A DNA stretch of 64,000 bases, from NCBI RefSeq assembly GCF_002237655.1, contig NZ_NOKT01000015.1, forward strand, positions 124,001-188,000. Direction: 5' to 3'. This document shows positions 1 through 64,000 of this stretch, one piece after another. Source of the stretch: Streptomyces sp. XY006 (GTDB lineage: Bacteria; Actinomycetota; Actinomycetes; Streptomycetales; Streptomycetaceae). The position numbers were made by a program, and so were the translations under genes. A model generated the notes under the pieces. That model was not told where the DNA came from, ran no database searches, and saw nothing but the letters and a program-made list of their open reading frames with translations. How positions within the stretch are numbered: the first letter of the stretch is position 1; every line of letters starts with the position of its first letter.

Positions 1-2010
<2,010 letters not shown>

Positions 2011-2092
2011 GGTGATCGCGCCCGTCCCCGAATCGGCCCGGCAAGGTCGGCCATGATCTCACACGTCAACTTGCGCTGACCTGCTGTTATTT

Positions 2093-2119
2093 ACGGGCGC
2101 CCGGTTCCCGGGCGCCCGT
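2093..2119 (-). terminator. Hairpin after aminopeptidase gene
   Basis: A perfect 12-bp GC stem (2093-2104 with 2108-2119, 3-nt loop) lies 15 bp after the stop of the minus-strand aminopeptidase gene and before the glyQS start. There is no T-tract, as is usual in Streptomyces. It may also insulate glyQS from read-through. Confidence 0.6.
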
Positions 2120-2133
2120 GCGGACGCGGGGAG

Positions 2134-3591
2134 TCAGGCCTTGAGCCCGGCCATCCACGCCTCGACCTCGTCGGCGCGCCGGGGCAGCGCGGCGCTGAGG
2201 TTGCGGTTGCCGTCCTCCGTCACAAGGATGTCGTCCTCGATCCGCACGCCGATGCCCCGGTACTCCTCCGGCACCGTCAGATCGTCGGCCTGGAAGTACA
2301 GCCCGGGCTCCACCGTCAGGCACATGCCCGGCTCCAGCACGCCGTCCACGTAGGTCTCGGTCCGCGCGGCGGCGCAGTCGTGCACGTCCATGCCCAGCAT
2401 GTGGCCCGTGCCGTGCAGCGTCCAGCGCCGCTGCAGCCCGAGCTCCAGCACCCGCTCGACCGGGCCCTCGACGAGCCCCCACTCCACGAGCCGCTCGGCC
2501 AGCACCCGCTGCGCCGCGTCGTGGAAGTCCCGGTACTTCGCGCCGGGCTTCACCGCGGCGATCCCGGCCTCCTGGGCCTCGTACACGGCGTCGTAGATCT
2601 TGCGCTGGATCTCGCTGAACCGTCCGCTGACCGGCAGCGTGCGCGTGACGTCGGCCGTGTAGTACGTGTGCGTCTCCACGCCCGCGTCGAGCAGCAGCAG
2701 GTCGCCCGAGCGGACGGGGCCGTCGTTGCGCACCCAGTGCAGCGTGCAGGCGTGCGGGCCGGCCGCGGCGATCGTGCCGTAGCCGACGTCGTTGCCCTCG
2801 ACGCGGGCGCGCAGGAAGAACGTGCCCTCGATGTAGCGCTCGGAGGTCGCCTCGGCCTTGTCGAGGACCTTCACCACGTCCTCGAAGCCGCGCACGGTCG
2901 AGTCGACCGCCTTCTGCAGCTCGCCGACCTCGAAGGAGTCCTTGACCAGGCGCGCCTCGGAGAGGAAGACCCGCAGCTCCTCGTCGCGCTCGGCGGTGAC
3001 CTTGTCGGTCAGCGCGGCCTCGACGCCGGCGTCGTAGCCGCGCACCACGCGCACGGGGCCGGTGGCCTCGCGCAGCTTCCCGGGCAGCTCGCGCACGTCG
3101 GAGGCGGGGATGCCGTACAGCTTCCCGGCCTCGGTGAGGGAGTGGCGGCGGCCGACCCACAGCTCGCCCTGGCCGTCCAGCCAGAACTCGCCGTTCTCGC
3201 GGTCGGAGCGCGGCAGGAGGTAGATCGTCGCCTCGTGGCCCTCGCCCCTGGGCTCCAGGACCAGGACGCCGTCCTCGGTCTGGTTGCCGGTGAGCCAGGC
3301 GTACTCGACGGAGGCGCGGAAGGCGTACTCGGTGTCGTTCGAGCGGGTCTTGAGGTTGCCCGCAGGGATCACCAGACGCTCGCCCGGGAAGCGCGCGGAC
3401 AGCGCGGCCCGGCGGGCGGCGGTCTCGGCGGCCTGGGGGATGGGGTCGAGGTCGCGCAGCTCGGTGTCGGCCCAGCCGCTCTTCATGTTCTCGGCCAGCT
3501 CGTCGGACACGCCGGGGTACAGTCCGTTCTTCCGCTGCTTGATCGGCTCTTCGCTCTCGTCCGGGATCGCCGGTGTGAGCTCCTCGGCCAC
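2134..3591 (-). CDS. pepP: Xaa-Pro aminopeptidase (aminopeptidase P, M24B)
   Basis: Cytoplasmic metallopeptidase that removes an N-terminal residue preceding proline. About 485 residues: an N-terminal creatinase-like domain, then the pita-bread M24 domain. The metal ligands are visible in LLLDAGVETHTYYTADVTRT (two Asp), HGTGHMLGMDVHD (His), LTVEPGLYF (Glu) and GVRIEDDILVTEDG (Glu). An ATG at 3597 has GAGGAGG abutting it with no spacer. The GTG at 3591 (reading MAEELTPAIPDE) has the same Shine-Dalgarno at 7-nt spacing and is the better start. Followed by a strong hairpin, so probably its own transcription unit. Confidence 0.92.
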   Translation of the reverse strand: MAEELTPAIPDESEEPIKQRKNGLYPGVSDELAENMKSGWADTELRDLDPIPQAAETAARRAALSARFPGERLVIPAGNLKTRSNDTEYAFRASVEYAWLTGNQTEDGVLVLEPRGEGHEATIYLLPRSDRENGEFWLDGQGELWVGRRHSLTEAGKLYGIPASDVRELPGKLREATGPVRVVRGYDAGVEAALTDKVTAERDEELRVFLSEARLVKDSFEVGELQKAVDSTVRGFEDVVKVLDKAEATSERYIEGTFFLRARVEGNDVGYGTIAAAGPHACTLHWVRNDGPVRSGDLLLLDAGVETHTYYTADVTRTLPVSGRFSEIQRKIYDAVYEAQEAGIAAVKPGAKYRDFHDAAQRVLAERLVEWGLVEGPVERVLELGLQRRWTLHGTGHMLGMDVHDCAAARTETYVDGVLEPGMCLTVEPGLYFQADDLTVPEEYRGIGVRIEDDILVTEDGNRNLSAALPRRADEVEAWMAGLKA

Positions 3592-3673
3592 GGTCATCCT
3601 CCTCGATACGCCACTGGACCACCGTCCACTGTACGGCCGGGCGGAAGAGGGCCCGGGCCGGTGACGAGGAGCG

Positions 3674-5185
3674 TTACTCGAAGCGGGCCGCCAGCAGCAC
3701 CACGTCCTCGGCCCCGTCCGCGGCGTCCAGCCCGTCCGGCAGCACGCTGCGCAGGACGTGGTCGGCGATCGCGCCCGGGTCGCTGCGCAGGGCCCGGGGC
3801 ACCCCGGCGGCGGCCGCGTGCAGCCGGGCGAAGGCCCGGTCCGTGGCCTCGCCGGTGCGGTGCAGCAGCCCGTCGGTGTAGAGCAGAACCGTCTCTCCCG
3901 GTTCGGCGAGGACCTCCACGCTGGGCGCCTCCCAGCAGGCGAGCATGCCGAGGGGGGCGGAGACGGAGGTCTCCACGTACTCCGTGCGGCGCTGCCCGAT
4001 CAGCAGGGGCGGGCTGTGGCCCGCGCCGGCCAGCGTGATCTTGCGGGCGGCCGGTTCGCAGTAGCCGAACAGGGCGGTGGCCGAGCGGGCCGGTTCGGTC
4101 AGCCGCAGCAGCAGCTCCAGGTCGGACAGGACCGCGACCGGGTCCTCGCCCTCCATCACGGCATAAGCGCGCAGGGACGCCCGCAGCCGCCCCATCGCCG
4201 CGACGGCGCTGGGGCCCGCCCCGGTGACGGAGCCGACGGCGAGACCGAGGGCGGCGTCGGGCAGCGGCAGCGCGTCGTACCAGTCGCCGCCGCCGCGCGG
4301 GCCGGTGCGGTGCCGGGCGGCGAGCTGGACACCGGCCACCCGGGGCAGCCGGGAGGGCAGCAGCTCGTCGGACATGGTCGCCATGGACGCGCGCGTGCGC
4401 TCCAGTTCCAGGAGGCGGGCCAGGTGCTCGGCGGCGTACCGCGCGTAGAGGCCGGCGAGGTGGCGCTGCCGCTCGCCGGGCTCGGCGGGTTCGTCGTAGA
4501 GCCAGACGGCGGCGCCGAGGCGGCCGGTGGCCTCGGGGGTCAGGGGGAGGGCGTAGCTGGCGGCGTAGCCCAGGCGGGCCGCGACCTCGCGGTGGCGGGG
4601 GTCGAGTTTCTCCTCGGCGAAGAGGTCGGGCTCGGCGATCGCGTCCTCGCCGCCGGGCAGGCCGTCGAGGATCCGGCCGTGGGACAGGGCGCTGCGCGGG
4701 ACGGTCTCGATGTGGCCGAGGTCGGCACGGGCCAGGCCCAGGCCGACGGTGGTGTCCGGGCCGAGTCCGTCGGCCGGTTCCAGGACGACGAGGCCGCGGC
4801 GGGCCCCGACGAGGGCGGCGCCGGCCCGCAGCGTCTCCTGCAGCGCCTCGTCGAGCACGGTCGTGCGGGCCAGGCGTTCGGTCAGTTCGTGCAGCGTGGT
4901 GAGGTCGGACACCCAGCCGGCGAGACGGTCCTGGAGTACCGCGCCGGGTGGGGCGGGTGGGTTTGCCGGGGCGGCCGGGGAGGTACCCGCGACAGGCGCG
5001 ACAGTGTGTGCGGGGGCCGGAACCGTTGAATCGATTCCAGCCACTTTCGCAGGGTGCGGGGCGTTCATGGCGTCCGGCCTTCCGACCGGCGCGTACTGCT
5101 CAAAAGCATCGCAAACCCCCATGTCATTCTGCGCCGCCAGCAGTGTCTCCACATGTACACGCACTCGTGAGGAGATGTCCAGCAT
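3674..5185 (-). CDS. GAF domain + PP2C (SpoIIE-type) protein phosphatase
   Basis: Probable Ser/Thr phosphatase of the RsbU/SpoIIE class, which dephosphorylates STAS anti-anti-sigma factors. The ~503-residue protein starts MLDISSRVRVHVETLLAAQND, has an Ala/Pro-rich linker, a GAF domain (about residues 90-260, LHELTERLARTTVLDEALQ) and a PP2C_SIG domain (about 280-500) with GGGDWYDALPL, VGSVTGAGPSAVAAM, LAGAGHSPPLL, LLYTDGL and DDVVLLAARF-like end motifs. The second metal-binding aspartate is blurred: VGSVTGAGP replaces the usual GDVxGHG, and the C-terminal pair reads AEDVVLLA, so activity is uncertain. A further in-frame ATG lies upstream at 5323, but GGCAGGAC before ATG 5185 and the conserved MLDI beginning favour 5185. 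Confidence 0.85.
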   Translation of the reverse strand: MLDISSRVRVHVETLLAAQNDMGVCDAFEQYAPVGRPDAMNAPHPAKVAGIDSTVPAPAHTVAPVAGTSPAAPANPPAPPGAVLQDRLAGWVSDLTTLHELTERLARTTVLDEALQETLRAGAALVGARRGLVVLEPADGLGPDTTVGLGLARADLGHIETVPRSALSHGRILDGLPGGEDAIAEPDLFAEEKLDPRHREVAARLGYAASYALPLTPEATGRLGAAVWLYDEPAEPGERQRHLAGLYARYAAEHLARLLELERTRASMATMSDELLPSRLPRVAGVQLAARHRTGPRGGGDWYDALPLPDAALGLAVGSVTGAGPSAVAAMGRLRASLRAYAVMEGEDPVAVLSDLELLLRLTEPARSATALFGYCEPAARKITLAGAGHSPPLLIGQRRTEYVETSVSAPLGMLACWEAPSVEVLAEPGETVLLYTDGLLHRTGEATDRAFARLHAAAAGVPRALRSDPGAIADHVLRSVLPDGLDAADGAEDVVLLAARFE

Positions 5186-5687
5186 TGTCCTGCCGGGATT
5201 CCTGGTGTCCGTGAGGTCCGAGAGAACAACTTCCCTTCCTCTTGCGGAAATGCAAAGTTGGCTTAAAACTGCCGCAGGGGACGGCTTATTGCGGTCGACT
5301 GGGCTTGCTCGACGGAGCGTCACAACGGTCGTGATGGGTACGTACTCGGAGAAGGCCAGGGGTGGTTGGGAACCACCCGGAACCTGGTGACGGAACCGGG
5401 CGTCCTATCCACCGACGACCGTGCCCCATCCTCCCGTGGCGGAGGCGGAGAGAAATACGCGCGACGGCAAACGCCATACTTCGCCACCCCTACGCCACGC
5501 CCGTGCTTTTGACCGACGCAGTATGGGCGGGACGGCCGCGGAGGCAGCCCTTGCTCGACCCATAGGGGTTCCCCTTGCTTCAAGCAGGGGTGTGATGCGC
5601 CAACAGGTACGCACAGTGAAGTGATCGACACATGTTGTGATGTGGACCACGGTGTTGCCAGGCGTGCAACGGAAAGGACGAGCGCTC
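5186..5687. promoter_or_regulatory. Divergent 0.5-kb intergenic region with hairpins
   Basis: Lies between the divergent phosphatase and prim-pol genes. The middle is richer in A/T than the flanks, and no conserved coding frame is visible. It holds a perfect 8-bp hairpin (5360-5367 with 5371-5378, GGG loop) nested in CCAGG/CCTGG, and a bulged CCCC-TGCTT/AAGCA-GGGG hairpin at 5571-5590. The long distance from the phosphatase start suggests a structured leader or several promoters. I cannot assign -10/-35 boxes with confidence. Confidence 0.4.
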
Positions 5688-6353
5688 ATGCGCGAGATCC
5701 CTGGAAGGCGACGCAGGCTCCTGTTCCAGCGCAGTGACGGGAGGCCTGAGCCGATCGGCGCGGCCCTGACCTACGCGACGGAATGGCAGTGGCCCGTACT
5801 GCCGGGCGTGGCGGCGGACCCGCAGGGGCACTCCCGCTGCAGCTGCCCCGACCCCGACTGCACGGTGCCCGGCGCGCACCCCTTCGACCCTGGCCTCCTC
5901 GCGGCCACCACCGACGGGCGCATGGTGCGCTGGTGGTGGAGCAACCGGCCGACGGCGCCGATCGTCCTGGCCACCGGTGGCAAGGCCCCCTGCGCGGTCT
6001 CCCTGCCGGCGCTGCCGGCGGCCCGGGCCCTCGAAGCGCTCGACCGCACGGGCATGCGGCTCGGCCCGGTCGTCGCCTCGCCCACCCGCTGGGCGATCCT
6101 GGTGAAGCCGTACTCCATGGAGCAGCTCGGCGAACTGCTCTACGCCAAGGACTTCGTGCCCGGCTCCCTGCGCTTCCACGGCGAGGGCGGCTATCTGGCC
6201 CTGCCGCCCTCCGAGACGGGCCAGGGCGAGATCCGCTGGGAGCGGGCGCCGCTGCCCGGCTCCGCCTCCCCCTGGGTGCCCGACGTCGAGGCCGTGGTGG
6301 ACGCCGTGGTCGAGGCCCTCACTCGTACGGGTGTGAGCGCGCCCGAGTTCTAG
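5688..6353 (+). CDS. Bifunctional DNA primase/polymerase (prim-pol N-terminal) domain protein
   Basis: 221 residues starting MREIPGRRRRLLFQ; GGAAAGGA at 5671-5678 supports ATG 5688. It resembles stand-alone Prim-Pol (AEP superfamily) domain proteins of Streptomyces: ALTYATEWQWPVLPGV, a cysteine cluster CSCPDPDCTVPGAHP near residues 46-60, then TDGRMVRWWWSNRPTAPIVLATG. The usual catalytic DxD of active Prim-Pols is not evident; the equivalent stretch reads GKAPCAVSLPALPAARALEAL. It is therefore probably a catalytically altered relative. Function unknown; it could bind nucleotides or DNA. Transcribed away from the phosphatase and followed 55 bp later by a secreted-protein gene. Confidence 0.75.
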   Translation: MREIPGRRRRLLFQRSDGRPEPIGAALTYATEWQWPVLPGVAADPQGHSRCSCPDPDCTVPGAHPFDPGLLAATTDGRMVRWWWSNRPTAPIVLATGGKAPCAVSLPALPAARALEALDRTGMRLGPVVASPTRWAILVKPYSMEQLGELLYAKDFVPGSLRFHGEGGYLALPPSETGQGEIRWERAPLPGSASPWVPDVEAVVDAVVEALTRTGVSAPEF

Positions 6354-6408
6354 GGACGTCGGGCGCGCCGGGCGCCGCACACGCCCCGGCGCGTTAAGTT
6401 CCGGGGCC

Positions 6409-7008
6409 ATGCCGCGTCATTCCCGGGGCCGCCGCCGGGACCCCCGTAAGACCCGACTGCTCGCTCTCGCGGGCGTCGGAGTGGCCTGCGCGGTCGCCCT
6501 GCCGCTGGCGGTGGCGGCAGCCGGGGCCGTGCGGTCCGAGGGGACCCCGAGCGGTACGTCCGCTTCCGGCGCGGACCACCTCGCGCGGCGTTCCTCCCCG
6601 CCCGACGGCAAGGCTCCCGGGGCGTCCGCCGCCGTCCCGCGCCCGCCAGGCTTGGGCTTGCCGGCCGCCGTGCGCTGCGGTCCCGAACTCTCCTCCCCCG
6701 ACGGCGTCGAGGCGCAGACCTGTGTGATGAGGCAGGGTGCGCGGACCTGGGCGCGGACCTACTACCGCAACGCCACCGGCGAGGCGCTGGACGCCGCGCT
6801 CACCCTGATGGGGCCCGAGGCGCGCACTGTGCGGATCACCTGTGCCGTGGGCGCCGAGGACGAGCCGGGCACCTGCGAGACGCCGCGGGAGCCCGCACGG
6901 GGCGAGCCGGCGGCGTACACGGCGGTCACGGAGTTCGCCCGGCGGGCCGGACAGGGGCCGCTGCTGCTGCGCTCGGGAAGCAACTCGCCCACGGAAACGG
7001 GCAGTTGA
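6409..7008 (+). CDS. Secreted or membrane-anchored protein of unknown function
   Basis: 199 residues. A basic start (MPRHSRGRRRDPRKTR) is followed by a hydrophobic segment LLALAGVGVACAVALPLAVA at about residues 17-38 that fits a signal peptide or anchor. An Ala/Pro/Ser-rich linker leads to a small domain with three Cys residues (VRCGPE, QTCVMRQG, ITCAVGAEDEPGTCETP). TYYRNATGEALDAALTLMGP looks like part of a beta-sandwich. I do not recognise the family. Predicted to act outside the membrane. Confidence 0.75.
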   Translation: MPRHSRGRRRDPRKTRLLALAGVGVACAVALPLAVAAAGAVRSEGTPSGTSASGADHLARRSSPPDGKAPGASAAVPRPPGLGLPAAVRCGPELSSPDGVEAQTCVMRQGARTWARTYYRNATGEALDAALTLMGPEARTVRITCAVGAEDEPGTCETPREPARGEPAAYTAVTEFARRAGQGPLLLRSGSNSPTETGS

Positions 7009-7035
7009 CGCGCCATCGCGTTGCGTCAGCGTACG

Positions 7036-7112
7036 GGCCCATGAAAAGACCCGGTTGCTGGCGACGGGGGATGCACCAGCAACCGGGCTACAGGAACGGT
7101 AACAAGAGATCG
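7036..7112 (-). ncRNA. Candidate small structured RNA, hairpin family copy A
   Basis: On the minus strand a perfect 12-bp stem (7087-7076 with 7061-7050) closes the 14-nt loop TGCATCCCCCGTCG and is followed by a T-rich tail (TCTTTTC). About 15 nt upstream is CTTGTTACC. Copy B at 19715-19792 (+) has the same loop, the same upstream CTTGTTACC and TAGCCCG, and a stem differing at three adjacent positions on both sides (GTT/AAC against ACC/GGT), so pairing is kept. The element lies between convergent genes. It could be an intrinsic terminator, but the conserved loop and upstream block go beyond that. RNA status is inferred; I cannot match it securely to a known family. Confidence 0.45.
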
Positions 7113-7199
7113 GCGGTTCGCAAATTCGATCTCGCCCTTTCCAGTCACCGACTGGCTTGTCCGCGACGGGAGTTGTGATCCGTCGGGGGCGCGGGAGAC

Positions 7200-7225
7200 C
7201 GGCCGGCCGGTGCCCCGGCCGGCCG
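7200..7225 (-). terminator. Hairpin after SEC-C protein gene
   Basis: An 11-bp GC stem (7200-7210 with 7215-7225, 4-nt loop) lies 16 bp downstream of the stop of the minus-strand SEC-C gene. Typical T-less Streptomyces terminator. Confidence 0.6.
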
Positions 7226-7241
7226 TTGCGCGTGCCGGGTC

Positions 7242-8225
7242 TCAGCTCAGCGTGACCTGCCGGTTGGTGAGTCCGCCCCGGGCCCGGCGCTCGTCCGCCG
7301 TCAGCGGCGCGTCCGTGGCCAGGGCCGTCGCGAGGCGCTCGGCGAACTCCGCCGCCGGCTTCTCCACGTCCTCGGCCGAGACGCCGCTCGGCAGGTCCCA
7401 CACCGGCACCGTGAGCCCGTGAGCGCGGAAGGAGCCGACCAGGCGGGTGCCCTCGCCGAGGCTGGAACGGCCCGCGGCGTGCAGCCGCGCGAGAGCGTCC
7501 AGAAGCTGCTCCTCCGGGTGCGGCATGACCCAGCGCAGGTGGTTCTTCTCGGGCGTCTCGCACCAGTACGCGGCGTCCACGCCCTGGAGCTTGACGGTCG
7601 GGATGGCGGCGGCGTTGGCCCGCTCCAGGGAGGCGGCCACCTCCGGCGTGGCGTTCTCCGGGTCCGGGACCCAGAACTCGAAGCCGCTGTGCACTTCTGG
7701 CTCGAAGCCGCCCTCGGGATCGAGCAGGTCCTGCAGGCGCGGACCGTCGGCGGGGGCGCGGCGGCCCTGCACCGGCGTGCCCGGCTCCGCTTCCAGGGCG
7801 CGCAGCAGCGTGTCGGCGAGGTCGCGGCTGATGTCGCCCGAGGACGTGTCGTTCTGCAGGCCGAGCAGGACCGAGCCGTCGTCGCGGCGCAGGGCGGGCC
7901 AGGCCATCGGCAGGACCGTGGCCAGCGTGACCGCGGGGACGCCTTCGGGGAGGCCGTCCTTCAGGGGCAGCGCGACCGTGGCCGCCGGGACCAGCTCGCG
8001 CAGGGCCACCCAGTCGCACTCGCCGGGCAGGCCCTCGAAGGGGCGGCGCACCAGCTCGGTCACGGCGTGGGCGGCGGCGCGGCCGTGGCACGCCTTGTAG
8101 CGGCGGCCGCTGCCGCAGGGGCAGGGTTCGCGGGCGCCGACGACCGGAACGTCTCCCTCGGCGCCGACGGCGCCGCCCGTGGTCTGCGGGCGCTTGGCCT
8201 TCGTCTGGGGTCGCTTCTTGGCCAT
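7242..8225 (-). CDS. DUF5926 family protein with N-terminal SEC-C zinc motif
   Basis: 327 residues starting MAKKRPQTKAKRPQTT, a basic leader that may contact RNA or ribosomes. A SEC-C-like metal-binding motif PCPCGSGRRYKACHG is at residues 34-48; such motifs bind zinc and are found in SecA and in many small accessory proteins. The remainder (ALPLKDGLPEGVPAVTLATV, GFEFWVPDPENATPEVAAS) matches the actinobacterial DUF5926 family as I recall it; its function is unknown. Soluble, no membrane segment. It has its own terminator and is monocistronic. Confidence 0.85.
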   Translation of the reverse strand: MAKKRPQTKAKRPQTTGGAVGAEGDVPVVGAREPCPCGSGRRYKACHGRAAAHAVTELVRRPFEGLPGECDWVALRELVPAATVALPLKDGLPEGVPAVTLATVLPMAWPALRRDDGSVLLGLQNDTSSGDISRDLADTLLRALEAEPGTPVQGRRAPADGPRLQDLLDPEGGFEPEVHSGFEFWVPDPENATPEVAASLERANAAAIPTVKLQGVDAAYWCETPEKNHLRWVMPHPEEQLLDALARLHAAGRSSLGEGTRLVGSFRAHGLTVPVWDLPSGVSAEDVEKPAAEFAERLATALATDAPLTADERRARGGLTNRQVTLS

Positions 8226-8401
8226 CGATGGATCTCCCGGTTACGGCTCGTCTCGTACGGTCGCGAGCCTAGCCGTTCGTGCCCCGCGGGACGGGGTCCT
8301 GTGGACAACGCCGGGTCCCGCGGGGCGTACCGGACTCGGTCGGTCGCGGCACGTCCAGGTCGGGGCGGGCCGGGGTCGGCCCTGGTCGGCGTGTGCCGGG
8401 C

Positions 8402-9040
8402 TCAGTCCATGTCCTCGAAGGCGTCCGCGAAGTCCAGGCCCGGTATCCGGGACACGGACGGGGCCGTGACGCGGGTCGCGAAGTCGTCACGGCGGTGACC
8501 GGCGTCCGGGTCGTGCACGTCGTCGTGGACGACGACCCAGACCGTGACCTCGCCGCGGACGTCGTCCCGGACGCCCCAGTCGTCGGCGAGCGCGGTGATG
8601 ATGTTCAGCCCGCGGCCGCCGTGTGCCGTGACGGACGGGGTCGCGGGGGCGGGGCGGGTCGGGCCGCCGCCGTCCGTGACCTCGACGATGAGCCGGCCGG
8701 CCGGGTCCACGCGCCAGGCGGCCCGGACGTCGCCGTCACCCGCGAGCGCGTCGCCCAGGGGCCTGCCGTGCTTGCACGCGTTGCTCAGAAGTTCGGAAAG
8801 GATCAGCACGGCGTCGTCGATGACCGATTCCGCCACACCGCCGCTGCGCAACTGCGCCCGCATACGGTGTCTCGCTTTCCCCACGCCCGCAGGGCCATGG
8901 GGTACGGCCATGCTCGACGACGTGGGCACCTCCTGTGCCACCACCAACGCCACCCCCGAGACCTCCTTCGCCCCACGCCACGGTGTGGATGCCCCATTGG
9001 CCTGTACCGGAAACCGGCCAATCCACGTCCGGTGACGCAC
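8402..9040 (-). CDS. RsbW-like ATP-binding protein (HATPase_c, anti-sigma regulatory type)
   Basis: 212 residues. The GHKL fold is recognisable by VLILSELLSNACKHG (N box), VEVTDGGGPTRP (G1) and HGGRGLNIITALADDWGV (G2). This is the RsbW/SpoIIAB-like group very numerous in Streptomyces; most members are thought to be Ser/Thr kinases of STAS proteins or anti-sigma factors, and few have known partners. About 55 residues precede the conserved core, so the real start may be further in, for example the Met of MAVPHGPAGVGKARH near residue 44. No sigma factor or STAS gene is adjacent. The C-terminal ~40 residues are acidic and not conserved in the core fold. Confidence 0.82.
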   Translation of the reverse strand: MRHRTWIGRFPVQANGASTPWRGAKEVSGVALVVAQEVPTSSSMAVPHGPAGVGKARHRMRAQLRSGGVAESVIDDAVLILSELLSNACKHGRPLGDALAGDGDVRAAWRVDPAGRLIVEVTDGGGPTRPAPATPSVTAHGGRGLNIITALADDWGVRDDVRGEVTVWVVVHDDVHDPDAGHRRDDFATRVTAPSVSRIPGLDFADAFEDMD

Positions 9041-9198
9041 TCACCACGGTCGAACACGGAGCGAACGTGCCGGAGCACTCCTGGTGACCGCGTGGCTGGA
9101 AATCGTCGGTGTGGCCGAGAGGGGAGCATCCCGTCGGTCGAGGGGTGAGGTCAAGAGGTGTGCGGGGGTCTGGTGGGACATGTGAGGCCGGCGGAGCC

Positions 9199-9312
9199 GT
9201 GGAGTCGTGGAGCCGTGGAGCCGTGGAGCGGGTGGAGCGGGTGGAGCGGGTGGAGCGGGTGGAGCGGGTGGAGCGGGTGGAGCGGGTGGAGGGGGTGGAG
9301 CAGGTGGAGCCG
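9199..9312. repeat. 9-bp tandem repeat array (GTGGAGCGG)n
   Basis: Seven perfect GTGGAGCGG units run from 9223 to 9285, followed by three one-base variants to 9312 and preceded by degenerate 8-9-bp units from 9199. The array ends 10 bp from the stop of the minus-strand GDPD gene (9323) and fills much of the gap to the RsbW-like gene. No unit contains a stop in the plus frames, but the flanks show no gene. Slippage-prone minisatellite. Confidence 0.9.
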
Positions 9313-9322
9313 GTGCCCGGTG

Positions 9323-10150
9323 TCAGCGGCCCAGCTGATCGAGCACCGCGCGCGGGCGGTTGGTGATGATGGCGTCGACGCCCAGGCCCACGCACAGGTC
9401 CACGTCCTCGGGCTCGTTCACGGTCCACACGTGCACCTGGTGACCGGCCCGCTTCAGCCGCTCGATGTGGGCGGGGTGGTTGCGCACGATCCGGACCGAG
9501 GGGCCCGCGATCCGCACGCCCGGGGGCAGCCGGCCGTCGCGCAGCCGGGGTGTGACGAACTGTGTCAGGTGGACCGTCGGCAGGGTCGGCGAGGCGGCAC
9601 GCACACGGTGCAGGGAGCGGGCCGAGAAGCTCATGACCCGGATCCGCGACTCCTCCGGCGAGGCCGGAGCGTCCAGGCCGAACCGCTTGAGCAGGGTCAG
9701 CAGCCGCTCCTCGACCTGTCCGGCCCAGCGGGTGGGGTGTTTGGTCTCGACGGCCAGGTCCACCGGGCGCCCGGCGTCGGCGACGAGTTCCAGCAGCCGC
9801 TCCAGGGTGAGGACGGAGGTCGCCTCGCGGTCCTCCGGGCGGTGCTCCCAGTCGGGTTCCTCGTCGCGCCCCTTCCAGGCGTCGCGCGTCTTCCAGGAGC
9901 CGAAGTCCAGGGCGGCGAGATCGGCCAGCTCCAGGGCCGAGACCGCGCCCCGGCCGTTGGACGTACGGTTGACGCGTCGGTCGTGCACGCACACCAGGTG
10001 GCCGTCGGCGGTCAGGCGCACATCGCATTCGAGCGCGTCCGCGCCGTCCTCGATCGCCTTGGTGTAAGCGGCCAGGGTGTGTTCCGGGGCGTCCTCGGAG
10101 GCGCCGCGGTGGGCCACGACCTGAATCGGATGCTGTCGTGCGTGGGTCAC
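9323..10150 (-). CDS. Glycerophosphodiester phosphodiesterase family protein
   Basis: 275 residues, cytoplasmic (no signal peptide). Hydrolyses glycerophosphodiesters to glycerol-3-phosphate and an alcohol. The GDPD TIM-barrel motifs are complete: VVAHRGASEDAPEHTLAAY, DALECDVRLTADGHLVCVHD (Glu, Asp and His catalytic and metal ligands), DLAVETKHP and VWTVNEPED, ending with ITNRP. A GTG at 10150 begins MTHARQHPIQVVAHRG, right where homology starts. An upstream in-frame ATG at 10228 adds a non-conserved Arg/His-rich stretch and is rejected. Divergent from the protease gene. Confidence 0.92.
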   Translation of the reverse strand: MTHARQHPIQVVAHRGASEDAPEHTLAAYTKAIEDGADALECDVRLTADGHLVCVHDRRVNRTSNGRGAVSALELADLAALDFGSWKTRDAWKGRDEEPDWEHRPEDREATSVLTLERLLELVADAGRPVDLAVETKHPTRWAGQVEERLLTLLKRFGLDAPASPEESRIRVMSFSARSLHRVRAASPTLPTVHLTQFVTPRLRDGRLPPGVRIAGPSVRIVRNHPAHIERLKRAGHQVHVWTVNEPEDVDLCVGLGVDAIITNRPRAVLDQLGR

Positions 10151-10445
10151 CGCGTCATGGTGCCACCGCGCGTGGGTACGCGTCCGGTCGGACGGACCCG
10201 ACGGATGGGCGGGGCCGTACGGAGGCACTGGGATTGCATCCCTTTCGTCAGTAATGACCTATATAAAGAATGGCCCCGGACCCACAGCCACCGCTTATGG
10301 TGCTCTGACGGCCTGTGGGAAAAGCTGACGGCATACAAATACAAGGGACAAGCACAGCCGTATCGCGCCGAACCCGTCGGCCGGCGTGGACGCGTGCGAC
10401 CCAGTGCGACCCAGGACGAACTGCCGTGGACCGAGGAGAGAAGCT

Positions 10446-11891
10446 GTGAGCACCGAGAACGAGGGCAACGCGGTACCCCCCGCCCCGTCCGCACCCCCCG
10501 TGCCGGTGGACGCTCCCGCTGCTCCGGCGCCCCAGGGGTCGTACGGACAGGGCGCGCCCGGTCAGACCGGTCACCCCGGCGTCGCGCCCGGTCAGACCGG
10601 TCAGTCCGGTCACCCCGGCGTCGCGCCCGGTGAGGCCGGTCACCCCGGCGTCTCCTCCTCCGCCCCGGACCCCTCCTGGCCCCCGCCCCCGCCGCCGGCC
10701 GGTGCGCACGACGGCGGCGGCTCGGGCCCGGGCGGCTGGGGCGCGTCGTACCAGCAGCCGGCGCCGAAGTCCGGCCGCGGGCGCGGCGGGCTGGTCGCCG
10801 GGGTCCTGATCGCCGCGCTGGTCGCGGGCGGTCTGGGCGGCGGCCTCGGCTACACGCTGGCGAAGAACAACGACGACAGCACCGGCTCGACGACCGTCTC
10901 CGCCTCCACCAGCGGCGGCGACGTCAAGCGCGACCCGGGCACGGTCGCGGGCGTGGCCGCCAAGGCCCTGCCGAGCACGGTCACGATCGAGGCCGAGAGC
11001 ACCAGCGGCGAGGGCGGCACCGGCACGGGCTTCGTCTTCGACAAGCAGGGCCACATCGTCACCAACAACCACGTGGTGGCGGACGCCGTGGACGGCGGCA
11101 AGGTCACGGCCACGTTCCCGGACGGCAAGAAGTACGACGCCGACGTGGTCGGGCACGCGCAGGGTTACGACGTGGCGGTCATCAAGCTGAAGGACGCTCC
11201 CGGTGACCTGAAGCCGCTCACCCTCGGCGACTCGGACAAGGTGGCCGTCGGGGACGCGACCATCGCGATCGGCGCCCCCTTCGGCCTGTCCGACACGGTG
11301 ACGACGGGCGTCATCAGCGCGAAGAACCGCCCGGTGGCCTCCAGCGACGGCAGCGGCAGCCAGGCGTCGTACATGAGCGCCCTGCAGACCGACGCGTCGA
11401 TCAACCCGGGCAACTCGGGCGGGCCGCTGCTGGACGCGCAGGGCAACGTCATCGGCATCAACTCCGCGATCCAGTCCACCGGCAACGGCGGCTTCGGCAC
11501 CGGCCAGTCCGGCTCGATCGGCCTGGGCTTCGCCATCCCGATCAACCAGGCGAAGTACGTCGCCCAGGAGCTGATCCGGACGGGCAAGCCGGTGTACGCG
11601 AAGATCGGCGCGTCGGTCTCCCTGGACGACAGCTCCGACGGCGCGCAGATCACCGACCAGGGCGCGGGCGGCTCGGCACCGGTCGAGCCGGGCGGCCCGG
11701 CCGCGAAGGCGGGCCTGAAGCCGGGCGACGTCATCACCAAGCTCGACGGGCACGTGATCGACTCCGGCCCCACGCTGATCGGTGAGATCTGGACCCACAA
11801 GCCGGGCGACAAGGTCACGATCACCTACGAGCGCGACGGCAAGCAGCGCACGACCGAGGTCACCCTGGGCTCCCGCGTCGGCGACAACTGA
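10446..11891 (+). CDS. HtrA/DegP-like serine protease (S1C) with PDZ domain, membrane anchored
   Basis: 481 residues from GTG 10446 (GAGGAG at 10433-10438). The Pro/Gly-rich cytoplasmic N-terminus holds near-repeats (GQTGHPGVAP, GQTGQSGHPGVAP, GEAGHPGVS at about residues 38-65). One membrane helix follows (GLVAGVLIAALVAGGLGGGL, ~116-140), then the trypsin-like domain outside the cell. The triad is visible: His in IVTNNHVVADA, Asp in YDVAVIKLKD, Ser in INPGNSGGPLLD. The last ~100 residues form a PDZ domain (GGPAAKAGLKPGDVITKLDG). Likely role is extracytoplasmic protein quality control, possibly under envelope-stress control. Confidence 0.94.
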   Translation: MSTENEGNAVPPAPSAPPVPVDAPAAPAPQGSYGQGAPGQTGHPGVAPGQTGQSGHPGVAPGEAGHPGVSSSAPDPSWPPPPPPAGAHDGGGSGPGGWGASYQQPAPKSGRGRGGLVAGVLIAALVAGGLGGGLGYTLAKNNDDSTGSTTVSASTSGGDVKRDPGTVAGVAAKALPSTVTIEAESTSGEGGTGTGFVFDKQGHIVTNNHVVADAVDGGKVTATFPDGKKYDADVVGHAQGYDVAVIKLKDAPGDLKPLTLGDSDKVAVGDATIAIGAPFGLSDTVTTGVISAKNRPVASSDGSGSQASYMSALQTDASINPGNSGGPLLDAQGNVIGINSAIQSTGNGGFGTGQSGSIGLGFAIPINQAKYVAQELIRTGKPVYAKIGASVSLDDSSDGAQITDQGAGGSAPVEPGGPAAKAGLKPGDVITKLDGHVIDSGPTLIGEIWTHKPGDKVTITYERDGKQRTTEVTLGSRVGDN

Positions 11892-11954
11892 CCCCCACCC
11901 GCCCGCACCGACCCGTTACCCTTGTCCCCGCGCCGCCGATCACGGCAGGCGCGG

Positions 11955-12041
11955 GGAGGCGTGCCCGAGCGGCCGAAGGGAACGGTCTTGAAAACCGTCG
12001 TGGCAGCGATGTCACCGTGGGTTCAAATCCCACCGCCTCCG
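11955..12041 (+). tRNA. tRNA-Ser (anticodon UGA)
   Basis: 87-nt class II tRNA. Acceptor strands GGAGGCG (11955-11961) and CGCCTCC (12034-12040) pair; the anticodon loop is CTTGAAA, giving UGA. There is a long variable arm, and the T-arm carries GGTTCAAATCC. CCA is not encoded. A GC hairpin at 12061-12091 follows. Confidence 0.97.
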
Positions 12042-12060
12042 CTTGATCAGCAGTGAGTAC

Positions 12061-12091
12061 GGCCCCCGGCCCGGTTCTCCGGTCGGGGGTC
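12061..12091 (+). terminator. Terminator hairpin after tRNA-Ser(UGA)
   Basis: Stem of about 11 pairs (12061-12071 with 12081-12091; two G-T pairs) and a 9-nt loop, starting 19 bp after the tRNA. Confidence 0.6.
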
Positions 12092-12149
12092 GCTTGCGTG
12101 TCCGGTTCCGGCAGGAGCGTCCCGTATCCGGAAAGGCTGTGAGCCCCCT

Positions 12150-12908
12150 GTGAGTCGGTGCATCGTCGTCGTCACCGCTGTGCACGGACCCCATGCCCGC
12201 TTCCTGCCGGAGGCCTACGCGTCGCTGTGCGCGCAGCGGTTACCCGGTGGCTGGGAGTGGCACTGGGTGATCCAGGAGGACGGGGAGGGCGACGGCGTAC
12301 GGCCGTATGTGCCCGAGGACCGGCGGGTGACCTTCCGACAGGGGCGGGGCGGCGGGCCCGGGGTGGCCCGGACCATGGCCCTGGCGCATGCCGAGGGTGC
12401 GTATGTGAAGGTGCTGGACGCCGACGACCTGCTCGCGCCCGGGGTGCTCGCGCGGGATCTGGCGGTGCTGGAGGGGGACCGCGGCCTGGCCTGGGTGACG
12501 TCCCGGGTGCTGGATCTGCTGCCCGACGGGTCGACGGCCGGGTTCCCGGGCGATCCCGACGAGGGGGTGATCGAACGCGGGGAGGTGCTGGAGTACTGGA
12601 AGGCCAACGGGTTCCTCGCCCAGGTCCATCCGGCCTCGCTGTTCGTGCGGCGGGAACTGCTGCTCGCGCTCGGCGGCTGGATGGCGCTGCCCGCCTCGGA
12701 GGACACGGGCCTGCTGCTTGCGCTGAACGCGGTGAGCCGGGGGTGGTTCTCGCGGGAGGTGGGGCTGCTGTACCGCAAGTGGGAGGGGCAGGTCACCGGG
12801 AAGGCCGCGCACATGGAACGGGGCGAGCGGGAGGCCCGGATGGCCGTGGTGGAGACCCGGGCGCGAGCGCTGTCCCGCCTGAAGTGGAGCTTCGGCGCGG
12901 CGCTGTGA
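12150..12908 (+). CDS. Glycosyltransferase family 2 protein
   Basis: 252 residues from GTG 12150. GT-A fold: the N-terminal strand IVVVTAVHGPHARFLPEAYAS with the nucleotide-binding start, GPGVARTMALAHAEGAYV, and the DxD motif as KVLDADDLLAPG near residue 90. WEWHWVIQEDGEGDG is the second strand. No membrane segment, so it is probably a soluble or peripheral transferase acting on an unknown acceptor. The last ~12 codons and the stop are duplicated just downstream. Confidence 0.85.
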   Translation: MSRCIVVVTAVHGPHARFLPEAYASLCAQRLPGGWEWHWVIQEDGEGDGVRPYVPEDRRVTFRQGRGGGPGVARTMALAHAEGAYVKVLDADDLLAPGVLARDLAVLEGDRGLAWVTSRVLDLLPDGSTAGFPGDPDEGVIERGEVLEYWKANGFLAQVHPASLFVRRELLLALGGWMALPASEDTGLLLALNAVSRGWFSREVGLLYRKWEGQVTGKAAHMERGEREARMAVVETRARALSRLKWSFGAAL

Positions 12909-12976
12909 ACGGGAGTCCGTGCCCCCGGGCGAGGGGACGCGGCGCTGTGAGCGGAAGTCCGTGCCCCGGCCGAGGT
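12893..12976. repeat. Direct duplication of the glycosyltransferase gene end
   Basis: The end of the gene (GCGGCGCTGTGA followed by ACGGGAGTCCGTGCCCC, from 12896) recurs as GCGGCGCTGTGAGCGGAAGTCCGTGCCCC from about 12939, with a similar G-rich spacer. The second copy brings a second TGA. No gene is visible in the copied stretch. Confidence 0.75.
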
Positions 12977-12985
12977 CACGCTGCG

Positions 12986-13750
12986 CTACGACCAGAGGCC
13001 CGTGCCCCGGCCCGGGGGCGTGGGCCTGAGGCCGAGGCGGGTGTACCACTCCGTGCCCAGCAGCAGCGCCCGTTCCCGCTCCGGCAGTGCGGCGATCAGG
13101 CCCGGGGCGGCTCCCCGTTCGACCTCGGTGCGGTGCGCCAGGATCGCGGCGACCTTGCGATCGAGCCAGGGGGTCACGTCGACCGCGGCGGTGACGTCGT
13201 CGTCCGGGACCGTGTACATCCGCTTGCCGGCGGGGGCCAGGAGACCGGTCCAGGAGCGGACGGCCGAGTGCGGGTGTGTGGCCAGGTGCAGGGCTTCCGG
13301 CCGCCAGGGATCACCGGCGTCCGGGTAGAGGCGTTCCAGGCCGGCGGCGTGGACCGCGAGCAGGGTCACGCGGTGGGTGTGTACGTGGTCCTCGTGGCCG
13401 GTCAGGCCGCCGTACGCGTCATGGGTGAGGACGATCCGCGGGCGCAACGCGCGGATGTGCGCGACCAGTTGCCGCACGACGTCGTCGAGTGGGGCGTCCA
13501 GGAGGCGGGGGCGGCCCGGGGCCGAGTGCGGGACGCGGGAGTCTGCGTACCCGAGCATCCGGGGCGGGCCGGTGCCCAGCACGCGCAGGGCTTCGGCCAG
13601 TTCCGCGGCGCGCGGGGTGTCCGGGGCCCATGTCGTGGTGACGACCGTGGTGTGCGCGTCCGCCGCCGCGTGACGGGCCAGCACGCCGCCCGCTACCAGG
13701 GACTCGTCGTCGGGGTGGGCGAAGACCGCCAGGAGGGCGGACGGGGGCAT
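12986..13750 (-). CDS. PIG-L family deacetylase (LmbE-like)
   Basis: 254 residues, zinc-dependent N-deacetylase fold. The metal motif AHPDDES is at residues 10-16 (LLAVFAHPDDESLVAGGVL). The distal motif is GHEDHVHTHRVTLLAV and the general base region is IVLTHDAYGGLTG. Relatives deacetylate GlcNAc-inositol (mycothiol), teicoplanin or N-acetyl sugars; the substrate here is unknown. ATG 13750 has GGGAGAAACCGG upstream. It begins 14 bp after the stop of the ferredoxin gene, so the two are co-transcribed. Confidence 0.88.
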   Translation of the reverse strand: MPPSALLAVFAHPDDESLVAGGVLARHAAADAHTTVVTTTWAPDTPRAAELAEALRVLGTGPPRMLGYADSRVPHSAPGRPRLLDAPLDDVVRQLVAHIRALRPRIVLTHDAYGGLTGHEDHVHTHRVTLLAVHAAGLERLYPDAGDPWRPEALHLATHPHSAVRSWTGLLAPAGKRMYTVPDDDVTAAVDVTPWLDRKVAAILAHRTEVERGAAPGLIAALPERERALLLGTEWYTRLGLRPTPPGRGTGLWS

Positions 13751-13764
13751 CCGGTTTCTCCCGG

Positions 13765-13989
13765 TTACGGGTGGTCCTGTGGGGGTGTTCCGGTGAGAGC
13801 GATCGCCTGACTCGGGCATTTCTCCGCCGCCTCCAGGACGTCCGGGTCGGCTCCTTCCGTGCGCTCCCGGCCCGGGCGGACCACGCCGTACCCGTCGACG
13901 AAGTCGAAGACCTCCGGGGCCCGGTGGGCGCACTCGGCGGATCCGTAGCAGAGCTCGCGGTCGACCGAGACCCGCATGACGACCTTCAT
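13765..13989 (-). CDS. [3Fe-4S]-type ferredoxin
   Basis: 74 residues. The pattern CYGSAEC ... EKCPSQAI is the three-cysteine arrangement (C-x5-C-xn-CP) of the small ferredoxins that pass electrons to cytochrome P450s. The rest is typical: VDRELCYGSAECAHRAPEVF and DGYGVVRPG. ATG 13989 (MKVVMRVSVDREL) or ATG 13977 (MRVSVDREL, preceded by AAGG) are both possible starts. No P450 gene is in the window; the gene is coupled to the PIG-L deacetylase instead, so the partner must lie elsewhere. Confidence 0.88.
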   Translation of the reverse strand: MKVVMRVSVDRELCYGSAECAHRAPEVFDFVDGYGVVRPGRERTEGADPDVLEAAEKCPSQAIALTGTPPQDHP

Positions 13990-14094
13990 GACCCTTTGTC
14001 CCCCTCCGGACGCGTCACGAGCCGTGGACATCACCAGGTGACTGCCCAGCGGGACTTCGGTCGAACCGGACCGAGGCGGCGCCGGCCGGTCCGG

Positions 14095-14571
14095 CTAGCG
14101 CGTGCCCGCGGCCGTGGCGAGCCAGTGCGCGACCCGGCGTACCGCGGCCTCGTCGAGACCGTCGACGAGCGCCCGTACGGCCGTGTCGTCCTCGGGCGTG
14201 AGGTCGTACAGGCCCGCCGTGTTCAGCGCGGCGAGGAGGACCTGGTGGCGGCGGCCGGTCATCCGCTGGGCGAGGACGGTGGGTTCGCCGGGGGCGGACG
14301 CCGGGCTCGTCCGGGGTGCGGCCTCCTGCCGCGCCGGGGCGTCGTAGCGGTGCCAGGCGCCGTCCTTGGGCCCCCAGACGGCGACGGTGGCCTCCTCGCC
14401 CCGCGCGCGCAGGGTCTGGGTCATCTCGCCGACGGCGTGCAGCACGGGAGCGCGGTGCGGGGACTCGGCGGCCGCCTGCCAGGAATCCGTGGCCGGCCGG
14501 TGGAACATCGCCACCCAGCGGGGAGCACCCTGCGGTCGCGGGCTCTCGGGACGTGACTCCACTGCGCTCAC
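14095..14571 (-). CDS. Protein of unknown function
   Basis: 158 residues from GTG 14571. No family recognised. The sequence has a conserved-looking core (VGEMTQTLRARGEEATVAVW, RHQVLLAALNTAGLYDLTPE, DEAAVRRVAHWLATAAG) joined by an Ala/Pro-rich linker; it is soluble. Helical parts dominate. Its promoter region carries the 25-bp palindrome at 14610-14634, so it is likely repressor-controlled. Faces the nSTAND gene divergently. Confidence 0.65.
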   Translation of the reverse strand: MSAVESRPESPRPQGAPRWVAMFHRPATDSWQAAAESPHRAPVLHAVGEMTQTLRARGEEATVAVWGPKDGAWHRYDAPARQEAAPRTSPASAPGEPTVLAQRMTGRRHQVLLAALNTAGLYDLTPEDDTAVRALVDGLDEAAVRRVAHWLATAAGTR

Positions 14572-14609
14572 CCCTGTACGTCGCTGCGAAGGCGTTACGG
14601 CAGCCCGAA

Positions 14610-14634
14610 GATAACTGACGGACCGTCAGTTATC
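14610..14634. promoter_or_regulatory. 25-bp perfect palindrome, TetR-type operator candidate
   Basis: GATAACTGACGG-A-CCGTCAGTTATC, two 12-bp arms around one base, 39 bp upstream of the minus-strand gene start. The core CTGACGGACCGTCAG differs in one base from the core at 23209-23223. This length and symmetry suit a TetR-family dimer pair. No TetR gene is adjacent. Confidence 0.65.
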
Positions 14635-14736
14635 CAGGGGCGCCCGGGGGCGGAAGAACCGGTCGGCGGAGCCGGAGAACGCGGTCGGCAGGGTTGCAGG
14701 GCGCCGTCCGCAGGGGAGGATCACCACGTCGTCCGA

Positions 14737-14766
14737 CACCGGTCCCTCCCCTCGTGGGGACCGGTG
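14737..14766. other. Hairpin in the nSTAND upstream region
   Basis: A 10-bp stem (CACCGGTCCC at 14737-14746 with GGGACCGGTG at 14757-14766) with a 10-nt loop, within the 398-bp gap 14572-14969. It is upstream of the proposed promoter, so it may end transcription entering from elsewhere. No gene is visible in the gap. Confidence 0.4.
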
Positions 14767-14864
14767 CCGAACGGTGGAGTCACCGTCGTCCGACTCGGAT
14801 GAAAGCTGACCGGATGGGTGCGTTGCTGCGTCCGGATCCTGCCATTTCCGGCCCTGGACGGGGA

Positions 14865-14889
14865 GGTTCCGGGGTCAAACGGAGGGTAT
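14865..14889 (+). promoter_or_regulatory. SigB-type promoter match upstream of nSTAND-WD40 gene
   Basis: GGTT (14865-14868), 15-bp spacer, GGGTAT (14884-14889): an exact fit to the S. coelicolor SigB-group pattern GNNT-N14-16-GGGTAY. A transcript would begin near 14897 and give a ~70-nt leader before the start at 14970. SigF and SigN, encoded at 58-60 kb, belong to the same sigma group. This is a pattern match only. Confidence 0.5.
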
Positions 14890-14969
14890 TACCGCAGGTC
14901 AGCTGTATAGAGTGAGTTTTCCGGACCGGACGTCGGACGTCCCGGCGCGAGCAGTGAGGAGTGGAGACC

Positions 14970-17900
14970 TTGAGTTCCGACTCGGGGGCACGCACCGCCT
15001 TCGCGGAACGCCTCGCACTGCTGTACAAGGAAGCAGGCAACCCTCCACTCAAGCGCGTGTCCGAGTCGGTCGGGCGGCTGCAGCGGGTCGACGAACGCGG
15101 GCGGCCGGTGCGGGTGTCCGCCCAGCGGATCAGCGACTGGCGCCGGGCCCGGAACGTCCCCGCTCAGTTCACCGCCCTCGCGGCGGTGCTGCACGTGCTG
15201 ATACCCGAGGCGCGCCGGGCGCGGCCCACGCCGGTCTCCCCCGGCCTGTACGACCTGGCGCAGTGGCAGCGGCTGTGGGAGCGCGCGGTGGCCGACCCGG
15301 TCGGGGAGCGCCCCGCGGCGTCGGCGCCGGAGGAGGGGCCCGCCGCCGAGCCGCCTCCCGCGCCGGGCGGGGTGTGCCCGTACCGGGGGCTGGCCTCCTA
15401 CCGCCGGGAGGACGCCCGGTGGTTCTTCGGCCGGGAGCGCAGCACGCACGCGCTGGTCGGCCAGCTCCGGGCGGTGGGGGGCACGGGCGGTCTGGTCATG
15501 CTGGTGGGCGCGTCGGGGGCGGGGAAGTCCTCCCTGCTGAACGCCGGCCTGGTGCCCGCCCTGCGCGACGGCGCGCTGACCGGGGACGACGGCAGGGGAG
15601 GCAGGGGCGGCAGAGTCGGGGCCGCGCAGGTCGACGGCCGGCTCCACGAGGGCCCGCTCCCCGCCCCCCGGGCCGACTCGGAGGACCAGACGGACACCCC
15701 CGGCCCCGGCGGCCGGGGCGGTGACCATGGCCAGGGGGATCCGGGCAGGCCGGGCGGCAGCTCCGGGCAGGGGCAGGGTGACCAGGGCAGGCCGGGAGGC
15801 AGCTCCGGGCATGGCGGCACAGGTGGAGCCCGGGTCGACGGGGTCCGTCCGGCCGGGCACGTCGTACAGCTCGTGCCGGGGGCCGATCCCCTCGCGGAGC
15901 TGATCCGGCGCATACCGGACCTGGAGTCCGTCGTCCCGGCGAGGGCCGGGCGGGCCGCGGCCCAGCAGGAACGGACCCGCGCGCCGGCCGAACAGCAAGG
16001 GACCCGCGCCCCGGCCGGGCAGGAACGGGCCCGCGCCCCGGAGCAGCGCGAGACCCGCGCCCCGGCCGAGCACGAACAGCCCCGAGCCTCAGCCGAGCAG
16101 GAGCAGACCCGCTCCCCGGCCCAGCAGGAACAGGGCCGCGCCGAGGCCGGGCAGGAACGGGCCCGTGCCCCGGAGCAGCGCGAGACCCGCGCCCCGGCCG
16201 AGCACGAACAGCCCCGATCCTCAGCCAAGCAGGAACAGACCCGCGCCCCGGCCCAGCAGGAACAGAGCCGCGTCGAGGCCGGGCAGGAACGGGCCCGCGC
16301 CCCGGAGCAGCGAGAGACCCGCGCCCCGGCCGGGCAGCGAGAGGGCAGTGCCGCCGAGACGGGGGAGGCCCCCGCTTTCCTCCGCCCGGACGCCGTCCGC
16401 GCCGCCGTCGCCGCCTGGGCCCGGCGTGAGGCCCCCGCCGGTGGCCGGCCGGTCGTCATCGTCGACCAGTTCGAGGAGACGTTCACCCTCTGCCCGGACG
16501 AGGCGGAGCGGCGCACCTTCGTCGAGGTCCTGCACGCCGCCTGCACACCGGCCCGGCCCGGCGAACCGGCCCCGGCGGTCGTCGTCCTCGGCATACGCGC
16601 CGACTTCTACGAGCGCTGCCTGCGCTATCCCGAACTGGCCGACGCGCTCCAGCACCGCCACATGGTGCTCGGGCCGCTCACCGCCGCCGAGCTGCGCGAG
16701 GCGGTGACCGGACCGGCCAAGGCCGTCGGACTGGAACTGGAACCGGGCCTGGCGGAGCTCATCGTCCGCGAGGTCAGCGCCGACGGCCCGCGCGGGGCGC
16801 ACGACGCCGGCGTGCTGCCGCTGCTGTCGCACGCCCTGCTCGCCACCTGGCAGCGCAGGAAGGCGGGCCGGCTGACCCTGGCCGGCTACCGCGCGGCCGG
16901 CGGCATCCAGGGCGCGGTCGCGGCGACCGCCGAACGGGCCTGGTCCCGGCTCGACCCGGCGGCCCGCACGGCGGCGCGTCTGCTGCTGCTCCGGCTGGTC
17001 AGGCTGGGTGAGGACACCCAGGCCACCCGGCGGCGCGGCACCCGGCGGCAGCTCGCGAACGAGTCGAACGACCCCGGCAAGACCGAGGAGTCCCTCGAAG
17101 CGCTGGTCCGCGCCCGGCTGGTGACGCTCGACGCGGAGACCGTGGAGATCACACACGAGGCGCTGCTGCACGCCTGGCCGCGCCTGCGCGAGTGGATCGA
17201 CGAGGACCGGCAGGGCAACCTGCTGCGCCAGCGCCTGGAGGAGGACGGCCGGGCCTGGGAGGAGTCGGACCGCGACACCTCCCTGCTCTACCGGGGCTCG
17301 CGGCTGGAGCAGGCCGACACCTGGGCCCGATCGGCCGGGGACACGTTCCTGACCCGCAGCGCGGTGGAGTTCCTGGCCGCCTCGCTCCGGCTGCGCCGGC
17401 GCTTCCTGTGGATCACCCGTGGCGCGGTGGCGGCGCTGGTCGTGCTCGCGATGCTGGCCGTCGGGTCGGCGGTGATCGCGTTCAAGCAGCGCGACGACGC
17501 CGTGTTCGAGCAGGTGCTGGCCCAGGCCGACCGCGTCCAGGACACCGATCCCTCGCTCTCCGCGCAGCTCGACCTGGTCGCCCACCGGCTCCGGCCGGAC
17601 GACGAGGGCGCGAACAGCCGCCTGATGTCCATCGTGAACGCCCCGCTGGCCACTCCCCTCATCGGCCACACGGGGGCCGTCTACCTCACGACGTTCAGCC
17701 CGGACGGCAAGACCCTGGCCACGGCCAGCTACGACCGGACCGTCCGGCTGTGGGACGTGTCCGACCCCCGGCGCCCCGAGCCCCTGGGCGGTCCGCTGAC
17801 CGGCCACACGAGCTGGGTGAGCAGCGCGGTCTTCAGCCCGGACGGCAAGACCCTGGCCAGCGCCGCCGACGACGGCACGATCCGGCTCTGGGACGTCTCG

Positions 17901-19625
17901 GACCCGGGCCGTCCGAAGCGGCTGGGCAGGCCGCTGACCGGCCACGACGGCACGATCTACCTGATCGCCTTCAGCCCGGACGGCCGGTCCCTGGCCTCGG
18001 CCGGCGACGATCACACCGTGCGGCTGTGGGACGTGGCCGACCCGCACCGGCCGCGGGCGCGCGGAGAGCCGCTGACCGGGCACACGGCCGCGGCGCGCTC
18101 GGTGGCGTTCGCCCCGGACGGCCGGACCCTGGCGGCGGGCGGCGACGACGGCACGATCCGGCTGTGGGACGTGTCGGACGTGGACCGTCCGGAGCGGCTC
18201 GGCGCGCCGCTGACCGGCCACGGCGCCCTCGTGCACTCCGTGGCGTTCAGCCCGGACGGCAGGACGCTCGCCAGTGGCGGCGAGGACAACACCGTCCGCC
18301 TGTGGAACATGGCCGATTCTCGACGCCCGAAGCAGATCGGAGCGCCGCTCACCGGCCATACCGGCCCGATCTGGTCCGTGGCGTTCAGCCCCGACGGCAC
18401 GATGCTCGCCGCCGCCAGCGCGGACAGCACCGCGAGCCTGTGGAAGGTCAGCGATCCGGAGTACCCGTCGCAGGTCGGCGGGCCGCTGGCGGGCAGCAGC
18501 GGCGAGATGTACGCGCTCGGCTTCAGCCCCGACGGGCGCACGCTCGCCACCGGCACGGGTGACAACAAGGTCCGCCTGTGGGCGGTGCCGCGGTCGGACA
18601 TGACCGGCCGGACGGGTTCGTTCCGCTCCGACGGGCGGGTGCTCGCGACGGCGGGCCGGGACGGCCGGGTCCGGCTGTGGGACGTGCGCAGGCCCGGCGG
18701 GCCCGTACGGATCGGTGAACCGTTCCGGCCCGGCAAGGACGGCGTGCGCACGCTGGAGTTCTCCCCGGACGGCCGCACTGTCGCGGCCGTCACCGGCGAC
18801 CGGACCGTGCGGCTGTGGAACCTCAGCGATCCGGAGCACCCCGTTCCGTACCGCTCCTCCATCCCCCTGCGCATCCGGTACGCCGACCCGCTGGCCTTCA
18901 GCCCGGACGGACGCGTGCTGGCCACCGCCCACGACGACCGGACGATCCGGCTGTGGGACATCGCCGACCCGTCCCGGCCCCGGCCGCTCGGCGCGCCCCT
19001 CACCGGTCACAAGGGCTATGTGAACTTCCTGGTGTTCAGCCCCGACGGCCGTACGCTCGCCAGCGGCAGCGCGGACGGCACCATCCGGCTGTGGAACGCG
19101 GGCGACCCCGCCCGGATCACCCTGATCGGCACCCCGCTCAGGGGGCACCGGGGAGCCGTGAACGCCCTCGCCTACCGCGGCGACGGCCGGACGCTGGCCA
19201 GCGCCGGCGACGACAGCACCGTGCGGCTCTGGGACGTCGCGGATCCCGCCCGCGCCTCCGAGGAGAAGCGCCTCACCGGCCACACCGAAGCGGTCGTGTC
19301 CCTCACGTTCAGCCGCGACGGCCGCACCCTGGCCAGCGGCGGCAACGACAGCACCGTCCGGCTGTGGGACGTCGCCGACCCCTCCGGGGCCACCGCGATC
19401 GGCCAGTCGATGAGCCCCGGCGCCAAGACCGGCAACTTCCTGGCGTTCAGCCCCAGCAGCCATCTGCTCGGGGTGTCCAGCGGCGCCGACACCATCCGGA
19501 TCTGGGACCTGGACGTCGGCCGGGCGGTGGACCGCATCTGCTCGATGACCCGGGGCGTGCTCACGCCGGACACCTGGCGCGCCTATCTGTCCCGCCTCTC
19601 GTACGACCCGCCGTGCGACGGCTGA
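14970..19625 (+). CDS. HTH - nSTAND1 ATPase - membrane helix - 14x WD40 protein
   Basis: 1551-residue signal-transduction NTPase. Order: N-terminal HTH-like domain (about 1-85; RISDWRRARNVPAQF), Pro/Ala linker, nSTAND P-loop domain beginning CPYRGLASYRREDARWFFGR, Walker A GASGAGKSSLLNAG (~180), an insertion of about 300 residues with 44-residue repeats, Walker B VVIVDQFEE (~497), sensor and winged-helix parts (LPLLSHALLATWQRR), one membrane helix (VAALVVLAMLAVGSAVIAF, ~828-846), then 14 WD40 units (SPDGRTLAS...TVRLWD; two seven-bladed propellers) and a CDG end. STAND proteins switch by ATP-driven oligomerisation; bacterial relatives include phage sensors and developmental regulators. TTG 14970 has AGGAG at 8-nt spacing; a GTG at 14961 would overlap that Shine-Dalgarno. 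Role unknown. Confidence 0.92.
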   Translation: MSSDSGARTAFAERLALLYKEAGNPPLKRVSESVGRLQRVDERGRPVRVSAQRISDWRRARNVPAQFTALAAVLHVLIPEARRARPTPVSPGLYDLAQWQRLWERAVADPVGERPAASAPEEGPAAEPPPAPGGVCPYRGLASYRREDARWFFGRERSTHALVGQLRAVGGTGGLVMLVGASGAGKSSLLNAGLVPALRDGALTGDDGRGGRGGRVGAAQVDGRLHEGPLPAPRADSEDQTDTPGPGGRGGDHGQGDPGRPGGSSGQGQGDQGRPGGSSGHGGTGGARVDGVRPAGHVVQLVPGADPLAELIRRIPDLESVVPARAGRAAAQQERTRAPAEQQGTRAPAGQERARAPEQRETRAPAEHEQPRASAEQEQTRSPAQQEQGRAEAGQERARAPEQRETRAPAEHEQPRSSAKQEQTRAPAQQEQSRVEAGQERARAPEQRETRAPAGQREGSAAETGEAPAFLRPDAVRAAVAAWARREAPAGGRPVVIVDQFEETFTLCPDEAERRTFVEVLHAACTPARPGEPAPAVVVLGIRADFYERCLRYPELADALQHRHMVLGPLTAAELREAVTGPAKAVGLELEPGLAELIVREVSADGPRGAHDAGVLPLLSHALLATWQRRKAGRLTLAGYRAAGGIQGAVAATAERAWSRLDPAARTAARLLLLRLVRLGEDTQATRRRGTRRQLANESNDPGKTEESLEALVRARLVTLDAETVEITHEALLHAWPRLREWIDEDRQGNLLRQRLEEDGRAWEESDRDTSLLYRGSRLEQADTWARSAGDTFLTRSAVEFLAASLRLRRRFLWITRGAVAALVVLAMLAVGSAVIAFKQRDDAVFEQVLAQADRVQDTDPSLSAQLDLVAHRLRPDDEGANSRLMSIVNAPLATPLIGHTGAVYLTTFSPDGKTLATASYDRTVRLWDVSDPRRPEPLGGPLTGHTSWVSSAVFSPDGKTLASAADDGTIRLWDVSDPGRPKRLGRPLTGHDGTIYLIAFSPDGRSLASAGDDHTVRLWDVADPHRPRARGEPLTGHTAAARSVAFAPDGRTLAAGGDDGTIRLWDVSDVDRPERLGAPLTGHGALVHSVAFSPDGRTLASGGEDNTVRLWNMADSRRPKQIGAPLTGHTGPIWSVAFSPDGTMLAAASADSTASLWKVSDPEYPSQVGGPLAGSSGEMYALGFSPDGRTLATGTGDNKVRLWAVPRSDMTGRTGSFRSDGRVLATAGRDGRVRLWDVRRPGGPVRIGEPFRPGKDGVRTLEFSPDGRTVAAVTGDRTVRLWNLSDPEHPVPYRSSIPLRIRYADPLAFSPDGRVLATAHDDRTIRLWDIADPSRPRPLGAPLTGHKGYVNFLVFSPDGRTLASGSADGTIRLWNAGDPARITLIGTPLRGHRGAVNALAYRGDGRTLASAGDDSTVRLWDVADPARASEEKRLTGHTEAVVSLTFSRDGRTLASGGNDSTVRLWDVADPSGATAIGQSMSPGAKTGNFLAFSPSSHLLGVSSGADTIRIWDLDVGRAVDRICSMTRGVLTPDTWRAYLSRLSYDPPCDG
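16021..16350 (+). repeat. In-frame 132-bp tandem repeat inside the nSTAND gene
   Basis: Copies begin at 16021, 16153 and 16285 (the last partial). Each encodes 44 residues of the form QERARAPEQRETRAPAEH, EQPRxSAxQEQTRxPAQQEQ, xRxEAG. Shorter, related R-A-P-A-E-Q units fill 15950-16020. The repeated stretch lies between the Walker A and Walker B motifs. High charge and Gln content suggest a long helix or coiled coil. Confidence 0.92.
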
Positions 19626-19714
19626 GCCGCCCGGTTTTCTCAACAGGCCCAATTGTCAAGGAAGTTGCGTGATACCGCTCACAACTCCGATTTACCGGCG
19701 GTCAGTCGTCTCGC

Positions 19715-19792
19715 AGTGGGCAAGCGCTTGTTACCCTTGGCCATAGCCCGACCGCTGGTGCATCCCCCGTCGCCAGCGGTCGGGCCTTTGCG
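19715..19792 (+). ncRNA. Candidate small structured RNA, hairpin family copy B
   Basis: The hairpin has a 13-bp stem (19746-19758 with 19773-19785), the 14-nt loop TGCATCCCCCGTCG and a short CCTTTG tail. CTTGTTACC begins at 19727 and TAGCCCG joins it to the stem. Loop, upstream block and overall length match copy A at 7036-7112 (minus strand), while three stem pairs differ in a compensatory way. It lies between convergent genes, 120 bp after the nSTAND stop and 8 bp from the GNAT stop, so a terminator role is the simplest reading. The conservation outside the stem suggests an RNA family or a dispersed element. Confidence 0.45.
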
Positions 19793-20365
19793 TCAGCGCA
19801 GGTCCCGCCGCATCAGGACCCGGGGATGACCGGCCAGGACCGAGGTGGTGGCCGCCGCCCAGGTGAAGCCGGCGCGTTCGAAGTTCTTCCGCAGACCGGC
19901 GTAGGCCATGGTCAGGTCGACCCTGGCGTCGCCGTTGTCGAGCGGGTACGCCTCGATCACCGGCGCCCCGTGGGCCCGGGCGAAGTCGACGGCTCCGGCG
20001 ATCAGGGCGTGCGAGACGCCCTGCCTGCGGTGGCCGGGGCGCACCCGGACGCACCACAGCGACCAGACGGGCAGGTCGTCGAGGTGCGGGATCTTGCGGT
20101 TGCGGGCGAAGGAGGTGTCGGCGCGCGGGGCGACGGCGGCCCAGCCGACCGGCTCGTCACCGTCGTAGGCGAGCACGCCCGGGGGCGGGTCCGCGCGGCA
20201 CAGCTCGGCGACGAGGGCACCACGGGCCGGGCCGCGCAGCTCGTTGTTGAGCTTGGAGGGGATCCGGTAGCTCAGGCACCAGCAGACGTTCGCGGTCGGC
20301 GACTTGGGGCCGAGCACGGCGCGGACGTCCTCGAACTCCGTCGCGGGGCGCACCTCGATGCTCAT
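19793..20365 (-). CDS. GNAT family N-acetyltransferase
   Basis: 190 residues starting MSIEVRPATEFEDVRAVLGP. The acetyl-CoA site motif appears as VWSLWCVRVRPGHRRQGVSHALI (V-x-P-x-x-R-x-x-G/A). ANVCWCLSYRIPSK near the N-terminus and GDEPVGWAAVAPRA are typical of a GNAT subgroup in actinomycetes. The C-terminal strand is TWAAATTSVLAGHPRVLMRRD. Substrate unknown. ATG 20365 is the only start consistent with the fold. Convergent with the nSTAND gene. Confidence 0.9.
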   Translation of the reverse strand: MSIEVRPATEFEDVRAVLGPKSPTANVCWCLSYRIPSKLNNELRGPARGALVAELCRADPPPGVLAYDGDEPVGWAAVAPRADTSFARNRKIPHLDDLPVWSLWCVRVRPGHRRQGVSHALIAGAVDFARAHGAPVIEAYPLDNGDARVDLTMAYAGLRKNFERAGFTWAAATTSVLAGHPRVLMRRDLR

Positions 20366-20511
20366 GCCCTCACGATGCCACGGGCCGTGCGGCGGCGCCG
20401 CCGGATCACGGCCTCGGCCGGCGGCACGGCCCGGCCGAACAGGGTGTGCAACGGCCGGGCCGTGTCCGCCCACTCCGGCGAGCGGCCTCCGCGCGGGTCG
20501 TGGGCGCGAGG

Positions 20512-20903
20512 TCAGTGCGGTGGACGTACCGCCGAGGCCGCCCGCAGCAGCCGCAGCCGGCCGATCTCGGTCACGTTCCTGGTCAGTTCGGTGTTCACCG
20601 AGGCCACCATGTGCGCCACGGTGTACCGGGGGTCCTCCGGCCAGGGGAAGGGCGCCGTGGCGTCCAGGTCGGACTCGGTCAGGCCGTCCAGGACGGACAG
20701 CCACCGCGTGCGCAGCTCCCGCAGCCAGGTGACGGTGGGGGCGCCCTCGCCGGGCCGGACGACGTCCGCGCGGTCGCGGGGCGGGCGGCCCTGCGCGTGG
20801 TCGAGGGCGACGCTCCACCACCAGCCGATGTGCCGGCTCACTCGAACAATGACCAGGTCGACCGGAACTGCTCGCGCAGCAGTTCCGTGCGGGAGACGCT
20901 CAT
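20512..20903 (-). pseudogene. DinB-like protein gene, deleted and frameshifted
   Basis: The C-terminal part (20512-20841) encodes SRHIGWWWSVALDHAQGR, YTVAHMVASVNTELTRNV and EIGRLRLLRAA, typical of a ~160-residue DinB-like family. Just upstream ATG 20903 starts MSVSRTELLREQFRSTWSLF then E and TGA at 20838-20840, which matches the normal family N-terminus. About 50 residues that normally lie between these parts (including the first metal-site helix) are missing and the frame shifts at the junction. A GTG at 20841 could give a 109-residue remnant, but without half the fold. Family comparison is from memory. Confidence 0.72.
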
Positions 20904-20912
20904 CGCACGACC

Positions 20913-21377
20913 CTACGCAACGGTCCGGGCGTCCCGGGCCAGTCCCGCCCAGTCGAGGTCCCGCAGCGCCGGCTCGGCGTCGCAGCCGGACGGCAGGCGG
21001 GTCGTGGCCTGGAACCAGACGACGACCAGGCGCGAGCGGTAGGTGACCGGGTCGCGGCCGGGGTCCAGGGCCGTCGACTGGAACGTGCCCAGGCAGGCCA
21101 CGGCCGGCAGCACCTCCACCGGCCCGAGACCGCCCGCGTACTGGTCGGGGTACTCGCGCGCGGGCGGCACCAGATGGACCGGCGTACCGGGGTGGGCCCG
21201 CTCGGCGGCACGTACCAGGCGGGCGATGCGCAGGTCGTTCACCGGCTTGCAGGGGTAGCCGGCCGGGAGATCGCCGTAGGTCGACGAGAAGCGCAGCTCG
21301 GCGAGATCCACCGAGCGGCCCGAGGCCAGGACGAGGCGGGTGAGCGCCATGGCCGGCGTTTTGCCGTACGGGTGCAT
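20913..21377 (-). CDS. Protein of unknown function
   Basis: 154 residues; ATG 21377 (MHPYGKTPAMALTRL) or the second Met at 21350. Contains RFSSTYGDLPAGYPCKPVND, VHLVPPAREYPDQYAGGLGP and RLVVVWFQATTRLPSGCDAEP. I recognise no catalytic motif; it looks like a small alpha/beta cytoplasmic protein conserved in streptomycetes. It ends 9 bp before the start of the broken DinB gene, so the two were probably co-transcribed. Confidence 0.7.
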   Translation of the reverse strand: MHPYGKTPAMALTRLVLASGRSVDLAELRFSSTYGDLPAGYPCKPVNDLRIARLVRAAERAHPGTPVHLVPPAREYPDQYAGGLGPVEVLPAVACLGTFQSTALDPGRDPVTYRSRLVVVWFQATTRLPSGCDAEPALRDLDWAGLARDARTVA

Positions 21378-21410
21378 GGGGGTCTTTCGGTGCTCAGGGG
21401 CGGTGCTCCG

Positions 21411-21540
21411 GTCACGGCCGGTGTCCCGCCGGCCGGGCCGCCGACGGGGCCGGTCACGGCCGGTGTCCCGTCATGCGGGCCGCCGACGGGGCTCGGGTCA
21501 CGGCCGGTGTCCCGTCATGCGGGCCGCGGACGCGATCGTC
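21411..21540. repeat. 42-44-bp tandem repeats duplicating the prim-pol gene end
   Basis: GTCACGGCCGGTGTCCCG begins at 21411, 21453 and 21497. The third copy contains the last codons and TGA (21498-21500) of the prim-pol gene; the first two are downstream copies, the first with a diverged end. Lies in the 120-bp gap before the next minus-strand gene. Confidence 0.85.
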
Positions 21541-22364
21541 GCCCGGGCCTCACGCTCGGACAGGCCGGTGTTCAGGGCCGCCTCGACCAGGGGGTCCACG
21601 AGCGCCGGGCCGATGCCGTCCTCGTAGGCCCGGCAGGCGGCCCAGAACAGGCGGGTGTTGCGCTGGCCCTCGTGCGCGGCCAGGACGAACTGGACCAGGC
21701 CCTGGCCGTGTCCGTCGGCCGCCGCGGACGCGGGGTGGTGGGCGCGGGGCGGCGGGAGCAGCAGCCGCAGCAGGGAGCGCGGGCAGCGGGCGGGGGGCAG
21801 ATGGGCGGTGCCGGGCGCGGCGGCGTACACGCCCCGGTCCGTGCGGGAGCCGGGGCCCACGAGGTAGCCGCCGGCGCCCCGGATGTCGATGCCGGGGGCG
21901 AGGCGGCCCGCCGAGTTGGGGACGACCACGTCGGGCGGGCCGCTCAGCCACAGGTGACGCCCGCCGGAGGGGGTCAGCACCACCACCGTCGGGGGGATCG
22001 TGAACAGGTGCCGCAGGGCCAGCTCGCGCAGGGCGGCCGAGGAGTCCGTGCCGGTCTTCACGTCCAGGTCGACGCCGATCAGGTGGTGCGGGGGCAGACC
22101 GCAGGCGATGCCGTAGCCGGTCGCCCAGGGCGCCGCGGCGAACAGTTCGCGGATGCGGGCCGGGTCGCTGGAGGCGTCGTACACCCCGTGGCCGAGGCGG
22201 CCGCACTCGCCGTGGCAGGGGGAGGGGACGGGTTCGTCGCGGTGGGGGGAACGCAGCGCGGGCAGCTTGGTGCGCGACAGGGGGATGACGGCCAGCCCGC
22301 GCTCGGCGGCTGACAGGGCGTGTGCGAGGGCCAGCGTCGTGGCCTGCCGGTCGGTGGTGGCCAT
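21498..22364 (-). CDS. Bifunctional DNA primase/polymerase (Prim-Pol) domain protein
   Basis: 288 residues. AEP-superfamily Prim-Pol domain: ALAHALSAAERGLAVIPLSRT at the start, the catalytic DxD in LIGVDLDVKTG, and the third acidic/His motif region VVLTPSGGRHLWLSGP (sGGxH). GYLVGPGSRTD completes the domain. The C-terminal ~80 residues (GLVQFVLAAHEGQRNTRLFW) resemble the helical PriCT-type end found with replicative primases, but no helicase domain follows. Such genes usually sit in plasmids or prophages; here it is chromosomal and alone. The gene end is tandemly duplicated downstream. Confidence 0.88.
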   Translation of the reverse strand: MATTDRQATTLALAHALSAAERGLAVIPLSRTKLPALRSPHRDEPVPSPCHGECGRLGHGVYDASSDPARIRELFAAAPWATGYGIACGLPPHHLIGVDLDVKTGTDSSAALRELALRHLFTIPPTVVVLTPSGGRHLWLSGPPDVVVPNSAGRLAPGIDIRGAGGYLVGPGSRTDRGVYAAAPGTAHLPPARCPRSLLRLLLPPPRAHHPASAAADGHGQGLVQFVLAAHEGQRNTRLFWAACRAYEDGIGPALVDPLVEAALNTGLSEREARATIASAARMTGHRP

Positions 22365-22372
22365 GACTCTAG

Positions 22373-22392
22373 TTTCGTACGTACGTTCGAAA
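22373..22392. promoter_or_regulatory. 20-bp near-palindrome in the prim-pol promoter
   Basis: TTTCGTACGTACGTTCGAAA has symmetric TTTCG/CGAAA ends and ACGTACGT core, with one unmatched pair. It starts 9 bp upstream of the prim-pol ATG (22364) on the divergent side of NepA, so a bound protein would block prim-pol transcription. Confidence 0.5.
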
Positions 22393-22742
22393 AAGGAAAG
22401 GGGGAGCGGCTGCGACGCGCCGGGGTGAGGTGCTCTGCCCGAAAAGTGCGGGAACGCTTCGTCCCTTGCGGCACCCGGGTTCGAACGCCCCGTTGCACCC
22501 CACTTCGGGACGGAAGTGAAGCGAAGTGGTTTATCGACTTGTCCTCACGCTTGCGTGCGAATGGCGGCTTCCGGGGTGGTTCGCCGGGGATTCGGTGGGC
22601 AACTCTGGACTCGCGACGTCGCGCAGAAAAGCCAGGGCGGCCGGCCGACTTCCCTGGTGGCAGCAGTACTTCAGCAGCACTTCGCGCACTCACGGCCATG
22701 AGCCGGTGCGCACCGTTCTCGGAGTCCTGGAGGGACCACAAC
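22393..22742. promoter_or_regulatory. 350-bp region upstream of the nepA-like gene
   Basis: No credible gene. It holds an 8-bp inverted repeat CCACTTCG (22499-22506) / CGAAGTGG (22521-22528) with a 14-nt loop. GGAGGGA at 22731-22737 is the Shine-Dalgarno of the next gene. I found no clear SigB-type GGGTA box, although the S. coelicolor nepA gene is reported as SigN-dependent. Confidence 0.35.
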
Positions 22743-23069
22743 ATGGCAAGCATCCGTACCGCCCGCGTCATCGCCGCCGTCTCCGCCCTTCCGCTCGCCG
22801 CCGCTCTCTTCACCGGCGTCGCGACGGCGGACAACGGCGCCTTCGCGGACAACGGATCCATCGCCGCCGTCACCGAGGCCGAACAGGGCATCCTCGGCAG
22901 CGGAGTCGGCGGTGACAACTTCGGCAACGCGGCGACCACCCAGCAGCAGGCCGTGGGTGAGGGCGCCTCGAACCAGAGCAACACGGCCCAGGTCAACGGC
23001 TCGGCGTTCACGGCCGTCAACCAGGGCAATGCCAACACCGCCGTCAGCTTCGCCCCGCTGTGGTGGTGA
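22743..23069 (+). CDS. nepA: NepA-like secreted spore-wall protein
   Basis: 108 residues. Signal peptide MASIRTARVIAAVSALPLAA...GVATA, cleavage predicted near residue 29 (ATA-DNGAF). The mature part is Gly/Asn/Gln/Thr-rich with amyloid-like composition (GSGVGGDNFGNAATTQQQAV, GASNQSNTAQVNGSAF) and ends FAPLWW. From memory it resembles S. coelicolor NepA (SCO4002), an insoluble cell-wall protein important for spore dormancy and expressed under SigN. The sigN gene lies 35 kb away in this window. The name is by resemblance and chromosome position, not alignment. Confidence 0.68.
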   Translation: MASIRTARVIAAVSALPLAAALFTGVATADNGAFADNGSIAAVTEAEQGILGSGVGGDNFGNAATTQQQAVGEGASNQSNTAQVNGSAFTAVNQGNANTAVSFAPLWW

Positions 23070-23191
23070 GCTGAGCGGGCCGGTGCGCCGGCCCGCCATC
23101 CGTGTGGGGTGTGCTTCGTGGGGTGACAAGCGTCTGAGCGGCGGTGCTCCGGTACCGCCGCGCAGGCGTTTTTCCTTGCCTGTCCGCCCTC

Positions 23192-23228
23192 TTGACGGCT
23201 CGACGGATCTGACGGACAGTCAGAAACC
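23192..23228 (+). promoter_or_regulatory. Promoter with operator for a leaderless ChsH2-like operon
   Basis: TTGACG (23192-23197) is a good -35. A 17-bp spacer leads to GACAGT (23215-23220) at the -10 place, and the GTG start at 23229 then falls at the expected transcription start. No Shine-Dalgarno is present. The inverted repeat TCTGACGGACAGTCAGA (23208-23224) covers the -10, and its 15-bp core matches that at 14614-14628 except one base. Confidence 0.55.
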
Positions 23229-24143
23229 GTGAGTGGTGAGCCGGAGATCCACGAGGAGTTCGAGGCACGCCTGAAGGCCTGTGCGGGCCGGCCGGCGGCC
23301 GCCACCGGGGTCGGCCGCGACCCGGTCAACGAGCCCATGATCAGGCACTGGTGCGAGGCCATGGGCGACACCAACCCGGCCTACAGGGGACCGGACGCCA
23401 TCGCTCCGCCCACCATGCTGCAGGCCTGGACCATGGCGGGCCTGTCCCGCCGCCCGGAACGCGCGGCGGCCTACGACGAACTCCTCACCCTGCTCGACGC
23501 CTCGGGCCACGAGGCCGTGGTCGCCACCGACTGCGAGCAGGAGTACCTGCGCCCCCTGCGCCCGGGCGACCGCGTCACCTACGACTCGGTGATCGAGTCG
23601 GTCTCGGAACGCAAGACCACCCGGCTCGGCACGGGCTACTTCGTCACCACCCGCACGGACGTCCGGGCCAACGGCGAACCGGCCGGCACCCACCGCTTCC
23701 GCATCCTCAAGTACGCCCCCGCGCACCGGCCGGACCCGCCCCGGGAGAAACGCCCCCGCCCCGTCGTCAACCGCGACAACGCCGGCTTCTGGGCGGGCGT
23801 GGCCCGCCACGAGCTGCTCATCCAGCGCTGCTGCGGCTGCGCCCGGCTGCGTTTCCCCTGGCTGCCGGGGTGCAACGACTGCGGCTGTCCCGACTGGGAC
23901 ACCGTCGCCGCGCGCGGCACGGGCACCGTGTACTCCTGGGTCGTGATGCACCACCCGTCCTTCCCCGCCTTCGACCCGCCGTACGCGGTCGGCCTGATCG
24001 AGCTCGCCGAGGGCGTGCGGATCGTCGGCGACCTGGTCGGGGTGGAGCACGAGCGGGTGCGGATCGGCATGCCGGTACGGCTGGAGTTCCGGCGCTTCGA
24101 CGAGGAGCTGGTGCTGCCGGTGTTCCGCGGGGTGGCGCCGTGA
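23229..24143 (+). CDS. MaoC-like hydratase subunit fused to DUF35 OB-fold (ChsH2-like)
   Basis: 304 residues. N-terminal hot-dog/MaoC-like domain (about 1-160: EPMIRHWCEAMGDTNPAYRG, TMLQAWTMAGL, DCEQEYLRPLRPGDRVTYDS). The C-terminal DUF35 domain has a zinc ribbon, two CxxC-type pairs in LIQRCCGCARLRFPWLPGCN plus DCGCP, then an OB-fold (GTGTVYSWVVMHHP). This is the arrangement of mycobacterial ChsH2, which pairs with ChsH1 to hydrate a steroid side-chain enoyl-CoA while its DUF35 domain binds the Ltp2 aldolase. First gene of a tightly coupled three-gene operon. The actual substrate here is unknown. Confidence 0.85.
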   Translation: MSGEPEIHEEFEARLKACAGRPAAATGVGRDPVNEPMIRHWCEAMGDTNPAYRGPDAIAPPTMLQAWTMAGLSRRPERAAAYDELLTLLDASGHEAVVATDCEQEYLRPLRPGDRVTYDSVIESVSERKTTRLGTGYFVTTRTDVRANGEPAGTHRFRILKYAPAHRPDPPREKRPRPVVNRDNAGFWAGVARHELLIQRCCGCARLRFPWLPGCNDCGCPDWDTVAARGTGTVYSWVVMHHPSFPAFDPPYAVGLIELAEGVRIVGDLVGVEHERVRIGMPVRLEFRRFDEELVLPVFRGVAP

Positions 24144-24523
24144 AGGCCGGCGACCGTCTGCCGCCCCTGGAGATCCCCGTGACCCGCACCCTGATCGTCG
24201 CCGGGGCGATCGCCTCCCGCGACTACCAGGACGTCCACCACGACCCGGACGCGGCCCGGCGCAAGGGCTCCCCCGACGTCTTCATGAACATCCTGACGAC
24301 CAACGGCCTGGTCGGCCGCTACATCACCGACCACTTCGGCGCCCGGGCCGAACTGCGCCGGGTGGCCATCCGGCTCGGCGCGCCCAACCACCCCGGTGAC
24401 ACGCTGGTGCTGACCGGCACGGTGGAGGAGGTCGACGGCGACCTCGCGACCGTCCGGGTCACCGGCGCGAACGGCATCGGTACGCACGTCACCGGCACGG
24501 TGACGGTGAGGGTCCCGGCGTGA
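24140..24523 (+). CDS. MaoC family dehydratase (ChsH1-like)
   Basis: 127 residues from GTG 24140, overlapping the previous stop (GTGA). Single hot-dog domain with the hydratase motif: the catalytic Asp/His in YQDVHHDPDAARRKGSPDVF. Also TNGLVGRYITDHFG and LGAPNHPGDTLVLTGTVEEV, as in R-specific enoyl-CoA hydratases. In mycobacteria ChsH1 is the catalytic partner of ChsH2. Coupling to the flanking genes indicates an equimolar complex. Confidence 0.88.
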   Translation: MKAGDRLPPLEIPVTRTLIVAGAIASRDYQDVHHDPDAARRKGSPDVFMNILTTNGLVGRYITDHFGARAELRRVAIRLGAPNHPGDTLVLTGTVEEVDGDLATVRVTGANGIGTHVTGTVTVRVPA

Positions 24524-25695
24524 GCCCGCGCGGACGGCCCGACGCTCTCGGCGGGCGCGCGGCGATCGCCGGCATCGGAGCCACCGCGTTCTCCAAGGAC
24601 TCCGGCCGCAGCGAGCTGCGCCTGGCCGTCGAGGCGGTGCGGGCGGCCCTGGCGGACGCGGGCCTGGCCCCGGCCGACGTGGACGGCATGGTCACGTTCA
24701 CCATGGACACCAGCCCCGAGATCACCGTCGCCCAGGCGGCCGGCATCGGCGAGCTCTCCTTCTTCTCCCGCGTCCACTACGGCGGCGGCGCGGCCTGCGC
24801 CACCGTCCAGCAGGCCGCCCTCGCCGTCGCCGCGGGCGTGGCGGAGGTGGTGGTCTGCTACCGGGCGTTCAACGAGCGCTCCGGCCGCCGCTTCGGCTCC
24901 GGCGTACGGCACCGGGAGCCCTCGGCGGAGGGCGCGGCGCTCGGCTGGACCCTGCCGTCCGGCCTGCTCACCCCGGCCTCCTGGGTGGCGATGGCGGCCC
25001 GGCGCTACCTGCACGTCCACGGCCTGACACCGGAGGCCTTCGGGCACGTGGCCGTCACCGCGCGCGCCTACGCGGCGACCAATCCGGCGGCGTACTTCCA
25101 CGGCCGGCCCCTCACCCTCGCCGAGCACGCCGCCTCCCGCTGGATCGCCGAACCGCTGCGGCTGCTCGACTGCTGCCAGGAGACCGACGGCGGGCAGGCG
25201 CTGGTCGTCACCTCCGTCGAGCGGGCCCGTGACCTGCCCCGCCCGCCCGCCGTGATCGCCGCGGCCGCCCAGGGCGCCGGACGCGCGCAGGAGCAGATGA
25301 CCGGCTTCTACCGCGGCGACCTCACCGGGCTGCCCGAGGCCGCGGTCGTGGCCCGGCGGCTGTGGCGGACCTCGGGGCTCACGCCGGCCGACATCGACGT
25401 GGGGATCCTCTACGACCACTTCACGCCGTTCGTGCTGATGCAGCTGGAGGAGTTCGGCTTCTGCGGGCGCGGGGAGGCCGCGGACTTCGTGGCTGGGGCG
25501 CGGCTGCCGCTCAACACCCACGGCGGCCAGCTGGGGGAGGCGTACCTGCACGGCATGAACGGCATCGCGGAAGCCGTCCGGCAGATCCGGGGCACGGCGG
25601 TGAACCGGGTGCCGGACGCCCGGCGGGTCCTGGTCACGGCCGGCACCGGCGTCCCCACGTCGGGACTCGTCCTGACCGCCGACCCCCAGGGGTGA
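24520..25695 (+). CDS. Thiolase-fold lipid-transfer protein (Ltp2-like, probable retro-aldolase)
   Basis: 391 residues, GTGA overlap with the MaoC gene. Thiolase superfamily, SCP-x/Ltp branch: AIAGIGATAFSKDSGRSELR, HYGGGAACATVQQAALAVAAG, YDHFTPFVLMQLEEFGFCGRGE, LPLNTHGGQLGEAYLHGMNG (His and Gly-rich loop). In mycobacteria Ltp2 cleaves the hydrated C3 steroid side chain as an aldol lyase when bound to the ChsH2 DUF35 domain. The gene order ChsH2-ChsH1-Ltp2 is the same here. No acyl-CoA dehydrogenase or P450 is adjacent, so the pathway is incomplete locally. Confidence 0.87.
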   Translation: MSPRGRPDALGGRAAIAGIGATAFSKDSGRSELRLAVEAVRAALADAGLAPADVDGMVTFTMDTSPEITVAQAAGIGELSFFSRVHYGGGAACATVQQAALAVAAGVAEVVVCYRAFNERSGRRFGSGVRHREPSAEGAALGWTLPSGLLTPASWVAMAARRYLHVHGLTPEAFGHVAVTARAYAATNPAAYFHGRPLTLAEHAASRWIAEPLRLLDCCQETDGGQALVVTSVERARDLPRPPAVIAAAAQGAGRAQEQMTGFYRGDLTGLPEAAVVARRLWRTSGLTPADIDVGILYDHFTPFVLMQLEEFGFCGRGEAADFVAGARLPLNTHGGQLGEAYLHGMNGIAEAVRQIRGTAVNRVPDARRVLVTAGTGVPTSGLVLTADPQG

Positions 25696-25828
25696 ACCCG
25701 CAGTACGCCGGGCCCTCCGCTCCACCTACAGGAGGTGCAGTCACCCCCACCCCTACAACCTGAGGGGGACCCCGCTTCGGGACCTGCGGCCGATCCGCCC
25801 GGCACCGCCCCGCTCATAGCGTTGAGCC

Positions 25829-26389
25829 ATGACCCCACTCGTCTGCACCAGCGCTTCGAAGGCGGCCGCACCCGCGGCGCAGACCCTTCCGTACCCGTCG
25901 TTCTCGTCGTACGTCAGGGCCCGCCAGCCGGTGCTGCTGCGCACCGCCCGCTCGCTCACCGGCAACCCGAGCGACGCGGAGGACCTGCTGCAGACCGCGC
26001 TCGCCAAGACGTACGTCGCCTGGGAGCGCATCGAGGACCACCGCGCCCTCGACGGCTATGTGCGCCGGGCGCTGGTCAACACCCGGACCTCGCAGTGGCG
26101 CAAGCGCAAGGTCGACGAGTTCGCCTGCGACGAGCTGCCCGAGCCGGACCCGGTGGCCGGCGCGGACGACCCGGCCGAGCAGCAGGCGCTGCGGGACGCG
26201 ATGTGGCGGGCCATCATGCGGCTGCCGGCCCGGCAGCGGGCGATGGTCGTCCTCAGGTACTACGAGGACCTCAGCGAGGCCCAGACGGCGGAGGTGCTCG
26301 GCGTGTCGGTGGGCACGGTGAAGTCGGCCGTCTCCCGCGCCCTCGGCAAGCTGCGCGAGGACGCCGAACTGGGGCTCGTCCGCCAGTGA
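25829..26389 (+). CDS. ECF RNA polymerase sigma factor, SigE family
   Basis: 186 residues. Region 2: FSSYVRARQPVLLRTARSLT and GNPSDAEDLLQTALAKTYVAW. Region 4: RLPARQRAMVVLRYYEDLSE and AQTAEVLGVSVGTVKSAVSR. This is the actinobacterial SigE-like ECF group that often lacks an adjacent canonical anti-sigma gene, as here. The N-terminal ~20 residues (MTPLVCTSASKAAAPAAQT) are not conserved, so a later start is possible. Its regulon is unknown. Followed by a terminator hairpin. Confidence 0.9.
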   Translation: MTPLVCTSASKAAAPAAQTLPYPSFSSYVRARQPVLLRTARSLTGNPSDAEDLLQTALAKTYVAWERIEDHRALDGYVRRALVNTRTSQWRKRKVDEFACDELPEPDPVAGADDPAEQQALRDAMWRAIMRLPARQRAMVVLRYYEDLSEAQTAEVLGVSVGTVKSAVSRALGKLREDAELGLVRQ

Positions 26390-26476
26390 GTCCCGCGGTG
26401 ACCCGTCGGCACTTCGTCGACGGCCGCTCCGGCGACCTCCTCGGGTGTGACCGCCGGTAGTCCCAGGTGGGAGCCC

Positions 26477-26495
26477 GGCCGGACGCCGTCCGGCC
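26477..26495 (+). terminator. Terminator hairpin after ECF sigma gene
   Basis: Perfect 8-bp stem GGCCGGAC/GTCCGGCC with a 3-nt loop, 88 bp after the stop. Confidence 0.5.
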
Positions 26496-26552
26496 CCGCT
26501 GTGAGCTGCTCCGCCCGCATGGCGTGATGCGATCGATCACCCGGTCCTAGTG

Positions 26553-26570
26553 ACATACCGCGTGGTATGT
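26553..26570. promoter_or_regulatory. Operator candidate upstream of acyl-CoA ligase gene
   Basis: ACATACC-GCGT-GGTATGT: 7-bp arms, 4-bp centre, 59 bp before the GTG start. Position and form fit a fatty-acid-responsive TetR-type repressor site. The regulator is not identified. Confidence 0.6.
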
Positions 26571-26628
26571 GCGCAGAATCAGCGCAACCTTTACCACCGC
26601 GTAGGCAATGTCGCCCCGGGAGGACGCC

Positions 26629-28287
<1,659 letters not shown>

Positions 28288-28300
28288 CCGGCCGCAGGAA

Positions 28301-28328
28301 GGAGCCTCCGGCGACCGCCGGGGGCTCC
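28301..28328 (+). terminator. Terminator hairpin after fadD
   Basis: 12-position stem (28301-28312 with 28317-28328, one T-G pair) and a 4-nt loop, 13 bp after the stop codon. Confidence 0.65.
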
Positions 28329-28359
28329 CGCGTTTCCGGTGACCGCCTGATCACGCTTC

Positions 28360-28375
28360 TGAGTACCGGTACTCA
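28360..28375. promoter_or_regulatory. 16-bp perfect palindrome TGAGTACCGGTACTCA
   Basis: Lies 47 bp upstream of the lipoprotein ATG (28423), where it would overlap or flank the promoter. Probable operator for a dimeric regulator; I cannot name the regulator. Confidence 0.55.
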
Positions 28376-28422
28376 TGCGCCGGCCGGTGCCGCGCCGGGA
28401 GGGTGGGGGCGGAGGTGCGCCG

Positions 28423-29175
28423 ATGCAGAGGACCACGCCGTCACCCAGGCGCCGAGTGCGCGCACCGCTGCTGGTGTCCGCGCTGGTGGCGCTGACCGCG
28501 GCGTGCTCGTCCGGGCCGTCCGAGGAGGAGTTGAGGCGGGAGGCGACGTCCCCGGCGGCGGCGTCCCGCCGGGCTGCGGAGGAACGGAAGGCGCGCGGCC
28601 TGGTGGAGCGCCTGTCGGCGGTCGAAGGCCTTGAGCACGTACTGACCCGCTTCACCGACACCTGCGCCCGGCCCCCGGAGGACTCGCTCCTCGAACAGGA
28701 CGCCTCCCCCCACGCCCTCGTCTGCGACATCCGCGCCGACGCCTACTTCGGCGTCCGGGGCGACATCACGGACGTGCTGCGCCGCATCCGCGCGGCCGGT
28801 CTCGCCGAGTGGGGCCCGCACGACGGCACGGGACGGGAGATGCCGAACGCCGCTGGCACGGTGACCTACGCGCTCGCCTACCACCGGGCGCACGGCCGGT
28901 TCAAGGACGGCAGCCTCATGCCCGGTCCCGCGCTGGAGGCCCCCGGGCTGCGGATCGACTGGGACCGCGACCGGCTGCCCCTGCCGAACCGGATCGAGGA
29001 GCCCGCTCCGTGTCCCCCGCGCAAGGGCGTCATCCACGAGCGCTGCTCGATCACGCCGAAGCCCTCGACGACCGTGTCAGCCGCCCGCGCCCGCCACGGC
29101 ACCGTCCTGACCCTCCACCTGGGCGGCCCGGGCGCGACATGGCACGAGTACTTCACGGTGCCGCGCGGGGACTGA
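28423..29175 (+). CDS. Lipoprotein of unknown function
   Basis: 250 residues. MQRTTPSPRRRVRAPLLVS then the lipobox LTAACSSG puts the lipidated Cys at about residue 27, so it is anchored to the outer face of the membrane. The mature part has four Cys residues (DTCARPP, LVCDIRAD, APCPPRKG, ERCSITP), probably two disulfides, and the periodic motif GVRGDITDVLRRIRAAGLAE. ATG 28423 has GGAGGTG at 28411. Controlled from the palindrome 28360-28375. No family recognised. Confidence 0.82.
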   Translation: MQRTTPSPRRRVRAPLLVSALVALTAACSSGPSEEELRREATSPAAASRRAAEERKARGLVERLSAVEGLEHVLTRFTDTCARPPEDSLLEQDASPHALVCDIRADAYFGVRGDITDVLRRIRAAGLAEWGPHDGTGREMPNAAGTVTYALAYHRAHGRFKDGSLMPGPALEAPGLRIDWDRDRLPLPNRIEEPAPCPPRKGVIHERCSITPKPSTTVSAARARHGTVLTLHLGGPGATWHEYFTVPRGD

Positions 29176-29279
29176 GTACGGAGGGGCCGGTGGCCGGTGG
29201 CTGACGGTTCACGTGGGATGGGAGACGGCGGCCGGCGGCCCCGGGTGGGATGGGCCGGTGGCCGATGGTCCCGGCGGGA

Positions 29280-29425
29280 CGCGAAGGCGCCCGGGACGAG
29301 GGACGCGCAGGCGAGGGCGCGCAGCACGAGGGCGCCCGGGAGGGCGCGCAGCACGAGGGCGTGCAGTACGCGAGCGCCCGGGACGAGGGCGCGCAGCACG
29401 AGGGCGGGCAGTACGCGAGCGCGTC
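29280..29425. repeat. Degenerate GC-rich tandem repeat after MFS gene
   Basis: Units such as GCGCGCAGCACGAGGGC and GCAGTACGCGAGCGCC alternate 3-4 times with period changes of 15-40 bp. The array ends at the stop of the minus-strand MFS gene (29435) and fills most of the gap after the lipoprotein stop (29175). No gene in it. Confidence 0.75.
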
Positions 29426-29434
29426 GCCGCCGTC

Positions 29435-30634
29435 TCACCGCCGCGACCAGCTCAGCCCCCACCCCAGCACCAGCCACACCCCGGCGACCACGCTCACCCC
29501 GACCCAGCCGAAGTGGCTGTACGCGGTCCCCGCGAGGGCCGACGCACCGGCGCCGCCCGCGAAAGAGGCCACGACATAGGCCGTGTTGGCGGTGGCCGGA
29601 GTGGAGGTCGCGGTCAGCGCGAGCGTCTGGTTGGCGACGTGCGAGGCGACCAGCGCCGCGTGGATCAGGACCGCGGCGGCGAACAGGGCGGCCAGCACGT
29701 GCCCACCCAGCCAGAACAGCGGCACCGACACGGCGGCCAGCCCATACGCGGTCCGCACGACCCGCGCCGCCCCGAACCGGTCCACCAGCCCGCCGGCCAG
29801 CGGCGCCACCGCGGTCGCCGTCAGCCCGAACAGCCCGAAGAGTCCGGCCGTCGCGGTGGACAGCCCGTACGCCGGCCCGGTCAGCAGCAGCGCGAGCGAC
29901 GTCCACAGCGCGCTCCACGCACCGAACATCCCGGCCTGCCGTACGCAGGCCCGCCACAGGTCGGGCGAGCTGCGCAGCACCGACGGCAGGGCGGCCGGGC
30001 CCGAGAGGAACGAGCCGGTGCCGCGCCGCAGCGAGGGCAGGACGGCGGCGGTGGCGAGCCCCAGCGCGAGCGTGAGCAGGGCCGCGCCGGCGAACACCCA
30101 GCGCCAGCCGAAGGCCTGCCCGGCCAGACCGCCCAGCACCCGGGCCCCGACGATGCCGGTGAACAGGCCCGCGACCACGGCGGCGACATGCCGCGCCCGC
30201 CGGTCGGCCGGAGCGCGTTCGGCGACCAGCGGCACGAGCAGCTGCGGTATCACGGTCGCCGCCGAGGCGACGAACACGGCCACCGCCAGCACCCCGACGC
30301 CCGGCGCGAGGGCACTGGCCCCCAGCGCGGCGGCGGTCACGAGCGTCAGGACGGTCACCAGCCTGCGCCGGTTCGCGCTGTCCCCGAGCGGGGCGAAGAA
30401 CAGCAGGCCGACGGCGTACCCGAGCTGGGCGACCGAGGCGATCCAGGCGACGGCGGAGGGCGCCGAGCCGAAGTCGCGGGCCATGAGCGAGAGCAGCGGC
30501 GCGGCGAGATAGATGTTGGCGGCGGTCACCGCGCTGCACACGGCGATCAGCGTGAGGAAGAGAGCGGGGGCGGGCGTACGGCCCCGCCGCGTGGGGGCCG
30601 TGCGGCGCGGTGCGGTCGTGGTCGCTGACGACAT
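29435..30634 (-). CDS. MFS transporter, DHA1-type (12 TM) efflux pump
   Basis: 399 residues with 12 predicted membrane segments (for example LFLTLIAVCSAVTAANIYLA, VPQLLVPLVAERAPADRRAR loop, GLFGLFGLTATAVAPLAGGL). Loop 2-3 motif A is present as FFAPLGDSANRRRL. Likely proton-driven export of a small drug-like compound. ATG 30634 has AAGGAG upstream. Divergent from a TetR gene with two operator-like repeats between, the classic arrangement of a self-regulated efflux unit in which the substrate releases the repressor. Confidence 0.9.
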   Translation of the reverse strand: MSSATTTAPRRTAPTRRGRTPAPALFLTLIAVCSAVTAANIYLAAPLLSLMARDFGSAPSAVAWIASVAQLGYAVGLLFFAPLGDSANRRRLVTVLTLVTAAALGASALAPGVGVLAVAVFVASAATVIPQLLVPLVAERAPADRRARHVAAVVAGLFTGIVGARVLGGLAGQAFGWRWVFAGAALLTLALGLATAAVLPSLRRGTGSFLSGPAALPSVLRSSPDLWRACVRQAGMFGAWSALWTSLALLLTGPAYGLSTATAGLFGLFGLTATAVAPLAGGLVDRFGAARVVRTAYGLAAVSVPLFWLGGHVLAALFAAAVLIHAALVASHVANQTLALTATSTPATANTAYVVASFAGGAGASALAGTAYSHFGWVGVSVVAGVWLVLGWGLSWSRR

Positions 30635-30665
30635 GAGGGGAGGACTCCTTGGAGTCGGCTCTAAC

Positions 30666-30681
30666 AACTAACTGGTTGGTT
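30666..30681. promoter_or_regulatory. TetR operator candidate O1 (MFS side)
   Basis: AACTAACTGGTTGGTT, imperfect inverted repeat with the same half-site GGTTGGTT as O2; 32 bp from the MFS start. Confidence 0.65.
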
Positions 30682-30723
30682 GGCTATCTGCCGAACAGCA
30701 TGGGCGGCCCGTTCATTCCTGTC

Positions 30724-30739
30724 AACCAAACGGTTGGTT
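30724..30739. promoter_or_regulatory. TetR operator candidate O2 (TetR side)
   Basis: AACCAAACGGTTGGTT, near-perfect inverted repeat, 58 bp from O1 and 24 bp from the tetR start. TACCCT at 30751-30756 could be the -10 of a leaderless tetR transcript, since no Shine-Dalgarno precedes ATG 30763. Confidence 0.7.
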
Positions 30740-30762
30740 ACCTGGCGCGCTACCCTCTCCCC

Positions 30763-31341
30763 ATGGCAGCAAGGGACCCCGAGGCCACCAAGGCCCGGAT
30801 CTTCGAGGCGGCGGTCGCCGAGTTCGCCCGGCACGGCATCGCCGGTGCCCGGATCGACCGCATCGCCGCCGAGGCGAAGGCCAACAAGCAGCTCATCTAC
30901 GCCTACTTCGGCAACAAGGCGGAGCTGTTCGCCATCGTCCTGGAGCGCAAGATGCTCCACCTCGCCGAGGCCGTTCCGGTCGACCCGGACGACCTGGAGA
31001 GCTGGATCGACCGCCTGATGGACTACCACGCCGACCACCCCGAGCTGCTGCGCCTGCTCTTCTGGGAGGGCCTGGAGTACGGCAGCGCCGAACTGCCCCA
31101 CGAGTCCGACCGCCAGGAGCACTACCGCCGCAAGGTCGCCGCCCTCCGGGACGGCCAGGCCCGGGGCGTGGTCACCGACGCGATCCCGGCGGCCGACCTG
31201 CTCTTCCTGCTGACCGCCCTGGCCAACTGGACCGCCGTCGTCCCGCAGATGCGGCGCATCCTGGTCGGCGAGGAGGACACCGACCGGGACCGCCTGCGCG
31301 CCTCGGTCAAGGAGGCCGCCCGCAGGCTCGCGGCCCGCTGA
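30763..31341 (+). CDS. TetR/AcrR family transcriptional repressor
   Basis: 192 residues. N-terminal HTH: KARIFEAAVAEFARHGIAGA and RIDRIAAEAKANKQLIYAYF, followed by GNKAELFAIVLERKM. The C-terminal ligand domain (ADLLFLLTALANWTAVVPQM) is hydrophobic. Predicted to repress itself and the divergent MFS gene through the paired GGTTGGTT sites. The start at 30763 gives the conserved MAARDPEATKARI; the lack of a Shine-Dalgarno suggests a leaderless mRNA. Confidence 0.92.
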   Translation: MAARDPEATKARIFEAAVAEFARHGIAGARIDRIAAEAKANKQLIYAYFGNKAELFAIVLERKMLHLAEAVPVDPDDLESWIDRLMDYHADHPELLRLLFWEGLEYGSAELPHESDRQEHYRRKVAALRDGQARGVVTDAIPAADLLFLLTALANWTAVVPQMRRILVGEEDTDRDRLRASVKEAARRLAAR

Positions 31342-31357
31342 ACCCCCGGGCGTACGG

Positions 31358-34300
31358 CTAGTTGGTGCCGATCCGGCTGAGCAGTTCCACGATCCGGGAC
31401 TGCACCTCGCCGCTGGTGGACCGCTCGGCGAGGAAGAGCACCGTTTCTCCCGACGCGAGCCGCGGCAGGTCGGCCTGGTCGACGGCGGCCGTGTAGACGA
31501 CGAGCGGGGTGCGCTTCAGCTGCCCGTTCGCCCGCAGCCAGTCGATGATCCCGGCGAACCCGGGCTGCCGCCGGTGCACCTGCATCAGGTCCATCACGAC
31601 GAGGTTCGGCCGGAACTGCCCCGCCAGCGTCACCGCGTCCGCGTCGCTCGCGGCCCGCGCGACCTGCATCCCGCGCCGCTCCAGCGTCGCCGTCAGCGCG
31701 AGCGCGATCTCCGCGTGCTCCTCGATGAGCAGCACGCGCGGCGGATGCTGCTCGCTGTCCCGGGGCGCCAGCGCCTTCAGCAGCACCGCCGGATCCGCGC
31801 CGTACGCCGCGTCCCGCGAGGCCTGCCCGAGCCCGGCCGTGACCAGCACCGGCACCTCGGCGGCCACGGCGGCCTGGCGCAGCGACTGCAGCGCCGTCCG
31901 CGTGATCGGCCCGGTCAGCGGGTCGACGAACAGCGCCGCGGGGAAGGCCGCGATCTGCGCGTCGACCTCCTCGCGCGAGTGCACGATCACCGGCCGGTAG
32001 CCCCGGTCGCTCAGCGCCTGCTGCGTGCTGACGTCCGGCGCCGGCCACACCAGCAGCCGCCGCGGGTTGTCCAGCGGCTCCGGCGGCAACTCGTCGTCCA
32101 TCGGCTGCGGCCGCGGCGGATCGGCCACCTCGACGGCACCGCCCGGCCCGTCCAGCGGCTCGGGCCCCTCGGCGGCGTTCTCGTCCGGGGCGCCTATGGC
32201 GTACGAACGTCCGCCGCCCTCGGCCGGCTGCGCCAGCCGGGACTGTCCGGCCAGGGACGGCTGCGCCGGAACGGGTGCGGAGACCTGCGCGGGCACCTGC
32301 GCCTGCCCCGGCGCCGGCGCGGGCGTCGGCTCGCCCGCCGGATGCGCGCGGGCGGCCTGCTCCGGACGGGCCGCCTGCTCGGGGCGGGACGCCTGCTCCG
32401 GTCGGGCCGCCTGGTCCGTACGCGTGGCCGGGTCGGGCGGTGTGCCGAGCTTGCGGCGCCGGCCCGAGCCGCCCGGCTGGTGCGGGGGAGGCGTCGCCGA
32501 CGGCTGCCGGACCTGGGCCGCCTGCCGGTTGAACGGCACGCCCTGCCCCAGCGTCCGCACGCTGATCGCCCGTCCCTGCGTCGAGTGGGGATCGGCGGGC
32601 GCCGCGGCCTCGGCGGGCAACGGCTGCGCCGCCCGCGGCATGCCCTCCGCGGGCAGCGGCGTGCCCGGCGCCGGCGTCGTACCGGGCTGCGGGGCGGCGC
32701 CGTTCGGCGGTACGGCGACACCGGCGACACCGGCTCCCGAGGTGTCGTCGGCGGCGGGCCAGGACTGCGGCGCGGGGGTGCCCTGGGCCGGGGTCGTGGG
32801 GGCGGGGCCGGCGGTGTGCGGCCCGGCGGGTGCGGCTTCGGCGGGCAGCGGCTGACCGGCGGAGACCTGCGCCTCCGGCGCGACGCCGCCCTGCTGCGGC
32901 AACGGCTGAGCACCGTGCGGCCCGGCGTGAACCGGCACCTGCGGCACCTGTCCCGGAAGAACGGCCTGCACACTCTCCCCGAGCCCACCCTGAGCGGGCA
33001 CGGACACGACCTGCGGCTGCACCCCGACACCCTGCGGCGGCGCGGCAGCGCCCTGGGGCGGTACGGCGACACCCTGCGGTGGTACGACGCCCTGCGCAGG
33101 TGCTGCGACGCCCTGGGGCGGTACGGCAGCGCCGTGCGGCGGTACGGCGACGCCCTGCGGTGGTACGGCGGCGCCCTGCGCAGGCACGGCGACGCCCTGG
33201 GGCGGGACCGTGCCCTGAGGGGGAACGGCCGTGCTCTGCGGCTGGGGGAGGGCGCCCTGCGGGACGGCGCCCTGGGGGGCGTTGCTCTGCGGGGCGATGC
33301 CCTGCGGCGGCACGGCCGCACCCGGCGCCATCCGACCGGCGGGCACCCCGCCCTGCGCGGGCACGCCCTGCCCGAGGCCGACCTGACCAGGAGGGATCTG
33401 CTGACCAGCAGGGACCTGACCAGCGGCGTTCTGCTGCGCGGCAGCGGCCGGCTGAGGCCCGGCGGGTACGGCACCCGGCACGGCACCCACGGCCGCCGGC
33501 GGCACGGGCTGAACACCCCCGGCCGCACCAGGACCTCCGGCGCCCGGAACTCCCGCACCCGGAACTCCCACACCCGGCGCCTGCGCCTCTGTCGTCCCGG
33601 CGGCCCCGGGGGTCCCGGTCGCCTCGGCCGGCTGCGGAGCGACGGCTCGCCTCCGGCGCCCGGTCGGCGCGCTCGTGGGATGCGGCTGCGGGGGTGTGTG
33701 ATCGGCGGACTGGTCATGCGGCACGGCGTCATGCCGCCCCTCATCGGCAGTCCCGCCCCCGGCCACCCCGGCGGCCCCGGCGGCCTGGGCAGACCCGTCG
33801 GAAGCCACCGCCCCGGGCGGGACCGTCACGCCCGTCTGCCCGGACGGAGCCGTCTGGTCGGCCTCGGCGGGCGGAAGCGCGAACACCGGACGCGGCCCCG
33901 CCGCCTGCTGTGCGGCCGCAGCCCTCTCGTTCGCGGCGGCCAGCGCACGCCGCCGGCGCCCGGTCGGCTGCTGAGCCTGCCCCTGCGCCGCGTCGCCGGG
34001 GCCACCGGAGGCCTCACCGGACGACGGCGCGGGCAAGGCCGGCGGCAGCGCGTGCTGCTCACCCGGCTCCCGCCGGGCCCGCCGCCCGGACGGCGGCGCG
34101 GGCACACCCTGCGGCGGCACCGTCCCGCCCAGCCCCGTACCCGAGGCCGCGGTCCCGGCCGCGTGCTCGGCGGCCGTGACGACGGCCCCCTCGGCGACAC
34201 CCTGGACGGCACTGCCGATGGCGGCGGGGGCACCCGCGGCAGCGGCGTCCTCGGCCGCCCGGCCGCGCCGCCGCCCGGTGCCGCCCGACACCGCGCCTTC

Positions 34301-36286
34301 CTCGGACGCCTGCGCGGGAAGAGCGGCCGGTTCCCCGGCGGCCCGCCGCCGACGCCGCCCGGTCGGCACGCCCCCTTCGGAACCACCAGGACCACCGGCA
34401 CCACCGGCACCACCGGCACCATCACCAGCACCGGCCGCGCCTGCCGCACCGGCACCGGCCGCACCGACGGCCCCGTCACCCTCAGCCGCCGGAACATCTG
34501 GAGCATCCCCGTCGAGGAACGCGTCGGTCGAGCCGCGCCGAGCCCTGCGGCGTCCTCCCCCGGAGGTCTGCTCCTCCGGAGCGGCGGCGCCGACCTCGTC
34601 CGCCGGCTGCGCGGCGACGGCCCCGGCCCCACCCCCCAACGGCACTTCCAGGACGTACGCGCTGCCGCTCATCCCCGGCACCTCGTGCGTCTGCAGCACA
34701 CCGCCGTGCGCCCGGACGATCCCTCGCACGATGGGCTCATGGACGGTGTCGCCCCCGGCGTACGGTCCGCGCACCTCGATGCGGACGACCTCGCCGCGCT
34801 GCGCCGCCGCCACCACGACGGTGTTGTCCAGATAGCCGCCCGCCGACACGGGCGTGTTGCCGGTCGCGTCGACACCGGCCACGTCGGCGACCAGATGCGC
34901 GAGGGCGGTCGCCAGCAGCCGCGGGTCCACCTCGGCCTCGATGGGCGGCGCGTGCACGGCGAACTGCACCCGCCCGGGCCCGATGAGCTCGACGGCCCCG
35001 TCGACACCTGCGGCGACGACGGCGTCCAGCATCACCTTCGTCCGGGCGACGTTCTCGCTGCCGGCGTCGAGCCGCTGGTAGCCGAGGACGTTGTCGATCA
35101 GCGTGGTGATGCGCGAGTAGCCGGCCGAGAGGTGGTGCAGCACCTGGTTGGCCTCGGGCCACAGCTGCCCGGCGTCGTCGGCGGCGAGCGCGGCCAGTTC
35201 GCGGCGCAGCTCCTCCAGCGGCCCGCGCAGGGAACGCCCGAGCAGGGTCAGCAACTGCTCGTGCCGGGCGGCGAGCGCCTCGAAGCGGTCCTTCTCCCGC
35301 TCCCCGAGGGCGGCGTAGCGCTCCTCGTTCGCGGCGAGTTCCTCGGCGTGCCGCTCGCGCAGCTCCTCCACCTCGGTGACGTGCTGCTGGCGCAGGGCGG
35401 TGAGCTCGGAGGCGTGCTCCTCGGCGATCCGCTCCAGTTCCTCGGCGTGCGCCCGCTCCGCCGCCTCCTTCTCCTCGACGACGGAGTCGTAGGGCCGCCG
35501 GTCGGTGAAGGTCATCACGGCGCCGACGAGCTGGTCGCCGTCGCGCACGGGCGCAGTCGTCAGGTCGACCGGCACCTTCGAGCCGTCCTTGGCGTACAGC
35601 ACCTGTCCGCGCACCCGGTGCTTGCGGCCGGAGCGCAGCGTGTCGGCCAGCGGCGAGTCGTCGTAGGGGAAGGGGGAGCCGTCGGGGCGGGAGTGCAGGA
35701 CGAGGGTGTGTAGCTCGCGCCCGCCGAGGTCGCTGGCCCGGTAGCCCAGTATCTGGGCGGCGGCCGGGTTGACGAGCACGATCCGTCCGTCGGTGTCGGT
35801 CCCGACGACGCCCTCGGCCGCGGCCCGCAGGATCATCTCGGTCTGCCGCTGCGAGCGCGCGAGCTCGGCCTCGGTGTCGACGGTCCCGGACAGATCGCGT
35901 ACGACGAGCATCAGCAGCTCGTCGCCGGTGTAGCCGTAACTGTCGTAGGCCTGTTGCCCGTTCTCCAGATTCGCACTGGTGACCTCGACGGGGAACTCCG
36001 TCCCGTCGGTCCTGCGCGCGACCATCCGGGTGGGCTTGGTCCGGGCCCGCGGGTCGAGGTGTTCGGGCCGCCGCATGGAGCCCGGGATGAGCTTGGAGTC
36101 GAACTGCGGCAGCAGATCCAGCAGGCCCCGCCCCACCAGGGCGGTCCCCGGGGTCTCGAAGGCCTCCAGGGCGATGGTGTTGGCGTTGACCACCGTCCCG
36201 TTGGCATTGACCAGCACCAACGCGTCCGGGAGGGCGTCCAGTATGGCTGCGAGGCGAGCAGCGCCTCGGGATGGCCTGCTGCTCAC
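31358..36286 (-). CDS. Giant PAS - degenerate histidine kinase - receiver protein
   Basis: 1642 residues, cytoplasmic. Two PAS domains (~10-130, LDALPDALVLVNANGTVVNA; ~145-270, MILRAAAEGVVGTDTDGRIV), a coiled coil (~272-345), a dimerisation region whose H-box reads LLGRSLRGPLEELR with no phosphoryl His, and an ATPase-like domain with weak N and G boxes (ALAHLVADVAG; IVRGIVRAHGGVLQTH). A Pro/Gly/Gln/Ala linker of about 800 residues follows, then a receiver-like domain (RLLVWPAPDVSTQQALSDRG) and a C-terminal receiver (RVLLIEEHAEIALALTATLE, phospho-Asp in VVMDLMQ, VVYTAA). Probably a signalling scaffold rather than an active kinase. GTG 36286 has GGAGGAAG upstream. Confidence 0.88.
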   Translation of the reverse strand: MSSRPSRGAARLAAILDALPDALVLVNANGTVVNANTIALEAFETPGTALVGRGLLDLLPQFDSKLIPGSMRRPEHLDPRARTKPTRMVARRTDGTEFPVEVTSANLENGQQAYDSYGYTGDELLMLVVRDLSGTVDTEAELARSQRQTEMILRAAAEGVVGTDTDGRIVLVNPAAAQILGYRASDLGGRELHTLVLHSRPDGSPFPYDDSPLADTLRSGRKHRVRGQVLYAKDGSKVPVDLTTAPVRDGDQLVGAVMTFTDRRPYDSVVEEKEAAERAHAEELERIAEEHASELTALRQQHVTEVEELRERHAEELAANEERYAALGEREKDRFEALAARHEQLLTLLGRSLRGPLEELRRELAALAADDAGQLWPEANQVLHHLSAGYSRITTLIDNVLGYQRLDAGSENVARTKVMLDAVVAAGVDGAVELIGPGRVQFAVHAPPIEAEVDPRLLATALAHLVADVAGVDATGNTPVSAGGYLDNTVVVAAAQRGEVVRIEVRGPYAGGDTVHEPIVRGIVRAHGGVLQTHEVPGMSGSAYVLEVPLGGGAGAVAAQPADEVGAAAPEEQTSGGGRRRARRGSTDAFLDGDAPDVPAAEGDGAVGAAGAGAAGAAGAGDGAGGAGGAGGPGGSEGGVPTGRRRRRAAGEPAALPAQASEEGAVSGGTGRRRGRAAEDAAAAGAPAAIGSAVQGVAEGAVVTAAEHAAGTAASGTGLGGTVPPQGVPAPPSGRRARREPGEQHALPPALPAPSSGEASGGPGDAAQGQAQQPTGRRRRALAAANERAAAAQQAAGPRPVFALPPAEADQTAPSGQTGVTVPPGAVASDGSAQAAGAAGVAGGGTADEGRHDAVPHDQSADHTPPQPHPTSAPTGRRRRAVAPQPAEATGTPGAAGTTEAQAPGVGVPGAGVPGAGGPGAAGGVQPVPPAAVGAVPGAVPAGPQPAAAAQQNAAGQVPAGQQIPPGQVGLGQGVPAQGGVPAGRMAPGAAVPPQGIAPQSNAPQGAVPQGALPQPQSTAVPPQGTVPPQGVAVPAQGAAVPPQGVAVPPHGAAVPPQGVAAPAQGVVPPQGVAVPPQGAAAPPQGVGVQPQVVSVPAQGGLGESVQAVLPGQVPQVPVHAGPHGAQPLPQQGGVAPEAQVSAGQPLPAEAAPAGPHTAGPAPTTPAQGTPAPQSWPAADDTSGAGVAGVAVPPNGAAPQPGTTPAPGTPLPAEGMPRAAQPLPAEAAAPADPHSTQGRAISVRTLGQGVPFNRQAAQVRQPSATPPPHQPGGSGRRRKLGTPPDPATRTDQAARPEQASRPEQAARPEQAARAHPAGEPTPAPAPGQAQVPAQVSAPVPAQPSLAGQSRLAQPAEGGGRSYAIGAPDENAAEGPEPLDGPGGAVEVADPPRPQPMDDELPPEPLDNPRRLLVWPAPDVSTQQALSDRGYRPVIVHSREEVDAQIAAFPAALFVDPLTGPITRTALQSLRQAAVAAEVPVLVTAGLGQASRDAAYGADPAVLLKALAPRDSEQHPPRVLLIEEHAEIALALTATLERRGMQVARAASDADAVTLAGQFRPNLVVMDLMQVHRRQPGFAGIIDWLRANGQLKRTPLVVYTAAVDQADLPRLASGETVLFLAERSTSGEVQSRIVELLSRIGTN
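32980..33260 (-). repeat. In-frame PPQG repeats in the kinase linker
   Basis: Short units of the type VPPQGVA, VPPQGAA and VPAQGVV recur more than ten times in about 90 residues. They form a low-complexity, probably disordered stretch. Confidence 0.85.
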
Positions 36287-36638
36287 GAGACGCTTCCTCC
36301 CTGTTACCGCACCTTGCCGACCGCTCGGGCCATCTTGCCAACCGTCCCGCGGCGTGTCACGCGAGGGAGTCTAAGGGCTGCGGTTGCGCTCGCGACGCCG
36401 GATGAGAGGGAGGTCGCACGAGGAAGTGACCCCGAACTGACGACCGAGTAAGCGTCAGACGCCCGCCCTCCTGCGACGACGTCGCGGGACCTTCGCGGGA
36501 CCTTTACGAGAGCGGCGTTTCTGTACGTTTCGGCCGAGCCGCCCGGAGCTGGCGGAATGAGGACGGAGCCTGGCGCAAACGCCCCGGAACCGGCCGCCCT
36601 CCCACCCCGGGCCGCGCCTCACCGCTGTCGGCCCGGTG
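36287..36638. promoter_or_regulatory. 352-bp gap upstream of the PAS protein gene
   Basis: Between the stop of the SSI-like gene (minus) and the start of the PAS-kinase-like gene (minus). I see no coding frame with support. The length suggests the PAS gene has its own promoter here. No clear hairpin or operator. Confidence 0.3.
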
Positions 36639-37151
36639 TCAGCCCTTCCCCGCGGCCTTCATGTCCGGCAGCAGCGGCACGAGCCGGTCCCAGCGGGAGA
36701 TCCCGCAGCCGTCGCGGCGGTCGTAGGTCGCGTCCACGGGGCGTCCGGCCCAGGTGCCGGTGACGTGCGCGGTGGCCGGCCCGCCGTACTGCATGGTGCA
36801 GAAGCCGCCGTCCGGGGCGGGCGCGAAGAGGTCCTGCCCCCAGCGCGTGTCCCGCTGCAGCGTGGCGCAGGCTCCGCGCGGGTCGGGGTGGCTGCCGCCG
36901 TCGGGGTCGCAGTACAGCTCGTAGGTCCCGTCGGCCCCGCCGCCCGCGTTCCGCACGGTCACGGTGAGGTGGTCGCGGTCCGGCCCGGCGTCGACGCGGG
37001 CGGGCGACGACGGTCCGGCCGCGTCGGCCCGGGCGTACGCGGTGGGGGAGACGGCAGCCAGCGACCCGGCGGCGGCGACGGAGGCGGCGGCACCGACGAG
37101 GAGGCGCCGCAGGGCGGGGCGGGCGGTGGCCCGGGGAGTGGCACGCAACAT
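36639..37151 (-). CDS. Secreted subtilisin inhibitor-like (SSI) protease inhibitor
   Basis: 170 residues with a signal peptide (RRLLVGAAASVAAAGSLAAV, cleavage likely after AYARA). The SSI fold is recognised by LTVTVRNAGGGADGTYELYC, DPDGGSHPDPRGAC, GGFCTMQYGGPATAHVTGTW and DGCGISRWDRLVPLLP. All four disulfide cysteines are present. By comparison with SSI (C-P-M-V), the reactive bond would be Met-Gln in FCTM-QYG, so P1 is Met. Such inhibitors control extracellular subtilisin- or trypsin-like proteases. Overall somewhat longer than SSI (~113 mature). Confidence 0.87.
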   Translation of the reverse strand: MLRATPRATARPALRRLLVGAAASVAAAGSLAAVSPTAYARADAAGPSSPARVDAGPDRDHLTVTVRNAGGGADGTYELYCDPDGGSHPDPRGACATLQRDTRWGQDLFAPAPDGGFCTMQYGGPATAHVTGTWAGRPVDATYDRRDGCGISRWDRLVPLLPDMKAAGKG

Positions 37152-37395
37152 GCCCTGACTAACGCGGCACGCGCCCGGACGTTGCGCACGCCCCCGCGCA
37201 CGCCCTCCCCCGGGCCTCCCGCGCCCTCCGGCCCCGGGCCCTCCCCGGCCCCGCCGCAGCGGGGTCGGCCGGGGCCGGGCAAGGCCTTTGCCCTGCGCCC
37301 TTCCCGCCTAGTACCGTGGGGGTCGATTGGTGACACCCCGCTCGACTGTGTCATCATCGGCACGCACCGACCCGCGCTCGCGCGGGTGGATGTGT

Positions 37396-37486
37396 GGAGG
37401 CGTCGCCTAGTCCGGTCTATGGCGCCGCACTGCTAATGCGGTTTGGGCCTTAAAGCCCATCGAGGGTTCAAATCCCTCCGCCTCCG
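37396..37486 (+). tRNA. tRNA-Ser (anticodon GCU)
   Basis: 91-nt class II tRNA. Acceptor GGAGGCG (37396-37402) with CGCCTCC (37479-37485), anticodon loop CTGCTAA, long variable arm, T-arm GGGTTCAAATCCC. CCA is not encoded. Hairpin terminator at 37497-37524. Confidence 0.97.
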
Positions 37487-37496
37487 CCGTGATCAC

Positions 37497-37524
37497 GAAG
37501 CCCCGGTCAGCCGACCGGGGCTTC
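37497..37524 (+). terminator. Terminator after tRNA-Ser(GCU)
   Basis: 12-bp stem GAAGCCCCGGTC/GACCGGGGCTTC with a 4-nt loop, 10 bp after the tRNA. Confidence 0.8.
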
Positions 37525-37683
37525 GCCGTTCCCGGGGTTGCCGCACACCCCGCCCGGACGGCCTTTCCCCAGGTCACAAGGGGTACGGCTAACGGATTTC
37601 ACATGGCGGCGGCAGTCATGTAATGTTCTTCCTGTCGCCGCGAGCGAGCCGGAAGGCCCGGGAGCGGCGATAAAACAGAACAA

Positions 37684-37756
37684 GCACTCGTAGCTTAACG
37701 GATAGAGCATCTGACTACGGATCAGAAGGTTGCAGGTTCGAATCCTGCCGAGTGCA
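37684..37756 (+). tRNA. tRNA-Arg (anticodon ACG)
   Basis: 73 nt. Acceptor GCACTCG (37684-37690) with CGAGTGC (37749-37755), anticodon loop CTACGGA giving ACG. The A34 is expected to be converted to inosine by TadA, whose gene lies at 61255-61686. T-arm GGTTCGAATCC. CCA not encoded. Confidence 0.97.
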
Positions 37757-37763
37757 CAGCACA

Positions 37764-37799
37764 CCAGAGGCCCTGTGGAGAGATCCACAGGGCCTCTGG
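37764..37799 (+). terminator. Terminator after tRNA-Arg(ACG)
   Basis: Perfect 16-bp stem (37764-37779 with 37784-37799), 4-nt loop, followed by CGTTTGTCTT. Canonical intrinsic terminator, probably bidirectional with the convergent NUDIX gene. Confidence 0.85.
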
Positions 37800-37894
37800 C
37801 GTTTGTCTTGACGAGGTGATCGACGGTCACTCTCTTCTCTGCCGATAGAACCCGGTACGTGCAGAGGCGCGGCTACGGGAACTCCTCCCGCCGG

Positions 37895-38428
37895 TCAGCG
37901 GATCGCTTCATCCATGAGCAGGTAGAGCAGGCCCACGAGCGATCCACTACTCACAACCTCGCGGCGGTCGATCATCCCGCGCACCTCGGAGAGGGGGATC
38001 CACTCGATGCGGTCGGACTCGTTCTTCTCCGTGGGCGGACCGGCGTAGGTGGCGCCGTCGATACGGAACACGTGGTGCTGCGAGTCGGTGATGCCGTTGG
38101 CCGGCTCGGCGTAGATCAGGGGCTTGACGGGGCCGGGGCGGTAACCGGTCTCTTCCAGCACTTCGCGGGCAGCGGCTTCCTCCGGGGTCTCCCCGTCCTC
38201 GACCAGGCCCATGGGCAGCTCCCAGGCCCACGAGTTGGTGATGAAGCGGTGCCGCCACATCATCAGGACCTCTTGGCGATCATTGACCACGGCGGCCACG
38301 GCCAGGTGCCGGAGGCGGACGACGTGGTACTCCCACCTGCGTCCGTCCGGCTGCTGGACGTCGACCAGACAGAGATTCACCCACTTGTTGGTGTAGACCT
38401 GACGCTCGCCGTGCGTCTTCCACTCCAT
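37895..38428 (-). CDS. NUDIX hydrolase
   Basis: 177 residues. The Nudix box is complete: GLVEDGETPEEAAAREVLEE followed by TGYR (G-x5-E-x7-REUxEExGU). It starts MEWKTHGERQVYTNKWVNL, which resembles ADP-sugar-type NUDIX enzymes. HVFRIDGATYAGPPTEKNES is the acidic loop after the box. Hydrolyses a nucleoside diphosphate linked to another group; exact substrate unknown. Possible role in housecleaning. Divergent from the lipoprotein gene. Confidence 0.92.
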   Translation of the reverse strand: MEWKTHGERQVYTNKWVNLCLVDVQQPDGRRWEYHVVRLRHLAVAAVVNDRQEVLMMWRHRFITNSWAWELPMGLVEDGETPEEAAAREVLEETGYRPGPVKPLIYAEPANGITDSQHHVFRIDGATYAGPPTEKNESDRIEWIPLSEVRGMIDRREVVSSGSLVGLLYLLMDEAIR

Positions 38429-38656
38429 ACCTGCGGCCCCTCTCGATCGGTCTCCAGGATCTCAGACCGATCTGGAGCCAGGTGCGTGTTCCCCTTTTTT
38501 CGCGTCACCTTGACGAGATGGGCTGCACGAGGCCCCGCCCTCGGCTTGGTGCCTAGAGTCAGACGGGCACGCCGTTCAACTCCGGTCGTGCCCCCGTCCG
38601 TTCGCATTACGATCACGGCGCTGGTGCTGGGCATGACATTGCGAGGGGACACGGAC

Positions 38657-39946
38657 GTGCGGAGAAGCGAGGGGCACGGTAGCCACCGTCGGAGCGGGGG
38701 CGTGGGCGCGTTGGCTGTTGCCGTGGTGCTGGTTCCGCTGGTCGCGGGGTGTGGTGGAGGGCATGACAAGGCCGACACCGGGGCCGAGGGCCCTCGGGCG
38801 AGTGCCGGACAGCCGGGCGGGGGAAGGAGCACGGACCGTGGGAGCGGGGACTTCCCGGAGAGGGGGGTGATCGTCACCGCCTCCTGTTCCGTGCCCGCGA
38901 GCAATCCGGCCCGTGTGACGGTCACGGGCTGGGATCCGGCGACGTGGGAACAGACCGTCTCCCGGACGTTCACCGTCCCGGCCGAGGCCGTGGTCGCGGA
39001 GGCCGACGACGTCGCCTCCCCGCTGGTGGAGCTGTGCGCTGACAATTTCCCCGGTGCCGGCACGTCCGAGGAGGGGCCGCGCGCCGTCGCCGACACCCGG
39101 CTGCGGCAACTCTTCGACAAGGACTTCTCCCGGATGGCCGTCGTCCTCGTCGATCGGGAGACCGAGGCGACCGGGGTGGGTTACGTCGACACGAGCGGCA
39201 AGCTGACCAGGCTGTCCGGCGAACCGAGCGAGGACTTCGGCGACACGCCCAAGGAGGAGAACGCCGTCTTCGCCCAGGACGGCAGTGCGGTCTGGTTCAC
39301 CGAGACCGACTCCTCGGACCGGGTGCGGATCGCCAGCCGGTCCCTCGCGGGAGAGCACGCGGTGACCGAGCGGGCGGTCGGAGACGCCGACTACATGGAC
39401 GGGGCCGGACTCGCGCTCGCGGGTGACCCCGTGCGCGGATTCTTCGGCAAGGAAGTCCGGGTCAGTCCCGACGGGAGCAAGGCGACGGCCTTCATCACGT
39501 GGAAGGGCTACAACGTGGTTGCCACGCCGCGGCGCAGTGCGCTGTTCAAGGTCGACGGTGTGACGGCGACCGGCATTCCCTCCGGGGCCGACTGCCACCC
39601 CTACGGCTGGGTCGACGACAGGAACGTGCTGTGCGGGCCCCGCCTCGGCAAGACCGAGGAGCCGAAGCGGAAGAACTCCTTCTGGACGCTGGACACTTCC
39701 CGGCTCGACGGCACGGCGGATCTGCCGAAGGGTGCCCTGGGTGATCCGATCATCCCGGCGACCGACCGGAAGAACACGGTGCGGGCCATCTCGCCGGACG
39801 GAAAGCAGCTGATCTTCGCCTCGCTCCAGGGCACCCGGCTCGAGTTCTTCGTCTCGGCCGTCGCTCCCGGGGCGACGCCGAAGAAGATCACTGCGGCCGC
39901 CGCCGACAAGGCGCTGGGCGTGGGGGACGTCGTGGAGTGGCGGTAG
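38657..39946 (+). CDS. Lipoprotein with TolB/beta-propeller-like domain
   Basis: 429 residues from GTG 38657 (GAGGGGAC upstream); an in-frame ATG at 38633 would add 8 residues. Signal and lipobox: VGALAVAVVLVPLVAGCGGG, lipidated Cys near residue 32. The mature protein shows propeller-like units such as SPDGSKATAFITWKGYNVVA, HPYGWVDDRNVLCG and ISPDGKQLIFASLQG. It is likely surface-exposed on the membrane. Function unknown; similar proteins are common next to regulators in Streptomyces. No operon partner on the same strand. Confidence 0.82.
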   Translation: MRRSEGHGSHRRSGGVGALAVAVVLVPLVAGCGGGHDKADTGAEGPRASAGQPGGGRSTDRGSGDFPERGVIVTASCSVPASNPARVTVTGWDPATWEQTVSRTFTVPAEAVVAEADDVASPLVELCADNFPGAGTSEEGPRAVADTRLRQLFDKDFSRMAVVLVDRETEATGVGYVDTSGKLTRLSGEPSEDFGDTPKEENAVFAQDGSAVWFTETDSSDRVRIASRSLAGEHAVTERAVGDADYMDGAGLALAGDPVRGFFGKEVRVSPDGSKATAFITWKGYNVVATPRRSALFKVDGVTATGIPSGADCHPYGWVDDRNVLCGPRLGKTEEPKRKNSFWTLDTSRLDGTADLPKGALGDPIIPATDRKNTVRAISPDGKQLIFASLQGTRLEFFVSAVAPGATPKKITAAAADKALGVGDVVEWR

Positions 39947-40027
39947 AGGCCGACCGGCGCCGGGACGTCCGCCGGCCTGCCGACCGGCCAGGCGCGCGTT
40001 CCGCATCCGCCGCCCGGCCTGCGGTTC

Positions 40028-40510
40028 TCAGTCGGTGCGGCAGTGTTCCTCCAGGTAGTCCGCCGCCAGGGTGCTCGCGCGGTTGAACCAGTCGGTGAGG
40101 ACCGCGATCTCGGCCGGGGAGTAGTCCGCGAAGAGGTCCATGAGGCGGGCGTAATACGGCTCGTAGACCTCGCGGACGCGGGCGACCGCGTCGGGCTCGG
40201 CCGCCACGCGGATCCGGCGGCGGTCGTGCGGGTCGGGGCGGCGGGTGATGTATCCGGCGCGCTCCAGGCGGTTGAGGATGCCGGTGACCGCGCCCGTGGT
40301 GACGTGGACGCGGGCCGCCAGGTCGCCGGCGGTGGGGAGGTTCTCCCCGGCCTGGATGACGTACGCGAAGCATGTGAGGTCGGTCACGCTCAGGCCGACC
40401 TGCTGGGCGATCTCGTGCTGTCCGACCAGGTGAGTCGCGATGAGGTGATCCATCGCCGACAGTGCCTGGTCCGGCGTGGCGGCCGGACGCGGCTTGGCTT
40501 GCATTCCCAT
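40028..40510 (-). CDS. MarR family transcriptional regulator
   Basis: 160 residues from ATG 40510 (AAGGGA upstream; a second Met two codons later is also possible). Winged helix: EIAQQVGLSVTDLTCFAYVI, TAGDLAARVHVTTGAVTGIL, and NRLERAGYITRRPDPHDRRR, which contains the D-x-R-D/RR wing. Divergent from the HGxxPAAW membrane protein gene with ~100 bp between. Target genes and ligand unknown. Confidence 0.92.
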   Translation of the reverse strand: MGMQAKPRPAATPDQALSAMDHLIATHLVGQHEIAQQVGLSVTDLTCFAYVIQAGENLPTAGDLAARVHVTTGAVTGILNRLERAGYITRRPDPHDRRRIRVAAEPDAVARVREVYEPYYARLMDLFADYSPAEIAVLTDWFNRASTLAADYLEEHCRTD

Positions 40511-40608
40511 TTCCCTTAGTTCGTGAGAGGTTCGCGCCGTAAAAGTCTTAGCAAGTGAGGGGTTCCGGGTATTCCTCCGGGCAAACCCCGTGGCTGAGGG
40601 GGAAGCAC

Positions 40609-41010
40609 GTGAGCGCACATCAGTATGACCACGGGCACACCGTCGCGGGCTGGGTCGGCTTCGGCATCGCGAGCGTCGGCGCCGGCGTCGTGGGAGCGGG
40701 GGTCTGCACGGTCTCGGGCCTGCTGATCGCCGGGGGGCTCGGCATCGGTGCGGTGAGTCTGCTCGTCACCTGGGCGCTCCATCTCTCCGGGTGGGGCAAG
40801 GGGCCCGGCGTGCGGCCCCGGCCGGAGTGGGACTGGCGGGTACGGGACTCGGCGGCGCCGGGCGGCCACGCGGACTGCCTCGGCTGCCGGCTGGCCGGCC
40901 GCGGCCGGAGCGGCGGCCGGGCCGACGGCACGCCGGACCTCTCCATGCCGGCCCAACGAGAGGGCGAGCAGGAGCCGGCAACGACCCTGCGAGCGGACTC
41001 CGCCCGCTGA
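40609..41010 (+). CDS. Small membrane protein, HGxxPAAW family type
   Basis: 133 residues from GTG 40609 (GGGGGAAG upstream). MSAHQYDHGHTVAGWVGF is a variant of the HGxxPAAW signature (H-G-H-T-V-A-G-W). Two membrane helices follow: GIASVGAGVVGAGVCTVSGL and LIAGGLGIGAVSLLVTWAL. The C-terminal ~65 residues are hydrophilic. Family function unknown; relatives often lie near tryptophan or cell-envelope genes. The gene is followed immediately by a repeat array. Confidence 0.8.
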   Translation: MSAHQYDHGHTVAGWVGFGIASVGAGVVGAGVCTVSGLLIAGGLGIGAVSLLVTWALHLSGWGKGPGVRPRPEWDWRVRDSAAPGGHADCLGCRLAGRGRSGGRADGTPDLSMPAQREGEQEPATTLRADSAR

Positions 41011-41448
41011 CGCGGGGTGTGTGGACGCCGACTCCGGGGCGGACGGCGACTCCGGGGCGGACGCCCGTCCCCGAGCCGCGTCCCCAGCGCCGGGCCCTTG
41101 CCGCGCGGCGTGCCGCCACCGGCCCGGGCCTGGCCGCGCGGCGTGCCTCGCGCCGGGCTCTTGCCGTACGGCGTGCTCCGCGCTTGGCGCTTGCAGCGGA
41201 CGCCGTCTCCGGGGCGAGCGCCCGTCCCCAAGCCGCGTCCCCAGCGCGGGGCTCTTGCCGCGCGGCGTGCCGCCACCGGCCCGGGCCTTGCCGCACGGCG
41301 TGCCTCGCGCCGGGCCCTTGCCGTACGGCGTGCCGTCACCGGCCCGGGCCTTGCCGCGCGGCGTTACGCGGCCCGCCCCGCCCCTGCCGTGCGGTGGCTC
41401 ATCCGTCCGGATCCCCGTTGTCAGTGGGCCCCTCTACTCTCGTCGGTG
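41011..41448. repeat. 438-bp non-coding stretch filled with GC-rich repeats
   Basis: Two scales. A ~50-bp block (GGACGCCG...CTCCGGGGCG...CGTCCCC...AGCCGCGTCCCCAGCGC) occurs near 41028 and again near 41198, about 155-170 bp apart. Between and after them run 20-40-bp units built on CCGGGCCTTGCCG(C/T)(G/A)CGGCGTGCC to about 41390. Frames are open through it, but the peptide is a repeat translation. Starts at the stop of the membrane-protein gene. Confidence 0.8.
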
Positions 41449-42321
41449 ATGGCGCACGCATGGAAGTGCTCGGGACTGCGGTGGTCCGTGGAGGGGCCCG
41501 AGCTGGTGTGGGACGGGGGGCGGCGCAGTGTGCTGGCCCGGGGCAGACGCGTGGCCTTCGGGGTCGCGGAAGGGGGCGTGCGGGCGTGCTCGGGGGCCCG
41601 GGGGCACGCATGCCCCGTGGGGGCCGTCGTCGCGGCGCGCAGTACGGGGGCGCGATGCGAGGAGTGCGCGCGGCTGGACCGGGCGCACTCCGTCGCGGCG
41701 GACACCCTCGCGGACGACCCGCGGCCGTACCACGTGTACCTGGCGTGGTTCGGGCCCGGCATGCTCAAGGTCGGGATCACCGCCGTGGAGCGGGGCCCGG
41801 CCCGGCTGCTGGAGCAGGGAGCCGTCTGTTTCAGCTGGCTCGGTGCCGGGCCGCTCATGGCCGCACGGCGTACGGAGGAGCTGCTGCGGGCCGCGCTGGC
41901 AGTGCCCGACCGGATCCCCTACGCGGAGAAGCGGGCCGTACGTGCCGCCCTGCCGGAGTCGGCGGCCGACCGGGCCGGTGAGATCGCCGAGGTGCACGCG
42001 CGGGCCGTCGCGCTCGCCGGGTGGCCGGAGTCGCTGGAGCGCAGGCCGCTGGACGTGGTCGATCACGTGGACGTGTTCGGGCTCGCGGGCGTTCCCGCCG
42101 CCGTCGGGGAGGTGACCGCGCTGGCCGCCGGGGGTGTGGTCGGCGGGGAGCTGCTCGCCGCGGCCGGGCCCGATCTCCACCTGTCGACCGGGGCCGGCGT
42201 CGTCGTGCTCGACACGCGGCTGATGACCGGCTGGGAGCTGGTGCCCGCCCCGGACGGCGGACTGACCGTGCCCATACGGGAGTTCAGGGCCGCGGCGGGC
42301 GTACAGGACGGGCTGTTCTGA
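41449..42321 (+). CDS. DUF2797 family protein
   Basis: 290 residues. N-terminal region carries cysteines likely to bind zinc (CSGARGHACPVGAV and RCEECARLDRAHS). The centre HVYLAWFGPGMLKVGITAVE followed by an Arg and EQGAV resembles the strand-helix start of GIY-YIG/T5orf172-like nuclease folds (Y-x-A...KVGIT...R..EQG). I recognise it as the family called DUF2797, which has no proven function. Soluble. Tandem repeats sit both before its start and right after its stop. Confidence 0.8.
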   Translation: MAHAWKCSGLRWSVEGPELVWDGGRRSVLARGRRVAFGVAEGGVRACSGARGHACPVGAVVAARSTGARCEECARLDRAHSVAADTLADDPRPYHVYLAWFGPGMLKVGITAVERGPARLLEQGAVCFSWLGAGPLMAARRTEELLRAALAVPDRIPYAEKRAVRAALPESAADRAGEIAEVHARAVALAGWPESLERRPLDVVDHVDVFGLAGVPAAVGEVTALAAGGVVGGELLAAAGPDLHLSTGAGVVVLDTRLMTGWELVPAPDGGLTVPIREFRAAAGVQDGLF

Positions 42322-42520
42322 CCCACGCGCCCCCAAGCCAACACCCCCCAGCCACGCGCCCCCAAGCCAACACCCCCCAGCCACGCCCCACCGGCCAACA
42401 CCCCCAGCCAGCACCCCAGCCACGCCCCTCCACCCAAGCCCCTCCACCCAAGCCTCCCAGCCCCGAAATGCAGGCCCGCCCAGCCCCGAAATACAGGCCC
42501 GCTCAGCCCCGCTCCCCAGC
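42322..42520. repeat. C/A-rich tandem repeats after DUF2797 gene
   Basis: ACGCGCCCCCAAGCCAACAC followed by CCCCCAGCC occurs twice (29-bp period) from 42326, then decays into CACCCAAGCCCCTC units. A second family CAGCCCCGAAATxCAGGC repeats twice at about 42459-42510. The stretch from 42520 to the response-regulator start at 42608 holds that gene's promoter, not resolved. Confidence 0.8.
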
Positions 42521-42607
42521 CGTCCCCTGAGAGGACCCTGTGGGTTTCTCAGATAAATCACAGGCGAGGGAAAGGGCGCTCTCAGAGGGGCTCGACATCG
42601 TGTTCGC

Positions 42608-43348
42608 ATGACCACGACCTCGCCCCAGGGGCGCACCGAACTGCTGAGGCCGGACGGGAGCCCCGTCCGCGTGCTGGTGGTGGACGACGAGATGTCGATC
42701 ACCGAGCTGCTCTCCATGGCACTGCGCTACGAGGGATGGCAGATCCGCAGTGCCGGTGACGGCACGGGCGCGATCCAGACCGCGCGCGACTTCCGGCCCG
42801 ACGCCGTCGTCCTCGACATGATGCTGCCGGACATGGACGGGCTGACCGTGCTCGGCCGGCTGCGCCGCGAACTGCCGGACGTGCCCGTGCTCTTCCTCAC
42901 CGCCAAGGACGCCCTGGAGGACCGCATCGCCGGGCTGACGGCCGGCGGGGACGACTACGTCACCAAGCCGTTCAGCCTGGAGGAGGTCGTCGCCCGGCTG
43001 CGCGGGCTGATCCGCCGCTCCGGCGCCGCCGACCGGCGGTCGGAGTCCACCCTGGTCGTGGGCGACCTCACCCTGGACGAGGACAGTCACGAGGTGACCC
43101 GGGCCGGGGAGCACATCCACCTCACCGCCACGGAGTTCGAGTTGCTGCGGTTCCTGATGCGCAACCCGCGGCGCGTGCTCAGCAAGGCGCAGATCCTCGA
43201 CCGGGTGTGGTCGTACGACTTCGGCGGCCAGGCCAACGTCGTCGAGCTGTACATCTCGTATCTGCGCCGGAAGATCGACGCCGGGCGGGAGCCGATGATC
43301 CACACCCGGCGCGGTGCCGGCTACCTGATCAAGCCCGCGGCGTCATGA
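42608..43348 (+). CDS. Two-component response regulator, OmpR/PhoB family
   Basis: 246 residues. Receiver domain: VRVLVVDDEMSITELLSMAL (acidic pair), phospho-Asp in AVVLDMMLPDMDGLTVLGRL, FLTAKDALEDRIAGL (Thr) and DDYVTKPFSLEEVVAR (Lys). Winged-helix DNA-binding domain: HIHLTATEFELLRFLMRNPR and VVELYISYLRRKIDAGR. The stop overlaps the ATG of the sensor kinase (ATGA). With the following genes it forms a likely operon linking signal sensing to sugar transfer. Confidence 0.95.
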   Translation: MTTTSPQGRTELLRPDGSPVRVLVVDDEMSITELLSMALRYEGWQIRSAGDGTGAIQTARDFRPDAVVLDMMLPDMDGLTVLGRLRRELPDVPVLFLTAKDALEDRIAGLTAGGDDYVTKPFSLEEVVARLRGLIRRSGAADRRSESTLVVGDLTLDEDSHEVTRAGEHIHLTATEFELLRFLMRNPRRVLSKAQILDRVWSYDFGGQANVVELYISYLRRKIDAGREPMIHTRRGAGYLIKPAAS

Positions 43349-44952
43349 GCGGACGGCGACGGCCGCGGACGCAGCGGGCAGCCGGGAGGCGCGCGGGCAA
43401 GCCGCGCACGCTGCGCACCAGGCTCGTCGTCGCGTCCGTGGCGCTGATCGCCGTGGTGTGCGCGGTGATCGGGACCGTGACGACCCTCGCCCTGCGGTCG
43501 CATCTGTACGAGCAACTGGACGGGCAGCTCGACGAGGTAGCGGCCCGGGCCGCGCTGAGCCCTCCCAAGGATCCCGGCCGGGACGCGGGTGACACCCCCG
43601 CGGAGCCCAAGCAGAGCAGCCTCACCGACTTCGTCACCCGGGGACCCCAGCCGAGCGGCACGGTCGCCGCCGAGATCCGGAACGGGACGATCGCGGACTC
43701 CGCGCGCGGCGAGAAGTCCGACGACAACTTCCGCATGACCGCGAAGTCCCTCACCCCCGCCCAGACCGCCGCGCTCGCCACCGTCGCGCAGGTCGACGGG
43801 ACGATCGAGACCGTCTCCCTCCCGGGCCTGGGCGAGTACCGGGTCGAGTACAAGTCCGGTGACAAGGGCAGCTACTACGTCGCCCTCCCCACCACCGACG
43901 TCACCGGCACCGTCAACACCCTCATCCTGGTCGAGGTCAGTGTCACGGCGGCCGGGCTGGCCGCCGCCGGACTGGCCGGTTCCGTACTCGTCGGCGTCGC
44001 CACCCGCCCCCTGCGCCGCGTCGCCGCCACCGCCACCCGGGTCTCCGAACTGCCCCTCCACACGGGCGAAGTGAACCTCAGCGAACGCGTCCCCGACTCC
44101 GAGACCGACCCGCACACCGAGGTCGGACAGGTCGGCGCCGCGCTCAACCGGATGCTCGACCACGTCCACGGGGCGCTGCAGGCACGCCAGCGGAGCGAGA
44201 CGCGGGTCCGGCAGTTCGTCGCCGACGCCAGCCACGAGCTGCGCACCCCCCTGGCCTCCATCCGCGGCTACGCCGAACTCACCCGGCGCGGACGCGAACA
44301 GGTCGGCCCCGACACCCGGCACGCCCTCGGCCGGATCGAGTCCGAGGCCGGGCGCATGACCCTGCTCGTGGAGGACCTGCTGCTGCTCGCCCGGCTGGAC
44401 GCCGGGCGGCCGCTGCAGTTCGAGCAGACCGACCTCGTGCCGCTGGTCGTCGACACCGTCAGCGACGCCCGCGCGGCCGGCCAGGACCACGTCTGGCGGC
44501 TCGACCTGCCCGACGAACCCGCGCTCGTGTCGGCGGACGCCGCCCGGCTGCAGCAGGTCCTGGTCAATCTGCTGGGCAACGCCCGCACCCACACCCCGCC
44601 CGGCACCACCGTCACCGCCCGTGTCCGGCGGAGCGGCCCCTGGCTGCGCGTGGACGTCGAGGACGACGGGCAGGGCATCCCCGGGGAGTTGCTCCCGCAC
44701 GTCTTCGAACGGTTCGCGCGCGGCGACTCCGCGCGCTCCCGCGCCACCGGCTCGACCGGTCTCGGCCTCGCCATCGTGCAGGCCGTGGCGGCCGCGCACG
44801 GCGGTGCCGTGACCGTCGACAGCGTGCCCGGGCGGACGGTGTTCACCGTGCACCTGCCCGCGCTGCCGCCCCGGCCGCAGCCGGACATGGCGTGGCAGCC
44901 GCACTCACAGGCACGCCACAGCGTCACCACATGGGCACGACAGGGCGCCTGA
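43345..44952 (+). CDS. Two-component sensor histidine kinase
   Basis: 535 residues. TM1 (LVVASVALIAVVCAVIGTVT, ~30-50), an extracytoplasmic sensor of about 150 residues, TM2 (LILVEVSVTAAGLAAAGLAG, ~195-220), a HAMP region (VGVATRPLRRVAATATRVSE), HisKA with FVADASHELRTPLASIRGY (phosphoryl His), and HATPase_c with VLVNLLGNARTHTPPG (N), VDVEDDGQGIP (G1) and GSTGLGLAIVQAVAAAHGG (G2). All catalytic motifs are intact. Translation is coupled to the response regulator. Confidence 0.95.
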   Translation: MSGRRRPRTQRAAGRRAGKPRTLRTRLVVASVALIAVVCAVIGTVTTLALRSHLYEQLDGQLDEVAARAALSPPKDPGRDAGDTPAEPKQSSLTDFVTRGPQPSGTVAAEIRNGTIADSARGEKSDDNFRMTAKSLTPAQTAALATVAQVDGTIETVSLPGLGEYRVEYKSGDKGSYYVALPTTDVTGTVNTLILVEVSVTAAGLAAAGLAGSVLVGVATRPLRRVAATATRVSELPLHTGEVNLSERVPDSETDPHTEVGQVGAALNRMLDHVHGALQARQRSETRVRQFVADASHELRTPLASIRGYAELTRRGREQVGPDTRHALGRIESEAGRMTLLVEDLLLLARLDAGRPLQFEQTDLVPLVVDTVSDARAAGQDHVWRLDLPDEPALVSADAARLQQVLVNLLGNARTHTPPGTTVTARVRRSGPWLRVDVEDDGQGIPGELLPHVFERFARGDSARSRATGSTGLGLAIVQAVAAAHGGAVTVDSVPGRTVFTVHLPALPPRPQPDMAWQPHSQARHSVTTWARQGA

Positions 44953-44966
44953 CGACAGTCGGTGCC

Positions 44967-46349
44967 ATGCGAACCGACTCTTCTCCCGGCACCCTGCCGG
45001 CGCGGGAGCACCTCCCGGCCGCACCAGCCGGAACGCCTGTCCTGGACGTAGTGATCCCCGTCTACAACGAGGAGAAGGACCTCCAGCCCTGCGTGCGCCG
45101 CCTGCACGAGCATCTCGCCCGCACGTTCCCGTACGCGTTCCGCATCACGATCGCGGACAACGCCTCCACGGACACCACCCCGCGGGTGGCCGCGCGGCTG
45201 GCGGCACAGCTGCCCGAGGTGACCGTCCGCCGGCTGGAACAGAAAGGCCGCGGCCGGGCCCTGCGCACCGTCTGGTCCGCCTCGAACGCCCCTGTCCTCG
45301 CCTACATGGACGTGGACCTGTCCACCGACCTCAACGCCCTGCTCCCGCTGGTGGCGCCGCTGATCTCCGGCCACTCGGACCTCGCGATCGGCTCCCGGCT
45401 GGCCCGCAGCTCGCGTGTGGTGCGCGGCCCCAAGCGGGAGTTCATCAGCCGGGCCTACAACCTCATCCTGCGCGGCTCGCTCCAGGCCCGCTTCTCGGAC
45501 GCCCAGTGCGGCTTCAAGGCGATCCGCCGCGAGGTGGCGCAGGCGCTGCTGCCCCTGGTGGAGGACACCGGCTGGTTCTTCGACACGGAGATGCTGGTGC
45601 TCGCCGAGCGGGCCGGCCTGCGGATCCACGAGGTGCCGGTCGACTGGGTCGACGACCCCGACTCGACCGTGCACCTCGTCAGGACCGCCACCGACGACCT
45701 CAAGGGCGTGTGGCGGGTGGGCAGGGCCCTGGCGACGGGGTCGCTGCCGCTGGACCGGCTCACCCGGCCGTTCGGCGACGACCCGCGCGACCGTGAGATC
45801 AAGGACGTGCCGAAGGGACTGGCCCGCCAGCTCGTCGGGTTCTGCGTGGTCGGCGGCCTGTCCACCCTCTTCTACCTGCTCCTCTACAGCGGCTTCCGCG
45901 TCTTCACCGGCTCGCAGGCGGCGAACGCGCTCGCCCTGCTGGTCTCCGCGGTCGCCAACACCGCGGCCAACCGGCGGCTCACCTTCGGGGTGCGCGGGCG
46001 CGGCGGGGCGGTGCGGCACCAGGCACAGGGCCTGGTCGTCTTCGGCATCGGACTCGCGCTGACCAGCGGCTCGCTCGCCGCGCTGGGCGCCGCCACGTCC
46101 GAGCCCGCCCACTCCACGGAACTGGCGGTGCTCATCGCCGCCAACCTCGCGGCGACCGTGCTGCGCTTCCTGCTCTTCCGGGCGTGGGTCTTCCCCGACC
46201 GGCGCGAGGGCGGCACCGCGCCGGCCGGCCCGTACGCGTACGACACCACTCCGCTCCGCGCCGGTGACGCCGCGGACCCCTGGCGGGACGTGACCGCGCA
46301 GCTGCTGCCGGCGCGCCCGCACGACACCGATGCGAGGGACCTGCGATGA
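44967..46349 (+). CDS. Glycosyltransferase family 2 (DPM1-like) fused to GtrA-like membrane domain
   Basis: 460 residues. GT2 domain (~25-260): LDVVIPVYNEEKDLQPCVRR, ITIADNASTDTTPRVAARLA, VLAYMDVDLSTDLNALLPLV (DxD), SDAQCGFKAIRREVAQ. This resembles dolichyl/polyprenyl-phosphate sugar synthases. The C-terminal GtrA domain (~275-430) has four helices (LVGFCVVGGLSTLFYLLLYS, TAANRRLTFGVRGRG). Likely makes a polyprenyl-phosphate sugar and moves it across the membrane for the GT39 enzyme encoded next, whose ATG overlaps its stop. Starts 15 bp after the kinase stop. Confidence 0.92.
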   Translation: MRTDSSPGTLPAREHLPAAPAGTPVLDVVIPVYNEEKDLQPCVRRLHEHLARTFPYAFRITIADNASTDTTPRVAARLAAQLPEVTVRRLEQKGRGRALRTVWSASNAPVLAYMDVDLSTDLNALLPLVAPLISGHSDLAIGSRLARSSRVVRGPKREFISRAYNLILRGSLQARFSDAQCGFKAIRREVAQALLPLVEDTGWFFDTEMLVLAERAGLRIHEVPVDWVDDPDSTVHLVRTATDDLKGVWRVGRALATGSLPLDRLTRPFGDDPRDREIKDVPKGLARQLVGFCVVGGLSTLFYLLLYSGFRVFTGSQAANALALLVSAVANTAANRRLTFGVRGRGGAVRHQAQGLVVFGIGLALTSGSLAALGAATSEPAHSTELAVLIAANLAATVLRFLLFRAWVFPDRREGGTAPAGPYAYDTTPLRAGDAADPWRDVTAQLLPARPHDTDARDLR

Positions 46350-48553
46350 CCGTCCACTACGACCAGCCGGCCGACGGAACGGCCGCGCGTCCCGGGACGT
46401 GGAAGCGGCCCCCCGCACCCGTGACCGCCCCCGAGAGCGGTGAGCCGAAGCGGTCCCTGCCGCGGCGGCTGTGGCACGGGCGCCCCGAGGACCCCCGCTG
46501 GGCCCGCCCGGCCTTCCTCGCCCTGCTGCTCGCGACCACCGCGCTCTACCTCTGGAACCTGAGCGCCTCCGGATACGCCAACTCCTTCTACTCGGCGGCG
46601 GTGCAGGCGGGCAGCCAGTCCTGGAAGGCGTTCTTCTTCGGCTCGCTGGACGCGGCCAATGCCATCACCGTCGACAAGCCCCCGGCCGCGCTGTGGCCGA
46701 TGGCCCTGTCCGTGCGGCTGTTCGGGCTCGGCTCCTGGGCGATCCTCGTCCCCGAGGTCCTCATGGGCGTCGGCACGGTCGCCGTCGTGTACGCCGCCGT
46801 GCGGCGCCGGTTCAGTCCCGCGGCCGGCCTGATCGCGGGCGCGGTGCTCGCGCTTACCCCCGTCGCGGCGCTGATGTTCCGCTTCAACAACCCGGACGCG
46901 ATGCTGGCCCTGCTGATGGCGGTGGCCTGCTACCTGGTGATCCGGGCCCTGGAGGACGGCCGCACCAAGTGGCTGTTGTGGGCCGGTGCCGCGATCGGTT
47001 TCGCGTTCCTCGCCAAGACGCTCCAGGCCTTCCTGATCCTCCCGCCGCTCGCCCTCGTGTACGGCGTCTGCGCCCCGGTCACGGTGAAGAAGCGGATCGG
47101 GCAGCTCGCCGCCGCCCTGGCCGCGATCGTGGTCTCGGGCGGCTGGTGGGTCGCGATCGTCGAACTCTGGCCCGCGTCCTCCCGCCCGTACATCGGCGGC
47201 TCGCAGAACAACAGCTTCCTGGAGCTGACCTTCGGTTACAACGGCCTGGGCCGCCTCAACGGCGACGAGACCGGCAGCGTCGGCGGGGGCGGCGGAGGCG
47301 GTGGGGGCAACTGGGGCGAGACCGGCTGGGACCGGCTGTTCGGCTCCTCCATCGGCGGCCAGATCTCCTGGCTGATCCCGGCCGCGCTGATCCTGCTCGT
47401 CGCCGGGCTCGTGGCCACCCGCAGGGCCGGGCGCACGTCGGCGACCCGGGGCGCGTTCCTCGTCTGGGGCGGCGCGCTGCTCACCACCATGCTGGTCTTC
47501 AGCTACATGCAGGGCATCTTCCACGAGTACTACACGGTGGCCCTGGCCCCCTATGCCGCCGCGGTGACCGGCATGGGCGCGGCGCTGCTCTGGGAGCAGC
47601 GGGCCCGGGCGTGGGCGTCCCTGACCCTGGCGGCCGCGACGACGGCGACCGCGGCCTGGGGGTACGTCCTGCTCAACCGCTCCACCGACTACCTGCCCTG
47701 GCTGAAGTGGCTGGTCCTGGCCGGCGGTCTCACGGCCGCCCTGGGCCTGATCTTCGCCGGGCGGCTCGGGCGGAGGCTCGCCCTGGGCGCGGCCGGGCTG
47801 GGCCTCGTCGCGGCGCTGGCCGGGCCGGCGGCGTACACGCTCACCACGCTGAACGAGGGCCACACCGGCTCCATCGTCACGGCGGGCCCGTCGGTGGCGG
47901 GCGGCCGCGGCGGCCCGGGCGGCGGAGGCGCGCCCGGCGGCGGAGGCCCCGGCGGCTTCCCCGGAGGAGGCCGGAACCAGCAGGGCCTGAACGGCCAGAA
48001 CCAGCAGGGCGGCCAGGGCTTCCCCGGCGGCGGCATGCCCGGCCAGAACCAGAACCAGAATCCGAACCAGAACCAGAATCCGAACCAGAACCAGAATCCG
48101 AACCAGAACCAGACCCCGCAGAACGGTGACGGCGGCCGTCCCGACGGGATGGGCGGCATGGGCGGTGGCGGCGGCATCGGTGGCCTGCTCAACGGCGCCG
48201 GCGTAAGCACCGAGGCCAAGAAGCTGCTGCAGACGGACGCCGACGCGTACACGTGGGCCGCGGCGGCCATCGGCTCCCAGAACGCGGCGAGTTACCAGCT
48301 GTCGACCGGAGAGCCGGTGATGGCCGTCGGCGGCTTCAACGGCACGGACCCGTCCCCGACCCTCGCGCAGTTCCAGCAGTACGTGGCGGCCGGGAAGATC
48401 CACTACTTCATCGCCTCCGGCGCGGGCGGCGGCATGGGCGGCAGCGGCGACGGCACGTCCGCGCAGATCACCTCCTGGGTCGAGGCCAACTTCAAGAAGG
48501 TCACCGCCGGTTCGGCCACCTTCTACGACCTCACGCAGAAGGCGGGTGACTGA
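46346..48553 (+). CDS. GT39 (PMT/ArnT-like) membrane glycosyltransferase
   Basis: 735 residues. At least ten membrane helices; the first external loop holds the ArnT-like NAITVDKPPAALWPM motif with catalytic Asp, and YANSFYSAAVQAGSQSWKAF precedes it. Uses lipid-linked sugars to modify an extracytoplasmic acceptor. A Gly/Asn/Gln-rich extracellular spacer (GGGRNQQGLNGQNQQGGQGF, then NPNQNQ repeats at 48040-48118) separates the membrane part from a C-terminal folded domain (STEAKKLLQTDADAYTWAAA, PVMAVGGFNGTDPSPTLAQF). Last gene of the TCS-GT operon. Confidence 0.92.
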   Translation: MTVHYDQPADGTAARPGTWKRPPAPVTAPESGEPKRSLPRRLWHGRPEDPRWARPAFLALLLATTALYLWNLSASGYANSFYSAAVQAGSQSWKAFFFGSLDAANAITVDKPPAALWPMALSVRLFGLGSWAILVPEVLMGVGTVAVVYAAVRRRFSPAAGLIAGAVLALTPVAALMFRFNNPDAMLALLMAVACYLVIRALEDGRTKWLLWAGAAIGFAFLAKTLQAFLILPPLALVYGVCAPVTVKKRIGQLAAALAAIVVSGGWWVAIVELWPASSRPYIGGSQNNSFLELTFGYNGLGRLNGDETGSVGGGGGGGGGNWGETGWDRLFGSSIGGQISWLIPAALILLVAGLVATRRAGRTSATRGAFLVWGGALLTTMLVFSYMQGIFHEYYTVALAPYAAAVTGMGAALLWEQRARAWASLTLAAATTATAAWGYVLLNRSTDYLPWLKWLVLAGGLTAALGLIFAGRLGRRLALGAAGLGLVAALAGPAAYTLTTLNEGHTGSIVTAGPSVAGGRGGPGGGGAPGGGGPGGFPGGGRNQQGLNGQNQQGGQGFPGGGMPGQNQNQNPNQNQNPNQNQNPNQNQTPQNGDGGRPDGMGGMGGGGGIGGLLNGAGVSTEAKKLLQTDADAYTWAAAAIGSQNAASYQLSTGEPVMAVGGFNGTDPSPTLAQFQQYVAAGKIHYFIASGAGGGMGGSGDGTSAQITSWVEANFKKVTAGSATFYDLTQKAGD
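48037..48118 (+). repeat. In-frame Asn/Gln/Pro repeat in GT39 gene
   Basis: An 18-bp unit (CCGAACCAGAACCAGAAT) repeats three to four times, encoding PNQNQN. Part of the low-complexity extracellular spacer. Confidence 0.9.
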
Positions 48554-48569
48554 CCCCGGACCCGTAGGG

Positions 48570-48602
48570 CGAGGGGCGGTGGCCGGAAGCCACCGCCCCT
48601 CG
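48570..48602 (+). terminator. Terminator after the TCS-glycosyltransferase operon
   Basis: Perfect 14-bp stem CGAGGGGCGGTGGC/GCCACCGCCCCTCG with a 5-nt loop, 17 bp after the GT39 stop. Confidence 0.85.
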
Positions 48603-48612
48603 TGGAACTCCG

Positions 48613-48649
48613 TTGTACACCGTATGGGAGCTGTTCTACGGTGTACAGC
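48613..48649 (+). promoter_or_regulatory. Leaderless promoter inside a paired operator
   Basis: TGTACACCGTA (48614-48624) and TACGGTGTACA (48637-48647) are perfect 11-bp inverted arms, 12 bp apart. The left arm overlaps a -35 (TTGTAC, 48613-48618), and the right arm overlaps a -10 (TACGGT, 48637-48642) with an 18-bp spacer. Transcription would start at the ATG (48650); no Shine-Dalgarno exists. Probable site for the TetR encoded at 50193. Confidence 0.72.
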
Positions 48650-50146
48650 ATGACGACGTCCTCCCAGGAAACGGCCCTGCCGCCGACGGCGCACGGCGGG
48701 CATCCCCAACGCTGGCTGATCCTCGGTGTCATCTGCCTCGCGCAGCTCACCGTGCTGCTCGACAACACGATCCTCAACGTGGCGATCCCCTCGCTCACCC
48801 GCGAGATGAACGCCTCGACCGCGGACATCCAGTGGATGATGAACGCGTACTCACTGGTCCAGTCCGGTCTGCTGCTCACCGCGGGCAACTCCGCCGACCG
48901 CTACGGCCGCAAGCTGATGCTGATGTCCGGCCTGGCGGTCTTCGGCGTCGGCTCGCTGGCGGCCGGCCTGTCCCAGAGCCCGGCCCAGCTGATCGCGGCC
49001 CGCGCGGGCATGGGCGTCGGCGGTGCGCTGCTGATGACCACGACCCTCGCGGTCGTCGTGCAGATCTTCGACGACCGGGAGCGGGTGAAGGCCATCGCGC
49101 TGTGGTCGACGGTCAGTTCGCTCGGCTTCGCGGCCGGCCCGCTGATCGGCGGCGTGATGCTGAACCACTTCTGGTGGGGCGCGATCTTCCTGATCAACAT
49201 CCCGGTCGCGGTGCTCGGCCTGGTGGCCGTGGCCGCGCTGGTGCCGGAGTCCCGGCACAAGGCCGGGGACCGGCCCGACCTGCTCGGGGCGGTGCTGTCG
49301 ACCATCGGCATGACGGCCGTGGTGTACGCGATCATCACCGGGCCCGAGCACGGCTGGACCTCCGGGCAGGTGCTGGTCTCCGCGCTCACCGGCGTGCTGG
49401 TCCTCGGCCTGTTCGTGCTGTGGGAGCTGCGCACCGAGCACCCCATGCTCGACATGCACTTCTTCCGCAACCAGAAGTTCATCGGCGCGGTCGCGGGCGC
49501 GATCCTCGTGGCGTTCGGCATGACCGGGTCGCTGTTCCTGCTCACCCAGCACCTGCAGTTCGTGCTCGGCTACGAGCCGCTGGACGCGGGGCTGCGGACC
49601 GCGCCGCTGGCGCTGACCGTGGTGGCCCTGAACTTCACGGGGATCGGGGCGAAGCTCGTGCTGAAGGTGGGGACACCCGCCGCGATCGCGCTCGGCATGA
49701 CCCTGGTGTCGGCGGGGCTCGCGGCGATCGCGCTGCTCGGCGGGCACGGGTACGGGGGCATGCTGCTCGGCCTGGTCGTCATGGGCGCGGGGGTGGCCCT
49801 GTCCATGCCCGCGATGGCCAACGCGATCATGAGCGCGATCCCGCCGGAGAAGGCCGGGGTGGGAGCGGGCGTCAACGGCACGCTCGCGGAGTTCGGCAAC
49901 GGGCTGGGCGTCGCCGTCCTCGGGGCCGTGCTCAACTCCCGCTTCGCCTCGCTGGTCGCCGTCTCGGCGGCGTCACTCCCGGCGGCGCTGGCCGCGGCCG
50001 GCAGCCCCGAGGAGAAGGCGCGCATCTCCGACGCGTTCGCCTCCGGCCTGGAGACGAGCCAGCTGGTCGGCGCGGTCGCCGTCCTGGCGGGCGGACTGGT
50101 CGCGGCGGGGTTGCTCCGGCGGGCGGAGCGGGCAGAGTCCGCCTGA
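48650..50146 (+). CDS. MFS transporter, DHA2/EmrB-QacA type
   Basis: 498 residues, about 14 membrane segments. Motif A as NSADRYGRKLMLMSGLAVFG; motif C-like GARAGMGVGGALLMT-type stretch (AARAGMGVGGALLMTTTLAV) and the usual start LILGVICLAQLTVLLDNTIL with the Asp in helix 1 (LDNTILNVAIPSL). Proton-coupled drug export is the likely role. ATG 48650 is placed by the promoter and homology. The TetR gene 46 bp downstream is probably co-transcribed, giving negative feedback. Confidence 0.92.
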   Translation: MTTSSQETALPPTAHGGHPQRWLILGVICLAQLTVLLDNTILNVAIPSLTREMNASTADIQWMMNAYSLVQSGLLLTAGNSADRYGRKLMLMSGLAVFGVGSLAAGLSQSPAQLIAARAGMGVGGALLMTTTLAVVVQIFDDRERVKAIALWSTVSSLGFAAGPLIGGVMLNHFWWGAIFLINIPVAVLGLVAVAALVPESRHKAGDRPDLLGAVLSTIGMTAVVYAIITGPEHGWTSGQVLVSALTGVLVLGLFVLWELRTEHPMLDMHFFRNQKFIGAVAGAILVAFGMTGSLFLLTQHLQFVLGYEPLDAGLRTAPLALTVVALNFTGIGAKLVLKVGTPAAIALGMTLVSAGLAAIALLGGHGYGGMLLGLVVMGAGVALSMPAMANAIMSAIPPEKAGVGAGVNGTLAEFGNGLGVAVLGAVLNSRFASLVAVSAASLPAALAAAGSPEEKARISDAFASGLETSQLVGAVAVLAGGLVAAGLLRRAERAESA

Positions 50147-50192
50147 CGGGCGCTTAGCATGACCGGCAGCAGCACGACGAGGAAGGTGCGCC

Positions 50193-50948
50193 ATGGCAAG
50201 GGCAGCCGACAAGGCCGCGCGAACCAGCGTCTGGCTGGAGAGCAAGGCGCACCGGCGGCGCGGTGGCGGACAGCCCTCGGGGCTGGACAGGGACCGGATC
50301 ATCGAGGTGACCGTCCGCCTGCTGGACGCGGAGGGACTGGCCAAGTTCTCGATGCGGCGGCTGGCCGGCGAGCTGAACGTCACCGCGATGTCCGTCTACT
50401 GGTACGTGGACACCAAGGACGACCTGCTCGAACTGGCCCTGGACGCGGTCATGGGCGAGATGCGGCTGCCCGACCCGGACTCGGGCGAGGACTGGCGCGA
50501 GCAGGTCCGGGCGCTCGCGCGGGAGTACCGGACGCTGCTGGTGCGGCACCCCTGGGTGTCCGCGCTGGTCGGTGTCTTCCTCAACATCGGCCCCCACAAC
50601 CTGGCGTTCTCGCGGGTGGTCCAGCGCGTCGTCCGCGGCACGGGGATGCCCCCGCAGCGCCTGACGAGCACGATCTCGGCCGTCTTCCAGTTCGTCTACG
50701 GCTACGGCACGCTGGAGGGTCACCTGGCCACCCGGGCGGCGGCCGGCGGCATGACCGTGGACGAGTACTTCCAGCAGGCCCTGAGCACGGTGAGCGAGGC
50801 CCCGCAGGCCGCCGAGGTCATCAGGGAGTCCCAGGAGATCATGGCGGCGCGCGGCGGCGACACGGTCGCCGAGATGCTGGAGCGCGACTTCGAGTTCGCC
50901 CTGGAACTGCTGATCGCGGGCATCGAGGCGATGGTCGCCCGGGGCTGA
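50193..50948 (+). CDS. TetR family regulator with TetR-type C-terminal domain
   Basis: 251 residues; AGGAAGG precedes ATG 50193. A ~30-residue basic leader (RTSVWLESKAHRRRGGGQPS) is followed by the HTH: DRIIEVTVRLLDAEGLAKFS and MRRLAGELNVTAMSVYWYVD. The C-terminal domain (LLVRHPWVSALVGVFLNIGP) belongs to the TetR_C group that includes tetracycline repressors. Expected to bind the TGTACACCGTA pair at 48614-48647. Downstream of its MFS target. Confidence 0.92.
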   Translation: MARAADKAARTSVWLESKAHRRRGGGQPSGLDRDRIIEVTVRLLDAEGLAKFSMRRLAGELNVTAMSVYWYVDTKDDLLELALDAVMGEMRLPDPDSGEDWREQVRALAREYRTLLVRHPWVSALVGVFLNIGPHNLAFSRVVQRVVRGTGMPPQRLTSTISAVFQFVYGYGTLEGHLATRAAAGGMTVDEYFQQALSTVSEAPQAAEVIRESQEIMAARGGDTVAEMLERDFEFALELLIAGIEAMVARG

Positions 50949-50961
50949 CCGCCCCCGCCGC

Positions 50962-51432
50962 CTACTCCCCTTCGACCAGCCGCGCCGGGAAACCGCCCGT
51001 CGCCACCGGCCCCCACCGCTGCGGTGTGATCCGGATGATCGACTTGCCCTGCCTGACCATGGCCGCGCGGTACTCGTCCCAGTCGGGGTGCTCCCCGGCG
51101 ATGTTCCGGTAGTACTCCACGAGCGGCTCGACCGAGTCGGGTGCGTCGACGACCTCCGCCGTGCCGTCGATCTGGACCCACGGGCCGTTCCAGTCGTCGC
51201 TGAGGACGATCAGGCTGACCCGCGGGTCCCGCTTGGCGTTGCGGGTCTTGGCGCGCTCCGGGTACGTGGAGACCACGATCCGCCCCGAGTCGTCCACCCC
51301 GCAGGTCAGCGGCGAGCCCTGGGGGCCGCCGTCGGAGCGGCGGGTCAGCAGGATCGCGTGGTGCCGGGGCCGTACGAAGTCGAGCAACTCGTCCAGGGAG
51401 ACCCGGGTGTTCGTCGCGATGTTCGGTGCCAT
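50962..51432 (-). CDS. PPOX-class F420-dependent (FDOR-B type) oxidoreductase
   Basis: 156 residues; split-barrel flavin/deazaflavin-binding fold. Recognised from LLDFVRPRHHAILLTRRSDG, SPLTCGVDDSGRIVVSTYPE, RAKTRNAKRDPRVSLIVLSD, WVQIDGTAEVVD, and the C-terminal KSIIRITPQRWGP. The KxxNxxRDP segment is typical of F420-binding members. Physiological substrate unknown. Ends 14 bp from the TetR stop (convergent). The STAS gene lies just upstream on the same strand with an 10-bp gap, so the two may form an operon. Confidence 0.9.
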   Translation of the reverse strand: MAPNIATNTRVSLDELLDFVRPRHHAILLTRRSDGGPQGSPLTCGVDDSGRIVVSTYPERAKTRNAKRDPRVSLIVLSDDWNGPWVQIDGTAEVVDAPDSVEPLVEYYRNIAGEHPDWDEYRAAMVRQGKSIIRITPQRWGPVATGGFPARLVEGE

Positions 51433-51442
51433 GCCCGGCAGC

Positions 51443-51805
51443 CTACGACGCCAGCGCCTCCGGGAGGTTGTCGTACACGGGCACGTCCCGGCGCATGCCG
51501 GTGAGTTCCAGGACGCGGCTCGCGATCCCGTCCGGCCGGGCCACCAGCCGGACCCGGGCCCCGGGACGCAGGCCCTCGCGTATGTCGTTGATGAGGCGGA
51601 CGCCCTGGGAGTCCATGAAGGAGGTCGCCCTGAGGTCCAGGATGAGCACGTCCAGCCGGTCCCCGCGGGCCTCGGCCTCGGACATGACATGCGGGAGCAG
51701 TTCCGGGGCGGTGCAGTAGTCGATCTCGGCGGGCATCGTGAGGTGGACGCGGCCCGGTAGGTCGCGCAATTCTGTGGGATTCGTGAAGAAGGTCACGGCA
51801 CTCAC
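51443..51805 (-). CDS. STAS domain protein (anti-anti-sigma factor type)
   Basis: About 120 residues from GTG 51805 (MSAVTFFTNPTELRDLPGRV). SpoIIAA/RsbV fold: RVHLTMPAEIDYCTAPELLP, DVLILDLRATSFMDSQGVRL with the Ser at the phosphorylation position in MDSQG, and IREGLRPGARVRLVARPDG. Phosphorylation by an RsbW-like kinase would switch it off; an RsbU-like phosphatase would switch it on. Neither partner is adjacent, though both families occur at 3.7-9 kb. No Shine-Dalgarno is clear; upstream Met at 51865 is possible. Confidence 0.82.
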   Translation of the reverse strand: MSAVTFFTNPTELRDLPGRVHLTMPAEIDYCTAPELLPHVMSEAEARGDRLDVLILDLRATSFMDSQGVRLINDIREGLRPGARVRLVARPDGIASRVLELTGMRRDVPVYDNLPEALAS

Positions 51806-52028
51806 CTGGCAGACGTTCGTCCGGTTTCGGTAAGGCCGCTTCCTGACCCGTCGCCATTCCACCATGCCGGGGGGTGGCCATGGAAGCGGCCTGGCCCGGC
51901 CGTCGGCCGGGCGTCACTTCGAGGCAACCGAACAGTTAGAGTGCTGTCCGTCCTGTGCTCGCAGTCGGGAATGTGCTGCGGAGCTCTCCTGCGCACGGCC
52001 ATGGCCGTGCATGCCGAAGAGGTTCGTG

Positions 52029-52733
52029 GTGGCTGCGTCCGAGTTTCCTGATTTGCCCCGTTTTCCGGTCGGCTTCGAGCTGGCCGAAGCACTGACGGTG
52101 GCTTCTCAGCAGCTGCACGAGACCTCCACTCCGCACAGCACGCTGCGCACGGCGGTCCGGCTGGCCGTCCACCTCATGCCGGGGGCCGAGCACGCCGGGA
52201 TCTCCGTGATCGAACGCGGTGACAGGCTCCGCACGCTCGCCTGGACCGACGAGGTCGTCCGCTCCGCCGAGTCCCGGCACACCGGCCGCGACGGCCACGG
52301 GCACTGGGACCAGCTGTGGCACAGCCCCGTCGCGCGGATAACGGACAGCGAGGCGGACGACGGCTGGGACGTGCTGGCGGCCCTGGGTCTGCGCTCGGCG
52401 CTGTCGCTGCGGCTGCGCGCCGACAAGCGCCGGCTGACCGTGCTCACGGCCTACGCGCGCAAGCCCGGTGTCTTCGACGAGGACGCGACGCGCATCGGCC
52501 GGCTGTTCACCGCGCACGTCAGCATCGCCCTGGACTCCGCGACCGTGCGCGAGCAGCTCACCGAGGCCATGCACACCCGCGACCTGATCGGCCAGGCCAC
52601 CGGCATCCTCATGGAACGTCAGGGCATCGACGCCGCCGCGGCCTTCGAGAGCCTGGTGCGGGCCTCCCAGCGGGAGAACGTCAAACTGCGCGAGCTGGCC
52701 CGCCGTATCGTCGGCACCCACAACACCGCCTGA
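52029..52733 (+). CDS. GAF-ANTAR domain transcription antiterminator-like protein (1)
   Basis: About 234 residues. GAF domain (~15-165: LAEALTVASQQLHETSTPHS, GAEHAGISVIERGDRLRTLA) and a C-terminal ANTAR RNA-binding domain (~175-230: DLIGQATGILMERQGIDAAA, LVRASQRENVKLRELARRIV). ANTAR proteins bind paired hairpins in nascent RNA and prevent termination. GAAGAGG at 52016-52022 sits 6 nt before GTG 52029; an ATG at 52011 lacks such a site but is also possible. Ligand and target RNA unknown. A paralogue follows 60 bp later. Confidence 0.88.
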   Translation: MAASEFPDLPRFPVGFELAEALTVASQQLHETSTPHSTLRTAVRLAVHLMPGAEHAGISVIERGDRLRTLAWTDEVVRSAESRHTGRDGHGHWDQLWHSPVARITDSEADDGWDVLAALGLRSALSLRLRADKRRLTVLTAYARKPGVFDEDATRIGRLFTAHVSIALDSATVREQLTEAMHTRDLIGQATGILMERQGIDAAAAFESLVRASQRENVKLRELARRIVGTHNTA

Positions 52734-52792
52734 GACCGGGGCCGGACAGCTCGGGGGGCGTGTTCGCGGGCCGACGGGATACCCGTACGGTC

Positions 52793-53503
52793 ATGAGCTC
52801 CGAGACGTCCGACACGCTGGACCAGGCGATGGTGCGCAGCAGTGGTCTCGACACCCTGCTGCGCGATCTGACCGACCGCGCGGTGCAGGAGGTGCCCGGC
52901 GTGGCCGCGTGCAGCCTCACGGTGCGCCGCGCCGACCGGCTGCTGACGCTGGCCGGCAGCGACGGCCTGCCCAGCGGCCTGGACCTGCGGCAGTACGAGA
53001 ACGGATCGGGGCCCTGCGTCGACGCGGCGGAGACCGGAGCCGAGCAGTACGCGCCGGACCTGGCCGAGGAGTCCCGCTGGCCTTCGTACACGCCGTACGC
53101 GCTGTCCCTGGGTGTGCGCTGCCTGCTGGCGGTGCCGGTCGCCGTCGAGGGCGAGACGGGCGCCGCGTTCAACTTCTACGGTGTGCGGGCCGGGGCGCTG
53201 GACACCGCCCGGGACACGGCCCGGGCCTTCGCGGCCCGGGCGGGGGACGCGATCAACGTGTCCCTGGCCATCGAGCGCCGCCGCCAGTCGGCGGCCGACG
53301 TGCGCACCGCGCTGCTCTCGCGCAGCGTCATCGACCAGGCGGTCGGCATCCTCATGGCCCGGGAGCGCATCGACGCCCGCCAGGCCATGGAGCGGCTGCG
53401 CCGGGTCTCGCAGGACCGGAACGTCAAGCTCCGGGACCTGTGCGGCCAGTTGGTGGACCGGGTCTCCCGGCCGCGCGACCCCTCCTCACGCCGCGGGCAG
53501 TGA
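52793..53503 (+). CDS. GAF-ANTAR domain transcription antiterminator-like protein (2)
   Basis: 236 residues. GAF domain (~15-160: EVPGVAACSLTVRRADRLLT, GPCVDAAETGAEQYAPDLAE) and ANTAR domain (~175-230: SVIDQAVGILMARERIDARQ, RLRRVSQDRNVKLRDLCGQL). The two ANTAR domains are alike, but the GAF domains differ, so the pair could sense two signals for the same kind of RNA target. Its 3' end overlaps the convergent YceI gene by 18 bp. Confidence 0.9.
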   Translation: MSSETSDTLDQAMVRSSGLDTLLRDLTDRAVQEVPGVAACSLTVRRADRLLTLAGSDGLPSGLDLRQYENGSGPCVDAAETGAEQYAPDLAEESRWPSYTPYALSLGVRCLLAVPVAVEGETGAAFNFYGVRAGALDTARDTARAFAARAGDAINVSLAIERRRQSAADVRTALLSRSVIDQAVGILMARERIDARQAMERLRRVSQDRNVKLRDLCGQLVDRVSRPRDPSSRRGQ

Positions 53504-54307
53504 CTCGCCCTGCACGGCCTGGATGTCCAGCTCCACCCTGAGGGTGGTGCCGATGGCGGCGATGCCCGCCTGGAGGACCTGGTTGTAGTTCATCGCGAAG
53601 TCCTCGCGCCGCAGCTCGGTCGTGGCCCGGAACGCCGCCCGGGTGCCGCCCCACGGGTCCGGGCCCGTGCCCAGGTAGGCCAGGTCCAGGTCGACCGGCC
53701 GCACGACACCGTGCATGCCCAGCTCGCCGTGGACGGTCCACCGGTCCGACCCGGTCGCCGTCACCCCGGTGGACCGGTAGGTGATCTCCGGGAACCGCTC
53801 GACGTCCAGGAAGTCCGGCGACTTCAGATGCCCGTCGCGCATGCCGTTGCCCGTGTCGATCGAACCGGCCCGGATCACCGCCTCCACGCGCGACTTGGTG
53901 ACGTCGTCCGGCGCGATCTCGATCGCGCCGGAGAACTCCGTGAACCGGCCGTGCACGCTGGAGATGCCCAGGTGCTGGGCCACGGCGGCCACGCTGGAGT
54001 GCACCGGGTCGATCGTCCACGGCCCCGGCGGCGGCAGCTCGGTGCCGCCCTGGCGCGCGAGCGTCACCGTGCCGACCTCGGCCCGCCCGCTCGCCGTGAC
54101 GATCACACTCGACGCGGCGGGCGCGTACCCGACCGCCGTGACGATCACCGTGTACGCCCCCGGCTGCAGCGGCGCCGCGTCCCGTACGGCGCCCTCGGCG
54201 TCCGCCTCGGCCCGCAGCACCTGCGCGCCGGTCATGTCCGCCACCGTGACGACCGCGTGCGACACGGCCCATCCGTCCCGGGTACGGATCCTCGCGGTCA
54301 GTCCCAT
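53486..54307 (-). CDS. YceI family protein with N-terminal carboxypeptidase-regulatory-like domain
   Basis: 273 residues. N-terminal beta-sandwich (~1-85: VSHAVVTVADMTGAQVLRAE, PGAYTVIVTAVGYAPAASSV) followed by a YceI lipocalin-like domain (~95-270: GPWTIDPVHSSVAAVAQHLG, GRFTEFSGAIEIAPDD, RFPEITYRSTGV, VDLDLAYLGTGPDPWGG). YceI proteins bind polyisoprenoids. No signal peptide is visible, so it may be cytoplasmic. ATG 54307 has GAGGAG upstream. Third gene of MarR-MFS-YceI, and it shares the beta-sandwich type with the MFS protein before it. Confidence 0.9.
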   Translation of the reverse strand: MGLTARIRTRDGWAVSHAVVTVADMTGAQVLRAEADAEGAVRDAAPLQPGAYTVIVTAVGYAPAASSVIVTASGRAEVGTVTLARQGGTELPPPGPWTIDPVHSSVAAVAQHLGISSVHGRFTEFSGAIEIAPDDVTKSRVEAVIRAGSIDTGNGMRDGHLKSPDFLDVERFPEITYRSTGVTATGSDRWTVHGELGMHGVVRPVDLDLAYLGTGPDPWGGTRAAFRATTELRREDFAMNYNQVLQAGIAAIGTTLRVELDIQAVQGESLPAA

Positions 54308-54331
54308 CTCACGTAACTCCTCAGAAAGAAA

Positions 54332-54389
54332 CCGGCCCGTGGCAGGGGGCGCACCTCCGCTCAGAGCGCGCCCGCCCGCCACGGGCCGG
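54332..54389 (-). terminator. Hairpin between MFS fusion and YceI genes
   Basis: 12-bp arms (54332-54343 and 54378-54389) separated by 34 nt, in the 90-bp gap between the two minus-strand genes. It could terminate or attenuate transcription into yceI. Confidence 0.5.
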
Positions 54390-54397
54390 GGTCCGTA

Positions 54398-56938
54398 CTA
54401 CTCGCCGGGGTGGGCGAGTTCGATGTCGTGGCCGTCGGCGCCGCGGCCCGTGACCGTCAGCGCGGTGGCCACCGGCGGGTAGCCCGTCGCGATGACGGTG
54501 TACTCGCCGCCGTCCAGGTCGGTGAAGGCGTACGCCCCGTCCGCGCCGGTCGTGGCCGAGCCGACGACGTTGCCCGCCTGGTCGACCAGCGTCACCCGGG
54601 CGTCGGCCAGCGGGCCGTGCGGGGCGCGGACGACACCCTGGACACGGGCGCCCGCGTCCAGGTCGATCTCGACCCGGGTGACCCCGGTGCCGCCGACCTC
54701 GACGGGCAGGGCGCGCGGCCGGTACCCGGCGGCGTTCACCGCGACGGTCACCGCCCCCGGCACCAGCTCGGCGAAGGAGAACTCGCCCTGCTCGCCGGTG
54801 GCCTGGGTGGCCAGCAGGTCGCCGCGCACGTCGGTCACGATGACCATCGCGTCCTTCACGGGCTGCCCGCTCTCGGCGGCCCGCACCAGGCCGGTCAGCC
54901 CGCTGGTGCCGCTGAGCAGGATGTCGTAGGCGAGCGGCTCGCCGTTGACCACGATCGTCGAGGCCTGTGGCTGGTAGCCGTCGGCGGAGGCGATCAGGAC
55001 GTACGACCCCGCGCCCGGCGCGTCGACCGCGTAGGAGCCGTCGGACTGTGCCACGGACCGGCCCAGCTGACGCCCGGCCAGCGAGATCAGCGTGACGGCG
55101 GCCTGCGGCACGGGCGCGGACTCGGCGCCGCGGACGAAGCCGCGGACCGGGACACCGCCCCCGCCGGACGCGGGCTCCTCGGCCCGGGCCACCGTGGCGA
55201 CCGCGGCGAGCCGCTGCGTGCCCTCGGGTCCGGTCCCGCCGGCGGCCTCGGTGTCCGCGACGGCCCAGCTCGGCACGGCCTTCTCGGCCGAAGCCCGGGC
55301 CGCCGCCTCCGCGGGAGCCTGCGCACCGGTTTCCGCGGCCGCGGCCTGCGCCAGCCCGCCCCTGGTCTTCAAGGGGACCTCCTTGATGAACAGCGACACC
55401 AGCAGCGCGAGCAGCGCCAGCGGGGCCGAGTAGAGGAACACGTCCGCGACACCGTGGCCGTAGGCGCTCTCCACGACGGTGCGGATCGGCGCGGGCATCG
55501 TGTCGAGGTCGGGGATGCCGCCCCCGCCCGTGCCGGCGTGGCCGAGGGCCGCGCCCTTGGCGCCGAGGCCGGCCAGGCCGTCCTGGACGTAGTCGGTGAT
55601 CTTGTTGCCGAGCACGGCGCCCAGCGCCGAGACGCCCACGGCACCGCCCAGGGACCGGAAGAAGGTCACCGTGGAGCTCGCGGCACCGAGATCGCCCGGC
55701 TCCACCTGGTTCTGCGTGCAGAGCACCAGGTTCTGCATCATCATGCCGATGCCGAGACCCAGCAGCGCCATGAAGATCGCTATGTGCCAGTACTCGGTGT
55801 CGTACCGGATGGTGCCCAGCAGCCCCAGGCCCGCGGTCACCAGCACACCGCCGGCGAGCAGCCAGCCCTTCCAGCGGCCGGTCCGGGTGATGATCTGCCC
55901 GGAGACGGTGGAGGAGACGAACAGACCCGCGATCATCGGGATCGTCATGACACCGGACATCGTCGGCGACTTGTCCCGGGCCAGCTGGAAGTACTGGCTG
56001 AAGAAGACGGTCCCGGCGAACATCGCGACACCGACGAACAGCGAGGCCAGCGACGCCAGCGTGATGGTGCGGTTGCGGAACAGCCGCAGCGGGATGATCG
56101 GCTCGCTCGCCCTGGACTCGACCAGGACGAAGACCGCCAGCAGCACCAGCGACCCGCCGACCATCGCGTACGTCTGCCACGAGACCCAGTCGTACTTGTC
56201 ACCGGCGAAGGTGACCCAGATGAGCAGCAGGCAGACGGCGGCGGTGATGAAGAAGGCGCCGGCCCAGTCGACCTTGACCTTCCGCTTCACCACGGGCAGG
56301 TGCAGGGTCTTCTGCAGCACGATCAGGGCGATCACCGCGAAGGGCACGCCGACGTAGAAGCACCAGCGCCAGCCGAGCCAGTCGGTGTCGGTGATGACAC
56401 CGCCGACCAGCGGGCCGCCGACCATCGCCGTGGCGAAGACGGCGCCGAGGTAGCCGTTGTACCGTCCGCGCTCACGCGGCGAGATCATCGCCGCCATGAT
56501 GATCTGGGCCAGCGCGGACAGACCGCCCATGCCGATGCCCTGGACGGCGCGGAAGGTGATGAGCATGCCCGGGTTCTGGGACATGCCGGCCGCCGCCGAA
56601 CCCAGCACGAAGATCACCAGCGCGAGCTGGATCAGCAGCTTCTTGGAGAACAGGTCGGCGAGCTTGCCCCACAGCGGGGTGGAGGCGGTCATCGTCAGCA
56701 GGGACGCGGTCACGACCCAGGTGTAGGCGCTCTGGCCGCCGCCGAGGTCCCCGATGATCCGGGGCAGGGCGTTGGAGACGATCGTCGACGACAGGATCGC
56801 GACGAACATGCCGAGCAGCAGGCCGGTGAGGGCCTCCATGATCTGCCGGTGCGTCATCGGAGCGTCGCCGGAGGAGCCGTGGGAGCCTCCCCCGTGCTTG
56901 GCATGAGCCCGCACACCGGCTGGTGTGGTCGTTGCCAT
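54398..56938 (-). CDS. MFS drug transporter (DHA2) fused to three carboxypeptidase-regulatory-like domains
   Basis: 846 residues. Residues ~30-540 form a 14-TM DHA2 pump: LTGLLLGMFVAILSSTIVSN, GKLADLFSKKLLIQLALVIF (motif A), AVQGIGMGGLSALAQ-type motif C. After an Ala-rich linker, three tandem beta-sandwich units of ~80 residues follow (~600-840): VRGFVRGAESAPVPQAAVTL, LTGLVRAAESGQPVKDAMVI, VQGVVRAPHGPLADARVTLV, each ending in a DGSY/GEF/DGAY and PGxYxV pattern. The tail would face the cytoplasm after an even number of helices. The MarR gene 13 bp upstream is the likely local regulator. Confidence 0.9.
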   Translation of the reverse strand: MATTTPAGVRAHAKHGGGSHGSSGDAPMTHRQIMEALTGLLLGMFVAILSSTIVSNALPRIIGDLGGGQSAYTWVVTASLLTMTASTPLWGKLADLFSKKLLIQLALVIFVLGSAAAGMSQNPGMLITFRAVQGIGMGGLSALAQIIMAAMISPRERGRYNGYLGAVFATAMVGGPLVGGVITDTDWLGWRWCFYVGVPFAVIALIVLQKTLHLPVVKRKVKVDWAGAFFITAAVCLLLIWVTFAGDKYDWVSWQTYAMVGGSLVLLAVFVLVESRASEPIIPLRLFRNRTITLASLASLFVGVAMFAGTVFFSQYFQLARDKSPTMSGVMTIPMIAGLFVSSTVSGQIITRTGRWKGWLLAGGVLVTAGLGLLGTIRYDTEYWHIAIFMALLGLGIGMMMQNLVLCTQNQVEPGDLGAASSTVTFFRSLGGAVGVSALGAVLGNKITDYVQDGLAGLGAKGAALGHAGTGGGGIPDLDTMPAPIRTVVESAYGHGVADVFLYSAPLALLALLVSLFIKEVPLKTRGGLAQAAAAETGAQAPAEAAARASAEKAVPSWAVADTEAAGGTGPEGTQRLAAVATVARAEEPASGGGGVPVRGFVRGAESAPVPQAAVTLISLAGRQLGRSVAQSDGSYAVDAPGAGSYVLIASADGYQPQASTIVVNGEPLAYDILLSGTSGLTGLVRAAESGQPVKDAMVIVTDVRGDLLATQATGEQGEFSFAELVPGAVTVAVNAAGYRPRALPVEVGGTGVTRVEIDLDAGARVQGVVRAPHGPLADARVTLVDQAGNVVGSATTGADGAYAFTDLDGGEYTVIATGYPPVATALTVTGRGADGHDIELAHPGE

Positions 56939-56951
56939 GGGCTTCCTTTAC

Positions 56952-57440
56952 TTACGTGCTTGCGGGTGTACGGGTGGTCCGTTCGAAAGCGGGCGATGCC
57001 GCCCGGGCCGAGGGGCGGCAGTCGAAGCTGTCCCGCAGCCGCGCCATCAGCTCCGTGAGCCGGCCGACCTCCTCGTCGGTCCAGTCGCTCAGCCGCTCGG
57101 CCAGGACCTCGGTGGTCCGCCGGGACAGTTCGTCGAGCTGGGCGTGGCCCGCGGGGGTCAGGCGCAGGATGCGTGAGCGCTTGTCCGCGGGGTCGGGGGA
57201 GCGTTCGATCCAGCCCCGGTCCACGACGTGCGCGACATGGCGGCTGGTGACCGACATGTCCACCGCGAGCAGCTCCGCGAGCTTGCTCATGCGCATGTCG
57301 CCGTGGCGGCCCAGCAGGGTCAGTACGGCCGCCGACCCGCCGGGGCACTCGGCGGGCATGATCCGGCCGAGCTCCCGCTTGACGGCGCCGAAGGCACTGA
57401 ACTGGCGGACCAGCTCTTCGTACTGCGCCCTCTCGGCCAT
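56952..57440 (-). CDS. MarR family transcriptional regulator
   Basis: 162 residues. Winged helix: ECPGGSAAVLTLLGRHGDMR, MSKLAELLAVDMSVTSRHVA, HVVDRGWIERSPDPADKRSR (wing with D-x-R-S-R). First gene of the MarR-MFS-YceI operon; the stop lies 13 bp before the MFS start. The inverted repeat at 57458-57499 is just upstream of its start. GGGAGGTGTC supplies the Shine-Dalgarno. Confidence 0.93.
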   Translation of the reverse strand: MAERAQYEELVRQFSAFGAVKRELGRIMPAECPGGSAAVLTLLGRHGDMRMSKLAELLAVDMSVTSRHVAHVVDRGWIERSPDPADKRSRILRLTPAGHAQLDELSRRTTEVLAERLSDWTDEEVGRLTELMARLRDSFDCRPSARAASPAFERTTRTPAST

Positions 57441-57457
57441 GACACCTCCCGCTTTCG

Positions 57458-57499
57458 TTGCTTAGGGCAACCATAGAAGCCATTGGTTGCTACAGGCAA
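57458..57499. promoter_or_regulatory. MarR operator candidate
   Basis: GCAACCA (57467-57473) and TGGTTGC (57484-57490) form a perfect inverted repeat, extended outward with mismatches to TTGC/GCAA at 57458-57461 and 57496-57499. It sits 18-60 bp upstream of the marR ATG, where it would cover the promoter. Confidence 0.7.
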
Positions 57500-57618
57500 A
57501 TAAAAAGGCGGGGCGCGGGACCAAAACTTGGCAAAGGCAAGTATTGCGAGAGTAAATGTGCAGGTGGCGAGCCTGGCGCTCCGGGGCGCACGGGGTCAAA
57601 CGGAAGGCCAACCCCCAC

Positions 57619-57655
57619 TTGGGGAGCCCCGGCGTTTTCGCTAGGGTCTCGGGCC
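57619..57655 (+). promoter_or_regulatory. Promoter for the small membrane protein, leaderless
   Basis: TTGGGG (57619-57624), 17-bp spacer, TAGGGT (57642-57647); the ATG at 57656 is at the expected transcription start and no Shine-Dalgarno is visible. Confidence 0.5.
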
Positions 57656-57850
57656 ATGGCTAACAACCAGGCCCCCCAGGGCAATCACGACCCTGCCGGC
57701 AGCACCCAGATGTTCCGCGCGTTCGTCGACGAGGCGCCGCAGGGGCGGCAGGCCGCTGCGTCGTCCGGCGGCCCGCGCATCGGCCTCATCCTCGGCGTGA
57801 TCGCCGCGGTGGCGATCATCGCGGCGGTGGCTTGGCTGGCGCTGGGCTGA
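57656..57850 (+). CDS. Small single-pass membrane protein
   Basis: 64 residues. A hydrophilic N-terminus (MANNQAPQGNHDPAGSTQMF, DEAPQGRQAAASSG) and a C-terminal membrane anchor (IGLILGVIAAVAIIAAVAWL) ending two to three residues later. Tail-anchored topology, N-terminus inside. No family known to me. ATG 57656 is supported by the promoter spacing. Divergent from the MarR operon. Confidence 0.72.
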   Translation: MANNQAPQGNHDPAGSTQMFRAFVDEAPQGRQAAASSGGPRIGLILGVIAAVAIIAAVAWLALG

Positions 57851-57879
57851 TACGGCGGGTTCTCAAGCACGCGGCACCG

Positions 57880-58165
57880 AAGTCGAGGCCGGGTGGGTCC
57901 GCAACCCGGCGGCGCGGGGTGCCGCTGCGCCCACCCTCCCCCAAGCTCTCGGCTTCGCTCGAGCAGGGGGACCCCCATCGCCCCAGCGGCACGCATGCCC
58001 GCAGCTAAGCGGACCCGCACCTGCATACGGCGAGAAGGGGACGTGTCGGGGGGTGTCCGCCCGCAGCGGTTGGCGCGTCGACGGACAGCGAGTCGGTACG
58101 ACACCCCATCGCGCCGTTCCGAGGGCGGACACCCCCCGGCGCGGCCCCGACCCACCCCCACCGTC
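57880..58165. repeat. Intergenic region with nested inverted repeats
   Basis: Three pairs in the 370-bp gene-free gap 57851-58220. GGGTGGGTC (near 57889) pairs with GACCCACCC (near 58149). GGGGGGTGTCCGCCC (near 58048) pairs with GGGCGGACACCCCCC (near 58122). CCCCCAAGCTC with GAGCAGGGGG forms a hairpin at about 57938-57975 of a type I recall as widely dispersed in Streptomyces genomes. The near-terminal position of the outer pair gives a MITE-like look, but no target duplication is evident. Confidence 0.5.
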
Positions 58166-58220
58166 AGGCGCGGGCCGGGCGACAGGCGACGTGCGCCCGC
58201 GGTCGCTCAGGCCGCCGCGC

Positions 58221-59126
58221 TCAGTCCGAGATCAGGCCTTCCCGCAGCTGCGCCAGCGTCCGCGTCAGCAGCCGGGAGACGTGCATCTGCGAGATGCCGA
58301 CCTCCTCGCCGATCTGCGACTGCGTCATGTTCGCGAAGAACCGCAGCATGATGATCCGCCGTTCCCGCGGCGGCAGCTTCGCCAGCAGCGGCTTCAGGGA
58401 CTCCCGGTACTCCACGCCCTCCAGCGCCGTGTCCTCGTACCCCAGCCGGTCCGCCAGCGACCCCTCGCCGCCGTCGTCCTCCGGCGCCGGCGAGTCCAGC
58501 GAGGACGCCGTGTACGCGTTCCCCACCGCCAGCCCGTCGACCACGTCCTCCTCGGACACCCCGAGCACCGCGGCCAGTTCGGTCACCGTCGGCGACCGGT
58601 CCAGCTTCTGCGAGAGCTCGTCGCTGGCCTTGGTCAGCGCCAGCCGCAGCTCCTGAAGCCGCCGCGGCACCCGCACCGACCAGGACGTGTCACGGAAGAA
58701 CCGCTTGATCTCCCCGACCACCGTCGGCATCGCGAACGTCGGGAACTCCACGCCCCGTTCGCAGTCGAACCGGTCGATCGCCTTGATCAGCCCGATCGTG
58801 CCGACCTGGACGATGTCCTCCATCGGCTCGTTCCGCGACCGGAAGCGCGCGGCCGCGTACCGCACCAGCGGCAGGTTGAGCTCGATGAGCGTGTCACGGA
58901 CGTACGCACGCTCGGGGCTGTCCTCGCCGAGCGCGGCCAGCCGCAGGAACAGGGAGCGGGACAGGGTGCGGGTGTCGATGGCCCCCGTGGCCGGCAGCAC
59001 CGGCGCGGGCTCGGTCGCGAGCTCGGCCGGAACGTCGTCGATGGGGCCGAGTGAGTCGAGAGCATGGGGAGCTGTGTCGCTCTCCGCGAGCGTGAGCACC
59101 TTCGAGCTGCCCTGTTCTGCGGACAT
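58221..59126 (-). CDS. sigN: RNA polymerase sigma factor, SigB/F family, SigN-like
   Basis: 301 residues. Region 2: [40 protein letters not shown]. Region 3: [20 protein letters not shown]. Region 4: [20 protein letters not shown] and [20 protein letters not shown]. Lies directly downstream of sigF on the same strand, as sigN does in S. coelicolor, where it acts in submerged-mycelium/spore-associated expression. ATG 59126 ([16 protein letters not shown]) has AAAGGGGG upstream. No anti-sigma gene is adjacent. Confidence 0.87.
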
Positions 59127-59195
59127 GCCACCCCCTTTGGGTCGCGGGACGGTCGCGGCGAACGCTCCCGTCTGAGGAACGCAGCCTTCACCTGA

Positions 59196-59221
59196 ATACC
59201 GGAGCCGAAGCCCCGGCAAAC
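59196..59221 (-). promoter_or_regulatory. SigB-type promoter match upstream of sigN
   Basis: On the minus strand GTTT (59221-59218), 16-bp spacer, CGGTAT (59201-59196), one base off the GNNT-N14-16-GGGTAY pattern. It would give a ~60-nt leader and suggests auto- or SigF control. Confidence 0.4.
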
Positions 59222-59230
59222 GCGCTTCAC

Positions 59231-59345
59231 GCAGAATGTCACATGTCGGCAACACGCTGTAGTGACATGTCGACATCTGAGACGCGAATCCGCCCTGCAA
59301 ACAAGGGGTCTGACGACTTTTCGGCTCTCAACTGTCGGCAACGGC
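59231..59345. promoter_or_regulatory. Repeated motifs upstream of sigN
   Basis: ACATGTCG occurs at 59241-59248 and 59265-59272 (24-bp spacing), each within longer GTCACATGTCGG / GTGACATGTCGAC contexts; the second contains the palindrome GACATGTC. TGTCGGCAAC occurs at 59244-59253 and 59333-59342. Candidate binding sites for a developmental regulator. Confidence 0.4.
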
Positions 59346-59394
59346 CCTGATGAGCGATTCCCTCGCCCCGGTGACCTCTCGCTCGCGTTTGCGG

Positions 59395-60240
59395 TTACGC
59401 GTCGATCCGGTTCGCAGACCGCAATCGCTGGAAGCTACGCGCCAGTAGCCGCGAGACGTGCATCTGCGAGACACCGAGCTCCGCGGAGATCTGAGACTGC
59501 GTGAGATTGCTGTAGTACCGCAGCAGCAGGATCCGCTGCTCCCGCTCGGGCAGCTGGACGAGCAGATGCCGTACGAGGTCGCGGTGCTCCACCCCGTCCA
59601 GGGCGGGATCCTCGTAGCCGAGCCGGTCCAGCAGCCCCGGCAGCCCGTCGCCCTCCTGCGCGGCCTCCAGGGAGGTGGCGTGGTACGACCGCCCGGCCTC
59701 GATGCAGGACAGCACCTCGTCCTCGGTGATGCGCAGCCGCTCGGCGATCTCCGAGGTCGTCGGGGTCCGCCCGAACGCGGTCGTCAGGTCCTCGGTCGCG
59801 CTGTTCACCTGCACCCACAGCTCGTGCAGCCGGCGCGGCACGTGGACCGTGCGGACGTTGTCGCGGAAGTAGCGCTTGATCTCGCCGACGACCGTCGGCA
59901 TCGCGAACGTCGGGAACTGCACGCCCCGGTCCGGGTCGAACCGGTCGATGGCGTTGATGAGCCCGATGGTGCCGACCTGGACGACGTCCTCCATCGGCTC
60001 GTTGCGGGAGCGGAACCGGGCGGCCGCGTAGCGCACGAGCGGCAGGTTCGCCTCGATGAGCGCCCCGCGCACGCGGTCGTGTTCCGGCGTGCCCGGCTGG
60101 AGCTCCTTCAGCTGGGCGAAGAGCACCTGTGTCAGGGCGCGGGTGTCCGCGCCACGGCTCCGCTGGGGAGTCGCCGGGGCAGCCGGGGCGGCCGGGACGG
60201 CTTCCGAGGTGGGTGCCTGAGGTGCGGTACTGGCCAGCAC
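59395..60240 (-). CDS. sigF: RNA polymerase sigma factor SigF (late sporulation)
   Basis: 281 residues from GTG 60240 ([21 protein letters not shown] upstream); a GTG at 60252 is also possible. Ala/Pro-rich N-terminus, then region 2 ([40 protein letters not shown]), region 3 ([20 protein letters not shown]) and region 4 ([40 protein letters not shown]). It matches S. coelicolor SigF closely as I recall it; SigF acts in prespores for spore-wall and pigment maturation and is transcribed only with the early whi genes working. Confidence 0.92.
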
Positions 60241-60450
60241 GGTCAACTCCACCTCGTCATCATCAACTCATCCGTCAACTCTTCCATCAAAAGCGGTCAT
60301 AGCATCACAAGACATGTGCACTGTGTGCAAGCACCCCATAACTACGTGTTGAGGGATGAATGGCGCATAAATGAACTCACGCCACACAGAAGCCCCCTGT
60401 CTCACCGACAGGGGGCCGGAAGTGAAGAGGAGGCCGGGCGGAGGCCGGAC

Positions 60451-60744
60451 TCAGAACTCGTAGTCGGCGATCACCCACGTGGCGAACTCCCGCCACAGCG
60501 CCACGCCGGCCTGGTGATCGGGGTGCTCCACGTACCGCCGCAGTGCCTCTGCGTCGTCGAAGGCGGAGTTGATGGCGAAGTCGTACGCGATGGGGCGGTC
60601 GCTGACGTTCCAGCCGAGCTCCCAGAAGCGGAGCTCGGGGATCTTGCCGTCGAGGGCGCGGAAGGCCTCGACGCCCTGCACGACCCGGGGCTCGTCGCGC
60701 TGGACGCCCTCGTTGAGCTTGAACAGGACCAGGTGGCGGATCAT
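60451..60744 (-). CDS. Dabb (stress-responsive alpha/beta barrel) family protein
   Basis: 97 residues. MIRHLVLFKLNEGVQRDEPR, PELRFWELGWNVSDRPIAYD, INSAFDDAEALRRYVEHPDH and QAGVALWREFATWVIADYEF match the dimeric ferredoxin-like Dabb fold. Function varies and is usually unknown; some are cyclases. GGAGGAAAG precedes ATG 60744. The ATG overlaps the stop of the small membrane protein gene (TGATG), so the two are translationally coupled. Confidence 0.93.
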   Translation of the reverse strand: MIRHLVLFKLNEGVQRDEPRVVQGVEAFRALDGKIPELRFWELGWNVSDRPIAYDFAINSAFDDAEALRRYVEHPDHQAGVALWREFATWVIADYEF

Positions 60745-60920
60745 CACTTTCCTCCGTTGGCGACCCAGGTGGCGAAGTCGCCCAGGGCCCGGGCGGCGTC
60801 CGAGATGCCCTGGAACCCTATCTGGACGTAGTCGGCGGCCTTGGCGGGGTCGGTGATGATCACGTACAGCGCGAAGACCACGACGACGTAGACGGCGACC
60901 TTCTTCGCGTTCACCGCCAT
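60744..60920 (-). CDS. Small membrane protein coupled to Dabb gene
   Basis: 58 residues: MAVNAKKVAVYVVVVFALYV, IITDPAKAADYVQIGFQGIS, DAARALGDFATWVANGGK. One N-terminal membrane helix and an amphipathic tail. GGGAGG precedes ATG 60920. Forms a two-gene operon with the Dabb gene through TGATG overlap. Unknown function; the coupling suggests the Dabb protein works at the membrane. Confidence 0.82.
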   Translation of the reverse strand: MAVNAKKVAVYVVVVFALYVIITDPAKAADYVQIGFQGISDAARALGDFATWVANGGK

Positions 60921-61001
60921 CGCGGCCTCCCCTGTCCCTGGTGTTTCGAACAGCGCACATGATCGCACGAAGGATCGATCACACGAAGGGTCGGATCGCA
61001 C

Positions 61002-61031
61002 GAAGGGCCCCGTCTCGCGACGGGGCCCTTC
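61002..61031 (-). terminator. Terminator after tRNA-Ser(CGA)
   Basis: 13-bp stem GAAGGGGCC-type (61002-61014 with 61019-61031), 4-nt loop, directly downstream of the minus-strand tRNA. Confidence 0.8.
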
Positions 61032-61036
61032 TCAAG

Positions 61037-61121
61037 CGGTAGCGGAGGGATTTGAACCCTCGGTGACTTGCGCCACACTCGCTTTCGAGGCGAGCTCCTT
61101 CGGCCGCTCGGACACGCTACC
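61037..61121 (-). tRNA. tRNA-Ser (anticodon CGA)
   Basis: 85-nt class II tRNA on the minus strand. Acceptor GGTAGCG (61121-61115) pairs with CGCTACC (61044-61038); anticodon loop CTCGAAA gives CGA. Long variable arm; T-arm GGGTTCAAATCCC. CCA not encoded. Terminator hairpin adjoins. Confidence 0.97.
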
Positions 61122-61169
61122 GAGGGAGACCTTACAGCAAGGTGCCGCGTGCTTCGAAATCGGTTTACG

Positions 61170-61213
61170 GCGACCACCCGGCGACCACCCGGCGACCACC
61201 CGGCGATCGACCG
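61170..61213. repeat. 11-bp tandem repeat after tadA
   Basis: GCGACCACCCG three times (61170-61202) plus one diverged copy (61203-61213), 41 bp from the tadA stop. Confidence 0.85.
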
Positions 61214-61254
61214 ACGAACGCCCGGCGCCCCCCCCGGCCACCCCCGGCGGCCGC

Positions 61255-61686
61255 TCAGCGGTCGCGGAAGAACGTGGTGAGCAGGGCGGCGCAGTCCTCG
61301 GCGAGCACGCCCTCGATCACCTCGGGCCGGTGGTTGAGGCGACGGTCGCGGACGAGGTCCCAGAGCGAGCCGGCCGCACCGGCCTTCTCGTCGCGGGCGC
61401 CGTAGACGAGCCGGTCGAGGCGGGACTGCTGGATGGCGCCCGCGCACATCGTGCAGGGCTCCAGGGTCACCACGAGCGTGCAGCCGGCGAGCCGCCACCG
61501 GCCGAGGGCGGCGGCGGCCCGCCGCAGGGCGAGGACCTCCGCGTGGGCCGTCGGGTCGCCGCCGGCCTCGCGTTCGTTGTGCCCGGCCGCGAGCACGGTC
61601 GTGCCGTCCGGGGCCAGGACCACGGCGCCGACCGGGACGTCCCCGCCCCGGACGGCCTCGGCGGCCTCGTCCAGGGCGAGGCGCAT
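61255..61686 (-). CDS. tadA: tRNA-specific adenosine deaminase
   Basis: 143 residues. Converts A34 to inosine in tRNA-Arg(ACG), whose gene lies at 37684. Zinc and catalytic motifs: DPTAHAEVLALRRAAAALG (His and Glu) and VVTLEPCTMCAGAIQQSRLD (PCxxC). ATG 61686 starts MRLALDEAAEAVRGGDVPVG. A further ~18 upstream codons (DPVRDPWRP) resemble the usual N-terminal extension, but have no ATG, GTG or TTG, so the annotated start may be right or CTG may be used. 56 bp after the partner gene. Confidence 0.93.
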   Translation of the reverse strand: MRLALDEAAEAVRGGDVPVGAVVLAPDGTTVLAAGHNEREAGGDPTAHAEVLALRRAAAALGRWRLAGCTLVVTLEPCTMCAGAIQQSRLDRLVYGARDEKAGAAGSLWDLVRDRRLNHRPEVIEGVLAEDCAALLTTFFRDR

Positions 61687-61742
61687 CGCGGGCCGCCAGG
61701 GGTCCCGTACCGGGTCCGGGGGCTGCGGGGTGGTGCGAGCGG

Positions 61743-62279
61743 TCAGCGGACGGTCTCCAGCGTCTCCGAGGCGCCCAGGGACTCGGCGATCTCGGTGACG
61801 GCGTCCGTCGACATCAGGCGCAGCTCCTTCTCGCTCACGCCGAGGTCGTCCAGGATCTGCGCGTCGCCGACCGGGCCGTGCGGCACGGACTCGGCGGAGC
61901 CGGCCACGGGGTCGGCGTCGTCGGCCTCCTCGTCGTCCGACTCGCCGTCCTCGGTGCCGTCGAGGTCGAGGGCGTCCAGGTCGTCACCGTCGTCCGGGTC
62001 CCGGCCGAGCAGTTCGTCGGTGAGCAGGATCTCGCCGTAGCTGCTGCGGGCAGCGGCGGCGGCGTCCGAGACGTAGATGCGAGGGTCCTCCTCGCCGTCC
62101 ACGCGGACCACGCCGAACCAGGCGTCCTCCTGCTCGATGAGCACGAGCACCGTGTCCTCGTCGGGGGAGGCTTCACGGGCCAGGTCGGCCAGATCCGACA
62201 GGGTTTCCACATCGTCGAGCTCTGTGTCGCTCGCTTCCCACCCGTCTTCGGTGCGCGCGAGCAGTGCGGCGAAGTACAC
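61743..62279 (-). CDS. tRNA adenosine deaminase-associated protein
   Basis: 178 residues from GTG 62279. Starts MYFAALLARTEDGWEASDTE; two small alpha/beta parts (TVLVLIEQEDAWFGVVRVDG, QILDDLGVSEKELRLMSTDA) flank a very acidic linker (DDGDDLDALDLDGTEDGESD). The family is found next to tadA in actinomycetes and is named for that neighbourhood; a direct role in tRNA editing is not shown. Likely operon with tadA. Confidence 0.88.
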   Translation of the reverse strand: MYFAALLARTEDGWEASDTELDDVETLSDLADLAREASPDEDTVLVLIEQEDAWFGVVRVDGEEDPRIYVSDAAAAARSSYGEILLTDELLGRDPDDGDDLDALDLDGTEDGESDDEEADDADPVAGSAESVPHGPVGDAQILDDLGVSEKELRLMSTDAVTEIAESLGASETLETVR

Positions 62280-62555
62280 CGTGACTCTCCCACTGGTCTT
62301 AGGCGTGCCGGTTGGGGGTCCCCCCGGCGGAGGTTACGGGCGGGGAGTGCTCGTCCGAGCCCCACCCACTCGGAATCGTGGCAGAAACAAGGCGTTCAGG
62401 GGACGTCTTCGGCTCCCTGTGTCCGGCAGTCGCGCTCGCACGCTCGTTGCCGCCACCTGCGGATCGTACGCGGCTTTGCCCTGCTCCACGCACGGTCACC
62501 CGCCACAACGTCCGCGCGGTTCGTGATCTTCCCCGGCGGTTCTCCCGCCCGTTCC

Positions 62556-62825
62556 CTACCAGCGGAACGTGCGCATGCGCATCGCGTGCCGCAGCCGGGC
62601 CGTCTTGGCGCGGCGCGGCTGGACCCGGTCGCGCAGGGCCCTGGCCTCGGCCAGGTCGCGCAGGAACCGGGCGCGGCGCCTGCGGCGCTCGGCGTCGGAC
62701 TCGTCCGCGCCGGTCCGTCCGGCTGTTCCGTCGGGCCCGGCCCGTTCGGCCGTGCGGTCGTTCTCCGGGTCCGCCCCGGGCCATGTGCGCGGTGACGGAT
62801 CGTGTCGGGTCTCCCGGTCGGGCAT
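62556..62825 (-). CDS. Small basic protein of unknown function
   Basis: 89 residues from ATG 62825; a GTG a few codons upstream is possible. A charged disordered first half is followed by an Arg-rich helical end (RRRRARFLRDLAEARALRDR, PRRAKTARLRHAMRMRTFRW) that looks conserved. Could bind nucleic acid. Divergent from upp. Between it and the TadA partner gene (62280-62555) I see no gene. Confidence 0.65.
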   Translation of the reverse strand: MPDRETRHDPSPRTWPGADPENDRTAERAGPDGTAGRTGADESDAERRRRRARFLRDLAEARALRDRVQPRRAKTARLRHAMRMRTFRW

Positions 62826-62957
62826 CTGGTTCACCACCCCCACTCCGTCTCTCCCACATTCCCCCGGACGAGCGGTTTGACGCCAGCGAACGGGTGACGG
62901 CCGGGCGGCGTACTTGCCGTGCGGCCGGGGCCGACGGGCCCGGTTACTGTTGTGGAC

Positions 62958-63593
62958 ATGCGTCTCCACGTCGTCGACCACCCCCTGGTCGCCCACAAGC
63001 TCACCACGCTGCGCGACCAGCGCACCGACTCCGCGACCTTCCGGCGTCTCGCCGACGAGCTGGTCACCCTGCTCGCCTACGAGGCCACGCGCGACGTGCG
63101 CACCGAACAGGTCGACATCCAGACGCCGGTCGCGCGGACCACGGGCGTCAAGCTCTCCCACCCGCGCCCGCTGGTGGTGCCGATCCTGCGCGCGGGTCTG
63201 GGCATGCTGGAGGGCATGGTGCGGCTGCTGCCGACCGCCGAGGTGGGCTTCATGGGCATGATCCGCAACGAGGAGACGCTGCAGGCCTCCACGTACGCGA
63301 CGCGCATGCCGGAGGACCTGTCGGGCCGTCAGGTGTACGTGCTCGACCCGATGCTCGCCACCGGCGGCACGCTGGTCGCGGCCATCCGGGAGCTCATCCG
63401 GCGCGGCGCCGACGACGTCACCGCCGTGGTCCTGCTGGCCGCGCCGGAGGGCGTGGAGGTCATGGAGCGCGAGCTGGCGGGGACGCCGGTGACGGTCGTG
63501 ACCGCCTCGGTCGACGAGCACCTGAACGAGCACGGCTACATCGTCCCCGGCCTCGGCGACGCGGGCGACCGGATGTACGGGGCGGCCGAGTAA
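62958..63593 (+). CDS. upp: Uracil phosphoribosyltransferase
   Basis: 211 residues. Makes UMP from uracil and PRPP (pyrimidine salvage). Motifs: [40 protein letters not shown], the PRPP loop [16 protein letters not shown], and the uracil-binding end [22 protein letters not shown] 62958 is fixed by conservation. No Shine-Dalgarno is evident, so it may be leaderless. Short repeats and a LytR_C gene follow convergently. Confidence 0.96.
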
Positions 63594-63614
63594 CAGCCCC
63601 CGGCCCCTCCGGGC

Positions 63615-63695
63615 GGCTCGCAGGAGCCGCTCCGCTCACCGGCTCGGAAGGCCGCTTAGGGGCTCGTAAGGCCGCTGAAGGGCTCGGAGAGCCGT
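63615..63695. repeat. ~21-bp tandem repeats between upp and LytR_C genes
   Basis: GGCTCGGAAGGCCGCTTAGG, then GGCTCGTAAGGCCGCTGAAG, then GGCTCGGAGAGCCGTTCAGC: three diverged units plus a partial one, ending at the stop of the minus-strand gene (63696). Confidence 0.8.
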
Positions 63696-64000
63696 TCAGC
63701 AGCCCTTCTTCTTCGTCGTCGGCGCCGGCTCGGGCGTGGCCAGCTTGGTCAGTGCCCGGTCGGCGTCCGGCTTTTTCGCCAGTTCCTTGAAGGCGTCCCC
63801 GATGACGAGGTCGACGGCGGCGCCCTTGCGGGCCGCCTCGGTGCGCCGTTCGGCGCCGGGGAGCTGGGTGCCGAGCACCGGCAGCGCGGTGTCCAGGGCG
63901 GACGCGGGGCCGAGGAGCAGGCCGGTGCCCTTGACCTTCTTGTCGTACTCCTTGGTCGCGTTGCCCACGTCGCCGATCCTGAAGCCGCGCTTCTTCAGCT
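63696..64000 (-). CDS. LytR C-terminal domain protein (5' part outside window)
   Basis: The visible 101 codons include LKKRGFRIGDVGNATKEYDK, the start of a LytR_C domain (L-x-x-R-G-F-x-V-x-x-V-G-N), then VKGTGLLLGPASALDTALPV and GAAVDLVIGDAFKELAKKPD, and a Lys-rich end APTTKKKGC. The frame is open to base 64000, so a GTG at 63968 is not the start; the N-terminus, probably with a membrane anchor, lies beyond the window. Cell-envelope associated by family. Confidence 0.82.
   Translation of the reverse strand, partial: LKKRGFRIGDVGNATKEYDKKVKGTGLLLGPASALDTALPVLGTQLPGAERRTEAARKGAAVDLVIGDAFKELAKKPDADRALTKLATPEPAPTTKKKGC

Follow-up and report, generated by a model that had tools for sequence, protein, structure and literature searches.

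The window analysed here, a 64,000-nucleotide stretch of the Streptomyces sp. XY006 genome, holds two copies (A and B) of a short hairpin, both of which sit between convergent genes. About 150 nt upstream of copy A, and on the same strand, is a gene that encodes a DUF5926/SEC-C protein (7242..8225, minus; PF19348, E 1.2e-131). Downstream of copy A is a convergent open frame for a hypothetical protein (6409..7008, plus), whose product has no Pfam match and resembles a protein found in 99 of the 120 named loci. Just past the DUF5926 stop codon, a separate G+C-rich hairpin (7200..7225, minus), which shows as an 11-bp helix when 7185-7245 is folded, possibly forms that gene's own 3' end; it is weak against shuffled sequences (z -1.75, with 10/200 as good). 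Copy A is also two genes away from a Prim-Pol gene. According to the available portion of PMC6767563, the Prim-Pol gene is SCO3972 in S. coelicolor, which would place copy A near SCO3973/3974 in that species. Upstream of copy B, positions 14961-19625 hold the gene of a 1554-aa nSTAND1/WD40-repeat protein.

Read on the minus strand from 7112 to 7036, copy A has the order originally described, namely the block CTTGTTACC, a spacer, TAG, the stem, the loop TGCATCCCCCGTCG and TCTTTTC. The hairpin (7049..7088, minus), delimited by fold and covariation, has arms at 7088-7076 and 7061-7049 and a 14-nt loop at 7075-7062, and its 13-bp stem comprises 12 Watson-Crick pairs and a basal G.U. Since U.G and G-C pairs extend the closing of the loop, the open loop would span about 10 nt, CATCCCCCGT. 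The T-rich DNA after the stem, TCTTTTC (7043..7049, minus), is the presumed termination site of a small RNA, and its first T doubles as the stem end in the G.U pair. Copy B occupies the plus strand at 19728-19790 and is identical to copy A in both the CTTGTTACC block and the loop, as expected. Its hairpin (19746..19785, plus), recognized by sequence and fold, has arms at 19746-19758 and 19773-19785 and its loop at 19759-19772, and is followed by the tail CTTTG (19786..19790, plus). Three adjacent stem pairs differ between the two copies in both arms and their pairing is kept (G-C to A-U, U-A to C-G and U-A to C-G), in agreement with the original prediction.

Both sequences fold better than any of 200 shuffles (copy A, 77 nt, z -4.43; copy B, 76 nt, z -4.66), and the hairpin cores alone (45-46 nt) reach z values of -6.60 and -7.88, respectively, against 200 shuffles. 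The opposite strand of copy A folds too (z -3.36), so that the strand is not fixed by folding alone. Within the window, the 14-mer loop has two exact occurrences, and 13 sites lie within three mismatches of it, compared with 19.8 expected, which indicates no enrichment of looser copies. Across the 8.25-Mb genome, the exact 13-mer TGCATCCCCCGTC was found in two places, copies A and B, and its reversed control in none. At C19:95407-95430 (L344) of the source genome, a short stem carries a loop with the same 10 nt as the open loop of copy A, in a fold no better than shuffles (z -0.18).

Distribution of the hairpin

The exact loop is present in 149 of 150 genus genomes (the source genome included), with one to four copies in each, and the single genome without it is 82% complete. 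The reversed loop pattern gave 10 matches in total over the same 150 genomes. When 32 loop loci were read, two from the source genome and 30 from the genus, the stem was found in 29, the loci without it being L004, L006 and L007. To avoid selection on the loop, a loop-free search that combined the promoter block with the 5' arm of the stem was applied to 101 genomes; 46 of them matched, and the loop was identical in all 30 loci read.

The original prediction had proposed a covariance-model search of Streptomyces genomes; such a search found the family in the order and in the class. The model (R1) was built from 18 Streptomyces-type copies, and the tool itself describes its E-values as rough. 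The matches of R1 in the source genome were two strong copies (at 76.9 and 75.2 bits), a single weak relative at 30.1 bits and four matches at noise level (15.7-17.2 bits). At the level of the order, R1 matched 195 of 197 genomes at E<=0.1, and 194 of these have an E-value of 2.2e-10 or better; the best match in one genome of this sample (G157, E 0.09) had no loop on reading, nor did the weak matches in genus g6 (L233-L235). At the level of the class, 76 of 197 genomes matched at E<=0.01, and after nine weak matches were dropped (best E 3.9e-4 or worse), 67 strong genomes remained, 16 from the genus itself and 51 among the 181 outside it. The loop core was present in every one of the 20 out-of-genus genomes that were read from these 51. 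One locus (L314) was missed by the class search and recovered in a scan of DUF5926 flanks, so that 67 is probably a lower bound.

Among the genomes matched in the class are assemblies 1.0-1.5 Mb in size (G328, G372, G388, G403 and G415), but these are 60-93% complete; a 1.7-Mb, 100% complete genome of the same genus as G328 (G355) gave no match. The phylum search, with a model (R2) from an alignment (A3) that includes one reverse-strand duplicate of L011, matched 14 of 296 genomes, nine of them members of the genus. Five of the phylum matches lie outside the class and are weak: the loop is similar in L334 (GTCTCCCCCGTCAC), looser in L337 (TTCCCCCGG) and absent from the other three. The L334 loop, which belongs to a genome (G574) of another class of the phylum, sits on a different stem and may represent a distant relative or chance. 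The family's range and the constancy of its loop among the copies found are direct results of these searches. A mobile-element origin was also considered and set aside, with no match in plasmids (blastn) or in viral contigs (exact 18-mer). Extra hairpins with the loop CGCATCCCCCGTCG on a GGCCCCGC stem were seen at L236 and L249 in a genome (G298) from another genus of the same taxonomic family.

A covarying stem, an invariant loop and a fixed strand

The earlier claim that selection maintains an RNA structure, in which the stem covaries and the loop stays fixed, is now supported by 28 diverse copies instead of two. In the alignment of these copies (A4), made without the L011 duplicate and used for the final covariation counts, 97.1% of helix cells are paired, as against 81.5% in shuffles, and two-sided changes occur at 11 of 15 stem pairs. 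Two-sided cells number 71 compared with 20.3 ± 3.4 in shuffled alignments, and 0/500 shuffles reach 71; further pair types are less telling, with the observed value reached in 26/500. Slid partners, taken as a control on A4, pair at 29-50% only, and RNAalifold independently recovers the same helix. Among the 18 Streptomyces copies behind R1, four pairs change on both sides and further types stand at chance (429/500).

Within the loop, TCCCCCGTC is identical in 28/28 diverse copies, a count to be read with the caution that the alignments were fitted to a covariance model that favours the invariant loop. Loop variants are under-sampled, because the models were built from invariant-loop copies. 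The positions preceding TCCCCCGTC do vary, as two genomes (G478 and G487) carry TTTCCCCCGTC.

The strand was resolved by wobble pairs, counted over 45 rows (alignment A3 minus its duplicate). These rows contain 66 G.U pairs, 2 A.C and 18 other mismatches, and with the closing pair left out the ratio is 34 G.U to 2 A.C. The excess of G.U over A.C on the reported strand means that pairing has been kept as RNA on that strand; structure and strand are both shown by computation. The strong inverted repeat would also suit an element acting at the DNA level, as a cruciform or a single-stranded hairpin, an explanation that the asymmetry between strands, 66 G.U against 2 A.C, renders scarcely credible.

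Promoter, tail and the relation to the upstream gene

The original prediction took the conserved upstream block as part of the RNA. Its conservation in both copies stands, but the CTTGTTACC block is best read, from its sequence, as a promoter with the extended -10 element TGTTACCGT. In copy A this element lies at 7096..7104 (minus), and its hexamer TACCGT (7101-7096) begins 13 nt ahead of the stem base; in copy B the corresponding element, TGTTACCCT, lies at 19729..19737 (plus), with the hexamer at 19732-19737. Further upstream of copy A, GAATTTGCGA (7118..7127, minus) includes a -35-like TTGCGA (7123-7118), 16 nt before the -10 hexamer. Among 116 Streptomyces sequences, GAATTTGC in this -35-like region is conserved at >=90% and the next GA at 60-90%, in a stretch that was outside the search pattern. 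In the same 116 sequences, the footprint of copy A, averaged in tens, amounts to 1.0-2.0 bits per base from -60 to +39 around the loop start, with the proviso that positions within the search pattern are conserved through row selection; beyond these limits it falls to 0.14-0.76 bits upstream and <=0.32 bits downstream.

The placement of the hexamer holds across the wider family. The motif TAnnnT starts 12-16 nt before the stem base in 34/35 copies and in 15/16 families, compared with a background mean of 0.42/35 for each other upstream 5-nt window; the 12-16 nt window was picked after inspection of the data, and many of the 35 copies are close relatives, 10 of them from one family. An earlier set that included a copy at a contig end (L232) gave 35/35, which became 34/35 when L232 was taken out and L314 was added. 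The usual distance from the hexamer to the start is about 7 bases, so that this placement predicts transcription from the stem base. TANNNT is the -10 motif upstream of 80.4% of 3,570 mapped start sites of S. coelicolor in the available portion of PMC4895711. Downstream of the stem, the T fraction is 0.406 in the first 10 nt (35 copies), as against 0.14-0.21 further on. Scans with consensus promoters and terminators returned no site. Minus-strand positions 7106-7133 also contain an inverted repeat, GAGATCG...CGATCTC, that spans the -35-like region of copy A, is frequent in Streptomyces orthologues and is lost in some (L088 and L094); it is a possible candidate operator.

With the CTTGTTACC block read as a promoter, the predicted RNA would measure about 45 nt from the stem base, instead of the 70-100 nt proposed originally, and would be little more than its own terminator hairpin. 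Given the T-rich tail, the hairpin probably does serve as the RNA's own terminator. An insulator made of promoter and terminator, in which the short transcript has no function and the site blocks read-through between convergent genes, would accord with the location of copies A and B; it leaves the invariant 9-nt loop core unexplained and is very unlikely.

The relation to DUF5926 is central to another explanation, that the hairpin simply acts as an intrinsic terminator for the gene before it (DUF5926 in the case of copy A, WD40 in that of copy B), its loop being kept by inheritance. A G+C-rich stem followed by T-rich DNA is what such a terminator would look like. Moreover, 115 of the 120 named loci have DUF5926 next to the hairpin, and in all 115 of these Streptomyces-type loci the hairpin lies downstream of the gene on the same strand; the other five hold different neighbours of copy A, Prim-Pol among them. 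Farther away the arrangement loosens: DUF5926 is present in 15 of 20 distant loci (52-64% protein identity), and in these 15 the hairpin shares the strand of the gene in 11 and is opposite to it in four. The class sample divides into 51 genomes with both hairpin and DUF5926, 16 with the hairpin only, 63 with DUF5926 only and 67 with neither, an association with a Fisher p of 2e-4 that is not corrected for descent. The 16 strong-match genomes that show no DUF5926, some of them incomplete assemblies, are a further difficulty for the terminator explanation. The opposite-strand loci and the class counts together indicate that the site is old and that the RNA is neither merely a terminator of DUF5926 nor strictly tied to that gene. 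In class genomes without a strong match, the hairpin was found at 1/20 DUF5926 flanks, which means that many lineages have no hairpin there.

Other evidence points the same way. In 34 of the 35 copies the stem is preceded by a -10 hexamer, the loop core stays constant where 11 of the 15 stem pairs covary, and the loop is identical in all 30 loci found without using it, with TCCCCCGTC unchanged in the 28 model-found copies; in addition, DUF5926 may own the weakly folding hairpin past its stop codon. A mere gene terminator is accordingly improbable, and the earlier assertion that the hairpin is more than that has held.

Known C-rich-loop RNAs and the possible action of the loop

A check against Rfam, including 6C RNA, had also been proposed; when run, neither copy matched a family at gathering score. 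At E<=5, copy A returned a single partial match to NLPC-P60 RNA (RF03033), whose 16.7 bits are well short of the 53.7 required at gathering; copy B returned no family, and 14 related loci gave nothing except a tRNA and a chance match. 6C RNA (RF01066) resembles the present family in being actinobacterial and in having C-rich hairpin loops. It consists, however, of two stem-loops with at least six C each, according to the accessible part of PMC8388888, whereas copies A and B are one hairpin with five C, UCCCCCGU. The source genome has its 6C match elsewhere, in a gene of its own at C5:184607-184683 (45.9 bits, just short of the gathering score of 47), and the copies lie on C6. Identity with 6C RNA was therefore rejected on the basis of the Rfam result, the single hairpin and the separate locus. 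The same portion of that article cites Mai et al. (2019) for the binding of mRNAs by M. tuberculosis 6C RNA via its C-rich loops.

Among Streptomyces RNAs, the available part of Moody et al. (2013, PMC3765725) describes scr5583/sar2652/svr5279 and scr1434/sar6912/svr1031 as expressed, conserved small RNAs with C-rich loops. The names scr5583 and scr1434 follow their right-hand neighbours SCO5583 and SCO1434, whereas copy A would lie near SCO3973/3974. Copy B or the two-hairpin RNA described below may be one of these C-rich-loop RNAs, and the locus of copy A may be listed among the small RNAs of that work, judging from the sections at hand. A third RNA, svr5535, has 41 nt and a single predicted stem-loop like that of the present family, but the text available describes it as specific to S. 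venezuelae. The names scr3972-3974, SCO3973 and SCO3974 were absent from the main texts of the literature searched, and a search of the accessible literature for the loop as letters gave unrelated papers only. The name DUF5926 turned up in one paper.

Staphylococcal C-rich-loop RNAs include RNAIII, which PMC3765725 mentions, and the Rsa family. The staphylococcal RNAs have the C-rich loop on a hairpin and are presumed to meet G-rich sites; they are longer and belong to another phylum. In M. tuberculosis, MTS2975 lies between Rv3843c and Rv3844 according to the part of PMC3207917 at hand; it was considered as a counterpart and set aside, no sequence link having been made. With the nearest candidates compared by description, the one-hairpin form and the class-wide range mark a new family of the C-rich-loop kind of small RNA, and conservation on this scale suggests a regulatory RNA absent from Rfam.

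The loop core recurs in other contexts. The weak third match in the source genome, at C22:26617-26737 (L185, L353), is a distinct two-hairpin RNA with C-rich loops and a T-rich tail, to which 22 of the 61 genus genomes show DNA similarity, partly over the hairpin alone and in some genomes in several copies. Its second hairpin consists of GGCCCTGGCTGG or a variant, NNT, CCCCCGT and the complement, with the loop core TCCCCCGT, and a T precedes CCCCCGT in 20/20 loci read. Its stem and tail loosely resemble those of copy A, so that a common, perhaps paralogous, origin is possible. Individual loci (L010, L014, L022 and L023) also showed the same loop with other stems. Two of these, L010 and L022, carry it near position 1500 on the stem GCCCGCCCGGTG with a common upstream block of their own, and their neighbouring gene resembles a cytochrome P450 by eye.

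The presence of the loop on one-hairpin, two-hairpin and other stems suggests that UCCCCCGU is itself the selected module. It can be tentatively proposed, as a possibility that we would not yet lean on, that UCCCCCGU is a recognition module shared by actinobacterial small RNAs with one common partner, either an RNA site or a protein, and that the class-wide form is its minimal version, a promoter with its own terminator hairpin. A related proposal is that the loop is the site of a conserved actinobacterial RNA-binding protein, for which the RNA would act as a decoy or cofactor and not as an antisense molecule. Few antisense seeds are as constant as this loop, which has a core identical in 28/28 copies where pairing with changing targets would need less constancy, and the same core occurs on a distinct hairpin RNA; a protein site is for these reasons a serious rival. 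It lacks a candidate protein, DUF5926 being present in 51/67 strong-match genomes and in 63/130 others, and on balance we consider it unlikely.

The interpretation that we favour, with rather more confidence than doubt, is that copies A and B belong to an old actinobacterial family of free-standing hairpin RNAs of about 45 nt, with a loop that likely pairs in trans. Although the position of the TAnnnT motif is itself a computed result, we infer the independent transcript, its termination and its pairing. RNA polymerase would start at the stem base from the TAnnnT (-10) promoter and transcribe one hairpin with a G-C closed loop of 9-10 nt, YWUCCCCCGU; transcription would end at the U-rich tail and release the short RNA. 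The invariant UCCCCCGU, exposed on a very stable stem, would then pair with G-rich segments in other RNAs. The likeliest action, by analogy, is pairing in trans via the loop; 6C RNA, reported to bind mRNAs through its C-rich loops, offers a precedent.

Small RNAs conserved over much of the class of Streptomyces seem to be few, and G+C-rich bacteria of this kind are not known to have Hfq. Since the loop is invariant and the form simple, whatever function emerges in Streptomyces could hold widely, and the hairpin RNA offers a minimal model for how C-rich loops work in G+C-rich bacteria.

The original prediction suggested that the loop could pair with G-rich ribosome-binding sites. When sites complementary to the loop were sought, long complements were in no case conserved among the loci read, and 8-mer complements near DUF5926, in 30 loci and the window, were scattered and formed no conserved site, in a scan whose filter let three hairpins through. 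A full 14-nt complement of the loop was observed in one genome at L004:591-612, immediately before the start codon of a gene whose product resembles a secreted protein, at one of the three loci where the loop has no stem.
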